Below are positions 1 to 52,396 of a DNA stretch of 52,396 bases, piece after piece. Position 1 is the stretch's first letter; each line of letters opens with the position of its first letter. This DNA comes from Nitrospirota bacterium (GTDB taxonomy: Bacteria > Nitrospirota > Thermodesulfovibrionia > Thermodesulfovibrionales > Magnetobacteriaceae): NCBI GenBank assembly GCA_015233895.1, contig JADFXG010000020.1:1-52396 (forward strand), read 5' to 3'. Made by a program: the position numbers and the translations under genes. Under the pieces are notes generated by a model that did not search any database, was not told where the DNA came from, and saw nothing but the letters and a program-made list of their open reading frames with translations.

Positions 1-1926
1 AAAAGAGATAATAGTGAAAATGAAAAAGCTGCAATTCATATCGCTAAAACAAAATCCAGTGACCCTTATGACCTTGATTTTAGCTCAGCCATAGACCCAA
101 TTAAAATCCTCGTTATAAATTCCAGAGCCAGTTCCCTTAAGTTTTCCTTGTTTGACACACGCTACTCAGTTGCCGCTATGGATGGAATAGTGGATAAAAT
201 CGGCTCATTATTTTCTTATTACAAGGGGTCAGGGGCAAAGGGTGATTTTAAGGGAAACGTATTAGTTGGCAGTATAGAGGAGGCAATAAAACTTGTGGTT
301 AAGCTGCTTACCGATGCTAAGGGAGGCGTCATCAGCACAATTGATGAAATAACAGCAGTCGGACACAGGGTGGTTCATGGCGGCAACAAGTTTTCTAATT
401 CAGTTGTAATAAATAATAGCGTGATAGAGAACATAAAGGAATTTAACGTCTTTGCTCCCTTTCATAACCCCTACAACATCGAGGGGATAGAGTGTCTCAT
501 GAGGCTCCTTCCCAATGCTTCTCACATAGCAGTATTTGACACCGCCTTTCATAAGGGAATGCCAGATCATGCCCACAAATATGCCCTGACACCCAGTTTA
601 AATAACAATGAAATCATAAGACGATACGGTTTTCACGGGATTAACCACCACTTCGTAACGCTAAAGGCTGCCGAGTATCTGAAAAAAACAACCGGACAGC
701 TCAAGATAATTTCCTGCCATCTTGGGCACGGCTCCTCGGTAACGGCAATAGACCACGGCAGAAGCATTGACACCAGCATGGGACTGACCCCCCTTGAGGG
801 TCTTGTCATGGGGTCAAGGAGCGGAGATGTTGACCCGGGACTTTTCCTGTACCTTATGACGTTAGGCTACACGGCAGATGAATTAAACAATATGTTAAAC
901 GAGCAAAGCGGCATAAAGGGTGTCAGTGAGATTAGCAGCTACATGGAGGAGGTGCTTACAGCAGCGGAGGATGGAAATAAAAAAGCTGAAAAAGCCGTCA
1001 GAATGTTCTGCTACAGGGTGAAAAAGTATATAGGAGCGTATATAGCAGCTCTGGGCGGGTTGGACGTTTTAATATTTACGGGCGGTATAGGCAGTAATTC
1101 CACAGAGGTGCGGGCAAGAATATGTCAGGGGCTTGACCCTTTTGGCATTACTATTGACGATGACGCAAACAGGCAGGTAAGACCCTTTTTAAGACAGGTC
1201 GAGGAAATATCAGAGGCAAATTCTAAAGTCAAAACCCTTGTAATTCAACCCGATGAAAAACGTATGATAGCCCGTGAGACCCTTCACGCTCTGGGCAGAC
1301 ATACCACAGTAAGCCGAAGGGAACAGGAGTACAAGCAGACGCCGATTCCTGTAAACGTATCGGCACACCACGTGCATGTTACAGAGGAGGCATTTAGGGT
1401 ACTCTTTGGTGAGGGCAGGCAGTTGACCCCTAAAGCGTCGCTTAGCCAACCCGGGCAATTTGCGGCAGCAGAGACAGTAAATCTGATCGGCCCAAAGGGC
1501 AGAGTGGAAAAAGTGCGCATACTGGGTCCTTACAGAAAAGACAGCCAGGTGGAAATATCCCGCACTGAAGAGTTTAAACTTGGAATAGATGCACCTGTCA
1601 GAGACTCGGGCGATATAGAGGGCACGCCGGGAATTACGCTAGAGGGCGATTTTGGGCAGTTAAAACTGGACAAAGGAGTGATTTGCGCACGGCGCCACGT
1701 TCACATGTCCCCCGAGGATGCCCTCAGATTTGGCCTCAGAGACAGAGACGTTGTGCTTGTTAAAATAAAGAGCAAACGGGAACTGACTTTTGGCGACGTT
1801 TTGGTCAGAGTACATCCTGATTTCAGACTTGATATGCACATAGATACTGATGAGGGAAACGCTGTTGAACACACGCCGGGAATGGTTGGTTACATAGAGG
1901 GTATTCAACACAGAGCATATATGTAA
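1..1926 (+). CDS. Acetate kinase fused to PduL-type phosphotransacylase (5' partial)
   Basis: The frame is open from base 1 with no ATG before the kinase motif, so the gene begins upstream of the window; the TTG at 148 lies inside the first kinase motif and is not the start. The acetate kinase half shows HRVVHGG, FDTAFH, GFHG, a GHGSS phosphate loop, GSRSGDVDPG and FTGGIG. The last ~200 residues are a PduL phosphate acyltransferase with its two histidine motifs (HHVHV and RRHVHM) and a HIDTDEGNA signature. Together they would interconvert acyl-CoA, acyl phosphate and acylate with ATP gain in one polypeptide. The N-terminal adenosine-site motif reads NSRASSLK instead of the usual N-[AS]-GSSSLK, replacing Gly and the first Ser. 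About 37 residues before this motif are unlike AckA and could be the tail of another domain or a leader. Family assignment is firm; activity of the altered motif is open. Confidence 0.93.
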   Translation, partial: KRDNSENEKAAIHIAKTKSSDPYDLDFSSAIDPIKILVINSRASSLKFSLFDTRYSVAAMDGIVDKIGSLFSYYKGSGAKGDFKGNVLVGSIEEAIKLVVKLLTDAKGGVISTIDEITAVGHRVVHGGNKFSNSVVINNSVIENIKEFNVFAPFHNPYNIEGIECLMRLLPNASHIAVFDTAFHKGMPDHAHKYALTPSLNNNEIIRRYGFHGINHHFVTLKAAEYLKKTTGQLKIISCHLGHGSSVTAIDHGRSIDTSMGLTPLEGLVMGSRSGDVDPGLFLYLMTLGYTADELNNMLNEQSGIKGVSEISSYMEEVLTAAEDGNKKAEKAVRMFCYRVKKYIGAYIAALGGLDVLIFTGGIGSNSTEVRARICQGLDPFGITIDDDANRQVRPFLRQVEEISEANSKVKTLVIQPDEKRMIARETLHALGRHTTVSRREQEYKQTPIPVNVSAHHVHVTEEAFRVLFGEGRQLTPKASLSQPGQFAAAETVNLIGPKGRVEKVRILGPYRKDSQVEISRTEEFKLGIDAPVRDSGDIEGTPGITLEGDFGQLKLDKGVICARRHVHMSPEDALRFGLRDRDVVLVKIKSKRELTFGDVLVRVHPDFRLDMHIDTDEGNAVEHTPGMVGYIEGIQHRAYM

Positions 1927-1959
1927 AGTAACCTAATCTGTGCTTAAAATACTCTTTTT

Positions 1960-1989
1960 TTGAATATTGCTGCGATTTTATGTTACAAT
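1960..1989 (+). promoter_or_regulatory. Putative sigma-70 promoter of the signalling array
   Basis: TTGAAT and TACAAT are separated by 18 bp, about 80 bp before the first response-regulator start. This is the only good match seen between the AckA-PduL stop and position 2071. Inference from consensus only. Confidence 0.4.
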
Positions 1990-2070
1990 CAACAAATCAC
2001 CTCTTAATTCAACAGGGTGGGTTTTTGCACAGATATGAGATGGTTACGGCACTAACCGCATGGAGGTATT

Positions 2071-3282
2071 ATGTATAAAGTGCTTTTGATAGAGGACGAT
2101 GATACGGCCAGAAAGCAGTTGGCGAAGTACGTTCAGAAGGAGCGTTTTGAGGTAATACAGGCTGAAAACGGGCGTGTAGGTATTGAGCTTTTTAAAACAG
2201 AAAATCCACATATAGTGTTGACCGATCTTAAGATGCCGGACGTTGACGGCATGGAGGTTGTTCACACAGTTAAACGGCTCTCTCCGGAGACTGAGATAAT
2301 TGTGTTTACCGGTTATGGAGAGGTTGAAACTGCCATATCTGCCATTCGTGAAGGAGTGCTGGACTACCTGAAAAAGCCGATAGACCTTGACGCGCTGAGT
2401 ATGGCTCTGGGACGCGCTGAGGAAAAAATCGGGATGAGACATTCAGAGCATCTGTATCCTCATATTCTTTTGGCTGAGGATGAGGAAATACCCCGCATAC
2501 GCCTTAAGAGAGTGTTAGAAAAAGAACACTGGAAAGTTTTAGATGTCTCAGACGGTGAAGCGGCTGTTAATACATTCATAAGTACAAAGATGGATATTGT
2601 TCTTTTAGATGTCAAAATGCCTAAATTGGACGGACTTCAGGCTCTTCATCAGATGCGGGCCATAAACGATGATTTTGAGGCTATAGTTTTTACCGGTTAC
2701 AGTGATGAACAAAGCGCTATTCATGCTATGCGCGGCGGGGCGGTGAGTTTCTTAAGAAAACCTGTGGATCTTGACCAACTGATAGCTACAATAGAAAAGG
2801 CACTGGAAAAGCTCTACAGAGACAGAGCGTTAAGGTATCGCACACGTGAACTTGAACTGGCTAAGCAGATACTTGCCCAGGTTACTGACGAGGAGGAGGT
2901 AATACTCAATATTCACAAAAGTGTTGTGGAACAATCACTGACTTTTGCCCAAAAACTAATGGATTCCATTCCCACACCGGTTGTTGTAATAAAAAAAGAC
3001 CTCACATTAACCTACATGAATAAGTGTATGCTTGAAGCATTAGATTTCACACCTAAAAGTATTGACGAGAAACTGCTTGAAAATCTAAAAAAAATTGGAA
3101 TTAAAGATCTCTCCATCGAACAGATAACCAATTCAATAGACATACTTTTTTCAGTGCCTGGAAAATTAGAAACGATAAAAACAGGCACTCACTCCTTAAT
3201 CACCCTGACCTTAATTACAGTGGTTGGCGATGTTAAGGAACATTATGTTTTGATAGCACTGCGCGGCGAAAGGTCGGCTTAG
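2071..3282 (+). CDS. Double-receiver response regulator with C-terminal PAS-like domain
   Basis: This 403-residue protein carries two CheY-like receivers, about residues 1-120 and 130-245, with phosphoacceptors Asp52 (TDLKMPDVDG) and Asp180 (LDVKMPKLDG) and KP switch lysines near 102 and 230. A helical linker (about 250-290) leads to a PAS-like segment (about 290-400). There is no DNA-binding or enzymatic output domain, so it probably works as a phosphorelay hub or protein-interaction regulator. The start is supported by GGAGG just upstream. It is the first gene of a six-gene array and is closely similar throughout to the last gene (9413-10633), which indicates duplication. Partner kinases are presumably the neighbours; that is inference. 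Confidence 0.92.
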   Translation: MYKVLLIEDDDTARKQLAKYVQKERFEVIQAENGRVGIELFKTENPHIVLTDLKMPDVDGMEVVHTVKRLSPETEIIVFTGYGEVETAISAIREGVLDYLKKPIDLDALSMALGRAEEKIGMRHSEHLYPHILLAEDEEIPRIRLKRVLEKEHWKVLDVSDGEAAVNTFISTKMDIVLLDVKMPKLDGLQALHQMRAINDDFEAIVFTGYSDEQSAIHAMRGGAVSFLRKPVDLDQLIATIEKALEKLYRDRALRYRTRELELAKQILAQVTDEEEVILNIHKSVVEQSLTFAQKLMDSIPTPVVVIKKDLTLTYMNKCMLEALDFTPKSIDEKLLENLKKIGIKDLSIEQITNSIDILFSVPGKLETIKTGTHSLITLTLITVVGDVKEHYVLIALRGERSA

Positions 3283-3292
3283 GAGCTGAAAC

Positions 3293-4996
3293 ATGGAATC
3301 TGGCTCAAAAATCGTTCTTATCGTTGATGACGATAAGATGACATCATCTCTTCTGGAAAAAGAACTGTTAAGAGGGTTTTTTACTGTATTTACTGCACCT
3401 GACGGCAAAAGCGCACTTGAGAAAATAGAAACAACTAATGCCTGCATTCTTCTTATAGATGTTAACCTTCCCGACATAAACGGGATAGAATTAATTAAAA
3501 AAGTCAAAGCAAAGAAACCGGAGTGCGAGATAATAATAATTACCGGCTATGGGACCCAGGACATAGCAATTCAGTCGCTAAAGCACGGAGCCTTAGACTA
3601 CATAGAAAAACCTATAAACATAGAGGAGCTTTTTGCGGCCCTTGGCAGAGCACAGGAAAAACTAACTGAAAGAAGCTCCTTCTTTACCAAAAACACTCTT
3701 CTCATAATTGATGACGATGAGGTGGTTATAACGCGGCTGAAGAGATTTTTTGAGGCCGAAGGCTACGAGGTGTTTACCGCTGCAAGCGGACTCAAAGGGT
3801 TAGAGATTATTGAATTCAGCAAGATTGACGTTGTCATTTCAGACATAAACATGAGCGACATGGACGGCATAGAGGTGATTACTGCGGCTAAGAAATATTA
3901 TCAGGATATAGAGTGTATCATGGTAACCGGAGCTAATGATGATGAACATGCTATCAGATCCCTTCGTGCCGGAGCCATAGATTATTTAAATAAACCTGTT
4001 AACCTTGATGAGCTGCTGTTTTCAGTAAAAAGGGCAATAGAAAGGATAAATCTCAACAGAACCCGCCTCTATAGAAGCCGTGAACTTAAGATATCCTCTG
4101 AAATCATCTCCAAGATGAACGAAGAACTTGAAAGAAGAATACAGGAAAGATCAAGTGAACTAAGCAAAATGCAGGTGCAACTTTTTCAGACGTCAAAACT
4201 TGCAACACTTGGTGAGATGTCTGCCGGCCTGGCGCACGAAATAAATCAACCACTAGGCGGCATAGCTCTTGTTGCCAAGAGTTTTCGCAAACTCCTGGAA
4301 CACGGCGGATTAACAGAGGCTGAAATTGTCTCCGGCCTTGATGACATAGAGTCATCTGTCAAGCGGATGACTAAGATAATTCAACACATCAGGACTTTTG
4401 CCAGACAGGACACCTTAAAGTTTATAAGAGTTGATGTTATTGACACAATAGAGGCGGCATTTAGCCTTCTGGATGAGCAGTTACGGCTTCATGAGATAGC
4501 GGTCATAAAGGACTTTGAGCCATCCACTCCATCAATTATCGGAGAGCCTTATCAACTTGAGCAGGTGTGGATAAATCTTATCACTAACGCACGGGATGCT
4601 ATGGATGAAAAAGATAAGCAGATATATGATGCAAGGATTAGATCATGTGTTTACAATAAGTGTCTGAAGGTTACTGTAAAATATGATATTGATGCAGACT
4701 CTGTTGTTGTAATAGTTGCCGATAACGGGATGGGGATGTCACAAAAGGTCAGGGAGCGGGTGCTGGAACCTTTTTTTACAACAAAAGAAGTTGGGCAGGC
4801 AACTGGTTTGGGGCTTTCGATAAGTTATGGTATTATAAATAATCATAAAGGTAGAATTGAAATTGAAAGTATGGAAAATGATCATACGACAATAAAAGTA
4901 ATATTACCGACGTGGGATTCTCATCGTTACGAAACGGAGGAGACCCCCGGTAAGCACGATGCAGTGATAGCAGCAAACAGCGAAAGAGTGTCTTAG
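3293..4996 (+). CDS. Hybrid histidine kinase with two N-terminal receivers
   Basis: A 567-residue soluble protein. Receiver 1 has Asp56 ([10 protein letters not shown]) and receiver 2 has Asp184 ([10 protein letters not shown]). A coiled coil (about 265-300) leads to a HisKA dimerisation domain with phospho-His315 in GLAHEINQP, then a HATPase_c domain with N box ([10 protein letters not shown]), DNGMGM, PFFTTKE and TGLGLS. No membrane segment is present, so the input is probably another receiver or a phosphotransfer partner. It lies 10 bp after the preceding regulator, with GGAG before the ATG. Having receivers in front of the kinase suggests regulation of the kinase by phosphorylation of its own or a paralogue's receivers. 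Confidence 0.94.
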
Positions 4997-5003
4997 GAGA
5001 TAT

Positions 5004-6410
5004 ATGGCAAAATTGTTAGTTATAGACGATGAGGTAATCATCCGGGAAAGGTTAAAGAAACTGCTCTTGTTGGATAAATACGAGGTTTATTCAGCGGAAA
5101 ATGGTATTGAAGGCCTCAAAATGGTTGAAACACACCTGCCTGACATAATCATAGCCGATATTAAAATGCCAAAGATAAGCGGTATAGATGTTTTAAAAGA
5201 GGTCAAAACAAGAAACAACTTGATCGAGGTAATTATGATAACCGGCCACGGAGGCTGCGAAACGGCCATAGAGGCAATGAAACAAGGCGCCTTTGGATAT
5301 ATACAAAAACCAATAGAGTATGACGAGCTACATATAGAGATTGAAAAGGCGTTAGAAAAACAGCAAATGAAAATGAAAATTGACTCATACGTCAAAGAAC
5401 TTGAATACAGAGTCAATGAGTGGGAAATTACTTTTAACAGTGTCAGCGATATGCTTTCTATCCACGATAAAGACTATAAAATTGTCAAGTGTAACAAGGC
5501 ATTTATTGAAACTTTTAAATTTAACCCGGATACCAGCAACAACAAACTCTGTTATGAGATTTTCAGCTGTCTGAATGAAAGAGATTGCTGTAATGCTAAA
5601 ACCTGTAGTATAAGTAAAAGCTCTTGCACTACGGAGATGTATTATCCGGAACTCGATTTATATTTTGACGTAATCGCATCCCCGATTTTTGGAGGTGATG
5701 GAGAGTTTAATGGCACCATTCATAGATTTAAGGATATTACTCAGAGAAAGCTCCATGAGGAAAAAATAAAGGCGTCGCTTCAGGAAAAAACCCTTCTTTT
5801 GCGTGAAATCCACCACAGAGTTAAAAACAACATGGAAATAATCTCAAGCCTGATAGAGCTTCAAATCGAGGACTCCAGTGATAAACAACTTATTGGCATG
5901 TACAATGAGATGAAAAACCGGATACGGTCAATGTCTCTTATACATAAGATGCTGTATCAAAGTGAAAATCTCTCTGAAGTTAATTTTAATGATTACACCA
6001 AAAACCTTACGGCTGATCTCATTAACTCCTATTGCATAGATCCTTCAATGATAACAGTTAACATAAACATTGACGATGTGCTGATAAATATGGACACTGC
6101 CATGCCATGCTGCTTGATAATAAACGAACTAGTGACAAATTCTCTGAAATATGCCTTCACGGAGACTAAAACCGGCACACTTGAAATTTCCATGCAGAAC
6201 GTTGGTGACAATATGTATGAATTAATTGTGCGTGATGATGGAAAAGGCATACCGGAGGGTTTTGATATAAACAAGACGTCTTCTCTTGGTTTAAAACTGA
6301 TTAGAACACTTGCGGAGTATCAGCTTGGCGGCAAGATTGAAATGAACACGAGTGGCGGCACTGAGTTTAAACTCAGGTTTAAGGAACTACAATATAAGAA
6401 ACGAGTATGA
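5004..6410 (+). CDS. Receiver-PAS-HisKA_2 histidine kinase
   Basis: This 468-residue soluble kinase has a receiver (Asp52 in [10 protein letters not shown]), a PAS domain (about 135-250) and a HisKA_2 domain with the signature EIHHRVKNN (His270/His271), then a compact ATPase domain with [11 protein letters not shown] and DDGKGIPEG. The PAS domain contains six cysteines within about 26 residues (Cys183, 189, 195, 196, 201, 208), which could bind a metal or cofactor or sense redox state. It starts 7 bp after the previous stop, with GGAG before the ATG, so it is in the same operon. HisKA_2 kinases often lack a linked output domain; the target is unknown. Confidence 0.93.
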
Positions 6411-6429
6411 AAAGGACTAAGAGGCAGAC

Positions 6430-7452
6430 ATGAAAGACGCCAGAGTTTTAATAGTAGAGGATGAGGGTATAATAGCGATGAACTTGAAGCGGAAGCTGGA
6501 AAAGTTTGGGGCTATTGTCACATCGGTAGTGCCATCGTCAGAGGAGGCCATATCAAAGGCTGAAACAGACAAACCCGACATAATTTTGATGGATATTGTA
6601 ATACAGGGCGATATGGATGGAATTGATACAGCGGCAGAGATAACTAAACACGCTGATATCCCAATTATATTTATGACGGCCTATGCCGACGAAAAACTTT
6701 TGGAAAGAGCAAAAATAACAGAACCATATGGATACATCATTAAACCATCCAACGATAAAGAGATTCAGATAACTTTAAAGATGGCTCTTTATAAACACAA
6801 AATGGAAAAATACCGTAAATCGGCTGAATATAAAGATATGCTGCTAAAGGAAATCCACCACAGGGTCAAAAATAATTTTCAAATAGTTACCAGCCTCCTT
6901 AGTCTGCAATCAGAGAGTATAACCGATGAAACCCTCCGGAATGTCTTTATTGACAGCTATAACCGAATACGTACAATGTCAATGATTCATACAAAACTGT
7001 ATAAATCGGCAGATTTATCAACTTTTGATTTTGCCGAGTATGTCCAGGAACTTTGCGCCGAGCTTGTAAACTCTTATGAAATACATTCAAACACTCCGGT
7101 TATCAAACTGGATGTTAACGTCAAAAACGTTGACATCAGTATTGCAATCCCATGCGGGCTGATTATTAATGAGCTTATCTCAAACTCCATGAAGTACGCC
7201 TTCACAGGCGGTACGCAGGGCACGGTATTTGTTGGCTTTAATGAAGATGGCAACGGTAACTACGTTTTAATCACAGGGGATAACGGAGTTGGGATTCCTG
7301 AGGGCTTTGACTTAAGCAAAGCACGTTCACTTGGTATGCAGCTGGTGCACGATTTGGTAAAGAGAAAACTTAAAGGCACAATAGAGATAGACACAACAAG
7401 TGGCACGACATATCGGATGGTTTTTAAAAAAACTGTGATTGAGAGTGCTTAA
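6430..7452 (+). CDS. Receiver-HisKA_2 histidine kinase
   Basis: This 340-residue protein has one receiver (Asp55 in LMDIVIQGDMDG) joined directly to a HisKA_2 domain (EIHHRVKNN, His143/His144) and an ATPase domain with NELISNSMKYAF and DNGVGIPEG. It resembles the previous gene but has no PAS domain. The receiver is of the type with a Gly-Asp insertion after the phosphorylation site, like the receiver of the gene at 30070-30825. GAGG stands 5 bp before the ATG. It probably receives a phosphoryl group on its receiver and alters its own kinase activity; no output domain is visible. Confidence 0.93.
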   Translation: MKDARVLIVEDEGIIAMNLKRKLEKFGAIVTSVVPSSEEAISKAETDKPDIILMDIVIQGDMDGIDTAAEITKHADIPIIFMTAYADEKLLERAKITEPYGYIIKPSNDKEIQITLKMALYKHKMEKYRKSAEYKDMLLKEIHHRVKNNFQIVTSLLSLQSESITDETLRNVFIDSYNRIRTMSMIHTKLYKSADLSTFDFAEYVQELCAELVNSYEIHSNTPVIKLDVNVKNVDISIAIPCGLIINELISNSMKYAFTGGTQGTVFVGFNEDGNGNYVLITGDNGVGIPEGFDLSKARSLGMQLVHDLVKRKLKGTIEIDTTSGTTYRMVFKKTVIESA

Positions 7453-7484
7453 AGTGTTAAACGGACTCAGGGGATAATTCAAAC

Positions 7485-9383
7485 ATGGCGATTTTTAAAA
7501 AGAAGCAAACCAACGGCTTTATAAGCCGGGTTTCACTCACTGTAAAAGTAGCTGTTGTTACGATAGTCATAGGGATTACTCTTAGTGCCGTGTTGGACTA
7601 TTTTCACAGAAAAGCGTTAAAGGAAACATTTAACACACAACTGCTAAGTATGCTGGAGACTCAGGCAAAAGAAGACAGAAGACAATTCGATGCACTTTTT
7701 TTCGGTTATCACCGCAGCGTTAAAGCATTGGCAAACCAATTCTTATTAATCAAATATATTGAAAAAGCATCATGGAATGGTGACACTCAGACAAAATCAT
7801 ATCAACAAGAAATCCCACCATGGCTTCCTAAGGTGTCTGTTTTGAAATACTATCCTGAGATTGAATATGCCTTGCTTTTTGATACTCACAAAAAAATCAG
7901 AGAAGTTTACACTGAGTTTTCCGACCCTTTCCCTGCTTCACTTACCTCGTTAAGTGATTTTATAATTGAAACGGCAATAGAAAATTCCTTTATAACACAC
8001 CTTGACGTTGACTACGTCATTGCCTCAGCAATTGTAAAAAACGAAAATGGCGAAAAAATTGCTACTCTTGTACTTGCCCACAGATTAAATAACGATTTTT
8101 TACAGGATGCTATGGGGCCCAATAAAGGAATAGTAGCACTTTACAGTGATAATGAAAATGCAGTTATGGCTACAAATATGCCTGAGCTAATATCCACTGG
8201 TAAAACTCTTACAGACCTGAAAGCAGAGTATATGCTTACGGGGAAATCTTTTTTGGATTATGGTGAAAGCGAAAATAAGTACGCATTTCTCTCACTTATA
8301 TCAAAGAGCACGTTTGACGGGCTAAGCGTCAATATTCTCTCCCGCAGCGTTAAGTATAACGTTACTACTGCGTTTACCCTTATTCTGTCATTTATCGTTA
8401 TCATGCTCTACATCATGCGGAAAGTAAGGAGATTAGACGACTATATAGCGGATGTTTCAAAGAATCAGTTAGGGATAGACTGTCCGACGTTAATTAAAAG
8501 CAAGAACAGATTTATTAGAAGCGACCAAATTATAGCGCTTGAATACAGGTTTCACAGTCTCTTTGACAAGATAGTGGAGGCAAAAAAACTACTTGAAAAA
8601 AGAGCAGCAGACCTTGAACATATCAATAATGAACTAAAGGAGGCTACGGCTCAATTGGTTCAAACCGCTAAACTCTCGGCCCTGGGAGAGCTTACTGCCG
8701 GTGTTGCCCATGAACTTAACCAGCCGCTAAACGGCATAAAGATAATATGCCAGTCAATTATGAAAGATATACAAAAAGGCAGACACGACACTGAAGAGCT
8801 TGGCACAGATCTATCCGACATAGTGGAGCAGGTGGATAAAATGGCTGCAATTATAGACCACATGCGTATATTTACAAGGCGATCGGATACTATGGTCGTT
8901 GAGCCTGTAAATATTAATGTTTTAATTGAAGGGTCATTCAAACTATTAAACCAGCAGTTACGGTCTAATAATATAATATTGAAGACAGACTTTACGCCGG
9001 AGTTGCCGCAAATAAAAGGCGACCATATCAGGCTTGAGCAGGTTATAATTAATTTAACCTCTAATGCAAGAAATGCGCTAAAAGCCGGCACGAAAGCAGA
9101 AAAACGGCTTGAAATAAAAACATACCTCTCTAATAACTTTAAACTGCCCTCAAGCTCAGATTCCGTAGTTATCGAGATAGTGGACAATGGCCACGGAATT
9201 CCACAGGCGATTAAAGACAAAATATTTCAACCTTTTTTTACCACTAATGAGCCTGGAAAAGGCACAGGGCTGGGACTTTCCGTATCAAGAAAGATAATAG
9301 AAGAGCATGGCGGCTTGTTATTGGTTGAGAGTGAGGATGGTGCCGGAACAACATTTAAGATAGTGCTGCCAATTCAACCATAG
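7485..9383 (+). CDS. Membrane sensor histidine kinase
   Basis: This 632-residue kinase is the only membrane-bound one of the array. TM1 is at about residues 18-38 and TM2 at about 293-311, enclosing a ~250-residue extracytoplasmic sensor domain with no recognised ligand motif. A coiled coil (about 365-395) precedes HisKA with His409 (GVAHELNQP), then N box NLTSNARNAL, DNGHGIP, PFFTTNE and GTGLGLS. It follows the preceding gene by 32 bp with GGGG before the ATG. It is the likely signal entry point for the soluble receivers and kinases around it; this is inference from gene order. Confidence 0.94.
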   Translation: MAIFKKKQTNGFISRVSLTVKVAVVTIVIGITLSAVLDYFHRKALKETFNTQLLSMLETQAKEDRRQFDALFFGYHRSVKALANQFLLIKYIEKASWNGDTQTKSYQQEIPPWLPKVSVLKYYPEIEYALLFDTHKKIREVYTEFSDPFPASLTSLSDFIIETAIENSFITHLDVDYVIASAIVKNENGEKIATLVLAHRLNNDFLQDAMGPNKGIVALYSDNENAVMATNMPELISTGKTLTDLKAEYMLTGKSFLDYGESENKYAFLSLISKSTFDGLSVNILSRSVKYNVTTAFTLILSFIVIMLYIMRKVRRLDDYIADVSKNQLGIDCPTLIKSKNRFIRSDQIIALEYRFHSLFDKIVEAKKLLEKRAADLEHINNELKEATAQLVQTAKLSALGELTAGVAHELNQPLNGIKIICQSIMKDIQKGRHDTEELGTDLSDIVEQVDKMAAIIDHMRIFTRRSDTMVVEPVNINVLIEGSFKLLNQQLRSNNIILKTDFTPELPQIKGDHIRLEQVIINLTSNARNALKAGTKAEKRLEIKTYLSNNFKLPSSSDSVVIEIVDNGHGIPQAIKDKIFQPFFTTNEPGKGTGLGLSVSRKIIEEHGGLLLVESEDGAGTTFKIVLPIQP

Positions 9384-9412
9384 CAGTGTGCACACAAAAC
9401 GGAGGTTTTATT

Positions 9413-10633
9413 ATGTATAAGGTATTGTTAATAGAGGACGATGAAACGGCCAGAAAACAACTGGCAAAATATGTCCAAAAGGAGCGGTTTCAGGTAATAC
9501 CGGCTGAAAATGGGCGTGTTGGGATAGAGCTTTTTAAGTCAGAACAACCGCAAATAGTGTTGACTGATCTAAAGATGCCTGACATAGACGGCATGGAGGT
9601 TATTCACACGGTAAAACGGATGTCCCCTGAGACAGAGATAATAGTGTTTACTGGCTACGGAGAGGTGGATACCGCCATAGCGGCTATTCGTGAGGGAGTG
9701 CTGGATTACCTGAAAAAACCGATAGACCTTGATGTCCTGAGTTTGGCTTTGGGGCGGGCAAAAGAGAAAATCAATATGAGGCAAGCCGAAAGCCTCGTTC
9801 CTCACATTCTGTTGGCCGAGGATGAGGAAATTCCACGTACACGCCTGAAAAGGGTATTAGAAAAAGAGATGTGGAAAGTTTTCGATGTTACAAACGGTGA
9901 GGATGCAGTCGGGCTTTTTGCCCATACAAAGATAGATGTTGTGCTTCTGGATATTAAAATGCCTAAAATTGACGGGCTTGAAGCTTTACACAAGATGCGG
10001 GCAATAAACGACGACTTTGAGGCTATAATTTTGACCGGATACGGGGATGAACAGAGCGCCATACAGGCAATGCGTGACGGGGCGCTGAGTTTTCTCAGAA
10101 AGCCTGTGGATCTTGACCAACTGATACTGTTAATAGAAAAGGCGTTGGAAAAACTGAGCGGTGACAGAGCATTAAAATATCGCACCCGTGAACTTGAACT
10201 GGCAAGGCAGATTATCGCCCAGATTACCGAGGAGGAGGATGTAATAATCAATATCCACAAGACCATTGTGGAACAGGCGATGAATTTTGCCCAAAGATTA
10301 TTGGATTCTATTCCTATGTCAATTATAGTAATCAGAAGAGACCTTTCGTTAATCTACATAAACAAATCAATGCTTGACATGATAGATTACTCTCCTGAAA
10401 GAATTGATGAAAAGTTTCTTGAGGTTATGAAAAAAATCGGGATAAAAGAAGTTTCGATTAAACAGATAACTGACTCTGTGGAAATTCTTTTTAACGCACA
10501 TGGGCGGGTGGAAACTATAAGAACAGGTACTTACTCATTTATTACCCTGACTTTGATTACGATAGTGGGCGAGGTTAAGGAAAATTACGTTTTGATGGCA
10601 GTGCGCGGTGAAAGGCTGTCTTTAAGCAGTTAG
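9413..10633 (+). CDS. Double-receiver response regulator with PAS-like C terminus (paralogue)
   Basis: The ATG at 9413 is chosen because GGAGG lies just upstream and the protein then begins MYKVLLIEDD, exactly like its paralogue at 2071; a GTG at 9386 would add nine unrelated residues across the ribosome-binding site. The 406-residue product has two receivers (TDLKMPDIDG and LDIKMPKIDG) and the same linker and PAS-like tail. It closes the array, so near-identical regulators flank the kinases. No output domain is seen. Divergence from the first copy is greatest in the C-terminal part, consistent with different partners. Confidence 0.92.
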   Translation: MYKVLLIEDDETARKQLAKYVQKERFQVIPAENGRVGIELFKSEQPQIVLTDLKMPDIDGMEVIHTVKRMSPETEIIVFTGYGEVDTAIAAIREGVLDYLKKPIDLDVLSLALGRAKEKINMRQAESLVPHILLAEDEEIPRTRLKRVLEKEMWKVFDVTNGEDAVGLFAHTKIDVVLLDIKMPKIDGLEALHKMRAINDDFEAIILTGYGDEQSAIQAMRDGALSFLRKPVDLDQLILLIEKALEKLSGDRALKYRTRELELARQIIAQITEEEDVIINIHKTIVEQAMNFAQRLLDSIPMSIIVIRRDLSLIYINKSMLDMIDYSPERIDEKFLEVMKKIGIKEVSIKQITDSVEILFNAHGRVETIRTGTYSFITLTLITIVGEVKENYVLMAVRGERLSLSS

Positions 10634-10670
10634 TTTCGATAAGATTTTTTTAACGGTGCTTAACCAAGTA

Positions 10671-10968
10671 GAGACCGTTGCAAAATTCGATATTTTGAAT
10701 TTTCACAATAAAAAAACTTTTATAGCAATATGCATAATTACGTTCATTATTTTTAAAGGCTGAGATTGCCACGTCGCTATCGCTCCTCGCAATGACGAAT
10801 AAAAAACACTGTAAACACTACTATTTATCGTCATTGCGAGCCCCCGCAGGGGGCGTGGCAATCTCATCCTTTTAAATAATCAATATGAATATCTTTTTGA
10901 ATTTTGGTATATTTACAATTGTGTTTTTTTTAGAGTTTTGGCTGAAAAATGTTTTTTGCAACGGTCTC
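10671..10968. mobile_element. MITE-like non-autonomous element with 15-bp inverted ends and 5-bp target duplication
   Basis: The left end GAGACCGTTGCAAAA (10671-10685) is matched perfectly in reverse complement at 10954-10968. Both ends are flanked by AAGTA (10666-10670 and 10969-10973), as expected for a 5-bp target-site duplication. The 298-bp element has no ORF of note. Inside is a long imperfect palindrome (10762-10866). The ends look like those of a DDE-type insertion sequence, but no transposase is in the window, so it would need one supplied in trans. Removing the element and one AAGTA rebuilds a sequence matching a second repeat at about 13460-13510, which supports insertion. Confidence 0.75.
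10762..10866. repeat. Imperfect palindrome inside the MITE-like element
   Basis: GAGATTGCCACG at 10762 and CGTGGCAATCTC near 10854-10865 are complementary, as are CTCGCAATGACGA (10785-10797) and TCGTCATTGCGAG (10828-10840). A smaller hairpin CCCCCGCAGGGGG (10841-10853) sits in the right arm. The transcript would fold into a long stem; the pattern resembles dispersed extragenic repeats, but copy number cannot be judged here. Confidence 0.7.
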
Positions 10969-10973
10969 AAGTA

Positions 10974-11030
10974 GTAATCAGAAGTGTCCCCTAAAGGGGA
11001 GCCCCCTTTGGCGGTAAGAAGAAAGCGACG
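10974..11030 (+). repeat. Dispersed repeat fragment interrupted by the MITE
   Basis: The words ACCAAGTAGTAATCAGAAG (after joining 10664-10670 to 10974) and the later GGCGGTAAGAAGAAAGCGACGC correspond to ACCAAGTAGCAGTCAGAAG and GGCGGCAAGGAGAAAGCGACGC in the reverse complement of 13460-13510. The two copies differ in the spacer between these words. This copy also contains a small hairpin (AAAGGGG/CCCCCTTT, 10993-11009). Confidence 0.5.
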
Positions 11031-11070
11031 CCTCCCATAACAGGCAATTTAATTCTGCTTGAAAATAAGG

Positions 11071-11104
11071 AAACTGCCGCCCCCTTGGGATAGGGCGGCA
11101 GTTT
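11071..11104. terminator. Bidirectional intrinsic terminator
   Basis: AAACTGCCGCCC at 11071-11082 pairs perfectly with GGGCGGCAGTTT at 11093-11104 around a 10-base loop, and is followed by T-rich sequence on both strands. It lies between convergent units (signalling array on plus, argJ on minus). Confidence 0.75.
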
Positions 11105-11227
11105 TTAGGGGAGGAACGAGGCGCTTATAGATTATGGTAACATACGTAACCACTTTTGTCAAGTAAAATTTTTTAAAAATCAAAAAATTTTTTAAAAATA
11201 ATTATATTTTCAATACCTGACTTAAAA

Positions 11228-12421
11228 TTACGTTCTATATTCAGCATTTATCTTTATATACTCTTCAGTTAGATCGCAGGTGCGTATTTTTGCAGAGTTT
11301 TCGCCCATATTCAAATTTACACTTAGCAGGATTTCCTTTTCCTTTAGCACTTCTGTGGCTGCAGTGTCATTATTAGTGGAGAGCCCCTTACGGACAACTT
11401 TGACCTTGTTGAAATATATATCCACCTTATAGGGATCAAACTGCACATTAGAGGCACCCATAGCGGCCATAATGCGTCCCCAGTTGGCATCCTGCCCGTA
11501 TATTGCGGTTTTAACAAGCGAGGAGCCAGCTATCGCTCTGGCTACAGCTTTGCCTGCCTCTGTCGTATGAGCGCCTGTGACCACTACGGTGATAAACTTA
11601 GTTGCCCCCTCGCCGTCTCTTACAATCATGTCAGAGAGCAGCGAAAAGGTCTCTGTCAGGGACTTTTGAAAGCTTTTGAATTCTTTTGTACCTTTCTCTA
11701 TGGTTTTATTTCCGGCAAAGCCGTTTGCAAAAACAATGACCGTGTCGTTTGTGCTCATCTGCCCGTCAACCGTAATGCTGTTGAAGCTTTCATTAACTGA
11801 GGCACTCAGCGCCTCTTTTAGGGCATCCGTTGTTATTGCCGCATCGGTTATGGCACAGGAGAGCATTGTAGCCATAGAGGGTGAAATCATCCCGGAGCCT
11901 TTAGCAATAGCCGATAGTGTAGCTTGAGTTTTACCAAATTTTAACTCTGTTGAAATCAGCTTTGGAAACGTATCGGTAGTCATAATAGCCTGGGCTGCGT
12001 CAAGCAGAGTGGATTGGCCGAGATTTTGTGCTAATTCTGGTATTTTGGGGATCATTCTGTCCATTGGAAGCGGGGTGCCAATGACACCGGTTGAGGAGAC
12101 AAATACGTCAGTCTCTGGTATTTTGAGTAATTTTGCAAGAGCCGCAGAAATCTTCAGGACATCTGCCATCCCTTTTTTACCAGTACAGGCGTTAGCGTTA
12201 CCGCTGTTTATAAAGAGCGCTCTGCCGTAACCTTTTTCAATTCTTTCCATATCAACAATAACCGGAGCGGCTTTGACGGTGTTTTTAGTAAAAACCCCGG
12301 CAGCCTGTGCCCTTACGGTTGAATATATGAGTGTCATGTCATTGCGGCCAGGCTTTTTAATGGCTGCCTCCGCCGCCGATATTAAAAACCCTTTTGGAAT
12401 TGCTGTATCTTCTTTTATCAT
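11228..12421 (-). CDS. argJ: Bifunctional glutamate N-acetyltransferase / amino-acid acetyltransferase ArgJ
   Basis: ArgJ transfers acetyl from N-acetylornithine to glutamate in the cyclic arginine pathway; bifunctional forms also use acetyl-CoA. The 397-residue product is the usual family length and has the autocleavage segment KGSGMISPSMATML with nucleophile Thr185, NSGNANACTG near residue 72 and the conserved C-terminal end. GGAGG stands before the ATG. It is the last gene of the minus-strand run and ends near the shared terminator. Whether it is mono- or bifunctional cannot be read from sequence; a short ArgA-type acetyltransferase domain is encoded separately at 26586-27461. Confidence 0.96.
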   Translation of the reverse strand: MIKEDTAIPKGFLISAAEAAIKKPGRNDMTLIYSTVRAQAAGVFTKNTVKAAPVIVDMERIEKGYGRALFINSGNANACTGKKGMADVLKISAALAKLLKIPETDVFVSSTGVIGTPLPMDRMIPKIPELAQNLGQSTLLDAAQAIMTTDTFPKLISTELKFGKTQATLSAIAKGSGMISPSMATMLSCAITDAAITTDALKEALSASVNESFNSITVDGQMSTNDTVIVFANGFAGNKTIEKGTKEFKSFQKSLTETFSLLSDMIVRDGEGATKFITVVVTGAHTTEAGKAVARAIAGSSLVKTAIYGQDANWGRIMAAMGASNVQFDPYKVDIYFNKVKVVRKGLSTNNDTAATEVLKEKEILLSVNLNMGENSAKIRTCDLTEEYIKINAEYRT

Positions 12422-12511
12422 TTATAAATACCCTCCGTTTACTGCTAAAGCAGTGACTCTTATGAAGTAAGATTAACACGCAGAAGGAAATAAATTCAAT
12501 CAATATATGTA

Positions 12512-12988
12512 CTAATTAACGGTCAAATCCACTCTGCCAGGCTCAATTGACACCCTCCTGCTAAATGGATTATAGATAAGTGTGACAGTCTTTTCGCTTG
12601 CGATAAAGTATGCGGCAAATAGCTCAGAAAGTCCCTCTCTGTCAAAAAACACCAGCAACTCGCCCTCTTTAACTTCACCCTTTGAGGGTAAAAGCACACT
12701 GGTTAAAAATTTAAAAGACATCTGTTTTTTACCGTCATACGTTTCCCATCGTAACTCTTTTTTCTTGAAATCAATAGTCAATGTATTGGTTTCCCGCCTG
12801 TTTGATGAGGTATCGTTAAGGTATGTGATGACTGAGGCAAGCCGCTTGGCCTCAATTGAGGGTGAGGCTCTGAGGCTCATAAATGATGGGTATGAAAGCG
12901 CAATTATAACAGAAATTATGAACAATACTACTACTAGCTCAAGTAGAGTCACCCCATGCTGGCTCTTATTGGATGTTCCAGCTTTCAA
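12512..12988 (-). CDS. GspH-like type II secretion / type IV pilus minor pseudopilin
   Basis: The 158-residue product has a prepilin signal: a short basic leader ending in Gly12, then [21 protein letters not shown] as processed hydrophobic helix. The residue after the cleavage site is Val instead of the common Phe. The globular part fits a GspH-type minor pseudopilin only in general terms. The start is a TTG at 12988, forced by an in-frame stop four codons upstream, with AAGG in front. It overlaps the 3' end of gspG by 23 bp, implying translational coupling. No other secretion genes are present. Confidence 0.8.
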
Positions 12989-13424
12989 TATCCTTATTTA
13001 TGCCCTCACCGCCTTGTGCACCATCCGCTCCGTAGCAAACAATGTCGTAATCTCCGTGGGCGCCGGGTGAAACATAGACATACGGCCTGCCCCAGGGGTC
13101 TGCGGGAATTTTTTTGTTTTCCAGATAACCTCCCTCCCTGTAATTTGGCGGGATTTGCCCAACTGTGGGTTTTACTACCAGTGCCTCAAGCCCCTGCTCA
13201 GTTGTCGGGAAAAACCCCGTGTCCAGTTTATACATTTTTAGCGCGGTTTCAAAGTTTCTTATCTGAATCTTAGCGTCAGCTATCCGTGCGTCATCCGTGC
13301 GGCCTATGATCTTAGGAGCCACAATGGCTGCTAAAAGACTCAAAATGAAAACCACCACTATTATCTCAAGAAGCGTAAAACCTCTGATACCAAGAAGCAC
13401 TCTATCGCCTAACTTTGTTGGCAT
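12966..13424 (-). CDS. gspG: Type II secretion major pseudopilin GspG
   Basis: The 152-residue protein has the prepilin peptidase site after Gly15, followed by [19 protein letters not shown], and the GspG hallmarks [11 protein letters not shown], a GGYL...PADPWGRPY segment and the C-terminal GADGAQGG calcium-binding region. It would form the pseudopilus that pushes substrates through a T2SS. GGAG precedes the ATG. Only gspG and gspH occur here, so the ATPase, platform and secretin must be encoded elsewhere. A possible 40-codon ORF ends 2 bp before this start. Confidence 0.95.
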
Positions 13425-13426
13425 CG

Positions 13427-13549
13427 TTAAAAGCTCCTCAACGTACTATAAGTACGCCTGCGTCGCTTTCTCCTTGCCGCCTCGTTATGCTTCTGACTGC
13501 TACTTGGTATGACTACCGAATTGCCTTTCAATCCCAAATATCTAAACAT
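13427..13549 (-). CDS. Possible small Arg-rich ORF (or coding-like repeat)
   Basis: ATG at 13549 follows GGGGG by five bases and opens a 40-codon frame ending 2 bp before gspG. The predicted peptide ends in a strongly basic stretch (ARRKRRRR) then TYSTLRSF. The DNA also matches the repeat disrupted by the MITE at 10671-10968, so it may be a dispersed repeat that happens to contain an open frame and a ribosome-binding site feeding gspG. I do not recognise the peptide. Confidence 0.25.
13460..13510 (-). repeat. Second copy of the dispersed repeat
   Basis: In reverse complement it reads ACCAAGTAGCAGTCAGAAG, then GGCGGCAAGGAGAAAGCGACGC, matching the two halves of the repeat around the MITE. Here the spacer is shorter and no insertion is present, giving an unfilled comparison site. 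The adjacent CGTACTTATAGTACG can form a small hairpin. Confidence 0.5.
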
Positions 13550-13615
13550 CACTGCCCCCTACACATTATTATAAACCAGGTACTTGATCTCCTTTATAAT
13601 TTTAAAGATACGCTC

Positions 13616-13621
13616 ATTATA
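13616..13621 (-). promoter_or_regulatory. Possible -10 box upstream of gspG
   Basis: TATAAT on the minus strand, about 190 bp before gspG, in AT-rich sequence between the CPBP protease gene and gspG. No convincing -35 box was found, so this is weak. Confidence 0.3.
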
Positions 13622-13676
13622 TCAAAATGAATACTTAAAGTGACAGTAATATTTAAGTTTAGGTGTCAGACAATCT

Positions 13677-14234
13677 CTAATCATTTGCGTAATTTAACAG
13701 ATAACACAGGGCAGCAAAGTCGTAAGCGAAATGACAAAGCATGGGGGCAAGCAGAGTCCCTGTGAAAGAATACAGTGCGCCAAGGTAGAGACCCATAAGT
13801 GTTGCAAATACAAAATATACCGGATTAATAAAATGAAAAAGCCCAAAGATCAGACTTGAGGTTATAAGTCCCATTTTTAACTGAAGAGCACCGCGAAAAA
13901 ACGCCTCCTCACATATTCCGGCTATTATTGATATAAAAAAGATGTCCACCACCCTCGCTTCTGAAAACAGTCCTCTTATCTCTTTAAGCATAAACCTTCT
14001 GGATTTCCTGAGAAAACCAAAATTGTCTGCGCTCTTTGAAAGCGTAAAGACAAAGAGAGCAAACGGGAAAGCTGCAAAGAGGATACCGTAAGCGGATTCT
14101 TTTAAAATACTCTTAGGTGCCGGTATAAGATTAAACTCATAGTACCATGACATAGCAGCAGCACACAACAGGGCGCCTAACTCAGTCAGAATTGCAAGTA
14201 AAAGCAGCCGCCCTCTTGATATCTTAGGCTCCAT
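13677..14234 (-). CDS. CPBP family intramembrane metalloprotease
   Basis: The 185-residue membrane protein has about six hydrophobic segments and the CPBP/CAAX-protease motifs: CEEAFFRG (Glu109, Glu110, Arg114), FGLFHF (His134) and a final HFAYDF. These residues form the active site of Rce1-like glutamate intramembrane proteases. Substrate is unknown; bacterial members have been linked to protein processing or peptide immunity. It begins 10 bp after hisF on the same strand, so is probably cotranscribed with the his genes, without an evident functional link. Confidence 0.88.
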   Translation of the reverse strand: MEPKISRGRLLLLAILTELGALLCAAAMSWYYEFNLIPAPKSILKESAYGILFAAFPFALFVFTLSKSADNFGFLRKSRRFMLKEIRGLFSEARVVDIFFISIIAGICEEAFFRGALQLKMGLITSSLIFGLFHFINPVYFVFATLMGLYLGALYSFTGTLLAPMLCHFAYDFAALCYLLNYAND

Positions 14235-14244
14235 GTGTAAAACG

Positions 14245-15078
14245 CTAAAGCCTCATTGTGATGCCTTTAGAGTCAAGAAACACTTTGGCTTCTTTAATGG
14301 AATATTCCCTGAAATGAAAAATCGAGGCTGCCAAAACAGCATCAGCTTTACCAAACGCCAGCGCTTCATACAAATGCTCCAGTGTGCCGGCCCCGCCTGA
14401 GGCTATAACCGGAATCCCCACCCCTTCGGAAATCGCCCTGTTTAACTCTATATCATAGCCGCTCTTTGTGCCGTCTTTGTCCATACTTGTGAGCAGTATC
14501 TCGCCTGCCCCCAGCTCCTCCATGTACTTTGCCCACTTGAGGGCATCTATGCCGCGGGGTTTTCTGCCCCCGTGAGTGTAAACATCGAAGCGGTTTTCTC
14601 CGTTAGTATGTAAACTTAGTTTATGCAGGCCGGCATCCGATGTAAGCCAATCGGGCGGCTCCCCTGCGGCTCCTGTAGAACGCTTAGCATCTATTGCCAC
14701 CACTATACACTGGCTGCCAAAGCGCTCCGAGGCCTCTTTGATAAATCCCGGATTTTTAACCGCCGATGTGTTTATTGATACCTTATCACACCCCGCGTTA
14801 AGCAAATCACTGATGTCTGACAGCGTGTTGATTCCCCCCCCGACTGTTACCGGAATAAACACCTCTGCCGCAGTTCTTTCCACAACATCAAGCATAATCT
14901 TTCGTTTTTCGTGGGAGGCCGTTATATCAAGAAATGTCAACTCATCAGCTCCCTCAGCGTCATAAAAAATAGCGTTTTCTACGGGGTCTCCGGCATCTCT
15001 CAGATTTACAAAGTTAACTCCCTTTACAACACGCCCATCCCGCACATCAAGGCACGGTATTATTCGTTTAGCAAGCAT
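14245..15078 (-). CDS. hisF: Imidazole glycerol phosphate synthase cyclase subunit HisF
   Basis: HisF closes the imidazole ring from PRFAR and ammonia, giving IGP and AICAR. The (beta-alpha)8 barrel shows catalytic Asp11 ([12 protein letters not shown]) and Asp130 (VVAIDAKR), [15 protein letters not shown] and [11 protein letters not shown] 15078 is preferred because GGGAG precedes it and HisF proteins begin [11 protein letters not shown]; a TTG at 15111 would add 11 odd residues. At 277 residues it is about 25 longer than usual owing to an insertion between AIDAKR and DVYTHGG (about residues 133-162). HisH, its glutaminase partner, is not in the window. The AICAR product feeds the PurH steps encoded nearby. 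Confidence 0.96.
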
Positions 15079-15128
15079 CCCGGCACTCCCAAACACAGTT
15101 GCTGAAAGCAAACAACTGCCAGATAGAT

Positions 15129-15854
15129 TTATTTAATGTTCTTAACAAACTCTATCGCCTCCTTAAGATTAATAACGCCGCTATAAATCGCCTTACCAGT
15201 GATAGCGCCGAAAATAAGCCCAGTTTTAGCGAGATCCTCAATATCTTTTAACATTGAAATACCCCCTGAGGCAACAACCGGTATTTTGACCTTTTGAGCG
15301 AGAGCTTTTGTGGCGGCAACATTTGGCCCGATAAGCATTCCGTCTCTTACAATATCCGTATAGATAATTGCCGAGGCACCGACCTTTTCTGCATTTAATG
15401 AAAGTGCTCCTGCATCAACCTCTGTGACCTCCTCCCAACCCTTTATCGCAACTTTTCCATCTTTGGCATCAATGCCTACAATTATCTTACCGGGAAACTT
15501 TTCACAAGCCTGTTCAAGAAGTATAGGGTTGATGACAGCCACCGTGCCTAAAATTATACTGTCAACCCCAAGTGCCAGAAGCATCGCAATACGTTCAATA
15601 CTTCTTATGCCGCCTCCGACCTCAATCGGCACATCCACTGCTGCCCGAATTTCCTTTATACTCTCTATGTTTTTCTGCTCACCGGTAAATGCGCCGTCAA
15701 GGTCAACGACGTGGATTAACTCTGCCCCGTCACGCACCCACCGCTGTGCTGTGCTTACAGGATCGTCTGAGTACTGAGTAACCTCATCTTTCTTGCCCTG
15801 AAGCAACCTTACACAAAATCCATTTTTTAAATCAATTGCCGGTATTATGAGCAT
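15129..15854 (-). CDS. hisA: Phosphoribosyl isomerase HisA (ProFAR isomerase)
   Basis: HisA converts ProFAR to PRFAR, the substrate of HisF. The 241-residue barrel begins [12 protein letters not shown] with catalytic Asp8 and shows GGGIRS, a YTDIVRDGM segment with the second catalytic Asp, and ASGGIS phosphate site; length is normal. It lies 50 bp before hisF and overlaps the upstream TIM-barrel gene by 23 bp, pointing to coupled translation. Confidence 0.96.
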
Positions 15855-16572
15855 AATTAACCTCCCTTACCGCCTCCTCTATCAGAGCAAGACTCTCTCT
15901 TACATCATCTTTGTTTATAATTTCCAGGATGATTTTAACGTTAGAGTTCCTTCTCAGAAATTTTTTTAGCGCTTTTAGTTCTTTGCAGTTTGGGGTGAGT
16001 CCCCAGTGGTCTGTGACACCGTTATAGTGAGGGCCGTTGGCTCTGTGCACATGTATAAACTCAACCATGTTGCAGAGGTTGGAATCAAGTTCTGAAACAA
16101 AGGTCTCTGAGTCAATCCCTGCTGCCTGAACATGGCCAATGTCCAGTGTTATTGAGGATGCATACCTTTGCCAAAACCGTTTAACATCCAATGTGTTTGA
16201 GGCGTTTTCAATAGATACAGGACAGTGTTTGGTAATTTTCCTTATAGCCTCTTTATACGCCTCCTCATACTGTCCATCCAAAGGAGTGCCCCACGGCGTG
16301 GTTTCATCATGCACTATCATAGGTTGAGTCGAGTGCCCGGCCAAATATAGCAGTGCATCCATATTCTGTCTTCTGACCTCCTCTCTGGTTTCAGAAAGAA
16401 AATACCCTACAGGATGAAACACCGCAGGAATTCCCAGAGATTTTAAGTACGTTGACGTATTAACGGCTCCGCTTATATTGCCATCCCATTCCTTAAAAAC
16501 AGATATCTGTACAATACCGGGTGAAGAGACCTTAACAGTCTCGCCGGCCAAAATCCCATAACCTACAAGCAT
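15832..16572 (-). CDS. Xylose isomerase-like TIM-barrel protein
   Basis: The 246-residue protein fits the sugar phosphate isomerase/epimerase and AP endonuclease 2-like barrel: metal-ligand-type motifs VHDE, SIENAS, TLDIGH, IHVHRANG with a DHWGL, and ILEI near the C terminus. Members of this fold act on sugars, cyclitols, nucleic acids or cobamides, so substrate cannot be assigned. It is the first gene of the his run and overlaps hisA by 23 bp. No clear ribosome-binding site stands before the ATG; a TAAAAT sits only five bases upstream, so a leaderless or very short 5' end is possible. Confidence 0.75.
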   Translation of the reverse strand: MLVGYGILAGETVKVSSPGIVQISVFKEWDGNISGAVNTSTYLKSLGIPAVFHPVGYFLSETREEVRRQNMDALLYLAGHSTQPMIVHDETTPWGTPLDGQYEEAYKEAIRKITKHCPVSIENASNTLDVKRFWQRYASSITLDIGHVQAAGIDSETFVSELDSNLCNMVEFIHVHRANGPHYNGVTDHWGLTPNCKELKALKKFLRRNSNVKIILEIINKDDVRESLALIEEAVREVNYAHNTGN

Positions 16573-16794
16573 TTAACTATTTTAGCAAAATTCCATGTAT
16601 AAAAAGTGGAGGTTATGATTTTTTTTTAATATGTATAAATCTTTTAATCTGAATATCTGTTTTGCGGGAGGAGCTCGCCTCCCCTTGTAATACTTTTTAA
16701 GCGGCGTAACGCCGGTTAAAAAACTTAAAATCACAATCACACAAACAAAACATAATACAAAACTACCTAATCACTATCAACAAACCGGGGGGGA

Positions 16795-16817
16795 CACGGG
16801 GGAATCATTTCCCCGTG
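16795..16817. repeat. Hairpin in the his-purH intergenic region
   Basis: CACGGGG at 16795-16801 and CCCCGTG at 16811-16817 form a short perfect stem. It lies in the 290-bp gene-free gap (16573-16862), which otherwise shows only AT-rich sequence and the terminator at 16830. Confidence 0.5.
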
Positions 16818-16829
16818 CAGGTGGGATTT

Positions 16830-16854
16830 AAAGGGAGGGCAGCGCCCTCCCTTT
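16830..16854 (-). terminator. Intrinsic terminator after purH C-terminal gene
   Basis: AAAGGGAGGGC and GCCCTCCCTTT form a perfect 11-bp stem with a 3-base loop directly downstream of the stop at 16863. The U tract is short and partly inside the stem, so strength is uncertain. Confidence 0.65.
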
Positions 16855-16862
16855 ACTATATC

Positions 16863-18155
16863 TTAATGCTTAAACAATCTCTGTCCGGTAAACACCATTG
16901 CAACTTTTGGAGCAGCCTCGTTGCAGGCCTCTATGCTCTCAAAGTCACGCTCTGAGCCCCCTGCATGAACTATGGCCGAAACACCCTCCTTAATTCCTGC
17001 ATCTACGCCGTCTCTGAATGGAAAAAACGCATCTGAAATCATAACTGAGCCAATCAGACCGCCTTTATTGCGCCGTGTCTCATCGTCTATCTCCCTGAGC
17101 AAGCCCGCATCTCTCTTCCCCTGTGCGGCTTCAAGCTCAAAGGTCTTATACGGTATGCCGTATTTTTTAAAACACAGGGCATCAGCGTACTTTACGTATG
17201 CCTTAAAGGCGGCTATTTCAGCTACTCCAACCCTGTCCTGCTCTCCTGTGCCAATGCCAACTGTCACTCCGTCTTTAACGTATATTACCGAGTTTGAGGT
17301 GACTCCTGTTTCAACATGCCAGCCAAAGAGCATATCCTCATACTCCCTGTCTGTAGGCAGACGATCTATCGAATACTCTTTACCTTTAAATGTTGCAAGG
17401 GCAGGAATGAAATCTTCTTTTGTACGGATTTTATTTTTTTGCGACTGTTGAAGCACAATCCCGCCATCAATCAGTGATTTAAACTCAAGGTGTCTGAAAT
17501 CCCGGTATTTTGCAAGCTCCTCGATTTTTTTTAGGCGGACAATTCTTAAGTTTTTTCGCTTAGAGAGAATTTCCACTGTGCGCTCTTCAAATTCGGGAGC
17601 GGCTACCAGTTCCAGATAATTGGCGCTGACAAGCTCTGCTGTTTGTACATCCATAGGACGATTCAGAGCCAGACAGCCGCCAAAAGCCGCTATCCGGTCA
17701 GCCATGTTTGCCCTTTCATACGCCTCTGCTATGGTGCCCCCTGTTGCCACCCCGCACGGATTGTTGTGTTTCATTATGGCAGCCACAGGTTTTTCCATCA
17801 GGTGTTTTAAAATGTTAAGGGCATTGTCCAAATCTGTTAGATTGGTTTTGCCGGGGTGTTTTCCCACCTGTAGCATGTCAGCCTCTGTTATGGCACTGAC
17901 AAGAGCCTCTCCAGGGTGTATAAACTCCACGCCGGATATGTTTAGATTCCCTTCTTTAAGCTCATAAATAGCTGCCTGCTGATCTGGGTTTTCTCCATAA
18001 CGCAGACTCTTTATGCAAGGGACTCCGGTTTTTTCATCAGGAAATGTCCACGTCCGTTTTTTGTAAACAAGCCGCTGCTCTCCAAAACTTATTATCATCT
18101 CAAGTGGGAATGTATCCCCTGTGATAGTCTTATACATATCCTTAAGCTCTGCCAT
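16863..18155 (-). CDS. purH: AICAR transformylase as a stand-alone protein (C-terminal half of PurH)
   Basis: This 430-residue protein transfers formyl from 10-formyl-THF to AICAR, the penultimate step of purine synthesis. It contains the SLRYGENPDQ entry motif, KHNNPCG with the catalytic Lys-His pair, FGG, SDAFFPFRD, HAGGSERD and a final FTGQRLFKH. It lacks the MGS/IMP cyclohydrolase domain, which is encoded separately at 19036-19626. The break falls in the linker between the domains: this protein starts with about 35 linker-like residues. Its ATG overlaps the end of the DUF89 gene by 14 bp. Both halves keep their motifs, so this looks like a functional split. Confidence 0.94.
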   Translation of the reverse strand: MAELKDMYKTITGDTFPLEMIISFGEQRLVYKKRTWTFPDEKTGVPCIKSLRYGENPDQQAAIYELKEGNLNISGVEFIHPGEALVSAITEADMLQVGKHPGKTNLTDLDNALNILKHLMEKPVAAIMKHNNPCGVATGGTIAEAYERANMADRIAAFGGCLALNRPMDVQTAELVSANYLELVAAPEFEERTVEILSKRKNLRIVRLKKIEELAKYRDFRHLEFKSLIDGGIVLQQSQKNKIRTKEDFIPALATFKGKEYSIDRLPTDREYEDMLFGWHVETGVTSNSVIYVKDGVTVGIGTGEQDRVGVAEIAAFKAYVKYADALCFKKYGIPYKTFELEAAQGKRDAGLLREIDDETRRNKGGLIGSVMISDAFFPFRDGVDAGIKEGVSAIVHAGGSERDFESIEACNEAAPKVAMVFTGQRLFKH

Positions 18156-19023
18156 TAATCTCTACCCCCTGCCTGTCCCGGCACTTAAGCAGCATAGCGC
18201 CTGTTTGAAGTGCAAGTGCACGCGCTATAACATCACATTTTGCCTGAAACAGGAAACAATTATTTTTATCGGTATCAATCAGGGTTTCAAAGTTACCCTG
18301 TCCTTTGCTTATAATCAAATCGTGGCGGTTAAATTCCTCTTTAAATGTATCGCTGCAAAACTCAAGCACCGTGCCCACCGCATCTGAGCCGTTATCTATC
18401 ACCCTGCAGAGGTCGGCAAGCCCTACGTCTATTGCATCAGTCATAGTAACATCATTTATGACCGGAGCGCCTTTAACAACGGCAGTCACTGTTTTTCCCA
18501 TGCAGGTTAGCACCTCAATAAGCAGTAAATCAAAAACTATCTCTCCGGCATTATCCAGAAGGTAGAGGATCTCTTCATGTTTTTGTACTTCTTTAGAAAA
18601 ACACTGAAAATCATCCACCTCTATATGCTCCTTCAAAGCTCTTTCAACTGTCCCCTCAATGTCAACACTCTGATCATATATGCCAAAATCAATAATGTTC
18701 CCGGCAATTGCCAGCCGTGAGGCGATCCAGAGCGGATTTTGACTTGTGATAACTCTTTCCCTGAGTTTTGGATACAGTGACAGCGCTATCTCATTGTATT
18801 GTTTTTTCAGCTCGCTAAATGGATCCTCGCCAGTCATTGCCTTAATTTTTCTGTAAATAAATGACGTGGTATAAGCCGGAGGTTTGTTTACATCTGCTGC
18901 TTGAATCTCCTCTGTGACAGACTTCAGTATTTCAATCATTTTTCCGTCATCAATATTCAGACGGCTTAGAGCCTTAAAGGTCTGTTTCATAAAACAGGAT
19001 AAACACTCAGGGTGCAGGTTCAT
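18142..19023 (-). CDS. DUF89/ARMT1-like metal-dependent damage-control phosphatase
   Basis: The 293-residue protein has the prokaryotic DUF89 features: N-terminal CLSC (Cys7, Cys10), LLDNAGE (Asp157, Asn158), a VINDVTMTDA segment and SKGQGNFE. Such proteins are metal-dependent phosphatases proposed to remove damaged or surplus phosphometabolites. The gene is 12 bp downstream of the IMP cyclohydrolase gene and overlaps the AICAR transformylase gene by 14 bp, so it is embedded in a split purH operon. Inference: it may act on phosphoribosyl or AICAR/FAICAR-type intermediates. The substrate is not readable from sequence. Confidence 0.85.
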   Translation of the reverse strand: MNLHPECLSCFMKQTFKALSRLNIDDGKMIEILKSVTEEIQAADVNKPPAYTTSFIYRKIKAMTGEDPFSELKKQYNEIALSLYPKLRERVITSQNPLWIASRLAIAGNIIDFGIYDQSVDIEGTVERALKEHIEVDDFQCFSKEVQKHEEILYLLDNAGEIVFDLLLIEVLTCMGKTVTAVVKGAPVINDVTMTDAIDVGLADLCRVIDNGSDAVGTVLEFCSDTFKEEFNRHDLIISKGQGNFETLIDTDKNNCFLFQAKCDVIARALALQTGAMLLKCRDRQGVEINGRA

Positions 19024-19035
19024 ATGTGTCTCCTG

Positions 19036-19626
19036 TTACTTGTTAAAACCCGACAAGTACTTGTATATAGCAGCATCATAGGCTGAGGTTACAGAAAACA
19101 CCTTTGTGCCAAGGGAAAGCCGTGTTTTAATAGTCAACTGTCCGTCGTTTTCGCCCATTTCCATAAGAACAGATGGGTAGTCGGCAGGGTCTGTGATAAC
19201 AGTAACATGTTTTGAATTCTTAGCGGCAGCGCGTAGCAGGGTAGGGCCTCCTATGTCTATATTTTCAACCGCCTCGTCAAAAGTAACACCCTCTTTTTCA
19301 ACAGTTTTTTCAAAAGCATACAAGTTAACCACAACCATGTCTATGCTGTTTATACTGTGTGCTTTAATAGTCTCAACGTGAGACGGATTGTCTCTTAACG
19401 CTAAAATACCGCCATATATTTTGGGATGCAGAGTTTTAACCCTGCCGTCAAGGATTTCAGGGAACTTGGTATAATCGGAAACCTCGGTCACTGTCAGTCC
19501 CCCGTCTCTGAGTGATTTAGCAGTGCCGCCTGTTGAGAGAATATCAAAGCCCAGATTTTTTAGCCCTTTAGCAAAATCTACAATACCTGTTTTATCTGTT
19601 ACACTTATAATTGCCGTCTTTGACAC
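19036..19626 (-). CDS. purH: IMP cyclohydrolase as a stand-alone protein (N-terminal half of PurH)
   Basis: The 196-residue MGS-like domain closes FAICAR to IMP. It begins with [15 protein letters not shown] and contains [50 protein letters not shown] and ends [11 protein letters not shown], exactly where the first domain of fused PurH ends; a stop follows. The start is GTG with AAGGAGG in front. An inverted repeat in the leader (19644-19674) may regulate it. It opens the operon IMP cyclohydrolase, DUF89, AICAR transformylase. Confidence 0.94.
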
Positions 19627-19643
19627 AACACACCTCCTTAAAT

Positions 19644-19674
19644 CTAACGATGGTAGTTAGAATACCATAGTTAG
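19644..19674 (-). promoter_or_regulatory. Inverted repeat in the purH leader
   Basis: CTAACGATGGTA (19644-19655) and TACCATAGTTAG (19663-19674) are inverted copies with one mismatch and a 7-base spacer, starting four bases upstream of the AAGGAGG ribosome-binding site. It could be a repressor operator or an RNA hairpin affecting initiation. No terminator T-run follows it. Confidence 0.45.
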
Positions 19675-19757
19675 CCATGTAAAAACACGGTATTTTTAAT
19701 TGTTGAGCATTTTTCTGTGCTTTTACATTGTCATTAAACCAAAAAAATCTTAAGGTT

Positions 19758-21797
19758 ATGTTAGAATTAGAGCGGCTTATGTTAAAGATAAATACATCAT
19801 TTGTGGCATTGTTGATCTGTCTGTTTTTTCTCAGTACGGCCTCAGCTAAAACCATAACGGCTGACAAGCTTGAGTATGATGGAAAGACAAAACTCTATTA
19901 TCTGTACGGAAATGTGGTGCTAAAACAGGACAACACCACACTTACTGCCGATTTCGGTAATTACGATGAAAACACATCTTATGCGTATTTTTTAGGTAAT
20001 GTGTTTTACGAGGATCCTGAAGTTAAGGTTAAAGCCGATGAGGCTGCCATGTTTACCGATAACAAGACCGGAACACTTACGCGTGCCAATATGGTTTTTA
20101 AAAAGGACGGCTATTTCGTTAAAGGAGAGACTATCATAAAACGGGGTGAGAATATTTATTACGCCGAAAAGAGCTCTTTCACAAGCTGTGACACTCCAAT
20201 CCCTGCCTGGTGTTTTAAGTCGGATACGGCTGATATTGATACTAATGATAAAATCGTAGCAAAAGGAGTGACCTTTAATGTTAATGACACCCCCATTTTA
20301 TATACTCCGGTTTTTCAGGCAGGACTTCAAAGAAAAACAGGATTTCTGATGCCTACCTATGGTTACAAGAAAGGACTTGGAACTTATGTTAATGTTCCTT
20401 TTTATTACGTTATTTCAGAAAACCGCGATATGACAGCAGTCGTTGATACATACACAAAACGCGGCATTGGAGAGGGACTTGAGTACAGATATGTCGAAAA
20501 AGATAATACCACCGGCTCGTGGTTTCTCTACCATATTAGTGACAGAGTTCTCAAAGAGGATTTTTTACAGGTCAGAGGAGAACATAAACAATTTCTTGAG
20601 AATTTTTATACAAATTTCAATGTGCACTATCTTAACAATGAGAATTATTATAAATACTTCACGCCAAGTATTCAACTTAACGTTTCACGTTTTCTTCAGT
20701 CAACCGGTGATGTTGGCTATGCTACAGATAAGACGCGCGCGTACATGCTATCCGAGTACTGGGTGGATTTGAAATATTACACGAGAAACGTGTCTGAAAA
20801 ACTGCCCGAGATTGGTTTTACCGTGCACCCTACAGAGTTTTTGCACTCAACTCCGCTTAAGACATCCCTGTTTGCAATGGAGACATCTGTTTCTAACTTC
20901 ATATCAGAACAATCTGTTAAGGGGCGACGGTATGATTTCTATCCAAAAGTATTTTATTCCTTTGGCGACAAGCTAAGGTTTACACAATCGGCAGGCGTAA
21001 GAAGCACCTTTTACGATGTCTATATTACCAGAGAGCCAGACTCTGAAAACAGTTATAAAAAAACTGCGCTGACTTACAGCGGCTCTTTGGATACAACTCT
21101 TGTTAAAAACTATGGTTCCGTTACACATGTCTTTCAGCCGTCAATTTCATATAATTATGCCTCAAGCGGGCTTGATAACTTAACAACTGTTACCTACACA
21201 CCAGCCTCAAACTGGCTTAACACCGTAAATAAGTTTACTCTTGATTCAACCGAGTACTTTAGGAGGACCTCTACAGCCGAACTGTCACTTATGAACTACC
21301 TAAGGGACGAACGCGGCACCTTTTTATACGCTAAACTCTCCGAAGGATATGACACGTCTTTAGTGACAAACAGGCTTCAGCCGTTGATGTTTCAACTTGG
21401 CCTGGCTCGTCCGCTTGAAGTAAAGGCTGAGGCGCTGTATGATCTCAATACCGATAAATTTGAAGGAATTAACTCCGAAGTAACATTTAAATTTAAGCCT
21501 TTTAATACTATTCTTAATTTTGCAGAGAGATACAACAAAGAAATGAATATTATGTATTTAACCAATGTAATAGGTTTTAATATAACATCCAGACTACGGG
21601 CTCAGACGATGACATGGTATGATGCCTCATTGAACAGGCTTGGGTATTTTGGTTTGAAACTTACTTATACACAACAGTGCTGGGGGACCGGGCTTCTGTT
21701 TAGCCAATCGTCAAACCAGTTCGGCGTTTACCTCACGGTTGAACTTAAGGGAGTGGGAAAGTATGAGATACTAGGCAGTGGGCAATCCGGCATGTAA
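19758..21797 (+). CDS. lptD: LPS assembly outer-membrane protein LptD
   Basis: LptD inserts LPS into the outer leaflet of the outer membrane. The product (679 residues from ATG 19758) has a signal peptide ending TASA (residue 30), an OstA-type periplasmic jelly-roll domain (about 32-130: LYGNVVLKQDNTTL, YFLGNVFYED), a SCDTPIPAW segment, and a long aromatic-rich C-terminal barrel. ATG 19758 has AAGG four bases upstream; ATG 19779 also gives a full signal peptide, whereas the TTG at 19728 would add a polar leader. It is divergent from purH. Cysteines are few, so the disulfide pattern of E. coli LptD is not evident. Confidence 0.93.
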   Translation: MLELERLMLKINTSFVALLICLFFLSTASAKTITADKLEYDGKTKLYYLYGNVVLKQDNTTLTADFGNYDENTSYAYFLGNVFYEDPEVKVKADEAAMFTDNKTGTLTRANMVFKKDGYFVKGETIIKRGENIYYAEKSSFTSCDTPIPAWCFKSDTADIDTNDKIVAKGVTFNVNDTPILYTPVFQAGLQRKTGFLMPTYGYKKGLGTYVNVPFYYVISENRDMTAVVDTYTKRGIGEGLEYRYVEKDNTTGSWFLYHISDRVLKEDFLQVRGEHKQFLENFYTNFNVHYLNNENYYKYFTPSIQLNVSRFLQSTGDVGYATDKTRAYMLSEYWVDLKYYTRNVSEKLPEIGFTVHPTEFLHSTPLKTSLFAMETSVSNFISEQSVKGRRYDFYPKVFYSFGDKLRFTQSAGVRSTFYDVYITREPDSENSYKKTALTYSGSLDTTLVKNYGSVTHVFQPSISYNYASSGLDNLTTVTYTPASNWLNTVNKFTLDSTEYFRRTSTAELSLMNYLRDERGTFLYAKLSEGYDTSLVTNRLQPLMFQLGLARPLEVKAEALYDLNTDKFEGINSEVTFKFKPFNTILNFAERYNKEMNIMYLTNVIGFNITSRLRAQTMTWYDASLNRLGYFGLKLTYTQQCWGTGLLFSQSSNQFGVYLTVELKGVGKYEILGSGQSGM

Positions 21798-21825
21798 TGT
21801 AGAATTGTGTTAAAATTTAAGCCGT

Positions 21826-23496
21826 ATGTTTAAGAAAATAACCATCATCTGTAGCTACGTGTTATTAGCAGTTTCTGCTTTGTTTTTGTTGCTTTATGCT
21901 CTTAATGACCGCCCACTGTGGGGCGATGAGGCTGAGACCGCTCTCTTGTCAGCAAATATAGTTAAGTTCGGTGTTCCAAAAGTATTTGACGGCAAAAACC
22001 TGATTGCGCTTTTTAACCCAACTATCGAGGCAAATCAAAACGGTGTGTGGATTTGGAGACCGTGGCTGGGTGAATACCTTGCGGCACTATCTTTTGCCTT
22101 TTTAGGGGAAAGTACTTTTGCCGCACGATTCCCATTTGCTCTTTTTGGCCTTATGACATTAACACTGCTTGCATACACGGCCTTTTATATATACAAAAGC
22201 CATAAAGCTGCCGTTTTATCGGTCTTTTTCTTACTGGCTTCAGAGCTGTTTGCTCTTCATGTCAGACAGTGCAGATACTATTCGGTAGTTATGTTTACAG
22301 AGGTTTGGATTATATTGTCGCTGTTTAAGGTTTTGAAAGGAAACAAGAAATCAGCGCCCATACAACTTGCCATCGCTCTGGCACTGCAGTTTTATTCTAA
22401 CTATATCGTGGTTTTGGGAAATGTCATAGCCCTTGTGGTTCTCACCTGTCTGTTTTATAAAAAAATCCCAACTCTGCTGCGCAATTTTGCTGTTACTGCC
22501 CTGACTTTTACAGCGTTTGTTTTACCATGGATTTTTTATGCAAAACTATGGCAGCAGGGAGCATTTTTAGTTGACCACGAGGATATACCATTTAAAATTT
22601 TATATTATATAGCGGAAATTCATTTTCATCTTTTCCCTGTCCCTTTGTTGCTTATTATCCCGATATATTTGTTGACAAGGCAAGTTAAGAAAACTGATCC
22701 ACCACTGTCAACTTTGTATGCGTTTATCTGTATACTGATTCCCGTTACTATGCTTACAGTGGCAAGAGCGCCCGGTATTTACCTGCGTTACAATGCGGCA
22801 CTTTTCCCTGTGTTTGCTCTGATTGCAGCAGTTATTACAGGAGAGCTTATCAAAAATAATCTCATATCTGTAACTTTGGCAATTTTGCTTGGATTTACAA
22901 ACCTGCTTTCCGTCTATACGATTTATCCGATAAAAAGTATGTTTGAGGGATTTCAGCACACCGGAGTACATTTTAAAATTCATACTCCTGAAATGCCTGT
23001 CTTGAAGATGCTAAGATCCATTACAACCCACTATGAAAATAAACTGACGGCAGTTGCTACGTTTATAAACCGGGAAAGTAAGGGGAAAGACGGCAGCATA
23101 TATGTCGCTGACCCTGAGTTCCCTCTGATTTTTTACACTAACGTGGAAATTATTGACGCAAGGTTTTTCCCGCCTAATATTTCAAACTTTAAAACCAAAT
23201 ATCTTCCTGACTGGATACTACCGGTATCAGCCTCAGGTATTATAAAAACCAGTATCGGTAACATTCCTGATGCGTTCAATTCCTTTTATGAGAAACTAAG
23301 CATTGAGGTCTATGATTCAAAAGCTGGCGGCTCTGCCCCTGAACCAGACAGTTATGAATATTTTACAGCAGAGCATAAGAGCAGCTTTATTATCTATAAA
23401 AAGAGAAATTTATCTGTGGATTATTCCTTATCTATTTCCCTGCCTTTTTTAAAGCAAGCCCCCTGTTATACAGCAATTGATAACTCTTTGGGTTAA
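21826..23496 (+). CDS. Polytopic glycosyltransferase, PMT/ArnT-like (GT-C fold)
   Basis: The 556-residue protein has about ten membrane helices and begins TM1 followed by an acidic WGDEAE motif in the first periplasmic loop, as in PMT_2/ArnT-type GT-C enzymes that use polyprenyl-phosphate sugars. A soluble C-terminal domain of about 150 residues follows. It likely transfers a sugar to lipid A, glycan or protein in the periplasm; acceptor unknown. It starts 28 bp after lptD, hinting at an envelope function. Its 3' end overlaps the convergent gene on the other strand by 65 bp. Confidence 0.8.
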   Translation: MFKKITIICSYVLLAVSALFLLLYALNDRPLWGDEAETALLSANIVKFGVPKVFDGKNLIALFNPTIEANQNGVWIWRPWLGEYLAALSFAFLGESTFAARFPFALFGLMTLTLLAYTAFYIYKSHKAAVLSVFFLLASELFALHVRQCRYYSVVMFTEVWIILSLFKVLKGNKKSAPIQLAIALALQFYSNYIVVLGNVIALVVLTCLFYKKIPTLLRNFAVTALTFTAFVLPWIFYAKLWQQGAFLVDHEDIPFKILYYIAEIHFHLFPVPLLLIIPIYLLTRQVKKTDPPLSTLYAFICILIPVTMLTVARAPGIYLRYNAALFPVFALIAAVITGELIKNNLISVTLAILLGFTNLLSVYTIYPIKSMFEGFQHTGVHFKIHTPEMPVLKMLRSITTHYENKLTAVATFINRESKGKDGSIYVADPEFPLIFYTNVEIIDARFFPPNISNFKTKYLPDWILPVSASGIIKTSIGNIPDAFNSFYEKLSIEVYDSKAGGSAPEPDSYEYFTAEHKSSFIIYKKRNLSVDYSLSISLPFLKQAPCYTAIDNSLG

Positions 23497-25159
23497 TGGT
23501 AAGCCCGCGTGTAAACATCTCTGCCGCCTCCTCATATTTTTCTAATCCCATTAGTGCAATCCCAAGATTATTAATGCTCTCTATGTCATTGTCTTTGAGC
23601 CGTAGCGAAAGAGTAAAAAAGTGAACAGCCTGCATGTACTTTTTTTGTTTCATATATTTCAGCCCCTCCCGTTTATAATAAAAATCTTTGCTAATTGATA
23701 AATCAGGCGAACTTAATTTGAAATAATCGTATGCCTCGTCAATTCTGCCAAGCCTCGTAAGGGCGTCACCCATGTTGTAGTTAAGCTCTTTAGAGTTAGG
23801 ATTCACTCTTAGCCCCTTTTTAGTTACTTCAAGAGCCTCTTGATACCTCCCCAGAGCAATTAACGCCGCCCCGTAATTATTGTATGCCTGATAACTGCGC
23901 GGTGAAACGTTTATGGCGTAACTAAACAGAGACAGGGAGTTTTTCCAGCGATGAACCTGTTTAAACGCCATAGTGGCAAAAATTGCCAGTATCACAAGTG
24001 AAAGATATAGCAACAGTTTGGGTGCCGGCAGATTCCAATCTGATTTAAAAGTGCGGATTATCCGCTGTTTAAAGTTAATCACGGCTTGTTGCTTAAGTAA
24101 ATCCGGCACCCCTTTTGATACAATAATAAACAACCCTATGTTTGCAAGGTAAACATGGCGGTCGGATATGGGATCTCGTACGGCAAATAAAAACCGCGTG
24201 ACGGGCAAAAGCAATCCAATGTACCAGCCCCATCCAAAAATGAAATATGGGTGCGATTTTCTTAATCTTACAGCAAACATGGTGACTAATAAAAGAAATA
24301 TAGCAGAAAAAACAAACTTTAAGATAAGAAAGTTCTCATGGTACGGGTAAAAAAGAACCAGATTGACAGGATATATCGTCTTTATGATGTAATCCACATA
24401 AGAAAGGAGCGAATAGCCGATACGATGTGGCAGCGGGAAAGCGTTTAGTGAGTTAACAGCTGATATATCGGCATGTAACGAGAATGTTATAAAACTTTCT
24501 GAAAAAGAAAGAATGAGAAATGGGATTTTCTCAAGTATTGTCAGTAACGAAAATCGCCTGAGTGGCCAAAAATCCAATAGCAACAACACAAAAGGCAAAG
24601 TAACAGCCATTGGTTTTGATAACAGACTTAGAATAAAAAAAGTAAGACACAAAAAGTAGTCCTTCTTTCTTTTGTGTTTTCCATAGTTTATATAGGCTAC
24701 AAGCGACAGAAACCAAAAGAACGAGTATAAAAGATTTTTCTTTTCCGATACCCATACTACGGATTCAACATTTATTGGGTGGAGGGCAAACAGTGCCGCC
24801 ACAAATAGTGCCTGATTGTCTCCGACAGACATTTTCCTGAGAAACAATAGTAATAAGAGAGTGTTTAGAATGTGCATAATGAGACTTGTCATGTGATGGC
24901 CTGCCGGATTCAGACCAAAAATTTGCGCATCTGACATGTGAACAAGCCAGGTCAGTGGAATGTAGTTAAGAAAAAAGTTGGTTTTAAATGCCCACTTAAT
25001 TCCCTCCCATGTAAGCCCTTCTAAAACATAGGAGTTTTCCGTGACATACTGAGGATCGTCACAGTTGATAAATCCGTTTTCCCTAAGCGGAAAATATGCC
25101 GATAGAACGGCAACCACTATAAGTAAAATCAGAGATAGTTTATTTGTGCGGTTTTGCAT
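23432..25159 (-). CDS. Membrane protein with C-terminal TPRs (TMTC-like GT-C family)
   Basis: The 575-residue protein has an N-terminal polytopic part (about residues 8-400, around ten helices) starting with FINCDDPQYV in the first loop and HPINVESVVWVSEKKN, a pattern seen in bacterial relatives of TMTC O-mannosyltransferases. The C-terminal part (about 415-575) holds four or so TPR units, e.g. AYNNYGAALIALGRYQEA and SINNLGIALMGLEKYEEA. It may glycosylate secreted or surface proteins; the acceptor is unknown. The last codons overlap the convergent glycosyltransferase gene. Confidence 0.78.
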   Translation of the reverse strand: MQNRTNKLSLILLIVVAVLSAYFPLRENGFINCDDPQYVTENSYVLEGLTWEGIKWAFKTNFFLNYIPLTWLVHMSDAQIFGLNPAGHHMTSLIMHILNTLLLLLFLRKMSVGDNQALFVAALFALHPINVESVVWVSEKKNLLYSFFWFLSLVAYINYGKHKRKKDYFLCLTFFILSLLSKPMAVTLPFVLLLLDFWPLRRFSLLTILEKIPFLILSFSESFITFSLHADISAVNSLNAFPLPHRIGYSLLSYVDYIIKTIYPVNLVLFYPYHENFLILKFVFSAIFLLLVTMFAVRLRKSHPYFIFGWGWYIGLLLPVTRFLFAVRDPISDRHVYLANIGLFIIVSKGVPDLLKQQAVINFKQRIIRTFKSDWNLPAPKLLLYLSLVILAIFATMAFKQVHRWKNSLSLFSYAINVSPRSYQAYNNYGAALIALGRYQEALEVTKKGLRVNPNSKELNYNMGDALTRLGRIDEAYDYFKLSSPDLSISKDFYYKREGLKYMKQKKYMQAVHFFTLSLRLKDNDIESINNLGIALMGLEKYEEAAEMFTRGLTINPKSYQLLYNRGLALKKAGK

Positions 25160-25257
25160 AGGTCTATTTTACATAAGCTATTGTATGTTAATCCATCAGC
25201 AAAACTGAAATAATTTTAATAGTAAAGACATTTACTAAAAGGCATTAGCAAATATGT

Positions 25258-25263
25258 TATAAT
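25258..25263 (+). promoter_or_regulatory. Possible -10 box of the 2-oxoacid oxidoreductase genes
   Basis: TATAAT lies 31 bp before the beta-subunit ATG, in the 135-bp gap after a divergent gene. No good -35 hexamer was found at normal spacing. Confidence 0.35.
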
Positions 25264-25294
25264 TAAATACTTTGGCATTTATGGATAGCAAGGT

Positions 25295-26050
25295 ATGAAA
25301 CAAGTCTTTAAGCGGCCTGAGAGCCTGAAAGCAGCAGCGTTTCGTTTTTGTCCCGGATGCGGTCACAGCCTTGTGCACAGGATGATAGCTGAGGCGGTAG
25401 ATGAGCTCCAGATCAGGGAACGTGTCATTGGTATAGCTCCGGTAGGTTGTGCGGTGTTTGCCTATGACTACTTCAACTTTGATGTCATAGAGTGCGCTCA
25501 TGGAAGACCTCCTGCGGTAGCAACTGCACTTAAACGTGTAAACCCTGATTCAATCGTGTTTTCGTATCAGGGGGATGGCGACCTTGCCGCAATTGGCACA
25601 AGTGAGATTATCCATGCCGCAAACAGAGGGGAAAATCTCTCTGTATTTTTTATAAATAATGCTACCTATGGAATGACAGGCGGGCAAGCTGCCCCGACGA
25701 CCTTACTCAAACAAACAACTACAACAACCCCTAAAGGAAAAACCATATACACTGAGGGTTATCCTCTTAAGGTGAGTGAACTGATAGCCACTATAGACGG
25801 CGCTGCTTTTGTAGCCAGAACCGCTCTTGACGGTTTAAAGGGTGTTACTGCCACAAAATCACAGATTGTGAAAGTGCTTTCAAATCAAGTACAAGGTGTA
25901 GGTTTTAGCTTTCTTGAAATCCTCTCGCCATGTCCCACCGATTGGCATCGGAGTTGTGTTGACTCTTTTAAGTGGATACACAATGAAATGACTGAGGTGT
26001 TTAAACCTGGGATACTTAAGGATGTTAACAATGGTGTCGGAGGAGTTTAG
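25295..26050 (+). CDS. 2-oxoacid:ferredoxin oxidoreductase, beta (TPP-binding) subunit
   Basis: The 251-residue subunit binds thiamine pyrophosphate and, with alpha and gamma subunits, oxidises 2-oxoacids to acyl-CoA while reducing ferredoxin. It shows FCPGCGH near the N terminus, GIAPVGCAV, AHGRPPAVATALK, the TPP motif GDGDLAAIG (93-101) and NNATYGMTGGQ. It is KorB/VorB-like; the exact acid (2-oxoglutarate, branched-chain oxoacid) cannot be fixed. The gamma subunit starts at the very next base after its stop. The alpha subunit and ferredoxin-domain subunit are not adjacent. Confidence 0.92.
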   Translation: MKQVFKRPESLKAAAFRFCPGCGHSLVHRMIAEAVDELQIRERVIGIAPVGCAVFAYDYFNFDVIECAHGRPPAVATALKRVNPDSIVFSYQGDGDLAAIGTSEIIHAANRGENLSVFFINNATYGMTGGQAAPTTLLKQTTTTTPKGKTIYTEGYPLKVSELIATIDGAAFVARTALDGLKGVTATKSQIVKVLSNQVQGVGFSFLEILSPCPTDWHRSCVDSFKWIHNEMTEVFKPGILKDVNNGVGGV

Positions 26051-26614
26051 ATGGAAAACAGATTTCTTATAGGCGGTTCAGGTGGTCAGGGGATACTGTT
26101 TATGGGTAAGCTTATGGCCTCAGCCGCCATGGTTAGCGGTAAAAATGTAACGTGGTTTCCCTCTTACGGAGCAGAAATCAGATGCGGCACGGCTAACTGC
26201 ACGGTCATAGCGTCCGATGAGCCGATTGGCTCTCCGGTTATTAAACATATAGATGTGCTTATTGTTTTTAACAGTATGTCACTAAAAAAGTTCATCCACA
26301 GATTAAGAACAAACGGTTTATTGTTTTATGACTCATCACTGTTTACTTACGAAAACGGCAGTGCTGAAATAAAAACCGTCGGGATTCCTGCCACAACACT
26401 TGCCTCAGAGCTTGGCAGTAAAAAGTCTGCAAATATGCTTATGCTTGGCGCTGTCGCTTCAATAACAGATATGCTCTTCTTAAAAAAGAATGTACTGCTG
26501 TCAGTTATGGAAAATGACTCCGTGAAGTTATCAGCTGAGACGCTTTCACTTAACAAGCTTGCAATTGCCAGAGGTTTTGAGATAATTGAAAATCAGAAAC
26601 GCACTGGTCACTGA
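26051..26614 (+). CDS. 2-oxoacid:ferredoxin oxidoreductase, gamma subunit
   Basis: The 187-residue subunit shows GGSGGQGIL at residues 8-16 and SYGAEIRCGTANC, both typical of POR/KOR gamma chains, where the usual RGG is RCG. It is immediately downstream of the beta gene (stop and ATG abut) and its 3' end overlaps the GNAT-Nudix gene by 29 bp, so the three are probably translated together. Like its neighbour it needs an alpha subunit from elsewhere. Confidence 0.92.
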   Translation: MENRFLIGGSGGQGILFMGKLMASAAMVSGKNVTWFPSYGAEIRCGTANCTVIASDEPIGSPVIKHIDVLIVFNSMSLKKFIHRLRTNGLLFYDSSLFTYENGSAEIKTVGIPATTLASELGSKKSANMLMLGAVASITDMLFLKKNVLLSVMENDSVKLSAETLSLNKLAIARGFEIIENQKRTGH

Positions 26615-27461
26615 TGTAAAATCAGCCCACAGGCTGGTAAATGAATTTGCCTCACGCGGGGTTATGCTCTCAAGGTCTCTCAATGAATTTTATGAACATA
26701 TCAGGGACTACTTTGTGTGTGAGAATGATGCCGGAGAAATTATCGGAGTCTGTGCGTTGCATGTGCTGTGGGAGGATCTGGCTGAAATAAAATCACTTGC
26801 GGTAAAACAAAGCGCTCAGAAAAAATCTGTTGGTTCAGAGCTTCTTAAGCGCTGCATAAAAGATGCCGGAGCACTTGGCATAAACAGGGTCTTTGCTCTT
26901 ACGTATGTGCCCGGTTTTTTTATAAAACACGGCTTTACAGAAACTGATAAATCCGGACTGCCTCAGAAAATATGGGGCGATTGCTTAAAATGCCCAAAAT
27001 TTCCGGACTGTGATGAACAGGCTGTCATTTTAAACATCGAGGAGGAACGCTCGTATGGCATAATTGCCGTCTATGAGCAAGGTGGTAAGCCGCTTTTTCT
27101 TCTGATACAGCATAATGCCGGCCACTGGGCATTTCCCAAAGGACACGCCAATGCTGGTGAAACTCCACTTGACACTGCTAAAAGAGAAATGGAGGAGGAA
27201 ACCTCCGTAACTGATTATAAACTATATGGCCATCCTCCCTTTATCGAAAACTATATTGTCATAAGACAAGGAAAGCCGGTTAATAAGACAGTAATGTATT
27301 TTTTAGCTTTAGTGAAGGAGAAAACCGTTAAAATTCAGGAATCTGAAATTGCGGACTACAAATGGGCTGACTTTAGCGAGGCATTGGCAACAGTTACATT
27401 TAGTGAAGGAAAAGAGTTATTATTAGAAGTAAACGAGTGTTTAGCAAATTTCTCAAAGTAG
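26586..27461 (+). CDS. ArgA-type short N-acetyltransferase fused to Nudix hydrolase
   Basis: Residues 1-150 are a GNAT domain like the short N-acetylglutamate synthases: start KIRNALVTDV, AEIKSLAV, FALTYVPGFFIKHGF, and WGDCLKCPKFPDCDE, with three cysteines. Residues 155-291 are a Nudix domain; its box (Gly186 to Val208) fits GX5EX7REUXEEXGU except that the late Gly is Ser, and the FPKGH lead-in is typical of diadenosine polyphosphate hydrolases. The TTG start at 26586 is fixed by an in-frame TAA directly before it; GAGG is 11 bases upstream. Substrates are inferred only: glutamate plus acetyl-CoA for the first domain, a dinucleoside polyphosphate or similar for the second. Confidence 0.87.
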   Translation: MKIRNALVTDVKSAHRLVNEFASRGVMLSRSLNEFYEHIRDYFVCENDAGEIIGVCALHVLWEDLAEIKSLAVKQSAQKKSVGSELLKRCIKDAGALGINRVFALTYVPGFFIKHGFTETDKSGLPQKIWGDCLKCPKFPDCDEQAVILNIEEERSYGIIAVYEQGGKPLFLLIQHNAGHWAFPKGHANAGETPLDTAKREMEEETSVTDYKLYGHPPFIENYIVIRQGKPVNKTVMYFLALVKEKTVKIQESEIADYKWADFSEALATVTFSEGKELLLEVNECLANFSK

Positions 27462-27472
27462 TAAGGGGGGTC

Positions 27473-28924
27473 ATGATTTTTTTTAATTCCGGATATAACT
27501 ATTTAAATGCTTTTAACTTGAAGAATACTTTGAGATTCGCACTGATGGTGATAGCTCTGTGTATTATGGCAAGTTACTGCCCTCAAAACAAATCCTATGC
27601 ATTGGATCAAACAGCAGATTCCCATTTTGGCTATCTGGGAAACTACTACGGGCTTGTCGGAGACGAGGATGCCCAGGTCTTCTGGTACTATGCGCTGACT
27701 AATCTGCCATATTTTGAACCATTTACAGAGGTAGGCTTCAAATATGACAGGCCGCATCCGGGGCCATTTGTCTGGGGCTTAATAGAGCACCAAAAGGGTA
27801 TGTACGATTTCAGCATCACTGATGACTATGTCAGACAAGCACAGGCGCACGGCCTACAAGTGTTACCTACCATATGGCCTTATGCAGTGTGGGATCAGAC
27901 TAACTATGATATCTCAATGTGCCTTGGCTCAAGGTGGGAGGCTGATTTGCCTCTGTCCAGATGTAAGCCTTATGACATGGATGCTTACATTCGCTTCGTT
28001 AAAGCACTGGTGGAAAGATATGGCACAAAAGGCGCAAACAGTATGCCTGGATTGATAACTCCCATTAAACATTGGGAAGTGTTAAACGAACCGGAGACAT
28101 CCTATCAAACTACTCAACCTGGTATTACGCCTATGGTGTTTTTCAGGGGCAGTCAGGATGATTATTACGAGGTGCTTACAAGCACATCCGATGCCATTAA
28201 GTCAGTTGACCCTGAGGCTCAGGTTCTAAACGGCGGAGCTACATCTCTTGCAGCAGCTTACTTTTATTGGGAAATATTGTTTGCTTACGGACTTCCGAAT
28301 GTGGACATAGGGAATTACCACTACGACCCCAACTATGATGATGGCATGGAGGCAGACTCATCTACATGGTATAAGTTCTTTAATAACTACGGTAAAAAAC
28401 CCCCATGGTTGACTGAGTACCGCGTTTTTAATATACAAGTTTCAGATATCTCCCCCTGCGGTACTCCATCTGTGGAGGATGATTCCTGTCAGGCACAACG
28501 GCTCGTAAAGGGGTACGTTAAGATTTTTAATAATGGTACTGATAAAATATTCTATACGTATTATATGATGCGAAACCAAGGTCTTGTTGCATTAGATGGC
28601 ACAAAAAGACCAGCCTTTTATGCTCTGAGACTGCTTATACAAAAGATAGATTACTTCACCTCTGTAACCACCGTATCACCTCATGATAATGTTTATTACT
28701 TCGCTTACAAGTTCACTGTGCAAGATAAGCCTGTGTATGTTATATGGTCTTCAGCAGATAATAGTACTATTTCTTTAAGTTTAGATAATGCGTCTGTCAC
28801 AAGTGTAAAAATAACTAATTCCGTGCCGGATAGCGATGCCTTGCAAGAGCAATATGTAAGTGTTAGCAATTCAACGGCAACGTTTACCGTTTCCACCATT
28901 CCTGTTTACGTAGAGGTGTTTTGA
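27473..28924 (+). CDS. Secreted clan-A glycoside hydrolase-like protein
   Basis: ATG 27473 is preferred over 27437 because AAGGGGGG stands just before it. The 483-residue product has an N-terminal signal/anchor helix (about 21-35) with possible cleavage after SYA (43). The body is a TIM-barrel glycosidase: acid/base Glu206 in WEVLNEPE and nucleophile Glu315 in WLTEYR, as in clan GH-A families such as GH5, GH39 or GH42. A beta-rich tail (about 410-483) follows. It probably cuts an exopolysaccharide outside the cytoplasm; family and substrate remain open. Confidence 0.82.
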   Translation: MIFFNSGYNYLNAFNLKNTLRFALMVIALCIMASYCPQNKSYALDQTADSHFGYLGNYYGLVGDEDAQVFWYYALTNLPYFEPFTEVGFKYDRPHPGPFVWGLIEHQKGMYDFSITDDYVRQAQAHGLQVLPTIWPYAVWDQTNYDISMCLGSRWEADLPLSRCKPYDMDAYIRFVKALVERYGTKGANSMPGLITPIKHWEVLNEPETSYQTTQPGITPMVFFRGSQDDYYEVLTSTSDAIKSVDPEAQVLNGGATSLAAAYFYWEILFAYGLPNVDIGNYHYDPNYDDGMEADSSTWYKFFNNYGKKPPWLTEYRVFNIQVSDISPCGTPSVEDDSCQAQRLVKGYVKIFNNGTDKIFYTYYMMRNQGLVALDGTKRPAFYALRLLIQKIDYFTSVTTVSPHDNVYYFAYKFTVQDKPVYVIWSSADNSTISLSLDNASVTSVKITNSVPDSDALQEQYVSVSNSTATFTVSTIPVYVEVF

Positions 28925-28985
28925 CAATGTGAGCTCTGGCAATTGAAAGCAGCGTGGTACTATAAATACAACGAATAAACAACAG

Positions 28986-29432
28986 TCAGGCAGTAGTGTG
29001 GAACAGGTTGGTTGAAATTTCCTCAAGTACTTTAGACATTTTGATATATTCCTCTGGTGGTATCTGGCTGACAACATTACCCTTTGAGTCTTCTACCTTG
29101 ATAACAACATTATTGTTGTCATCAACGGCAAAATACATCTTGCCTTTGGTATCAGGCAGGGCTGAACCCTTACCTTTACTCGTACCAGCGGTGCTATCCT
29201 TAACCTTTTGGGCTACAGCAGTGACACCTTTATCAGTGTCTTTAATCTCAGCATCAGGAAGCACGCCCCTATTAAGGGCAGAAGATGTCTCCTGCTGGGT
29301 GCCGGCGTTGCTTGTGGCAACTGCGGTCTTACCTGAAGCAGGAGCCTGCCTGCTGCCACTATCCGTTTCAGCCGTGTTCTGAACTGGCTGAGAATAAACC
29401 GGTATGTTAGTATTATATGCTTTTATGTCCAT
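28986..29432 (-). CDS. FlaG-like protein
   Basis: The C-terminal ~45 residues (MYFAVDDNNNVVIKV ... SQIPPEEYIKM) match the FlaG domain, found in proteins that influence flagellar filament length. The N-terminal ~100 residues are a low-complexity Ser/Thr/Ala-rich linker. ATG 29432 is chosen because AAGGA lies upstream; a longer frame to 29525 adds 31 Cys/Trp-containing residues unlike FlaG. It lies 136 bp downstream of the Ala-rich protein gene, on the same strand as the signalling operon. No other flagellar gene is in the window. Confidence 0.8.
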   Translation of the reverse strand: MDIKAYNTNIPVYSQPVQNTAETDSGSRQAPASGKTAVATSNAGTQQETSSALNRGVLPDAEIKDTDKGVTAVAQKVKDSTAGTSKGKGSALPDTKGKMYFAVDDNNNVVIKVEDSKGNVVSQIPPEEYIKMSKVLEEISTNLFHTTA

Positions 29433-29520
29433 AATGCCATCCTTGACAAAAAGACAATTGTCTAAGTAACAATCACCTTTAAACAACTGCGGCGTCCACG
29501 GGCAACCATCCAACCACTGC

Positions 29521-29543
29521 TCCACATGTAATTACCATGTGGA
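29521..29543 (-). promoter_or_regulatory. Hairpin with an alternative pairing in the FlaG leader
   Basis: TCCACATG and CATGTGGA form an 8-bp stem with a 7-base loop. Part of the same arm (GTGGACGCC, 29539-29547) can instead pair with GGCGTCCAC at 29491-29499. The two folds exclude each other and lie between the Ala-rich gene and FlaG. A regulatory role is inferred only. Confidence 0.35.
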
Positions 29544-29568
29544 CGCCTGCCCTTTGCCGTAATGTCCA

Positions 29569-29982
29569 CTACCCTGTAATAGAAGCCTGTGCTTTCCGTG
29601 CTGTTTCCTCAGGTTTCTTAGTTGGTGTAGCTGCATTTGCCTGAGCATTCTTAGCCTCTTGAGATACATTCACTACTGCTGCTCCGCCGGCTGCCTCTGT
29701 TGCCTTAGTTGCGGTTGCCTCTGTTGTCTTTGTAGAGAAACCAACGCCTAGACTGCCAACGCCAGGATTGCCTTCCATACTCTGCATCCCAAATGTTTGT
29801 TTTGGGCCTGCATTTGCTGCCTTAGCTGCATTCGATATGTTTACAACAGCAGCTGCGTTTGTCTTTAGGGTAGTCTGCTCTTTCTCATTATTCTGCTCGA
29901 CCTGCCGCTTGTTCTGCTGTGCTGCCTGGTTTACCCCGCCTTGTGTTACTCCCGGTGTTTGATTATTGACGTTTCCTACCAT
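29569..29982 (-). CDS. Ala/Asn/Thr-rich low-complexity protein with two motif repeats
   Basis: The 137-residue product from ATG 29982 (strong GGGGGG upstream) has no recognised domain and no signal peptide. It contains two related motifs, AAAVVNISNAAKAANA and GAAVVNVSQEAKNAQANA, about 60 residues apart, resembling the short VxIS..AK motifs at the start of some flagellar proteins. Gln/Asn-rich linkers separate them. It lies between a signalling operon and a FlaG-like gene, so a flagellar or surface role is possible. Function unknown. Confidence 0.7.
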   Translation of the reverse strand: MVGNVNNQTPGVTQGGVNQAAQQNKRQVEQNNEKEQTTLKTNAAAVVNISNAAKAANAGPKQTFGMQSMEGNPGVGSLGVGFSTKTTEATATKATEAAGGAAVVNVSQEAKNAQANAATPTKKPEETARKAQASITG

Positions 29983-30069
29983 TTTACTCACCCCCCTCAC
30001 TTGTACTAATGTTATTACTTATTATATCGGTTAATATTTTTAAAACTTTAGCCCATTTAAAACTTTTTT

Positions 30070-30825
30070 TTAATCCCCGCTTGCATTATGAATAAGGATT
30101 GCAACACCCATGTTTCTTTTACTCTCATCGGTAATTGAAATGGCGCTGAAGTCTATATTATGCTGAAGTCCCTTTTTATTGGTTAACAAGCTGTTTTTGG
30201 AGATAACCATGCCCTCCTGAAGCACCTTTCTAACAGGGTCCTCAGGTGATACGTTAAAAATTGCGGCTATATCCTCCCCTATCGCCTCTTTCATAGTCCA
30301 ACCGGTGATAGCTGCAGCCTCGGCATTCAGAAACGTGACTGTGCCATTTATATCAGTTGTTATCATAGCTGCCGACATCAGTTTCAATGTTGCCAGAAGC
30401 CAGTTCTCACTTGCCTTTAACCTTCTTTCCAGTTCATGCTTATACACGGCTATCTCGATTGCTATTAAGAGCTCCCTTTGTTCAAACGGTTTTAGGATAT
30501 AGCCGTAGGGTTCAGTGATTTTGGCACGTCTAAGTGTATCATTGTCTGAGTATGCCGTAAGAAATATGACCGGGATATCGTAAGTATTGCGAATTTTTTC
30601 GGCTGTCTCCACCCCATCCATGTTGCCCTTTAACACTATATCCATAAGTACAAGGTCAGGATCAAGTTCCCCGGCTCTTTTTATCGCATCGGCTCCTGTT
30701 GATACTACATCAGCCACCTCATAACCCAATTCTTTCAGCCGTTCGCATATATTCATGGCCACTATACTTTCATCCTCTACAACCAGAATTCTTGATTGTG
30801 AGAAGTTCCCCGGATTTTCAACCAT
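30070..30825 (-). CDS. Receiver-PAS response regulator
   Basis: The 251-residue protein has a receiver (Asp62 in [14 protein letters not shown] at about 116) followed by a PAS domain (about 135-245: [23 protein letters not shown]). No output domain is present. GGAG precedes the ATG. It is the last of three co-directional signalling genes (34616 to 30070), 28 bp after the HisKA_2 kinase. Its receiver is of the same subtype as that of the kinase at 6430-7452, so cross-talk between clusters is possible. Confidence 0.92.
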
Positions 30826-30853
30826 AATATGTCTCCTCTCTGTCAGGTATCAC

Positions 30854-32083
30854 CTATCTCCTTTTATCATATTTTAATTCCTTAAATTTTATCAAATATT
30901 TAGCTCCGCCATTGCCCTCATAATTAATTGAACCCTCCAACTGATCCACCACAAGGGCGTTAACAAGCCTAAGTCCAAGGGATTTGACATTTTTTATATC
31001 AAACCCATCCGGTAACCCCTCACCGTTATCGCTTATTGTCAGGGAAAAGTAATCATCATCGTCCCTTTTCAGATAAACACCCAGAAGGCCGTCTCTGCCG
31101 CTTTTGAAGGCATACTTAAGTGAATTTGATACCAGTTCGTTTATTATCAGTCCGCACGGCACGGCAGTATCCACCCCTATTGAGATGTTCTCGATGTCGG
31201 TATCCAGAGATATGGCAGATGTGCTGAGGTTATAAGACTGGTAAAGGTGGTTTAACAGACTTGGAATGTACCTTGAGAAATTTATAATAGACAAATCCTC
31301 AGACTGGTATAACTTTTCGTGTATAAGGGCCATGGTTTTAAGGCGGTTTTGGCTGTCTTTAAACATATCGAGAAGTTCAGAGTTATTAATATACTTTGAC
31401 TGTAGATCAAGCAGAGACGATACTATTTGAAGATTATTTTTCACCCTGTGGTGGATTTCCTTAAGCAAGACCTCCTTTTCCCTGAGTGAAAGACTGATTT
31501 TAAGCTCAGCCTTCTTTCGTTCCGCTATCTCGACCTGGAGCTGCTCATTTGACAGTTCAAGCTCCGATGTGCGCTTTTGCACAAGCTCCTCTAAATGATA
31601 CCTGTATTTACTGAGCTCCTCCTCCATTTTTGTACGTTTGAGCAGTTCACGCCTCAGGTTTTCTCCGACTTGTTTAAGGGTAATTGAGTGTTTTACGAGC
31701 CCCTTTAGTTCATAGACGTTAAACGGTTTATGCAAAAAAGCACCAATTCCCAGCTCAAAACACCGCTGCATATCCTCATCGCTGCCATGTCCGGTAAGTA
31801 CAATCACTGAGGCCGGGTCGCCTGGGGAAAGATGCAGTTTTTCCAAAAACTCTATCCCATCCATAACAGGCATCTTTAGATCCAGTATTATAAGCATCGG
31901 CTTGATTTCAGAGTACAACCTGAGTCCTTCTTTGCCGTTTTTAGCCGAATAGATTTTATAACCGGAGTCTCTCAGGTGTTTTTTTATTGCCTCTATAACA
32001 ACCTGCTCATCATCAAGCACCAGTATTCTGATATCCTCTGACTCTTGCACGTTGACCTCAGATTCGGCTGTTTTACTCACCAA
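30854..32083 (-). CDS. Receiver-HisKA_2 histidine kinase
   Basis: A 409-residue soluble protein: receiver (Asp68 in LDLKMPVMDG, KP at 119-120), a long coiled coil (about 140-205), HisKA_2 motif EIHHRVKNN (His211/His212), and ATPase domain with NELVSNSLKYAF and DNGEGLPDG. The start is TTG 32083 or GTG 32080; both overlap the end of the upstream kinase gene, so translation is coupled. The architecture matches the kinases of the 2071-10633 array. Likely partners are the PAS kinase upstream and the receiver-PAS protein downstream. Confidence 0.93.
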   Translation of the reverse strand: MVSKTAESEVNVQESEDIRILVLDDEQVVIEAIKKHLRDSGYKIYSAKNGKEGLRLYSEIKPMLIILDLKMPVMDGIEFLEKLHLSPGDPASVIVLTGHGSDEDMQRCFELGIGAFLHKPFNVYELKGLVKHSITLKQVGENLRRELLKRTKMEEELSKYRYHLEELVQKRTSELELSNEQLQVEIAERKKAELKISLSLREKEVLLKEIHHRVKNNLQIVSSLLDLQSKYINNSELLDMFKDSQNRLKTMALIHEKLYQSEDLSIINFSRYIPSLLNHLYQSYNLSTSAISLDTDIENISIGVDTAVPCGLIINELVSNSLKYAFKSGRDGLLGVYLKRDDDDYFSLTISDNGEGLPDGFDIKNVKSLGLRLVNALVVDQLEGSINYEGNGGAKYLIKFKELKYDKRR

Positions 32084-34616
32084 CGTTTTCCCCGCACGCT
32101 GGGATTTTAATTGTAAACACAGTCCCTTTATTTTTTACGGACTCACAAGTGATAGTTCCGTTATGTTCGCTTATTATGCCATAAACTATGGAAAGACCAA
32201 GGCCTGTGCCTTTGCCTACCTCTTTAGTGGTAAAAAAAGGTTCAAAGATTTTATCCAGATTTTCGGCATCAATACCCGATGCGTTATCGGAAATCTTAAT
32301 GACTACCCACTTACGCTTCTCATACAGTTGAGATACATTAACTTTAATTATAGCACTGGCAGCGTTTTTTGGGAAAGCATCCATAGCATTTTGAAGCAAG
32401 TTAATAAACACCTGTTCAAGTTGGTTAGCGCTTCCTGGCACGCAGGGCACCTCGTTTTCCACGGTCCTTTGTAGTTTTATGTTTTTAAGGCGTACTCTCT
32501 CCCCTATAAGCAGCATGGTGTTATTTAGCACCGTTTCTATATTTACCGGCGTCAGTTCCAGGTCGTCACGCCGTCCGAAGGTTCTCAGGTGTTGGATTAT
32601 GTCCACGATACGCCCGACCTGTTTATAAGCTGTGCCAGCCTCCTTTTGTACCTCTTTTTCATCAAGGCGCTGTTTTTTTATATCAAGCAGTAACCCCTGT
32701 ATGAAGCTGCTTATGTAAGTCAGGGGTTGATTTATTTCATGGGCAATGCCTGTTGCTATCTCACCCAGAGTCGCCATTTTTGAGGCAGAAAGCATTTTTA
32801 ACTGTATCCTCTGAGTTTCCTCCTCAAGTTTCTTTATCTCTCTCATATCATGTACAACTATTATGGTTTCTTCATTTTTTTTGCCTAATCTTGACAAGTT
32901 TACCAGCACCGGGATTGTCTGTCCGGTTTTTGTCCTGACAGTCATAAACTCGTCCTTCGCCCTTTCATGTTCCAATACCTCATTTACAACTGCCTCGAGA
33001 CTTTCTGAAAAAACACTTTTTATGTCCTTTCCGACAAGTTCCTTCTCTTTGTACCCAAGCATAAGACATGCCGAGGGGTTTACTCTTCTTATTGAGAAGG
33101 AGGAGTTTATAACAAACAGAGCATCGGTTAGCGATGTGAGCACGCTCTCAAGGTATGAGGCCGCGTGGTAAAGTTGAGCGGTACGTTCTTTCACCCTTAA
33201 CTCCAAATCGTCGTTGAGACGTTTAAGAGTTTCCTCGGCTTTCTTTATTTCCGTGAGATCATGAAAAATACCACGTGCTGCGGATGGTTTCCCGTGTTCA
33301 TAGCTATAGCTTATACTTCCCAGTACCGATATATGGCGCCCCTGCTTTGTGATAAACACGGTTTCAAACCTGTTTGCATGTCCTGCGGTCAGAATTTCAT
33401 GAAGCACAGCCTCGTATTCACTCAGGTAATCAGGATGAATTATCTCAGACATGCTAAGTGTTTCAACCTCTGATGCGTCGTAACCGAGAGTGATAAGCCA
33501 CGAGTGGTTAACATACTTAAAGTGGCCCTGCATATCCACAATCTGAATCATATCGTATGCGTTATCAAAGAAATCGGCCAGCCGCTCTTTGTTTCTTTTG
33601 AGAGCCTCCTCGGCTAGTTTTCGTTCAGTTATATCTGTTATGAGGCCGTCATAGGCAATCATGACTCCGTCTTTCCCGTGTCTGGGGACGGTTGTGTTTC
33701 TTACCCACCGAATTGAGCCGTCTTTATGAATAATCCTGTGTTCAACGGGTTGCACCTGCTCACCTCTGAGGGTTTTTTCAGCCATAGCTGAGGCGCTGTG
33801 ACGGTCCTCAGGGTGTATCATCCGATACCAGAGAAAGTAATCCTGCGCATACTCCTCAGATGTGTATCCGGTTACGGCAAGACAGCCCGGACCGTGGCTG
33901 GTTGATACCGCTTTACCTTCACTGACCTCCACCGTGTATATATAGTCGGTTGTGGCATTAAGCAGGTGTTTATACCGCTGTTCGCTAAGCCTCAAAGCCT
34001 CATCAGTCCGGCGGCGTTCGGTTATATCAGAAATAAGTCCGTCATAGGCAATGAGCGTGCCGTCTTTGCCGCGGCGGGGAACTATGGTGTTTCTCACCCA
34101 TCGGGTGGTACCGTCCTTGTTGATAATCCGGTGCTCGATTGAGGGCATAATCTCTCCTGCCAGAACGCGCCGTGTCATCTCCATAACAGAGTGACGATCC
34201 TCAGGATGTATCATTTGGTACCACAGAAAGGGGTCACGAACGTAATCCTCATGCGTATAGCCTGTCACTGCCACACAGCCGGGACCGTGGCTGGTTGATA
34301 CAGCCTCTCCATCCACCACATCCACAGTATAAATATAATCCGTTATGGCGCCTATGAGGCGTTTATAGCGATGTTCACTTAACCGCAACGCCTCTTCTAT
34401 TTGCATACGCTCGGTGATCTCAAGCTGAAGTTTCTTATTTATATTGTCAAGCTCTATGGTTCGCTGATAGATTCTCTCCTGAAGGGCAATATTACTTTCA
34501 AAAAGAGACGATATATTGCTCTCAACGCGGTCTTTCAGGGATTTTCTCAGATTCTCTACAAACGACAACTTATTTCTTATTGTCTTTATCTTATCATCCA
34601 GTTCATCACTTATCAT
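32073..34616 (-). CDS. Soluble multi-PAS sensor histidine kinase
   Basis: The 847-residue kinase has an N-terminal coiled coil (about 10-75), then PAS1 (76-204), PAS2 (206-334), PAS3 (about 340-460), a second coiled coil, PAS4 (about 485-595), HisKA with His626 (GIAHEINQP), and HATPase_c with [24 protein letters not shown] and GTGLGLS. No membrane helix is seen. PAS1 and PAS2 are close internal duplicates, each with the unusual STSHGPGC and [13 protein letters not shown] segments. It heads the minus-strand operon and overlaps the next gene by 11 bp. Ligand unknown. Confidence 0.94.
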
Positions 34617-34693
34617 CGCTCTCTAACCTGCCTTGTAAGTCCTTTGCCGCCATTTACGCAAGCAGTGTACATTATAGCACATAGAAGGGGACA

Positions 34694-35845
34694 TTATGTG
34701 CGGGATGAGCAGGCTGCCATGAGGGCACTCAGTATGGCAAACTCCATGGCTTGTTTGTGGTGCAGTGTTGTGTCAAGGAAACCACTGGCAAAAATAACTA
34801 AAAAAGCGCCCATAGCACCATACTTAACAGTTTTCTCATAGCCTGAGACAGCATCGAATAGCCTCCAGGTTTTCATAAAGCCATAAATAATCAGCATCAG
34901 AGAGGTTAGTCCAAAAATTCCTGTTTGAGCTGCTGTGTTTAGATACAAACTGTGGGCATCGCAGACGATGCGTCCGCCATCCATCCATACAGGGAGTGTA
35001 AAACGAAAGTTGTTTAATCCAACTCCGGTTAAAAAGTTACCCTTAAACTCGGTAAGTGCAAATTTCCAGATTTCAATACGGTACGTAAGAGACGTTGTTG
35101 ATAGCAGCTTATCCCACATGGGTTTGTAAAAATATAATGCAGTAAAGAGCATAACAACAAATAAGAAAATTATCAGAATGTGTTTGCTGGTGGATTTTTT
35201 CCCCTCTAACAGAACGGCAATAAACAGGGCAAGGGCAATAAATGAGGTTCTCATGGTTGTCATTACAGAGGCAGCAAGGGTAATACTTAGCAGGAAAAAC
35301 AGAACTGCCGTCATGAGTTTATTTTTTTTGCCGCCGTGGACAATCATGCTAAGCATGACAGTGGCAGAGATTATAAGATACATGGCGGTGTAATTATAGT
35401 GGCCCAGTGCCGGCACAGACAGGGCTGTGTGAGCATAAAAGGAATCATAAATTCCATAGATTACAGCAATGCCGGTTGATATAAAAAAAGCCCAAAGCAG
35501 GAGATTTATCTCTCTTTTTTTGTAAAACCCAAGAAAAACAAAAAAAGTTACCGTATAGCGCAGAACATCGTGTATTCCTTTTATGGCTTCACTTGTGTTA
35601 CGCGCAAACAAGGCAGTCACACACGAAACCAGAAAAAACAGCAGAAAACCATAATGCAGCGATGTCATTTTAATGCGAATATTCCCAGCGTAAAGGTTAT
35701 ACAGAAAAACGGGCAGTATAAACGCATAAAGGGAAATATTCTTTATACTTTCTGAAAGCGGCAGAGCAAGTAATAAAACCACTGCGGCAATGAGATTAAT
35801 ATTGTTTACTTTGCCATCTAAATTTAACTTAGAGTTATCAGTCAT
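34694..35845 (-). CDS. O-antigen ligase/polymerase-like membrane protein
   Basis: The 383-residue protein has about ten membrane helices and a large periplasmic loop (about residues 215-300) with the Wzy_C/WaaL-type features: Arg in TMRTSFIAL, TYRIEIWKFAL, GVGLNNFR and DAHSLYLNTAAQTGIFGL. Such proteins join O-antigen or other polyprenyl-linked glycan to lipid A core or to another chain. Which role applies here cannot be decided. It is on the same strand as the kinase operon, 77 bp upstream, with a weak ribosome-binding site. Confidence 0.85.
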   Translation of the reverse strand: MTDNSKLNLDGKVNNINLIAAVVLLLALPLSESIKNISLYAFILPVFLYNLYAGNIRIKMTSLHYGFLLFFLVSCVTALFARNTSEAIKGIHDVLRYTVTFFVFLGFYKKREINLLLWAFFISTGIAVIYGIYDSFYAHTALSVPALGHYNYTAMYLIISATVMLSMIVHGGKKNKLMTAVLFFLLSITLAASVMTTMRTSFIALALFIAVLLEGKKSTSKHILIIFLFVVMLFTALYFYKPMWDKLLSTTSLTYRIEIWKFALTEFKGNFLTGVGLNNFRFTLPVWMDGGRIVCDAHSLYLNTAAQTGIFGLTSLMLIIYGFMKTWRLFDAVSGYEKTVKYGAMGAFLVIFASGFLDTTLHHKQAMEFAILSALMAACSSRT

Positions 35846-35983
35846 CTGCTAAATCCAATTCTTATATTGTAACACAAAGCAGTGTCTCTTCGGATAATTA
35901 TAATGCGGTTAATTTAGGTGTGCCCAAACTACAAACTTCTGCTCTATCTGTCCTAGCGCGCTTTAATGCCTTTACGCTCTTAT

Positions 35984-36313
35984 TTAGTCATCATCATGTT
36001 GGATAAAGTACGCTTCCAGATCACGTGCTCCATGCACAATATGAACGATATACAAATGGCTGCGTGGACCGTCTTTGTCGGCATAACGCATAAAGATTAC
36101 ATATTTGCCAAAAGTTACAGTGCGGTAATTCCGTCCAAATTCTGGCCGTGCACGGCCCATCATGTTTGGTAGTTTTGCAATTTGTTCACAATAATCAGTA
36201 AGTTTATCTATGAATTTTTCTGCTGCTGCTCTATTTGCGCTCTCACTCTCAATATAGCCTGCTATCACAGCGATATCGCGTTGGGCTGAAGACAGATATA
36301 CAAGTTTTGGCAC
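35984..36313 (-). CDS. ParE/RelE-superfamily toxin
   Basis: The 109-residue protein has the ParE pattern: SSAQRDIAVIAGYIES near the N terminus, LPNMMGRARPEFG, YRTVTFGKYVIFMRY and a final LYIVHIVHGARDLE. ParE toxins usually poison DNA gyrase; the RelE branch cleaves mRNA. The antitoxin gene ends three bases upstream on the same strand, the expected order. Target not readable from sequence. Confidence 0.88.
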   Translation of the reverse strand: MPKLVYLSSAQRDIAVIAGYIESESANRAAAEKFIDKLTDYCEQIAKLPNMMGRARPEFGRNYRTVTFGKYVIFMRYADKDGPRSHLYIVHIVHGARDLEAYFIQHDDD

Positions 36314-36316
36314 AGC

Positions 36317-36550
36317 TTAGCGGCTATGCGTCCTAACGATGCTGTCAAGATGTTTACGTGCAAAGCGGCGTACTTCCTCTGTGGTAAAACTGCCGCCTTC
36401 TGCTTCGGCGGCTTCCAGTTCGGCGCGAAGCTGCGATATTTTAGCATGATTAATTGCATAGCGGACGGCGTCTTCTGCCGTGGGGAAGTGTCCGGCGTCA
36501 AGCTCTGCCTCCACCCACTGGGCAGCATCCGGCGTTAATTCAACTTTCAC
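36317..36550 (-). CDS. ParD-like antitoxin
   Basis: The 77-residue protein from GTG 36550 has a short ribbon-helix-helix-like N-terminal part (KVELTPDAAQWVEAELDAG, then AEDAVRYAINHA) and a charged helix that should wrap the toxin. GTG 36550 is chosen because GGAGGT lies seven bases upstream; a longer frame to 36580 crosses that site. The pair probably represses its own promoter. Confidence 0.85.
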   Translation of the reverse strand: MKVELTPDAAQWVEAELDAGHFPTAEDAVRYAINHAKISQLRAELEAAEAEGGSFTTEEVRRFARKHLDSIVRTHSR

Positions 36551-36738
36551 ACTGACACCTCCTTTCACACAACTATACACTATCGTATCACAAAGCCGGG
36601 TGCAAAATCTCAGCCCCTTTTAATCATGCCTGTCAAACATTATCTGAACTATGATTTTTAGGATTTAATGACGGACTATGATTTTTAAGGGAATCTCCAT
36701 CGGAGTGGTTTGCTTCAATGCGTTATTGCTTTTATAAG

Positions 36739-36797
36739 AAGGGCGAATAATTATTCGCCCCTACTCCTCTATCCCTGCGCCCTTTAATGCCTGTGGC
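36739..36797. repeat. Dispersed repeat copy A: 20-bp palindrome plus CHAT-gene 3'-end remnant
   Basis: A perfect palindrome (GGGCGAATAATTATTCGCCC, 36741-36760) is followed by sequence matching the end of the CHAT-STAND gene. The 59-bp stretch differs from copy B (37470-37528) at five positions. On the minus strand the copy still encodes VKPQALKGAGIEE and a stop, against the SQALKSAGIEG end of the CHAT protein. The rest of the gap 36581-36865 shows nothing I can name. Confidence 0.7.
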
Positions 36798-36865
36798 TTT
36801 ACTGAGTATTTACATTTGAGTTAAGATAACATAATGGTTTGTGATGGCGACATTTGGGGCAGTTA

Positions 36866-37114
36866 ATGATAATATTTCACCCTCATGCGAAGGAGCGGTT
36901 AACTGAACGGGGAGCTACTGAACAGGAGGCAATTTCAACGGTTCAAAATGGCGAGATGTTTACAGCAAAATTCGGACGTACCGGTTTCAGGAGAAATTTT
37001 AATTTCGCAGGCCAGTGGCGTGGTAGGCATTATGAAATTAAGCAAGTGGAGGTTTATGCAGTCAAAGAGGATGGTAACTGGATAATTATCACAGTAATAA
37101 CCCGATATTTTTAA
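36866..37114 (+). CDS. DUF4258 protein (putative toxin)
   Basis: The 82-residue protein fits DUF4258: HPHAKERLTERGATEQEA, a GE turn, and a C-terminal IIITVITRYF strand. This small fold resembles RelE-like nucleases, and members are often paired with DUF2283, as here. ATG 36866 has GGGG upstream; a TTG at 36854 would add four residues. Toxin function is inferred from the pairing and its location among other toxin-antitoxin genes. Confidence 0.8.
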   Translation: MIIFHPHAKERLTERGATEQEAISTVQNGEMFTAKFGRTGFRRNFNFAGQWRGRHYEIKQVEVYAVKEDGNWIIITVITRYF

Positions 37115-37136
37115 AGACGAGAGAAGGAACGGTTAT

Positions 37137-37379
37137 ATGAAAATAAGCTACGATCCGAGATACAACATTGCATATTTACGTCTGCATGAAGGTGTGGAGC
37201 CTGCCGGTGTGGAGACAATAAAAATGAGTGATGAGATTAACATTGATATGGCACCTGACGGTACAATCTATGGCATAGAACTATTGAATGCCAATGAACA
37301 GCTTAATAAAGCGGACAAAGGGAAACTTCTTGTAGTTAATGAGGCAACAGGAGAGGAGTCGGAGTTCGCTATCTTTTAG
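37137..37379 (+). CDS. DUF2283 protein (putative antitoxin)
   Basis: The 80-residue product has the DUF2283 signature YDPRYNIAYLRL, a SDEINIDMAPDGTIYGIELLNA core and an acidic end. The gene is 22 bp after the DUF4258 gene with AAGGA before the ATG. The gene pairing suggests toxin-antitoxin, with this as the acidic partner. No DNA-binding domain is visible. Confidence 0.8.
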   Translation: MKISYDPRYNIAYLRLHEGVEPAGVETIKMSDEINIDMAPDGTIYGIELLNANEQLNKADKGKLLVVNEATGEESEFAIF

Positions 37380-37386
37380 GAATTTT

Positions 37387-37466
37387 ATCTGCGTTCATCT
37401 GCGTCATCTGCGGAAAAAAAGCTTTTAAAAGATCTCTATCCGCAGATTGCGCAGATGAACGCAGAT
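37387..37466. repeat. Inverted ATCTGCG-type repeat
   Basis: Two complementary arms, 37387-37413 (ATCTGCGTTCATCTGCG...) and 37439-37466 (CCGCAGATTGCGCAGATGAA...), are separated by an A/T-rich loop. They lie between the convergent DUF2283 and CHAT genes and could terminate both transcripts. The words look like a dispersed extragenic repeat. Confidence 0.6.
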
Positions 37467-37469
37467 ATG

Positions 37470-37528
37470 AAGGGCGAATAATTATTCGCCCCTACCCCTC
37501 TATCCCTGCGCTCTTCAACGCCTGTGAC
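37470..37528. repeat. Dispersed repeat copy B at the 3' end of the CHAT gene
   Basis: The same 20-bp palindrome (37472-37491) abuts the CHAT stop codon at 37492, and the matching remainder is the coding 3' end of that gene. See copy A. The palindrome could also serve as part of the CHAT terminator. Confidence 0.7.
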
Positions 37529-40122
37529 ACTTGATAACTCTTTAACGTCTTATTGATTTCTGTCACCTCTTTAAGGCACTGTATCGCCTCCACAGGTTTG
37601 CCGGTTGCATCGTATAACATCGCAAGGTTAAAAAGAGTAGTCGCCTCCCCCTTTTTATTGCCAATCTTCTTACTGATTTCTAAACTCTCAAGTAGATACT
37701 TAAGCGCACTGTCATTATCGCCACGGTCCTTATATATCTGGCTGATATTATTTAAAGTAGCTCCTTCCGTCTGTTTTCTGCCCAGAACTTTCGCTATTTT
37801 TTCAACCTCTAAATAAATCTCCAATGCCCCGTTATAATCACCATATAAATCTAATATTAAACCCATATTATTTAAAACATCTAAATCTGAGTCCAACCCG
37901 AGCAATTCGTAAACGGCTTTGCAATAATGAAACGCTGTTGCATATAATGAGCTGTTATAATAATATCCGACAAGCCTATTACCGATTTCATTAATCTTAT
38001 CTTTTACTCCGGCTTTGTGATAATGATAGAATGCCTCCTCGCCATCTGTTAAACCATCAGATTTTTCAAGTAAATCATCGTAATAATCACCGGCAATTTT
38101 ATTAGAAAACGTAACAGTGACACCATTTTGCCCGTCATGCTCCTTCAGCAAATCTTTGATTATCGGCGTTATGAAATAGTATTTATCTTCATCTGTATCG
38201 CTTGTCTTAACCGTTGAAATCTCAATGAGAGTCAGGTTGCCTAAATATTCCAAATCAGTTATCGCAGCACTCTCAGGCTGCTCTTTAAGCGCCTTAAATT
38301 GAACCGGAATCCTGAAATTAGAAAGCAGATACAAAATCCTTTTTTGCTCAACACTAACCAGCTTTAGTAATTCATTGAAAACAAGGTTTAGCGCCATCTC
38401 AGACCTTACATCAGAAACAGCGGCAGATAAAATTGCTTTCATACCGGCTATCGTGTTCAGTGATTCTATAATTTTATCTTTTTGCTTTTTATAAATTTCG
38501 TTAAAGAATTCAAGAGCGCGGAAATTCCCACCAAGGCTCTCATACAGAAATTTGACCAGATCCACAAACTCGGCTTCCTGCTTGTCAAAAATCGTCTCTA
38601 AATAGAATTTCTTGTTTAGCTCATGATGAATTTCAAACAACTCCAGATATTGGCACTTTTTCCAGTAATCGTTAAACCCGATGTTGTTTAAATTGACCTC
38701 GATTATATTTGCAAGCCCAGGAATCACATACCTGCCGGTTAAAACCAGCTGTACGATCTTCTCGTTACAGAGATGTTTTATCACCTCGTAAATGTCATTA
38801 TATTCGCTATGAAAATTACCGGTTGAAACATCCTGAAAAGTCTCAAGATTGTCAAACACTAACACGGGGTCAAATTTTTCTACATAAGCATTTAATAAAA
38901 CATCAATCTTATCCAAAGCCTTTTCTGTAGATTTTGCACAAAGAATAGCGTTCATGAATTTTTCTGAGCTGGTTTTCATCATATTAAGTTCAATTAATTT
39001 CAAAACATCGTCAATAGAGCGCACCTTATCAGTAATAATTACTGGTATCGTTTTAGCTGGATTCTTTGTAATAGCGCGTTGAACCATATACTCGGCCATC
39101 GTGCTTTTACCGACTCCTCCCTGACCCTTCAGCATGATAGGTTTCTTATCAAAAAACGGCTCAAATACTTTTGCCTTCTCAGCCCTCCGCCCAACAAACA
39201 TAAAACCCGCTTTGTGAGCTAACGATATTTGTTTACCTTCTGTCACATACTGATACGTTGTTAATTTCAAAGGTTCACGTGCGCTTTTCCAGTCCACGAG
39301 GTTTTCAATTTTACGTGAGACGTAGAGATTTGGGATCATCCATTGTTGTGTTGCATAGCCGGTCATGAGGGCTTGTTGCTGTTCATAAATTTTCAGTGTT
39401 TTTAATGCGTTTGTAAATGCCTTAGTAACAGGCATTCTTTTTGCGAGTTCTTTATAAAGCTCTGCCGTAAAAAGTATTGCATGTTCGTCTGACACAGACA
39501 TTCCCATTGAAACAACCGCAGGAGTATTGACATTTAGGAGTTTGGAGGTTATGCCGCTTAGGATTTTCTCAGAGCCGCCCTGAGCAGTCTGACACGATGA
39601 TAGCACGACAAGCGGAATTTTGTATTCAGAATTAAAATTGACCGCTTTAGCGAACTTATCTTCATCTACTAATTCACCTTTTAACGTATAGTGGTTTTCT
39701 AAATACAAGTAACCTTTTTTATCCTTAAACACGCCATGTCCGGAAAAGTGCAAAATGTGGTATTGGTTAGTTTCTATTTTTGCTTTAAGAGCATCAAGTG
39801 AACCGTCATCGGTATAGTCAATTTGCACATGACCGGTCTTAAGAAGCGGCTCAAACGCTTTCAATATCTGGAACTCTTCGTCTTCATGAACAAGCCGTGA
39901 TTTGTAATTTAGATCAAGCGGCGATGAAATCATAATCAAGATTTTTAGCGGTGCTGCCACATGCGGAGTAAAATTGGCACAGTTTTTGTCACTTATTGTA
40001 ATCGGCGTTTTTAATAAATGCAGGGTTTCGATGTCACCAAGCCGTGTATCTGTATCAGATTCCTCGGCAAGCGGCCACGGGAGATTCATGATTTCGTTAT
40101 CGTCGTCAATTAGCCGCAGCAC
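37492..40122 (-). CDS. CHAT protease-STAND NTPase-TPR protein (5' end interrupted by TAG)
   Basis: From the upstream ATG at 40338 the frame encodes ~948 residues, but an in-frame TAG (40240-40242) breaks codon 33; the stretch given here starts at an internal GTG without a ribosome-binding site. Domains in full-frame numbering: small N-terminal domain (1-~115), CHAT caspase-like protease with His201 (HFSGHG) and Cys249 (SSCQTA), STAND/NB-ARC NTPase with Walker A near 405 (GQGGVGKST) and VLVFDNLE, and C-terminal TPRs (about 770-930). Such proteins are conflict-system sensors: TPR recognises a trigger, the NTPase oligomerises and the protease acts on a partner. It lies among three toxin-antitoxin pairs. 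With the stop it may be inactive, read through, or re-initiated. Confidence 0.85.
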   Translation of the reverse strand: MLRLIDDDNEIMNLPWPLAEESDTDTRLGDIETLHLLKTPITISDKNCANFTPHVAAPLKILIMISSPLDLNYKSRLVHEDEEFQILKAFEPLLKTGHVQIDYTDDGSLDALKAKIETNQYHILHFSGHGVFKDKKGYLYLENHYTLKGELVDEDKFAKAVNFNSEYKIPLVVLSSCQTAQGGSEKILSGITSKLLNVNTPAVVSMGMSVSDEHAILFTAELYKELAKRMPVTKAFTNALKTLKIYEQQQALMTGYATQQWMIPNLYVSRKIENLVDWKSAREPLKLTTYQYVTEGKQISLAHKAGFMFVGRRAEKAKVFEPFFDKKPIMLKGQGGVGKSTMAEYMVQRAITKNPAKTIPVIITDKVRSIDDVLKLIELNMMKTSSEKFMNAILCAKSTEKALDKIDVLLNAYVEKFDPVLVFDNLETFQDVSTGNFHSEYNDIYEVIKHLCNEKIVQLVLTGRYVIPGLANIIEVNLNNIGFNDYWKKCQYLELFEIHHELNKKFYLETIFDKQEAEFVDLVKFLYESLGGNFRALEFFNEIYKKQKDKIIESLNTIAGMKAILSAAVSDVRSEMALNLVFNELLKLVSVEQKRILYLLSNFRIPVQFKALKEQPESAAITDLEYLGNLTLIEISTVKTSDTDEDKYYFITPIIKDLLKEHDGQNGVTVTFSNKIAGDYYDDLLEKSDGLTDGEEAFYHYHKAGVKDKINEIGNRLVGYYYNSSLYATAFHYCKAVYELLGLDSDLDVLNNMGLILDLYGDYNGALEIYLEVEKIAKVLGRKQTEGATLNNISQIYKDRGDNDSALKYLLESLEISKKIGNKKGEATTLFNLAMLYDATGKPVEAIQCLKEVTEINKTLKSYQVSQALKSAGIEG

Positions 40123-40239
40123 GTAATGATTACCTGTTGTAACAGCATCTTTAATTATAGTTTTAACATCAGGGTTAGCGGCGATAACATTTGATAGTTC
40201 GTCTTTAAGAGGTTTAAGAATTTTATCGTCGGCGATTCC

Positions 40240-40338
40240 CTAATTTTCCATCGCCTCGGTAAATTGTAAACCGAGTTGTTTTAAGCGCGTTCGTTGTTCG
40301 GCAGAAATATTAAGCGTAACGTCTTTCCATTGCATCAT
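40240..40338 (-). pseudogene. 5' fragment of the CHAT-STAND gene ending at an in-frame TAG
   Basis: ATG 40338, with GAGG upstream, opens a frame beginning MMQWKDVTLNISAEQ that runs 32 codons to TAG (40240-40242). The frame then continues with no shift into the CHAT gene: GIADDKILKPLKDELS, NHYVLRLIDDD. A single nonsense change, a sequencing error or programmed readthrough would explain it. Confidence 0.75.
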
Positions 40339-40376
40339 AGCCCTCGTCCTCGTTCCGTACAGAATTTACTATCCAA

Positions 40377-40407
40377 ATTATAACTCAGACTGTGGTGGGG
40401 ATTGCAA
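40377..40407 (-). promoter_or_regulatory. Putative promoter of the CHAT gene
   Basis: On the minus strand TTGCAA (40402-40407) and TATAAT (40377-40382) are 19 bp apart, and the -10 box is about 39 bp before ATG 40338. The long spacer makes this a weak to moderate match. Confidence 0.4.
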
Positions 40408-40482
40408 GAGCACAGAGGAAACGTTGCGGAGCAATCTACAAGATTGCACGAACGCGGGGGAGTTTTACTTCTTAAAAAATGA

Positions 40483-40488
40483 TATAAT
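40483..40488 (+). promoter_or_regulatory. Possible -10 box of hicBA
   Basis: TATAAT stands 35 bp before the HicB ATG, in the divergent gap between CHAT and hicB. The -35 region (GAGTTT at 17 bp) is poor; activation or autorepression would be in keeping with a toxin-antitoxin operon. Confidence 0.35.
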
Positions 40489-40523
40489 CAATATATGGTA
40501 ACAACAGATTTTGGGGGTAAGCG

Positions 40524-40769
40524 ATGAATTACATGTTAACGGCATTTATAGAGAAAGAGGGTACGGGGTATGTGTCTTTGTGTCCGGAACTTGACGTTGT
40601 TAGTCAGGGGGAGAGCATTGAATCCGCCCGTGATAACCTGAAAGAAGCTCTGGAGTTGTTTTTTGAAACTGCCTCATCTCAGGAAATTCAAGACCGGCTG
40701 CACAGAGAAGTTTACATTACACACATTGAGGTTGATGTTGCCAAAGAGACTACGTGTTCATTCGGGTAA
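40524..40769 (+). CDS. hicB: HicB-like antitoxin
   Basis: The 81-residue protein has the degenerate RNase H-like HicB fold: YMLTAFIEKEGTGYVSLCPELDVVSQGESIESARDNLKEALELFFE. It would bind HicA and block its RNase activity. GGGGG precedes the ATG. The gene comes before hicA and overlaps it by 35 bp, so the antitoxin is made first. No C-terminal DNA-binding domain is seen, so autoregulation may need the complex. Confidence 0.9.
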   Translation: MNYMLTAFIEKEGTGYVSLCPELDVVSQGESIESARDNLKEALELFFETASSQEIQDRLHREVYITHIEVDVAKETTCSFG

Positions 40770-40959
40770 AGATGTTTGCGGGATTCTCTCAAAACATGGT
40801 TTCGTAAAGATAAGACAGAAAGGAAGCCATGTGGTAATGCAAAAGAGCATATACCAGAGCACAATCACAGTTGTTGTCCCTGACCATAACGAGTTACAAG
40901 TTGGTACTCTGCAGTCTGTTATTCGTCAGTCAGGAATACCCCGTAGTGAATTTGAATAA
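40735..40959 (+). CDS. hicA: HicA-like mRNA interferase toxin
   Basis: The 74-residue protein from ATG 40735 (GAGG four bases before) matches HicA: SGKDVCGILSKHGFVKIRQKGSHVVMQ with the catalytic His of GSH, then VVPDHNELQVGTLQSVIRQSGI. It folds like a double-stranded RNA-binding domain and cuts mRNA. A longer frame from 40663 adds 24 residues inside hicB and is not HicA-like. Confidence 0.9.
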   Translation: MLPKRLRVHSGKDVCGILSKHGFVKIRQKGSHVVMQKSIYQSTITVVVPDHNELQVGTLQSVIRQSGIPRSEFE

Positions 40960-41126
40960 ATACCCCGTGCTGCGCAGATTGCAAGAGTGTTGGGTTCTGC
41001 AACTCAGTGCAAATGACTTTTATTTGAACTATACTAAATTTACGGTATGGATAATTCCTGTTTTTTTGTGATAAACTACCGATGGTTTAATCCATTAACT
41101 AATAATACTTAGCAGGGGGTTTACAA

Positions 41127-42752
41127 ATGCCTTATAAGAATGCTTCAGAGTGCTGGAAAGAAATAATGTCAGATGTAAGGAAAAATGCAGGGCTTCTTTC
41201 TGAAATTCAAAAGTTTGCTAAAGAAAATACGGAACCAACAAATGTTGTTTTTGGCACGTCAGGGTGGCGCGGAGAGATTGGCTTTGACTATACGTACAAC
41301 AACTTTAAGATAGTTACCACGGCAATCATAGAGATGTTTAAAGAAGAGGCTCCCGAGGTGATGAAAGCGCTTGGAGTAAAAGACTTCAACGAGGTTAAAA
41401 CCAGAGGTGTTATAGTGGGGCATGACAATCGCTTTCTGGGCCCTGACTTTGCTAAAATTGCCATTGGACTTCTAAACAAAGAAGGTATAAAAACATATTA
41501 TTCCGGAGAGACTACAACTCCTGAGTTTTCCACTGCAATTGAGGAACTTGGCGCCGCATGTTCCATAAATCTGACCCCGTCCCATAATCCGGCACAGTGG
41601 GCAGGGTTTAAGTTTAACCCCTCTGACGGAGGCCCGGCCGGTAGCGAAATTACCAAAGTTATCGAAAAGTTTGCTAATTCTATGATGGCTCAGAAACGGA
41701 TAATCCCAGACCCTGACACCACGGCCACCTTTGAGACAATTGACCCCATTGCACTGTATGAAAAATTTATAAATAAAAGAGGAACTCTCAACACTCAGGA
41801 ATTGAAAAAATTTATTGAGGAAAATGACTGTCTTATTTGCATAGACCACGTTCACGGCTCAACACGGACACGCCCGCAGAGACTTTTAGGTGAGTCGCCT
41901 AAAATCAAGTATTTCAGAACCGGGGACGATTACCTGTTTGGAGGCATTGCCCCGGAGCCGTCCTCCGAAAACATGAAGAAGGTGACTGAGGCGCTGAGAA
42001 GTTCCAGTGCGAAGTTTAAACTTGGCGTTATCATGGACCCCGATGGCGACAGGATACGCTTTACAGATGGCACCACGGAGCTTCCCATGAACTATTTTGG
42101 AGCACTTGCTTTTCACTTCTTCTACAAATACAAGGGGTTTAAAGGGATTGTGACAAAGTCCGTAGCAACCAGCAATTTTGTAAACGCTATAGCTGAAAAA
42201 CTTTGTGCTTGTCTCAGAGAAACCATGGTGGGGTTTAAAAATTTCAGACCCTATCTGCTGCCCACGGCCTCAGAATGTGCAATCATAGCGTTTGAGGAAA
42301 GCGACGGAATCACCGGCTTCAACCACACACTTGAAAAAGACTCCATCTTCGGATTTCTTGTAGCGTTGGAGATGATGGCAAAGACCGGCAAAAACATTGG
42401 TGATTATTTTAAAGATGTACAAGAAGAGTGTGGATACTTTTATCCGGACAGAGCCGGCATAGTAGTGGATCGCTCACTGGTTGGTAAACCACTGGCTGAG
42501 AAGCTCTCTAAAATTCGGGAAACCATGCAACTCGGCACTAAGGTTACATTTGGAGACTCTATCAAGACCATTAAAGATGTAATCACAGTTGATGGCACAA
42601 AAATTGTCTTTGATGACGACTCATGGCTTTTGATAAGACCCTCCGGCACGGAGCCAAAGGTCAGATTTTATATCGAGACCCGCTCTGAGGCTGAAAAAGA
42701 CATCATGTTTAAAAAAGCCGAGGAAATCACCAAAAACGCTATAGCCTCTTAG
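41127..42752 (+). CDS. Phosphoglucomutase/phosphomannomutase family protein
   Basis: The 541-residue alpha-D-phosphohexomutase moves phosphate between C6 and C1 of hexoses. It has FGTSGWRGEIG near the N terminus, the phosphoserine loop TPSHNP (Ser152), the metal loop DPDGDR (304-309), the sugar-binding EESDG and the phosphate-binding RPSGTEPKVR. The substrate (glucose, mannose or both) cannot be decided. GGGGG precedes the ATG. Its stop is 3 bp from the stop of the convergent UDP-glucuronate decarboxylase gene. Confidence 0.94.
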   Translation: MPYKNASECWKEIMSDVRKNAGLLSEIQKFAKENTEPTNVVFGTSGWRGEIGFDYTYNNFKIVTTAIIEMFKEEAPEVMKALGVKDFNEVKTRGVIVGHDNRFLGPDFAKIAIGLLNKEGIKTYYSGETTTPEFSTAIEELGAACSINLTPSHNPAQWAGFKFNPSDGGPAGSEITKVIEKFANSMMAQKRIIPDPDTTATFETIDPIALYEKFINKRGTLNTQELKKFIEENDCLICIDHVHGSTRTRPQRLLGESPKIKYFRTGDDYLFGGIAPEPSSENMKKVTEALRSSSAKFKLGVIMDPDGDRIRFTDGTTELPMNYFGALAFHFFYKYKGFKGIVTKSVATSNFVNAIAEKLCACLRETMVGFKNFRPYLLPTASECAIIAFEESDGITGFNHTLEKDSIFGFLVALEMMAKTGKNIGDYFKDVQEECGYFYPDRAGIVVDRSLVGKPLAEKLSKIRETMQLGTKVTFGDSIKTIKDVITVDGTKIVFDDDSWLLIRPSGTEPKVRFYIETRSEAEKDIMFKKAEEITKNAIAS

Positions 42753-42755
42753 AGA

Positions 42756-43694
42756 TTATTGATTCAGGAGAGACTCAAAGAAAGCGATAGTCTTGACAAG
42801 TCCCTCTTCAAGAGGGATTGCAGGCTCCCAGTTGAGTACTTTTTTGGCAATCGAGATATCCGGCTGTCTTTGTGTCGGATCATCGGGGGGCAGTGGTTTA
42901 TAGACTATTTTTGACTTTGAACCGGTAAGCTGAATAATTTTTTTAGCGAGTTCTAAAATTGTAAACTCTCCCGGATTGCCAAGATTAACCGGACCGGTAA
43001 AGCCATCAGGGGAATTCATGAGTCTGATAAAACCGTCAACAAGGTCGTCAACGTAGCAAAAGCTTCTTGTCTGGTTTCCTGTTCCATAGACAGTGATATC
43101 ATCTCCTTTGAGGGCTTGCACTATAAAGTTACTGACCACACGTCCATCGTTTTTGAGCATTCTGGGGCCATAGGTGTTAAATATCCGTGCAACTTTAATG
43201 TTCAGGTTATGTTGTCTGTTATAATCAAAAAACAGCGTTTCTGCACAGCGTTTTCCCTCGTCATAACATGCCCTTATTCCAATTGGATTAACATTTCCCC
43301 AGTAGGACTCCGGCTGGGGGTGAATGTTGGGGTCACCATAGACTTCAGAGGTTGATGCCTGCAGGATTCTTATTTTAAGGCGCTTAGCCAACCCAAGCAT
43401 GTTTATGGCGCCATGCACCGATGTCTTAGTGGTCTGAACCGGATCGAACTGGTAATGCACTGGGGAGGCCGGACAGGCGAGATTATATATCTCATCCACT
43501 TCAACATAGATGGGAAAACAAACGTCGTGTCTTAAAATCTCAAAAAAGTGATTACTCATCAGGTTGACCACGTTTTCTTTTCTGCCTGTGTAAAAATTAT
43601 CCAGACAAATTACCTCGTTTCCTTCATTAAGAAGCCTCTCACACAGGTGTGAACCTAAAAAACCAGCACCGCCTGTTATCATTATTCGCTTCAT
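42756..43694 (-). CDS. UDP-glucuronate decarboxylase (UDP-xylose synthase)
   Basis: ATG 43694 is chosen because GAGG precedes it and the protein then starts with the NAD-binding [10 protein letters not shown]; a longer frame to 43760 adds 22 residues. The 312-residue extended SDR enzyme shows Tyr144 and Lys148 (YDEGK), [16 protein letters not shown] and [18 protein letters not shown], all typical of UXS, which makes UDP-xylose from UDP-glucuronate. Length is normal. It likely supplies surface glycan synthesis. Confidence 0.92.
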
Positions 43695-43839
43695 CTTATT
43701 TGTTCCTCTCGTTCTTTCTTTTTTTATTAGTCTATACCTTAAGAAAGAAAAAATCAACATGTAGCATAATCTTTAATAAGACAGAAAACAGCTCCAATGC
43801 TTTTATCAATTCGCATCAGGAAATGTTAAAATACGGCAA

Positions 43840-44706
43840 GTGATAACGGAAAACTTGCATCCTAAGTCAAAAGGTCTCGACATCCTGTCAGCAGACGGGA
43901 TATTTGACCTTATGAGTGCTGACAACAGAGCAGTACTGGAGGCAGTTGAAGCGGCAAGGGAATCAATATGCAGAGCCATAGAGGATGCGTATAATACGAT
44001 ACGGGGTGGCGGTACGCTTCTTTATGTGGGGGCCGGGACAAGTGGGCGGCTTGGGGTACTGGATGCATCCGAGATGTATCCCACATTTAGCGCTCCGCCT
44101 ACTATGATACAGGCCGTTATAGCGGGCGGCGCCGATGCCTTAACCACTCCGGTTGAAGGAGCTGAGGACGATGTTATGGCAGGCTGTGATGCTGTTAAGT
44201 CAATTAAGTCAAATGATATGGTGCTGGGAATAACCGCATCAGGCACAGCTCCGTATGTGCTATCCGCTCTGAAAGAGGCAAAAAGACGAGGTGCTAAGAT
44301 ATGGCTTCTGACATGCAATGATAATAAATGTGATTTTTGCCCTGATTCGATAAACGTTGTCACAGGCCCTGAACTGATAGCAGGTTCAACGCGCCTTAAG
44401 GCCGGAACTGCCACTAAGATTGTGCTTAATATGATTTCCACCTCCGTTATGGTTAAACTTGGACGCGTGTATGATGGTTACATGGTGGATGTGGTGCCAT
44501 CTAACGAAAAACTCAAAAAACGTGCTATTAAAATAGTATCTGAACTAACAAATTGTACAACTCTGCGCGCGTCAGAATTGATTTCAGCCTCTGGCGGTAA
44601 CCCAAAGACCGCCATTTTAATGGAAATGAAAAACTTATCTAAAGAAGATGCTAAATCTCTTCTTGATAACTCAGGAGGTTCATTGAGAGCCGCTCTGAGG
44701 AGTTAA
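43840..44706 (+). CDS. murQ: N-acetylmuramic acid 6-phosphate etherase MurQ
   Basis: MurQ cleaves the lactyl ether of MurNAc-6-P to GlcNAc-6-P in muropeptide recycling. The 288-residue SIS-domain protein has YVGAGTSGRLGVLDASEMYPTF with the catalytic Glu region, AGGADALTTPVEGAEDD, and GITASGTAPYV. The start is GTG 43840, with no strong ribosome-binding site. It is followed 3 bp later by the anmK start, so the two recycling enzymes are made together. Confidence 0.95.
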   Translation: MITENLHPKSKGLDILSADGIFDLMSADNRAVLEAVEAARESICRAIEDAYNTIRGGGTLLYVGAGTSGRLGVLDASEMYPTFSAPPTMIQAVIAGGADALTTPVEGAEDDVMAGCDAVKSIKSNDMVLGITASGTAPYVLSALKEAKRRGAKIWLLTCNDNKCDFCPDSINVVTGPELIAGSTRLKAGTATKIVLNMISTSVMVKLGRVYDGYMVDVVPSNEKLKKRAIKIVSELTNCTTLRASELISASGGNPKTAILMEMKNLSKEDAKSLLDNSGGSLRAALRS

Positions 44707-44709
44707 ACT

Positions 44710-45855
44710 TTGAACACGCAGCTCAACAGCAAAAAGATCATCGGCCTCATGTCTGGCACCTCACATGACGGTGTTGACGGCGCACTGGTAGAAATTACAA
44801 GAGTTGGCATTAATAATGCTATCAGCGTTAATCTTCTGCACAACATTCATTTACCATATCCTGAAAAGTTACGGGTAAAAATACGTACAGCCTTTAATGG
44901 TAACACTGAGGCCATCTGCAGACTTAACTTTGAGCTTGGAGAGATTTTTGCCCTCTGCGCTAATAAGTTAATAGCGGCTTCAGGCGCCAAAACCAGCGAC
45001 ATAGCTCTTGTTGCCTCACACGGCCAAACCATCTGCCACATCCCGCCGGTTCGGGCAAAGTGGGGCTCTACGTTACAGATAGGGGAATCCTCGATAATTG
45101 CAGCGCGCACGGGTATTGTTACGGTGTCGGATTTTCGTCCCAAGGATATGGCATACGGAGGACAGGGAGCCCCGCTTGTGCCGCTTAGCGATTACCTGAT
45201 GTTTAAAAAACAGGGGGCTATAACGGCTGTTTTAAATATCGGCGGGATGGCAAATGTCACGATTTTAACTGAGAGCATTGAAGACCTTATAGCGTTTGAC
45301 ACAGGGCCCGGAAATTCCCTGATTGATGACACGGTAATGCTTTTAAGTGGTGGAAAACACGCTTTTGATAAGGACGGCATAATAGCTCGTGGTGGAATTT
45401 TAGACAAAAATCTCCTTAACGAACTTATGAAACATCCATATTTAAAGAAGAAACCGCCAAAATCAACAGGGCGTGAAACTTTTGGTAAAACTCTGTCCGA
45501 AGACATTTTTTACAACCGGTACAGTCATCTGAAAAAAGAAGACATTGTCTGCACACTAACCCATTTTACGGCTAAAACGATATTTAATTCGATTAGCCCT
45601 TACAAACCAACTGAGATTATAGTGACAGGAGGAGGCGTTAAAAACACGTATCTCATGGAACTCCTGAGCGGGTTGTTTTTGCCAACTGGCGCCGACATAA
45701 AAAACATATCTGAATACGGGATACCGCCTGAGGCTAAAGAGGCAGTGAGTTTTGCCGTGTTAGGCTACAGAGCATTGATTGGCCTGCCGGGAAACGTACC
45801 ATCGGCAACAGGCGCTTCAAGAAGTACAATACTTGGTAAATTCACATACCCTTAA
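44710..45855 (+). CDS. anmK: Anhydro-N-acetylmuramic acid kinase AnmK
   Basis: AnmK hydrolyses and phosphorylates 1,6-anhydroMurNAc to MurNAc-6-P, the MurQ substrate. The 381-residue protein shows GLMSGTSHDGVDGAL, VASHGQTICHIPP, LNIGGMANVTIL and FDTGPGNSLIDD, of normal length. The start is TTG 44710, with GAGG upstream. Placement directly after murQ joins consecutive steps of the pathway. Confidence 0.95.
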   Translation: MNTQLNSKKIIGLMSGTSHDGVDGALVEITRVGINNAISVNLLHNIHLPYPEKLRVKIRTAFNGNTEAICRLNFELGEIFALCANKLIAASGAKTSDIALVASHGQTICHIPPVRAKWGSTLQIGESSIIAARTGIVTVSDFRPKDMAYGGQGAPLVPLSDYLMFKKQGAITAVLNIGGMANVTILTESIEDLIAFDTGPGNSLIDDTVMLLSGGKHAFDKDGIIARGGILDKNLLNELMKHPYLKKKPPKSTGRETFGKTLSEDIFYNRYSHLKKEDIVCTLTHFTAKTIFNSISPYKPTEIIVTGGGVKNTYLMELLSGLFLPTGADIKNISEYGIPPEAKEAVSFAVLGYRALIGLPGNVPSATGASRSTILGKFTYP

Positions 45856-45900
45856 GCTCCGATTGTTTTGTTCTGTACGCTAACAGATTTAGATCTTTGA

Positions 45901-45906
45901 TATAAT
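45901..45906 (+). promoter_or_regulatory. -10 box close to the PhnD-like gene start
   Basis: TATAAT ends five bases before the ATG at 45912; no Shine-Dalgarno sequence is present. If used, transcription would start near the A of ATG, giving a leaderless mRNA. No convincing -35 box was seen. Confidence 0.35.
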
Positions 45907-45911
45907 ATACT

Positions 45912-47633
45912 ATGTGCAAAACTTACAGGATATTACTACCGAATTTTTTTTTCTTTCTCATACCAATAGCCACTGCGATTATACTCTGCCTTAGTGCAGA
46001 TTCATCCGCGCAACATAATAACGTTGTCAAGATAGGTGTTGCCTCTATGACTACACCTGTTGATGCGGTTAAATACTACCAGGACGTTATTGATTACATT
46101 GGGCAACAGATAAAACAGCCGGTACAGATGGTTTACCGAAGGACATACAGTGAAATGGACTCTTTACTCAAAAAAGGAGAGGTCGAAATCGCATTCATCT
46201 GTTCTGCGCCATACGTAAGAAACAAGGAGCAGTTTGGGGCTGAACTCCTTGTGGCGCCAAGCGTAAAGGAAAGTTCTATGTATCACTCATATATTATAGT
46301 TCATAAAGACAGCGCGATTAAATCTTTTCCAGAGCTTAAGGGAAGGGTGTTTGCTTTCACCGACCCTCAATCAAATAGCGGTACACTATATCCCACATAT
46401 TTACTTAAGACAATGAAACACACGCCAGAAAGTTTTTTTAACAGATTTATCTATAGTTACAGCCATAATAAATCCGTGGAGATGGTTGCCAAGAAAATTG
46501 TGGATGGTGCGGCGGTAGAGAGTATAATTTATGAATATATGCTGAAAACGGAATCTCCTTATGCAAAACAGGTAAAAATCATCAAGCGTTCTCCCCCCTT
46601 TGGAATCCCTCCGGTAGTTGTGACACGGGGTATTGACCCTGTGCTAAGGAAAAAGGTGAGAGATGCTTTCCTGAGTATGCAGCATACAGCAAAAGGAAAG
46701 GCGATTCTCGATGCAATGATGTTAGGCGGATTTGTTGAGGTTTCCGACAGCAACTATGACACTGTAAGGGCTATGGAATACGCTGTTTCAGACAGAGCTG
46801 GTGTTGCAAGGAATGACAGGGATAACAAAACGGTATATTTCGGTGTGATTCCAAGGGATAATCCAAGGATAATATATGAAAAGTACCAGCCTCTTTTAGA
46901 TTACCTTGCACAAAGGACACCCTACAAGTATGAACTTGTTTTGAAGAAAAACTATGAAGAGACAGTAAAAGCGCTGGGTAATGGAGAGACAGATGTTGCC
47001 CTTCTAGGACCGTTAACCTATCTTGAGGCCCACTCAAAGTATGGCGCTATTTGTATTCTAAAATCTAAAGGAACTGACGGGAATGCAGGGTTTAAGAGCG
47101 TTATAATTAAGAGGAAAGATTCCCTTATCAATAATCCCTCTGAACTTAAGGGGAAAAGTGTTGCCTTTGCCGCCTCTAAATCAACGTCGGGGAACCTCAT
47201 CCCCCGGTACATGCTTGCCGATGCCGGAGTACATCTGAGCGGCCTCAGTGGCTATGCAAATTTTGACTATCATGACTCCGTCGTAAAGGCAATCCTGAGT
47301 GGACAGTTTACGGCAGGCGCCGTCAGAGAATCCGTTGCCAGGAAATATATGAAGTTGGGGATAAAAACTATTGCCGAATCCGGGTCCATCCCAACGGGGC
47401 CTCTTGTTGTCGGGCCGGGAACTTCGGTTAAAGCAATAGAAAGCATAAAGAAAGCCCTTCTTGAACTCAACCCCCGCAACAGTGACGACCGTAAAACACT
47501 GAATCGCCTCGATGAAGACTTAAGAAACGGTTTTATTGAAGCATCAGACAAGGATTATGAGGATATACGTAAAAAAATCAATGCCGTGCCGCAAACATGT
47601 GGCATGGGATGCCATCCAAAGATACGGCTATGA
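45912..47633 (+). CDS. Secreted tandem PhnD-like periplasmic binding protein
   Basis: The 573-residue protein has a signal peptide (hydrophobic 11-27, cleavage near residue 33) and two consecutive PhnD-type type 2 binding domains, about 39-290 and 306-555. Each has the pattern KIGVASM/YFGVIPR, ELKG + F/AFA..S.SG and DG/AGAV; both halves are related. The tail holds CGMGCH (Cys563, Cys567, His568). No transporter permease follows; instead a membrane kinase gene overlaps its stop by ATGA. It probably senses phosphate, phosphonate or another small oxyanion for the kinase. Confidence 0.87.
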   Translation: MCKTYRILLPNFFFFLIPIATAIILCLSADSSAQHNNVVKIGVASMTTPVDAVKYYQDVIDYIGQQIKQPVQMVYRRTYSEMDSLLKKGEVEIAFICSAPYVRNKEQFGAELLVAPSVKESSMYHSYIIVHKDSAIKSFPELKGRVFAFTDPQSNSGTLYPTYLLKTMKHTPESFFNRFIYSYSHNKSVEMVAKKIVDGAAVESIIYEYMLKTESPYAKQVKIIKRSPPFGIPPVVVTRGIDPVLRKKVRDAFLSMQHTAKGKAILDAMMLGGFVEVSDSNYDTVRAMEYAVSDRAGVARNDRDNKTVYFGVIPRDNPRIIYEKYQPLLDYLAQRTPYKYELVLKKNYEETVKALGNGETDVALLGPLTYLEAHSKYGAICILKSKGTDGNAGFKSVIIKRKDSLINNPSELKGKSVAFAASKSTSGNLIPRYMLADAGVHLSGLSGYANFDYHDSVVKAILSGQFTAGAVRESVARKYMKLGIKTIAESGSIPTGPLVVGPGTSVKAIESIKKALLELNPRNSDDRKTLNRLDEDLRNGFIEASDKDYEDIRKKINAVPQTCGMGCHPKIRL

Positions 47634-49093
47634 ACACAATATCGGTTCTTTTCTCAAGGTTGGGCCTTCAATATAAATTCATACTTATCACTACCTGTTC
47701 AATCATTGCGGCTATGGGTATTGTTGGATATCTTGCGGTTGAAAGAGAAAAGAATATTCTCTATGTTGAAGCCGAAAAACAAGGGAGACTTCTCGGTGAA
47801 ACCCTTGCCATTCCAATAATTAATGATCTCATATATGAAAAACTCGGTATTGTGGAAGAGGGAGGCCTTTTAGATAACTACATCATGGAGATATTCAGCA
47901 GGCAGGATATAGCCCTATTGTATATCGCAGTTCTCAATGAGGCAGGCAAGGTAATGTCCCACAACAATATCACCGAATACGGGAAAGTTTATACCGATCA
48001 GTTGACAAGGAGGGCACTTGCTTCAGACTCAACTATTGTACAACAGATAGACAACAACACCCTGGATTTTGGAGTTCCTCTGTCCATAGGTAAAAAGAAA
48101 TGGGGTGTTCTGAGATTTGGGTTATCTCTGGAAAAGGTTGAGCGTGAAATCCTTGTCACCATTAAAAGGATTGTGATTCTTACGATGGCTCTTCTCTTTG
48201 CGGGCTTTGTAATCATAATGCTTTTGAGCAAGCGGTTTATAAGCCCTATAATTCATCTGGCAAACACTATGGAAAAAGCGCGGGGTGATTATCTCGATAT
48301 CAGTGTTGACGTAAAAGGACACGATGAGCTTGCTATTTTAGGAAAGAGGTTTAACAGCATGATAGAAAGACTACGGCAGGCAAATGAAGACCTGAAAAAG
48401 ACTCATGAAAAACTTATCCGCTCAGAGAAGCTTGCCTCTATAGGAATACTTGCCGCTGGTGTTGCACATGAGATAAATAATCCTCTTGGCGGAATCTTTA
48501 ACTGTATAGAGATGCTCAGGCACAATGGCGGCAATGCTGAACTAAGGGAAAAGTATCTGGCTCTTGTCAACGAGGGATTGGATAGGATCGGAAATACTGT
48601 AAACAAGCTCTTATGGATGTCACAGAGGCCAGATCACTCTCCTGTCAGTGTGAACATAAGAGACACAATGGACAGCGTTTACTCTTTTCTTGAGTATAAA
48701 ATACAAAAACGAGGCATTGCTTTCATTAACGAGGTACCCGACGACCTGCAAGTTACCTTTGATATACACGATTTTCAGCAGTTGATTTTAAATCTCTTTA
48801 TCAATTCGATTCACGCAATGGTTAACGGTGGGACACTGGAGGTCTGTGGACACAGGGAGGGCTCATCGGTAAGTATCGAGGTGGCAGATACCGGCTGTGG
48901 AATTGCTGCGGAAAACATTGGCAGGATTTTTGATCCATTTTTTACTACAAAACCCACAGGAGAGGGCACAGGGCTTGGGCTCTGGTTGACTTACGAAATA
49001 ATCAGAAACTATAATGGTGAAATATCGGTCGAAAGTGAGTTTGGAAAAGGCAGCAGATTCATCATGCGTTTTCCGGTAACTGAATCCATATGA
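47630..49093 (+). CDS. Membrane HAMP-histidine kinase, NtrB-like
   Basis: ATG 47630 overlaps the PhnD stop by ATGA, preferred over a longer frame from 47597. The 487-residue kinase has TM1 (about 15-36), a ~145-residue periplasmic domain, TM2 (about 181-200), HAMP (201-253), HisKA with His280 (GVAHEINNPLGG) and HATPase_c with NLFINSIHAM, DTGCGI, PFFTTKPTGEGTGLGL. It should pass a signal from the binding protein to the NtrC-type regulator. The stop overlaps the regulator's ATG. Confidence 0.94.
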   Translation: MNTISVLFSRLGLQYKFILITTCSIIAAMGIVGYLAVEREKNILYVEAEKQGRLLGETLAIPIINDLIYEKLGIVEEGGLLDNYIMEIFSRQDIALLYIAVLNEAGKVMSHNNITEYGKVYTDQLTRRALASDSTIVQQIDNNTLDFGVPLSIGKKKWGVLRFGLSLEKVEREILVTIKRIVILTMALLFAGFVIIMLLSKRFISPIIHLANTMEKARGDYLDISVDVKGHDELAILGKRFNSMIERLRQANEDLKKTHEKLIRSEKLASIGILAAGVAHEINNPLGGIFNCIEMLRHNGGNAELREKYLALVNEGLDRIGNTVNKLLWMSQRPDHSPVSVNIRDTMDSVYSFLEYKIQKRGIAFINEVPDDLQVTFDIHDFQQLILNLFINSIHAMVNGGTLEVCGHREGSSVSIEVADTGCGIAAENIGRIFDPFFTTKPTGEGTGLGLWLTYEIIRNYNGEISVESEFGKGSRFIMRFPVTESI

Positions 49094-50427
49094 AAGAAAT
49101 GATACTGTTGATAGAAGATGAAAAGCTGATGCGTGTGACCCTTGAGGATGCCTTGAAAGAGAAAGGATACGAGGTGATGTCTTTCGATACAGGCACGGGG
49201 GCACTGAACGCACTCAAACACAACTCTTTCGATGTTGCCGTAACCGATGTCAGGCTTCCCGACATGGATGGTTTCGACATTGTCAGGGAAATAACCGGAC
49301 GCAATGTTACGCAGGTGATAGTCATGACGGCGTATGGCACTATAAAGGATGCTGTGGAGGCGATGAAACTCGGCGCATTCGATTATATAACCAAGCCCTT
49401 TGCTCTCGATGAATTCCTGTTGCTTATAGCAAGGGCGCTTGAGATGAAGAGGCTGAGAGAGGAAAATATAAGGCTTAAAAAGGACCTCAGGAGGTGTTAC
49501 TCGGCACCAAACATAATAGGTGAAAGTCCAGGTATGAAAAAGGTCTTCTCGCTCATCTCAAATGTCTCCTCTTTGGATACGACAGTTCTTATTCTCGGTG
49601 AGAGCGGAACCGGCAAAGAGCTTGTCGCCACTACAATTCACTACCAAAGTAAGCGCAATGAAAAACCTCTCATCAAGGTAAATTGCGCTGCGCTGCCTGA
49701 CGGCCTCATAGAAAGCGAACTGTTCGGCTATGAAAAAGGAGCCTTTACGGGAGCCTTAAAAAGAAAACCCGGCAGGTTTGAGCTTGCACACGGCGGTACA
49801 ATTTTCCTTGACGAGATTGGAGATATTTCTCTTTTAAACCAGGCGAAAATCCTCAGGGTCATACAGGAAAGACAATTTGAAAGAGTTGGTGGCACAGCCA
49901 CTTTGGATGTTGACGTTAGAATAATTGCCGCAACGAACAGGAATCTTCAAGAGGATGTTAAGGCTGGACGGTTCAGGGAAGACCTGTACTACCGGCTCAA
50001 TGTTATACCTGTTACCATTCCACCGCTGAGAGAGCGGAAAGAGGACATTCCTAATCTGCTTGAGTTTTTTATGGATAAATACAGAGGCAAGCTTTCCAGA
50101 TATGTTCGGCTCTCCAAAGTTGCCGTAGATATGCTTCTTACATACGATTATCCGGGCAACGTCAGAGAGCTTGAAAATATCATTGAACGGTGCGTAACTC
50201 TTTCAACCGGTAGTGTTATCGGTAGGGATGAACTACCGCCCTTCATTGAAAATGGAGCTTACGCCGCAAAAAACCGGTTTCTCTCCGACGTTGCCGCCGA
50301 AGCCGAAAAAGACCATATAATAAACGTTCTGAAAACCACACAGGGTAATAAGACCAAAGGAGCGGAACTTCTTGGCATAAGCAGAAAAACCTTGTGGGAA
50401 AAGATGCACGCTTACGGTATAGAATAG
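49090..50427 (+). CDS. NtrC-family sigma-54-dependent response regulator
   Basis: The 445-residue protein has a receiver (Asp53 in TDVRLPDMDG), an AAA+ domain with Walker A GESGTGKE (170-177), GAFTGA (217-222) for sigma-54 contact, Walker B FLDEIGD, and a Fis-type HTH at the C terminus (LKTTQGNKTKGAELLGISRKTLWEKM). It activates sigma-54 promoters when phosphorylated. Its start overlaps the kinase stop as ATGA. Target genes are unknown; no clear -24/-12 site was recognised nearby. Confidence 0.95.
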   Translation: MKEMILLIEDEKLMRVTLEDALKEKGYEVMSFDTGTGALNALKHNSFDVAVTDVRLPDMDGFDIVREITGRNVTQVIVMTAYGTIKDAVEAMKLGAFDYITKPFALDEFLLLIARALEMKRLREENIRLKKDLRRCYSAPNIIGESPGMKKVFSLISNVSSLDTTVLILGESGTGKELVATTIHYQSKRNEKPLIKVNCAALPDGLIESELFGYEKGAFTGALKRKPGRFELAHGGTIFLDEIGDISLLNQAKILRVIQERQFERVGGTATLDVDVRIIAATNRNLQEDVKAGRFREDLYYRLNVIPVTIPPLRERKEDIPNLLEFFMDKYRGKLSRYVRLSKVAVDMLLTYDYPGNVRELENIIERCVTLSTGSVIGRDELPPFIENGAYAAKNRFLSDVAAEAEKDHIINVLKTTQGNKTKGAELLGISRKTLWEKMHAYGIE

Positions 50428-50470
50428 ATATGTATTAATACTAAATTATACGATTGAAGACGGATTGGTA

Positions 50471-51439
50471 TTACTCAAGAATAATATTAAATAAATATCC
50501 TGTAAAAATAATACCTATGCCTACAATTCCTGCAAAAATGAAAATCAATTTCGTTTTCATCACTTTTTTCAAGATCATAAACTCCGGCAATGAAAGCCCT
50601 GTTACTGCCATCATAAAAGCAAGCGTCGTCCCCATAGCAACACCTTTTTCAGTTAAGGCGCTGATTAGCGGTATAACCCCGGCCGCGTTTGAATAGAGTG
50701 GAATACCGATAATTGTTGCCAAAGGCACCGCATACCATTTGTCGGCGCCTGCATAACGGGCCAAAAAGCCAATTGGCACATATCCGTGTATCCACGCACC
50801 CAAACCAATGCCGATTATGATGTAAATCCAAACTTTCTTTATAATATTCAGCGTATAATATTTAGCGTATTCAACTCTGTCTTTCCATCGCATTTCTATT
50901 TTATCTTCTGGGGTCTGTATTCTAATATTAAAAACGAATTTTTCAACCAAATTCTCAACTTTGAGTTTTCCAATAACAATTCCGGAAAATATCGCGATTA
51001 TCAGGCCACTGAAAATATAAATTAGTGCCACTTTCCAGCCGAACATTCCTAAAAGCAGAACTAAAGCAACCTCGTTAATCATCGGTGAAGCGACAAGAAA
51101 AGAAAATGTAATACCAAGAGGCACGCCAGCCTCTACAAAACCTAAAAAAAGCGGAACAGCACTGCACGAACAAAAAGGTGTAATAATTCCAAACATGGAG
51201 GCGAGGATATTACCAGAATATTTGTTTTTTCCCAATAATATACAGCGGATTCTTTCCGGTGGAAGATAGGATCGAATTATGGACACCATAAAAATAATGA
51301 CTGAAAGAAGAATGAATATTTTTATTGTGTCAAAAATGAAAAAGTTTACCGCATCGGCAAAAATAGTCTTTGCCTCTAAGCCAAAAACCGTATAGGTCAG
51401 CCAATTAGCCAATAATTTAACGGGATAGAAAATATCCAT
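50471..51439 (-). CDS. YraQ/DUF318 (ArsP-like) family permease
   Basis: The 322-residue membrane protein has about eight helices and the family motif TPFCSCSAVP (Thr87, Cys90, Cys92), plus SPMINEVAL and SNAAGVIPL. Members include ArsP, an organoarsenical exporter, but many have no known substrate. It starts 4 bp after the CxxC thioredoxin-like gene, a pairing often seen. It is convergent with the NtrC gene, 43 bp away. Confidence 0.88.
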   Translation of the reverse strand: MDIFYPVKLLANWLTYTVFGLEAKTIFADAVNFFIFDTIKIFILLSVIIFMVSIIRSYLPPERIRCILLGKNKYSGNILASMFGIITPFCSCSAVPLFLGFVEAGVPLGITFSFLVASPMINEVALVLLLGMFGWKVALIYIFSGLIIAIFSGIVIGKLKVENLVEKFVFNIRIQTPEDKIEMRWKDRVEYAKYYTLNIIKKVWIYIIIGIGLGAWIHGYVPIGFLARYAGADKWYAVPLATIIGIPLYSNAAGVIPLISALTEKGVAMGTTLAFMMAVTGLSLPEFMILKKVMKTKLIFIFAGIVGIGIIFTGYLFNIILE

Positions 51440-51443
51440 AATT

Positions 51444-51683
51444 TTAAATATTTTTACTTATAGCTTCTTTTATCTTTTCGATATCAGGGACAAAGCCCGT
51501 TAATATTGGTTTGTTGTCTATCACTAAAACAGGAGTGGACATAACGCCAATTTCGATTATTTTTTGAACGTCTGTTATGTATTCGACCTCAACTTTTAAA
51601 CCGAGTTCCTTTACTGCTTGTAAAGTTAGCCCATACAACCTCTTACAGTTATAACAACCTGAACCGAAAACCTGGATTTTCAT
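51444..51683 (-). CDS. Small thioredoxin-like redox-active disulfide protein
   Basis: The 79-residue protein begins KIQVFGSGCYNCKRL with a CYNC redox pair (Cys10, Cys13) and contains STPVLVID with the cis-Pro, as in TM0996/MTH895-type glutaredoxin-like proteins. ATG 51683 is preferred as GGAG stands about nine bases before; GTG 51698 adds five residues. It probably reduces the CSC-containing permease next door or its substrate; this is inference from pairing. Confidence 0.88.
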   Translation of the reverse strand: MKIQVFGSGCYNCKRLYGLTLQAVKELGLKVEVEYITDVQKIIEIGVMSTPVLVIDNKPILTGFVPDIEKIKEAISKNI

Positions 51684-51804
51684 CGTTTCATTCTCCACGT
51701 TATATTGTTAGTTACGTTAGAAACATCATATTCCATACCAACAATTAACCTTAATAAAAAATAGGTGCTTGCGCTAAATTGATTAAGAAACCTCTATATT
51801 TCAT

Positions 51805-52396
51805 TTAAAACTCATATCGTAATTGCACGTAAATATTATTATCTTTACTGAGTTGGCCAAACTGGCTCCACTGTTTATTACCACCAAATACTTGTGCTCC
51901 TATTGCTCCCCATATGTTATCGGTAAAGTTATATTTTACTTCAGGATTAAGTAAGTAATCATCATATGCAGGGCTCCAGAACATAAAAAACGATAATTTT
52001 AACGTCTGATATTTGAGAAGTTGAGTAAGTCTTAACGAGACGAGGTGGTTTACTTCCTTTTCCTCATTAAATCCCTGCGGAAGATTGCTCCTGTAGTTAG
52101 AATATTTACACATGTACTCGCCATAATACTGTAACCCCAAAGTAAAATCCTCCCACATTTGTTTTTGGTAACCAAGCAAATATTTCATCGATGGGTTTGG
52201 TATTGTTGAATTAGAACCTTCTCTGTCTTGTACAGAATCGTAGTAACCTGTTTCAAAACTCAAAATACCGCCTAAAGTCCTGCCTTGAAGGCTCATCCCG
52301 TATACATTTAACTCAGGGTAAAAAAGTGTTATGGTCTTTGGCGTTATCGGGTTATCTGGTAACATAGACGGCTGTTTGTAAAAGCCCCGATAGAAA
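51805..52396 (-). CDS. Outer-membrane beta-barrel protein (5' partial)
   Basis: The frame is still open at the window edge, with RGFYKQPS before the ATG at 52365, so the gene starts beyond 52396. The visible ~197 residues alternate aromatic and polar residues in short strands and end in YVQLRYEF with a terminal Phe, the signature of BAM-inserted barrels. It may be a porin-like protein, but its N-terminal part is missing. It lies 121 bp upstream of the thioredoxin-like gene on the same strand; a link with transport by the permease is possible. Confidence 0.78.
   Translation of the reverse strand, partial: FYRGFYKQPSMLPDNPITPKTITLFYPELNVYGMSLQGRTLGGILSFETGYYDSVQDREGSNSTIPNPSMKYLLGYQKQMWEDFTLGLQYYGEYMCKYSNYRSNLPQGFNEEKEVNHLVSLRLTQLLKYQTLKLSFFMFWSPAYDDYLLNPEVKYNFTDNIWGAIGAQVFGGNKQWSQFGQLSKDNNIYVQLRYEF

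Follow-up and report, generated by a model that had tools for sequence, protein, structure and literature searches.

Does a TAG codon inside a long CHAT-STAND reading frame mark a lost gene, or is the protein behind it still made? The frame lies in a Nitrospirota genome (G000) of 3.7 Mb in 65 contigs, and the window is the whole stretch of 52,396 nucleotides that was analyzed. On the minus strand, ATG 40338-40336 opens the frame and an in-frame TAG (40242-40240) follows as codon 33. Beyond it are 915 more open codons, unshifted, ending at TAG 37494-37492. The coordinates and the open codons agree with an earlier note on this DNA, which had described a TAG at codon 33 of a CHAT-STAND frame and an unshifted continuation. 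Homologous copies begin at the second ATG, 40335 (MQW...), which makes the TAG codon 32 from the family start. The 31 residues upstream of the TAG and those downstream align without a frameshift to full-length relatives, so this is one interrupted gene rather than two chance open reading frames. The features of the locus are as follows.

40333 to 40355, minus strand: family start ATG (40335), with the ribosome-binding sequence GAACGAGGACGAGGGCT directly upstream, the same in the paralogs.
40240 to 40338, minus strand: 32-codon open stretch, the N-terminal gene piece, with a predicted first strand and first helix.
40240 to 40242, minus strand: in-frame TAG, codon 33 from ATG 40338, from the sequence and the alignment to relatives.
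37492 to 40239, minus strand: remaining frame of 915 codons plus stop, with CHAT, P-loop NTPase (GQGGVGKST, LVFDNLE) and TPR.
39394 to 40122, minus strand: CHAT domain match PF12770, with the His of HFSGHG and the Cys of LSSCQT present.
37492 to 40122, minus strand: candidate truncated product of 876 aa, with its start at GTG 40122.
40524 to 40959, plus strand: HicB-like/HicA toxin-antitoxin pair, divergent, between the interrupted gene and the phosphoglucomutase gene.
41127 to 42752, plus strand: phosphoglucomutase/phosphomannomutase (PGM) gene, the syntenic anchor.

The window contains 12 in-frame stop junctions preceded by 30 or more open codons and followed by 150 or more. Only at TAG 40242 is the stop followed by a recognizable coding frame with no ATG, GTG or TTG in the next 13 codons; the next such codon is 40 codons on. 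One other junction has a distant next start (minus 49558), and it is antisense to the gene at 49090-50427. No other recognizable long gene lies behind an in-frame stop in this way at the 12 junctions of the whole window. The earlier note had proposed a search for other TAG-interrupted genes, and within the window this gave no other clear case.

The interrupted gene encodes the parts of a CHAT-NTPase-TPR (STAND, NLR-like) protein, and its frame is broken by the TAG. The CHAT match to PF12770 has an E value of 3.6e-24 by Pfam and covers residues 40-282 after the TAG against profile positions 26-266. Both the His and the Cys of the CHAT protease are retained. The NTPase core contains both P-loop motifs and an AAA_22 match above the cut-off, and the C-terminal repeats match TPR_12 (E 1.6e-18). 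In domain order, His/Cys pair, Walker motifs and TPR it resembles the NLR-like conflict proteins that join CHAT to a P-loop STAND-type NTPase and TPR. Unlike these proteins generally, the gene here is interrupted near its start and its immune role is putative. Antiviral proteins built from an effector, a STAND and a repeat part have been described (PMC10907252). The domain architecture, read from sequence, suggests a defence role for this gene. No published report on the gene was found in the literature searched. PADLOC gave TPR matches and a weak SAVED_CHAT match to it, and nothing else.

A structure model was made for 330 residues, starting at the second ATG; its confidence is moderate (mean pLDDT 73). 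The only PDB matches of this model at E < 0.001 are to the SAVED-CHAT filament. The CHAT part is like that of the SAVED-CHAT protease (PDB 8tl0; E about 3e-7), whereas the gene here has NTPase and TPR parts instead of SAVED and the whole-model superposition is poor (TMq 0.41). Pfam finds no SAVED domain, and the PADLOC SAVED_CHAT match spans the CHAT part only. The CHAT region also aligns to HetF (NCBIfam NF045509), at 47 bits against a cut-off of 1200 bits, and the protein is not HetF. The model places the stop in a predicted loop after the first helix (helices at residues 12-32 and 37-53). In the alignment, relatives carry quite different residues in the stop column.

Some full-length protein might be made by readthrough or amber suppression. 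The frame past the TAG is open and constrained, and many residues are tolerated at the TAG position, but the genome appears to lack the means. None of its 44 tRNA genes has the anticodon CTA, although the tRNA model used (RF00005) could miss an aberrant tRNA. The best PylS match has 20.8 bits, far under the 178-bit cut-off, and RF1 is present. Amber suppression, pyrrolysine and a missing RF1 were rejected on these results. TAG recoding was also rejected; TAG is a routine terminator and ends 13 of the 35 window genes. Readthrough is therefore very improbable, and the suppressor or readthrough that the earlier note had listed, with a check for an amber suppressor tRNA, was not borne out. The same note's phase-variable inactivation fared no better. 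The lesion is a point nonsense codon, and reading the sequence at the site showed neither a homopolymer nor a simple repeat.

The earlier note had also called for a comparison with relatives, and in two species of the genus this showed open copies at the corresponding chromosomal position. The positional ortholog in G001 (one contig) is an open 1039-aa frame (L114), and its neighbors are the same HicBA pair and PGM gene. The second is in G003, a member of the same genus as G000 that corresponds to Nitrospirae MAG nDJH6bin1. On its contig C37 the ortholog (L116, 6586-9924) is open over 1112 aa and is flanked by PGM and O-antigen ligase genes, as in the window. The stop is thus particular to the G000 lineage. 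A third relative, G002, contains an open 1124-aa copy at another place.

In the G003 ortholog the catalytic Cys of CHAT is replaced by Ala (LSSANTAQG), so its protease may be inactive. G002 also contains the 5' parts of further copies on contigs C53 (L105, 3-730) and C6 (L109, 445-891). In both, inner segments (residues 373-473 and 361-386) then follow reversed, at contig ends, through either an inversion or an assembly or amplification chimera.

Two further near copies are present in G000, on contigs C27 and C51. All three near copies are broken, each elsewhere, at about codons 33, 268 and 684. The C51 copy has 87-89% identity to the interrupted gene and a 1-nt insertion near codon 268. The C27 copy has 73% protein identity and a 1-nt deletion near codon 684. 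A programmed frameshift was rejected for C27; the lesion is a plain 1-nt deletion with no obvious slippery run. The same lesion recurs in G003 on contig C118, which is 99.76% identical over 3698 nt (L008 4600-8297 against L108). The PGM genes of the two genomes are far less alike, at 95%, which makes conservation a poorer explanation than a transfer or a mis-binned contig. The same tandem repeat stands at the ends of contigs C51 and C33. C33 is therefore probably the 3' part of the C51 copy, and the idea that this copy is truncated at its C terminus was rejected. The repeat array (TCTTCAGTGACACCGTCTTTATCAAATACACAG and variants; L007 1-260 and L014 1-230) is coding, lies between the NTPase and TPR parts, and is where the assembly breaks. 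Another six CHAT genes, distant from these copies, score above the Pfam cut-off, and their frames are open over 756-1107 codons.

Sequencing error, which the earlier note had listed, or an error of consensus or assembly is the main rival to a recent nonsense mutation. In that case, the cell has a sense codon and an intact gene. The assembly is in 65 contigs, its repeats break contigs (as at C51 and C33), and three similar copies might be mixed. The clean, strongly purifying remaining frame would also fit an intact gene. However, the TAG codon differs from the codon of both paralogs at that position, which excludes a simple copy-over from them. The C27 frameshift recurs in an assembly assigned to another species, so a lesion in this family need not be an artifact. 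We consider an error unlikely, though deserving of some weight.

The near copies also exchange segments. The interrupted gene and C51 share an identical tract of 340 nt that includes 159 sites variable among copies, a result matched in 0 of 2000 shuffles; their other stretches are mostly 80-90% identical. Codons 2-32 are nearest to C27 (93.8%), and the 33 codons past the stop are nearest to C51 (87.9%, vs 57.6% for C27). This switch of nearest copy and the long tract indicate the exchange, and the tract is a sign of gene conversion. It lies at about 38700-39050 in the window (alignment codons 444-560). All other copies are about 60-75% alike there, and this NTPase stretch looks hypervariable between copies.

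Such exchange could be read as silent-cassette switching. The three differently broken copies would form a recombining archive, from which gene conversion rebuilds an intact immune-like gene in some cells. Each copy is whole where the others are broken, the 340-nt conversion tract is strong, and the nearest copy changes from C27 to C51 at the stop. However, random decay plus conversion would look the same, and neither a subpopulation nor a dedicated recombinase nor a repeat border came to light. We regard switching as the least probable of the explanations, with hardly any chance of being correct.

The substitutions bear on the timing of a loss. The dN/dS of the interrupted gene is 0.164 against the C51 copy and 0.177 against G001, and third-position changes dominate. 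Its branch carries 78 synonymous and 47 nonsynonymous polarized changes. About 24 stops (23.7) would be expected on the branch without constraint, and one is observed. The strong purifying signature with a single lesion indicates that the frame was kept until recently. With no second stop, the unconstrained phase would roughly be at most about 13% of the branch (3/23.7, 95% limit), an estimate that gene conversion blurs. No relaxed selection is visible after the lesion, as expected for a recent event and equally for a gene that is still made. The recent loss of a gene, which the earlier note had raised, thus gains support from the open positional orthologs, the purifying signature and the single lesion. 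Ordinary bacterial nonsense pseudogenes likewise have a single early stop, open orthologs and a clean remaining frame. The stop here is derived, with open orthologs, as in those genes. The sole notable difference is that the paralogs here are also broken and swapping segments.

A shortened protein might still be made from within the frame. The earlier note had seen no good start between the stop and the CHAT domain. This holds in part. Forty codons past the TAG is GTG 40122, exactly where the Pfam match to CHAT begins, with an AGG upstream (ACAACAGGTAATCATTACGTG). A candidate truncated protein from this start would have 876 aa and keep NTPase, TPR and the entire Pfam match to CHAT, and the stop would remove only a fast-evolving N-terminal part. 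Among relatives, codons 2-72 have a pN/pS of 0.50-0.59, against 0.26-0.30 elsewhere. The coincidence of the GTG with the first CHAT-match residue favors this start, as does the AGG, which is absent there in the paralogs. However, the Shine-Dalgarno match is short, and the model places GTG 40122 within a predicted strand (residues 71-76, numbered from the second ATG). None of the relatives starts at this position, and every open copy retains the N-terminal part, including the distant copy in G008. A functional truncation has, in our estimate, only a small chance of being correct. Automatic annotation would call an 876-aa GTG-start protein here, and its existence is doubtful.

The interruption probably arose by a recent nonsense mutation. 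It affects a CHAT-STAND family that is duplicated, recombines and has been lost repeatedly, and the full protein is probably not made. A recent point mutation would have hit one of three near CHAT-NTPase-TPR (STAND/NLR-like) copies in the genome. It would have fallen at a position, in a predicted loop, that varies freely between copies, and left a nonsense codon 32 codons past the start. Ribosomes that begin at the usual ATG would stop at the TAG and release a fragment of 31-32 residues. The family is a duplicated one whose copies swap segments through gene conversion and have been inactivated repeatedly; the other two copies in G000 are frameshifted. We infer that the cell itself carries the mutation and that no working product is left.

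The locus very probably shows the usual turnover of a gene family with several copies and no new decoding trick. On its own, an early stop in a single gene of such a family means little. It does illustrate neatly how, within one genus, CHAT-STAND genes are duplicated, mended by gene conversion and then lost again.

Small genes lie near the interrupted gene (35984-37379 and 40524-40959). They encode a ParE-like toxin with a ParD-like partner, DUF4258, DUF2283 and the HicB-like/HicA pair. The C51 copy is also adjoined by HicBA and a GNAT-type gene. Upstream of the interrupted gene, at about 40419-40455 in the window, is a short dispersed sequence (TGCAATCTTGTAGATTGCTCCGCAACG...) that is also present on contigs C51, C33 and C13.
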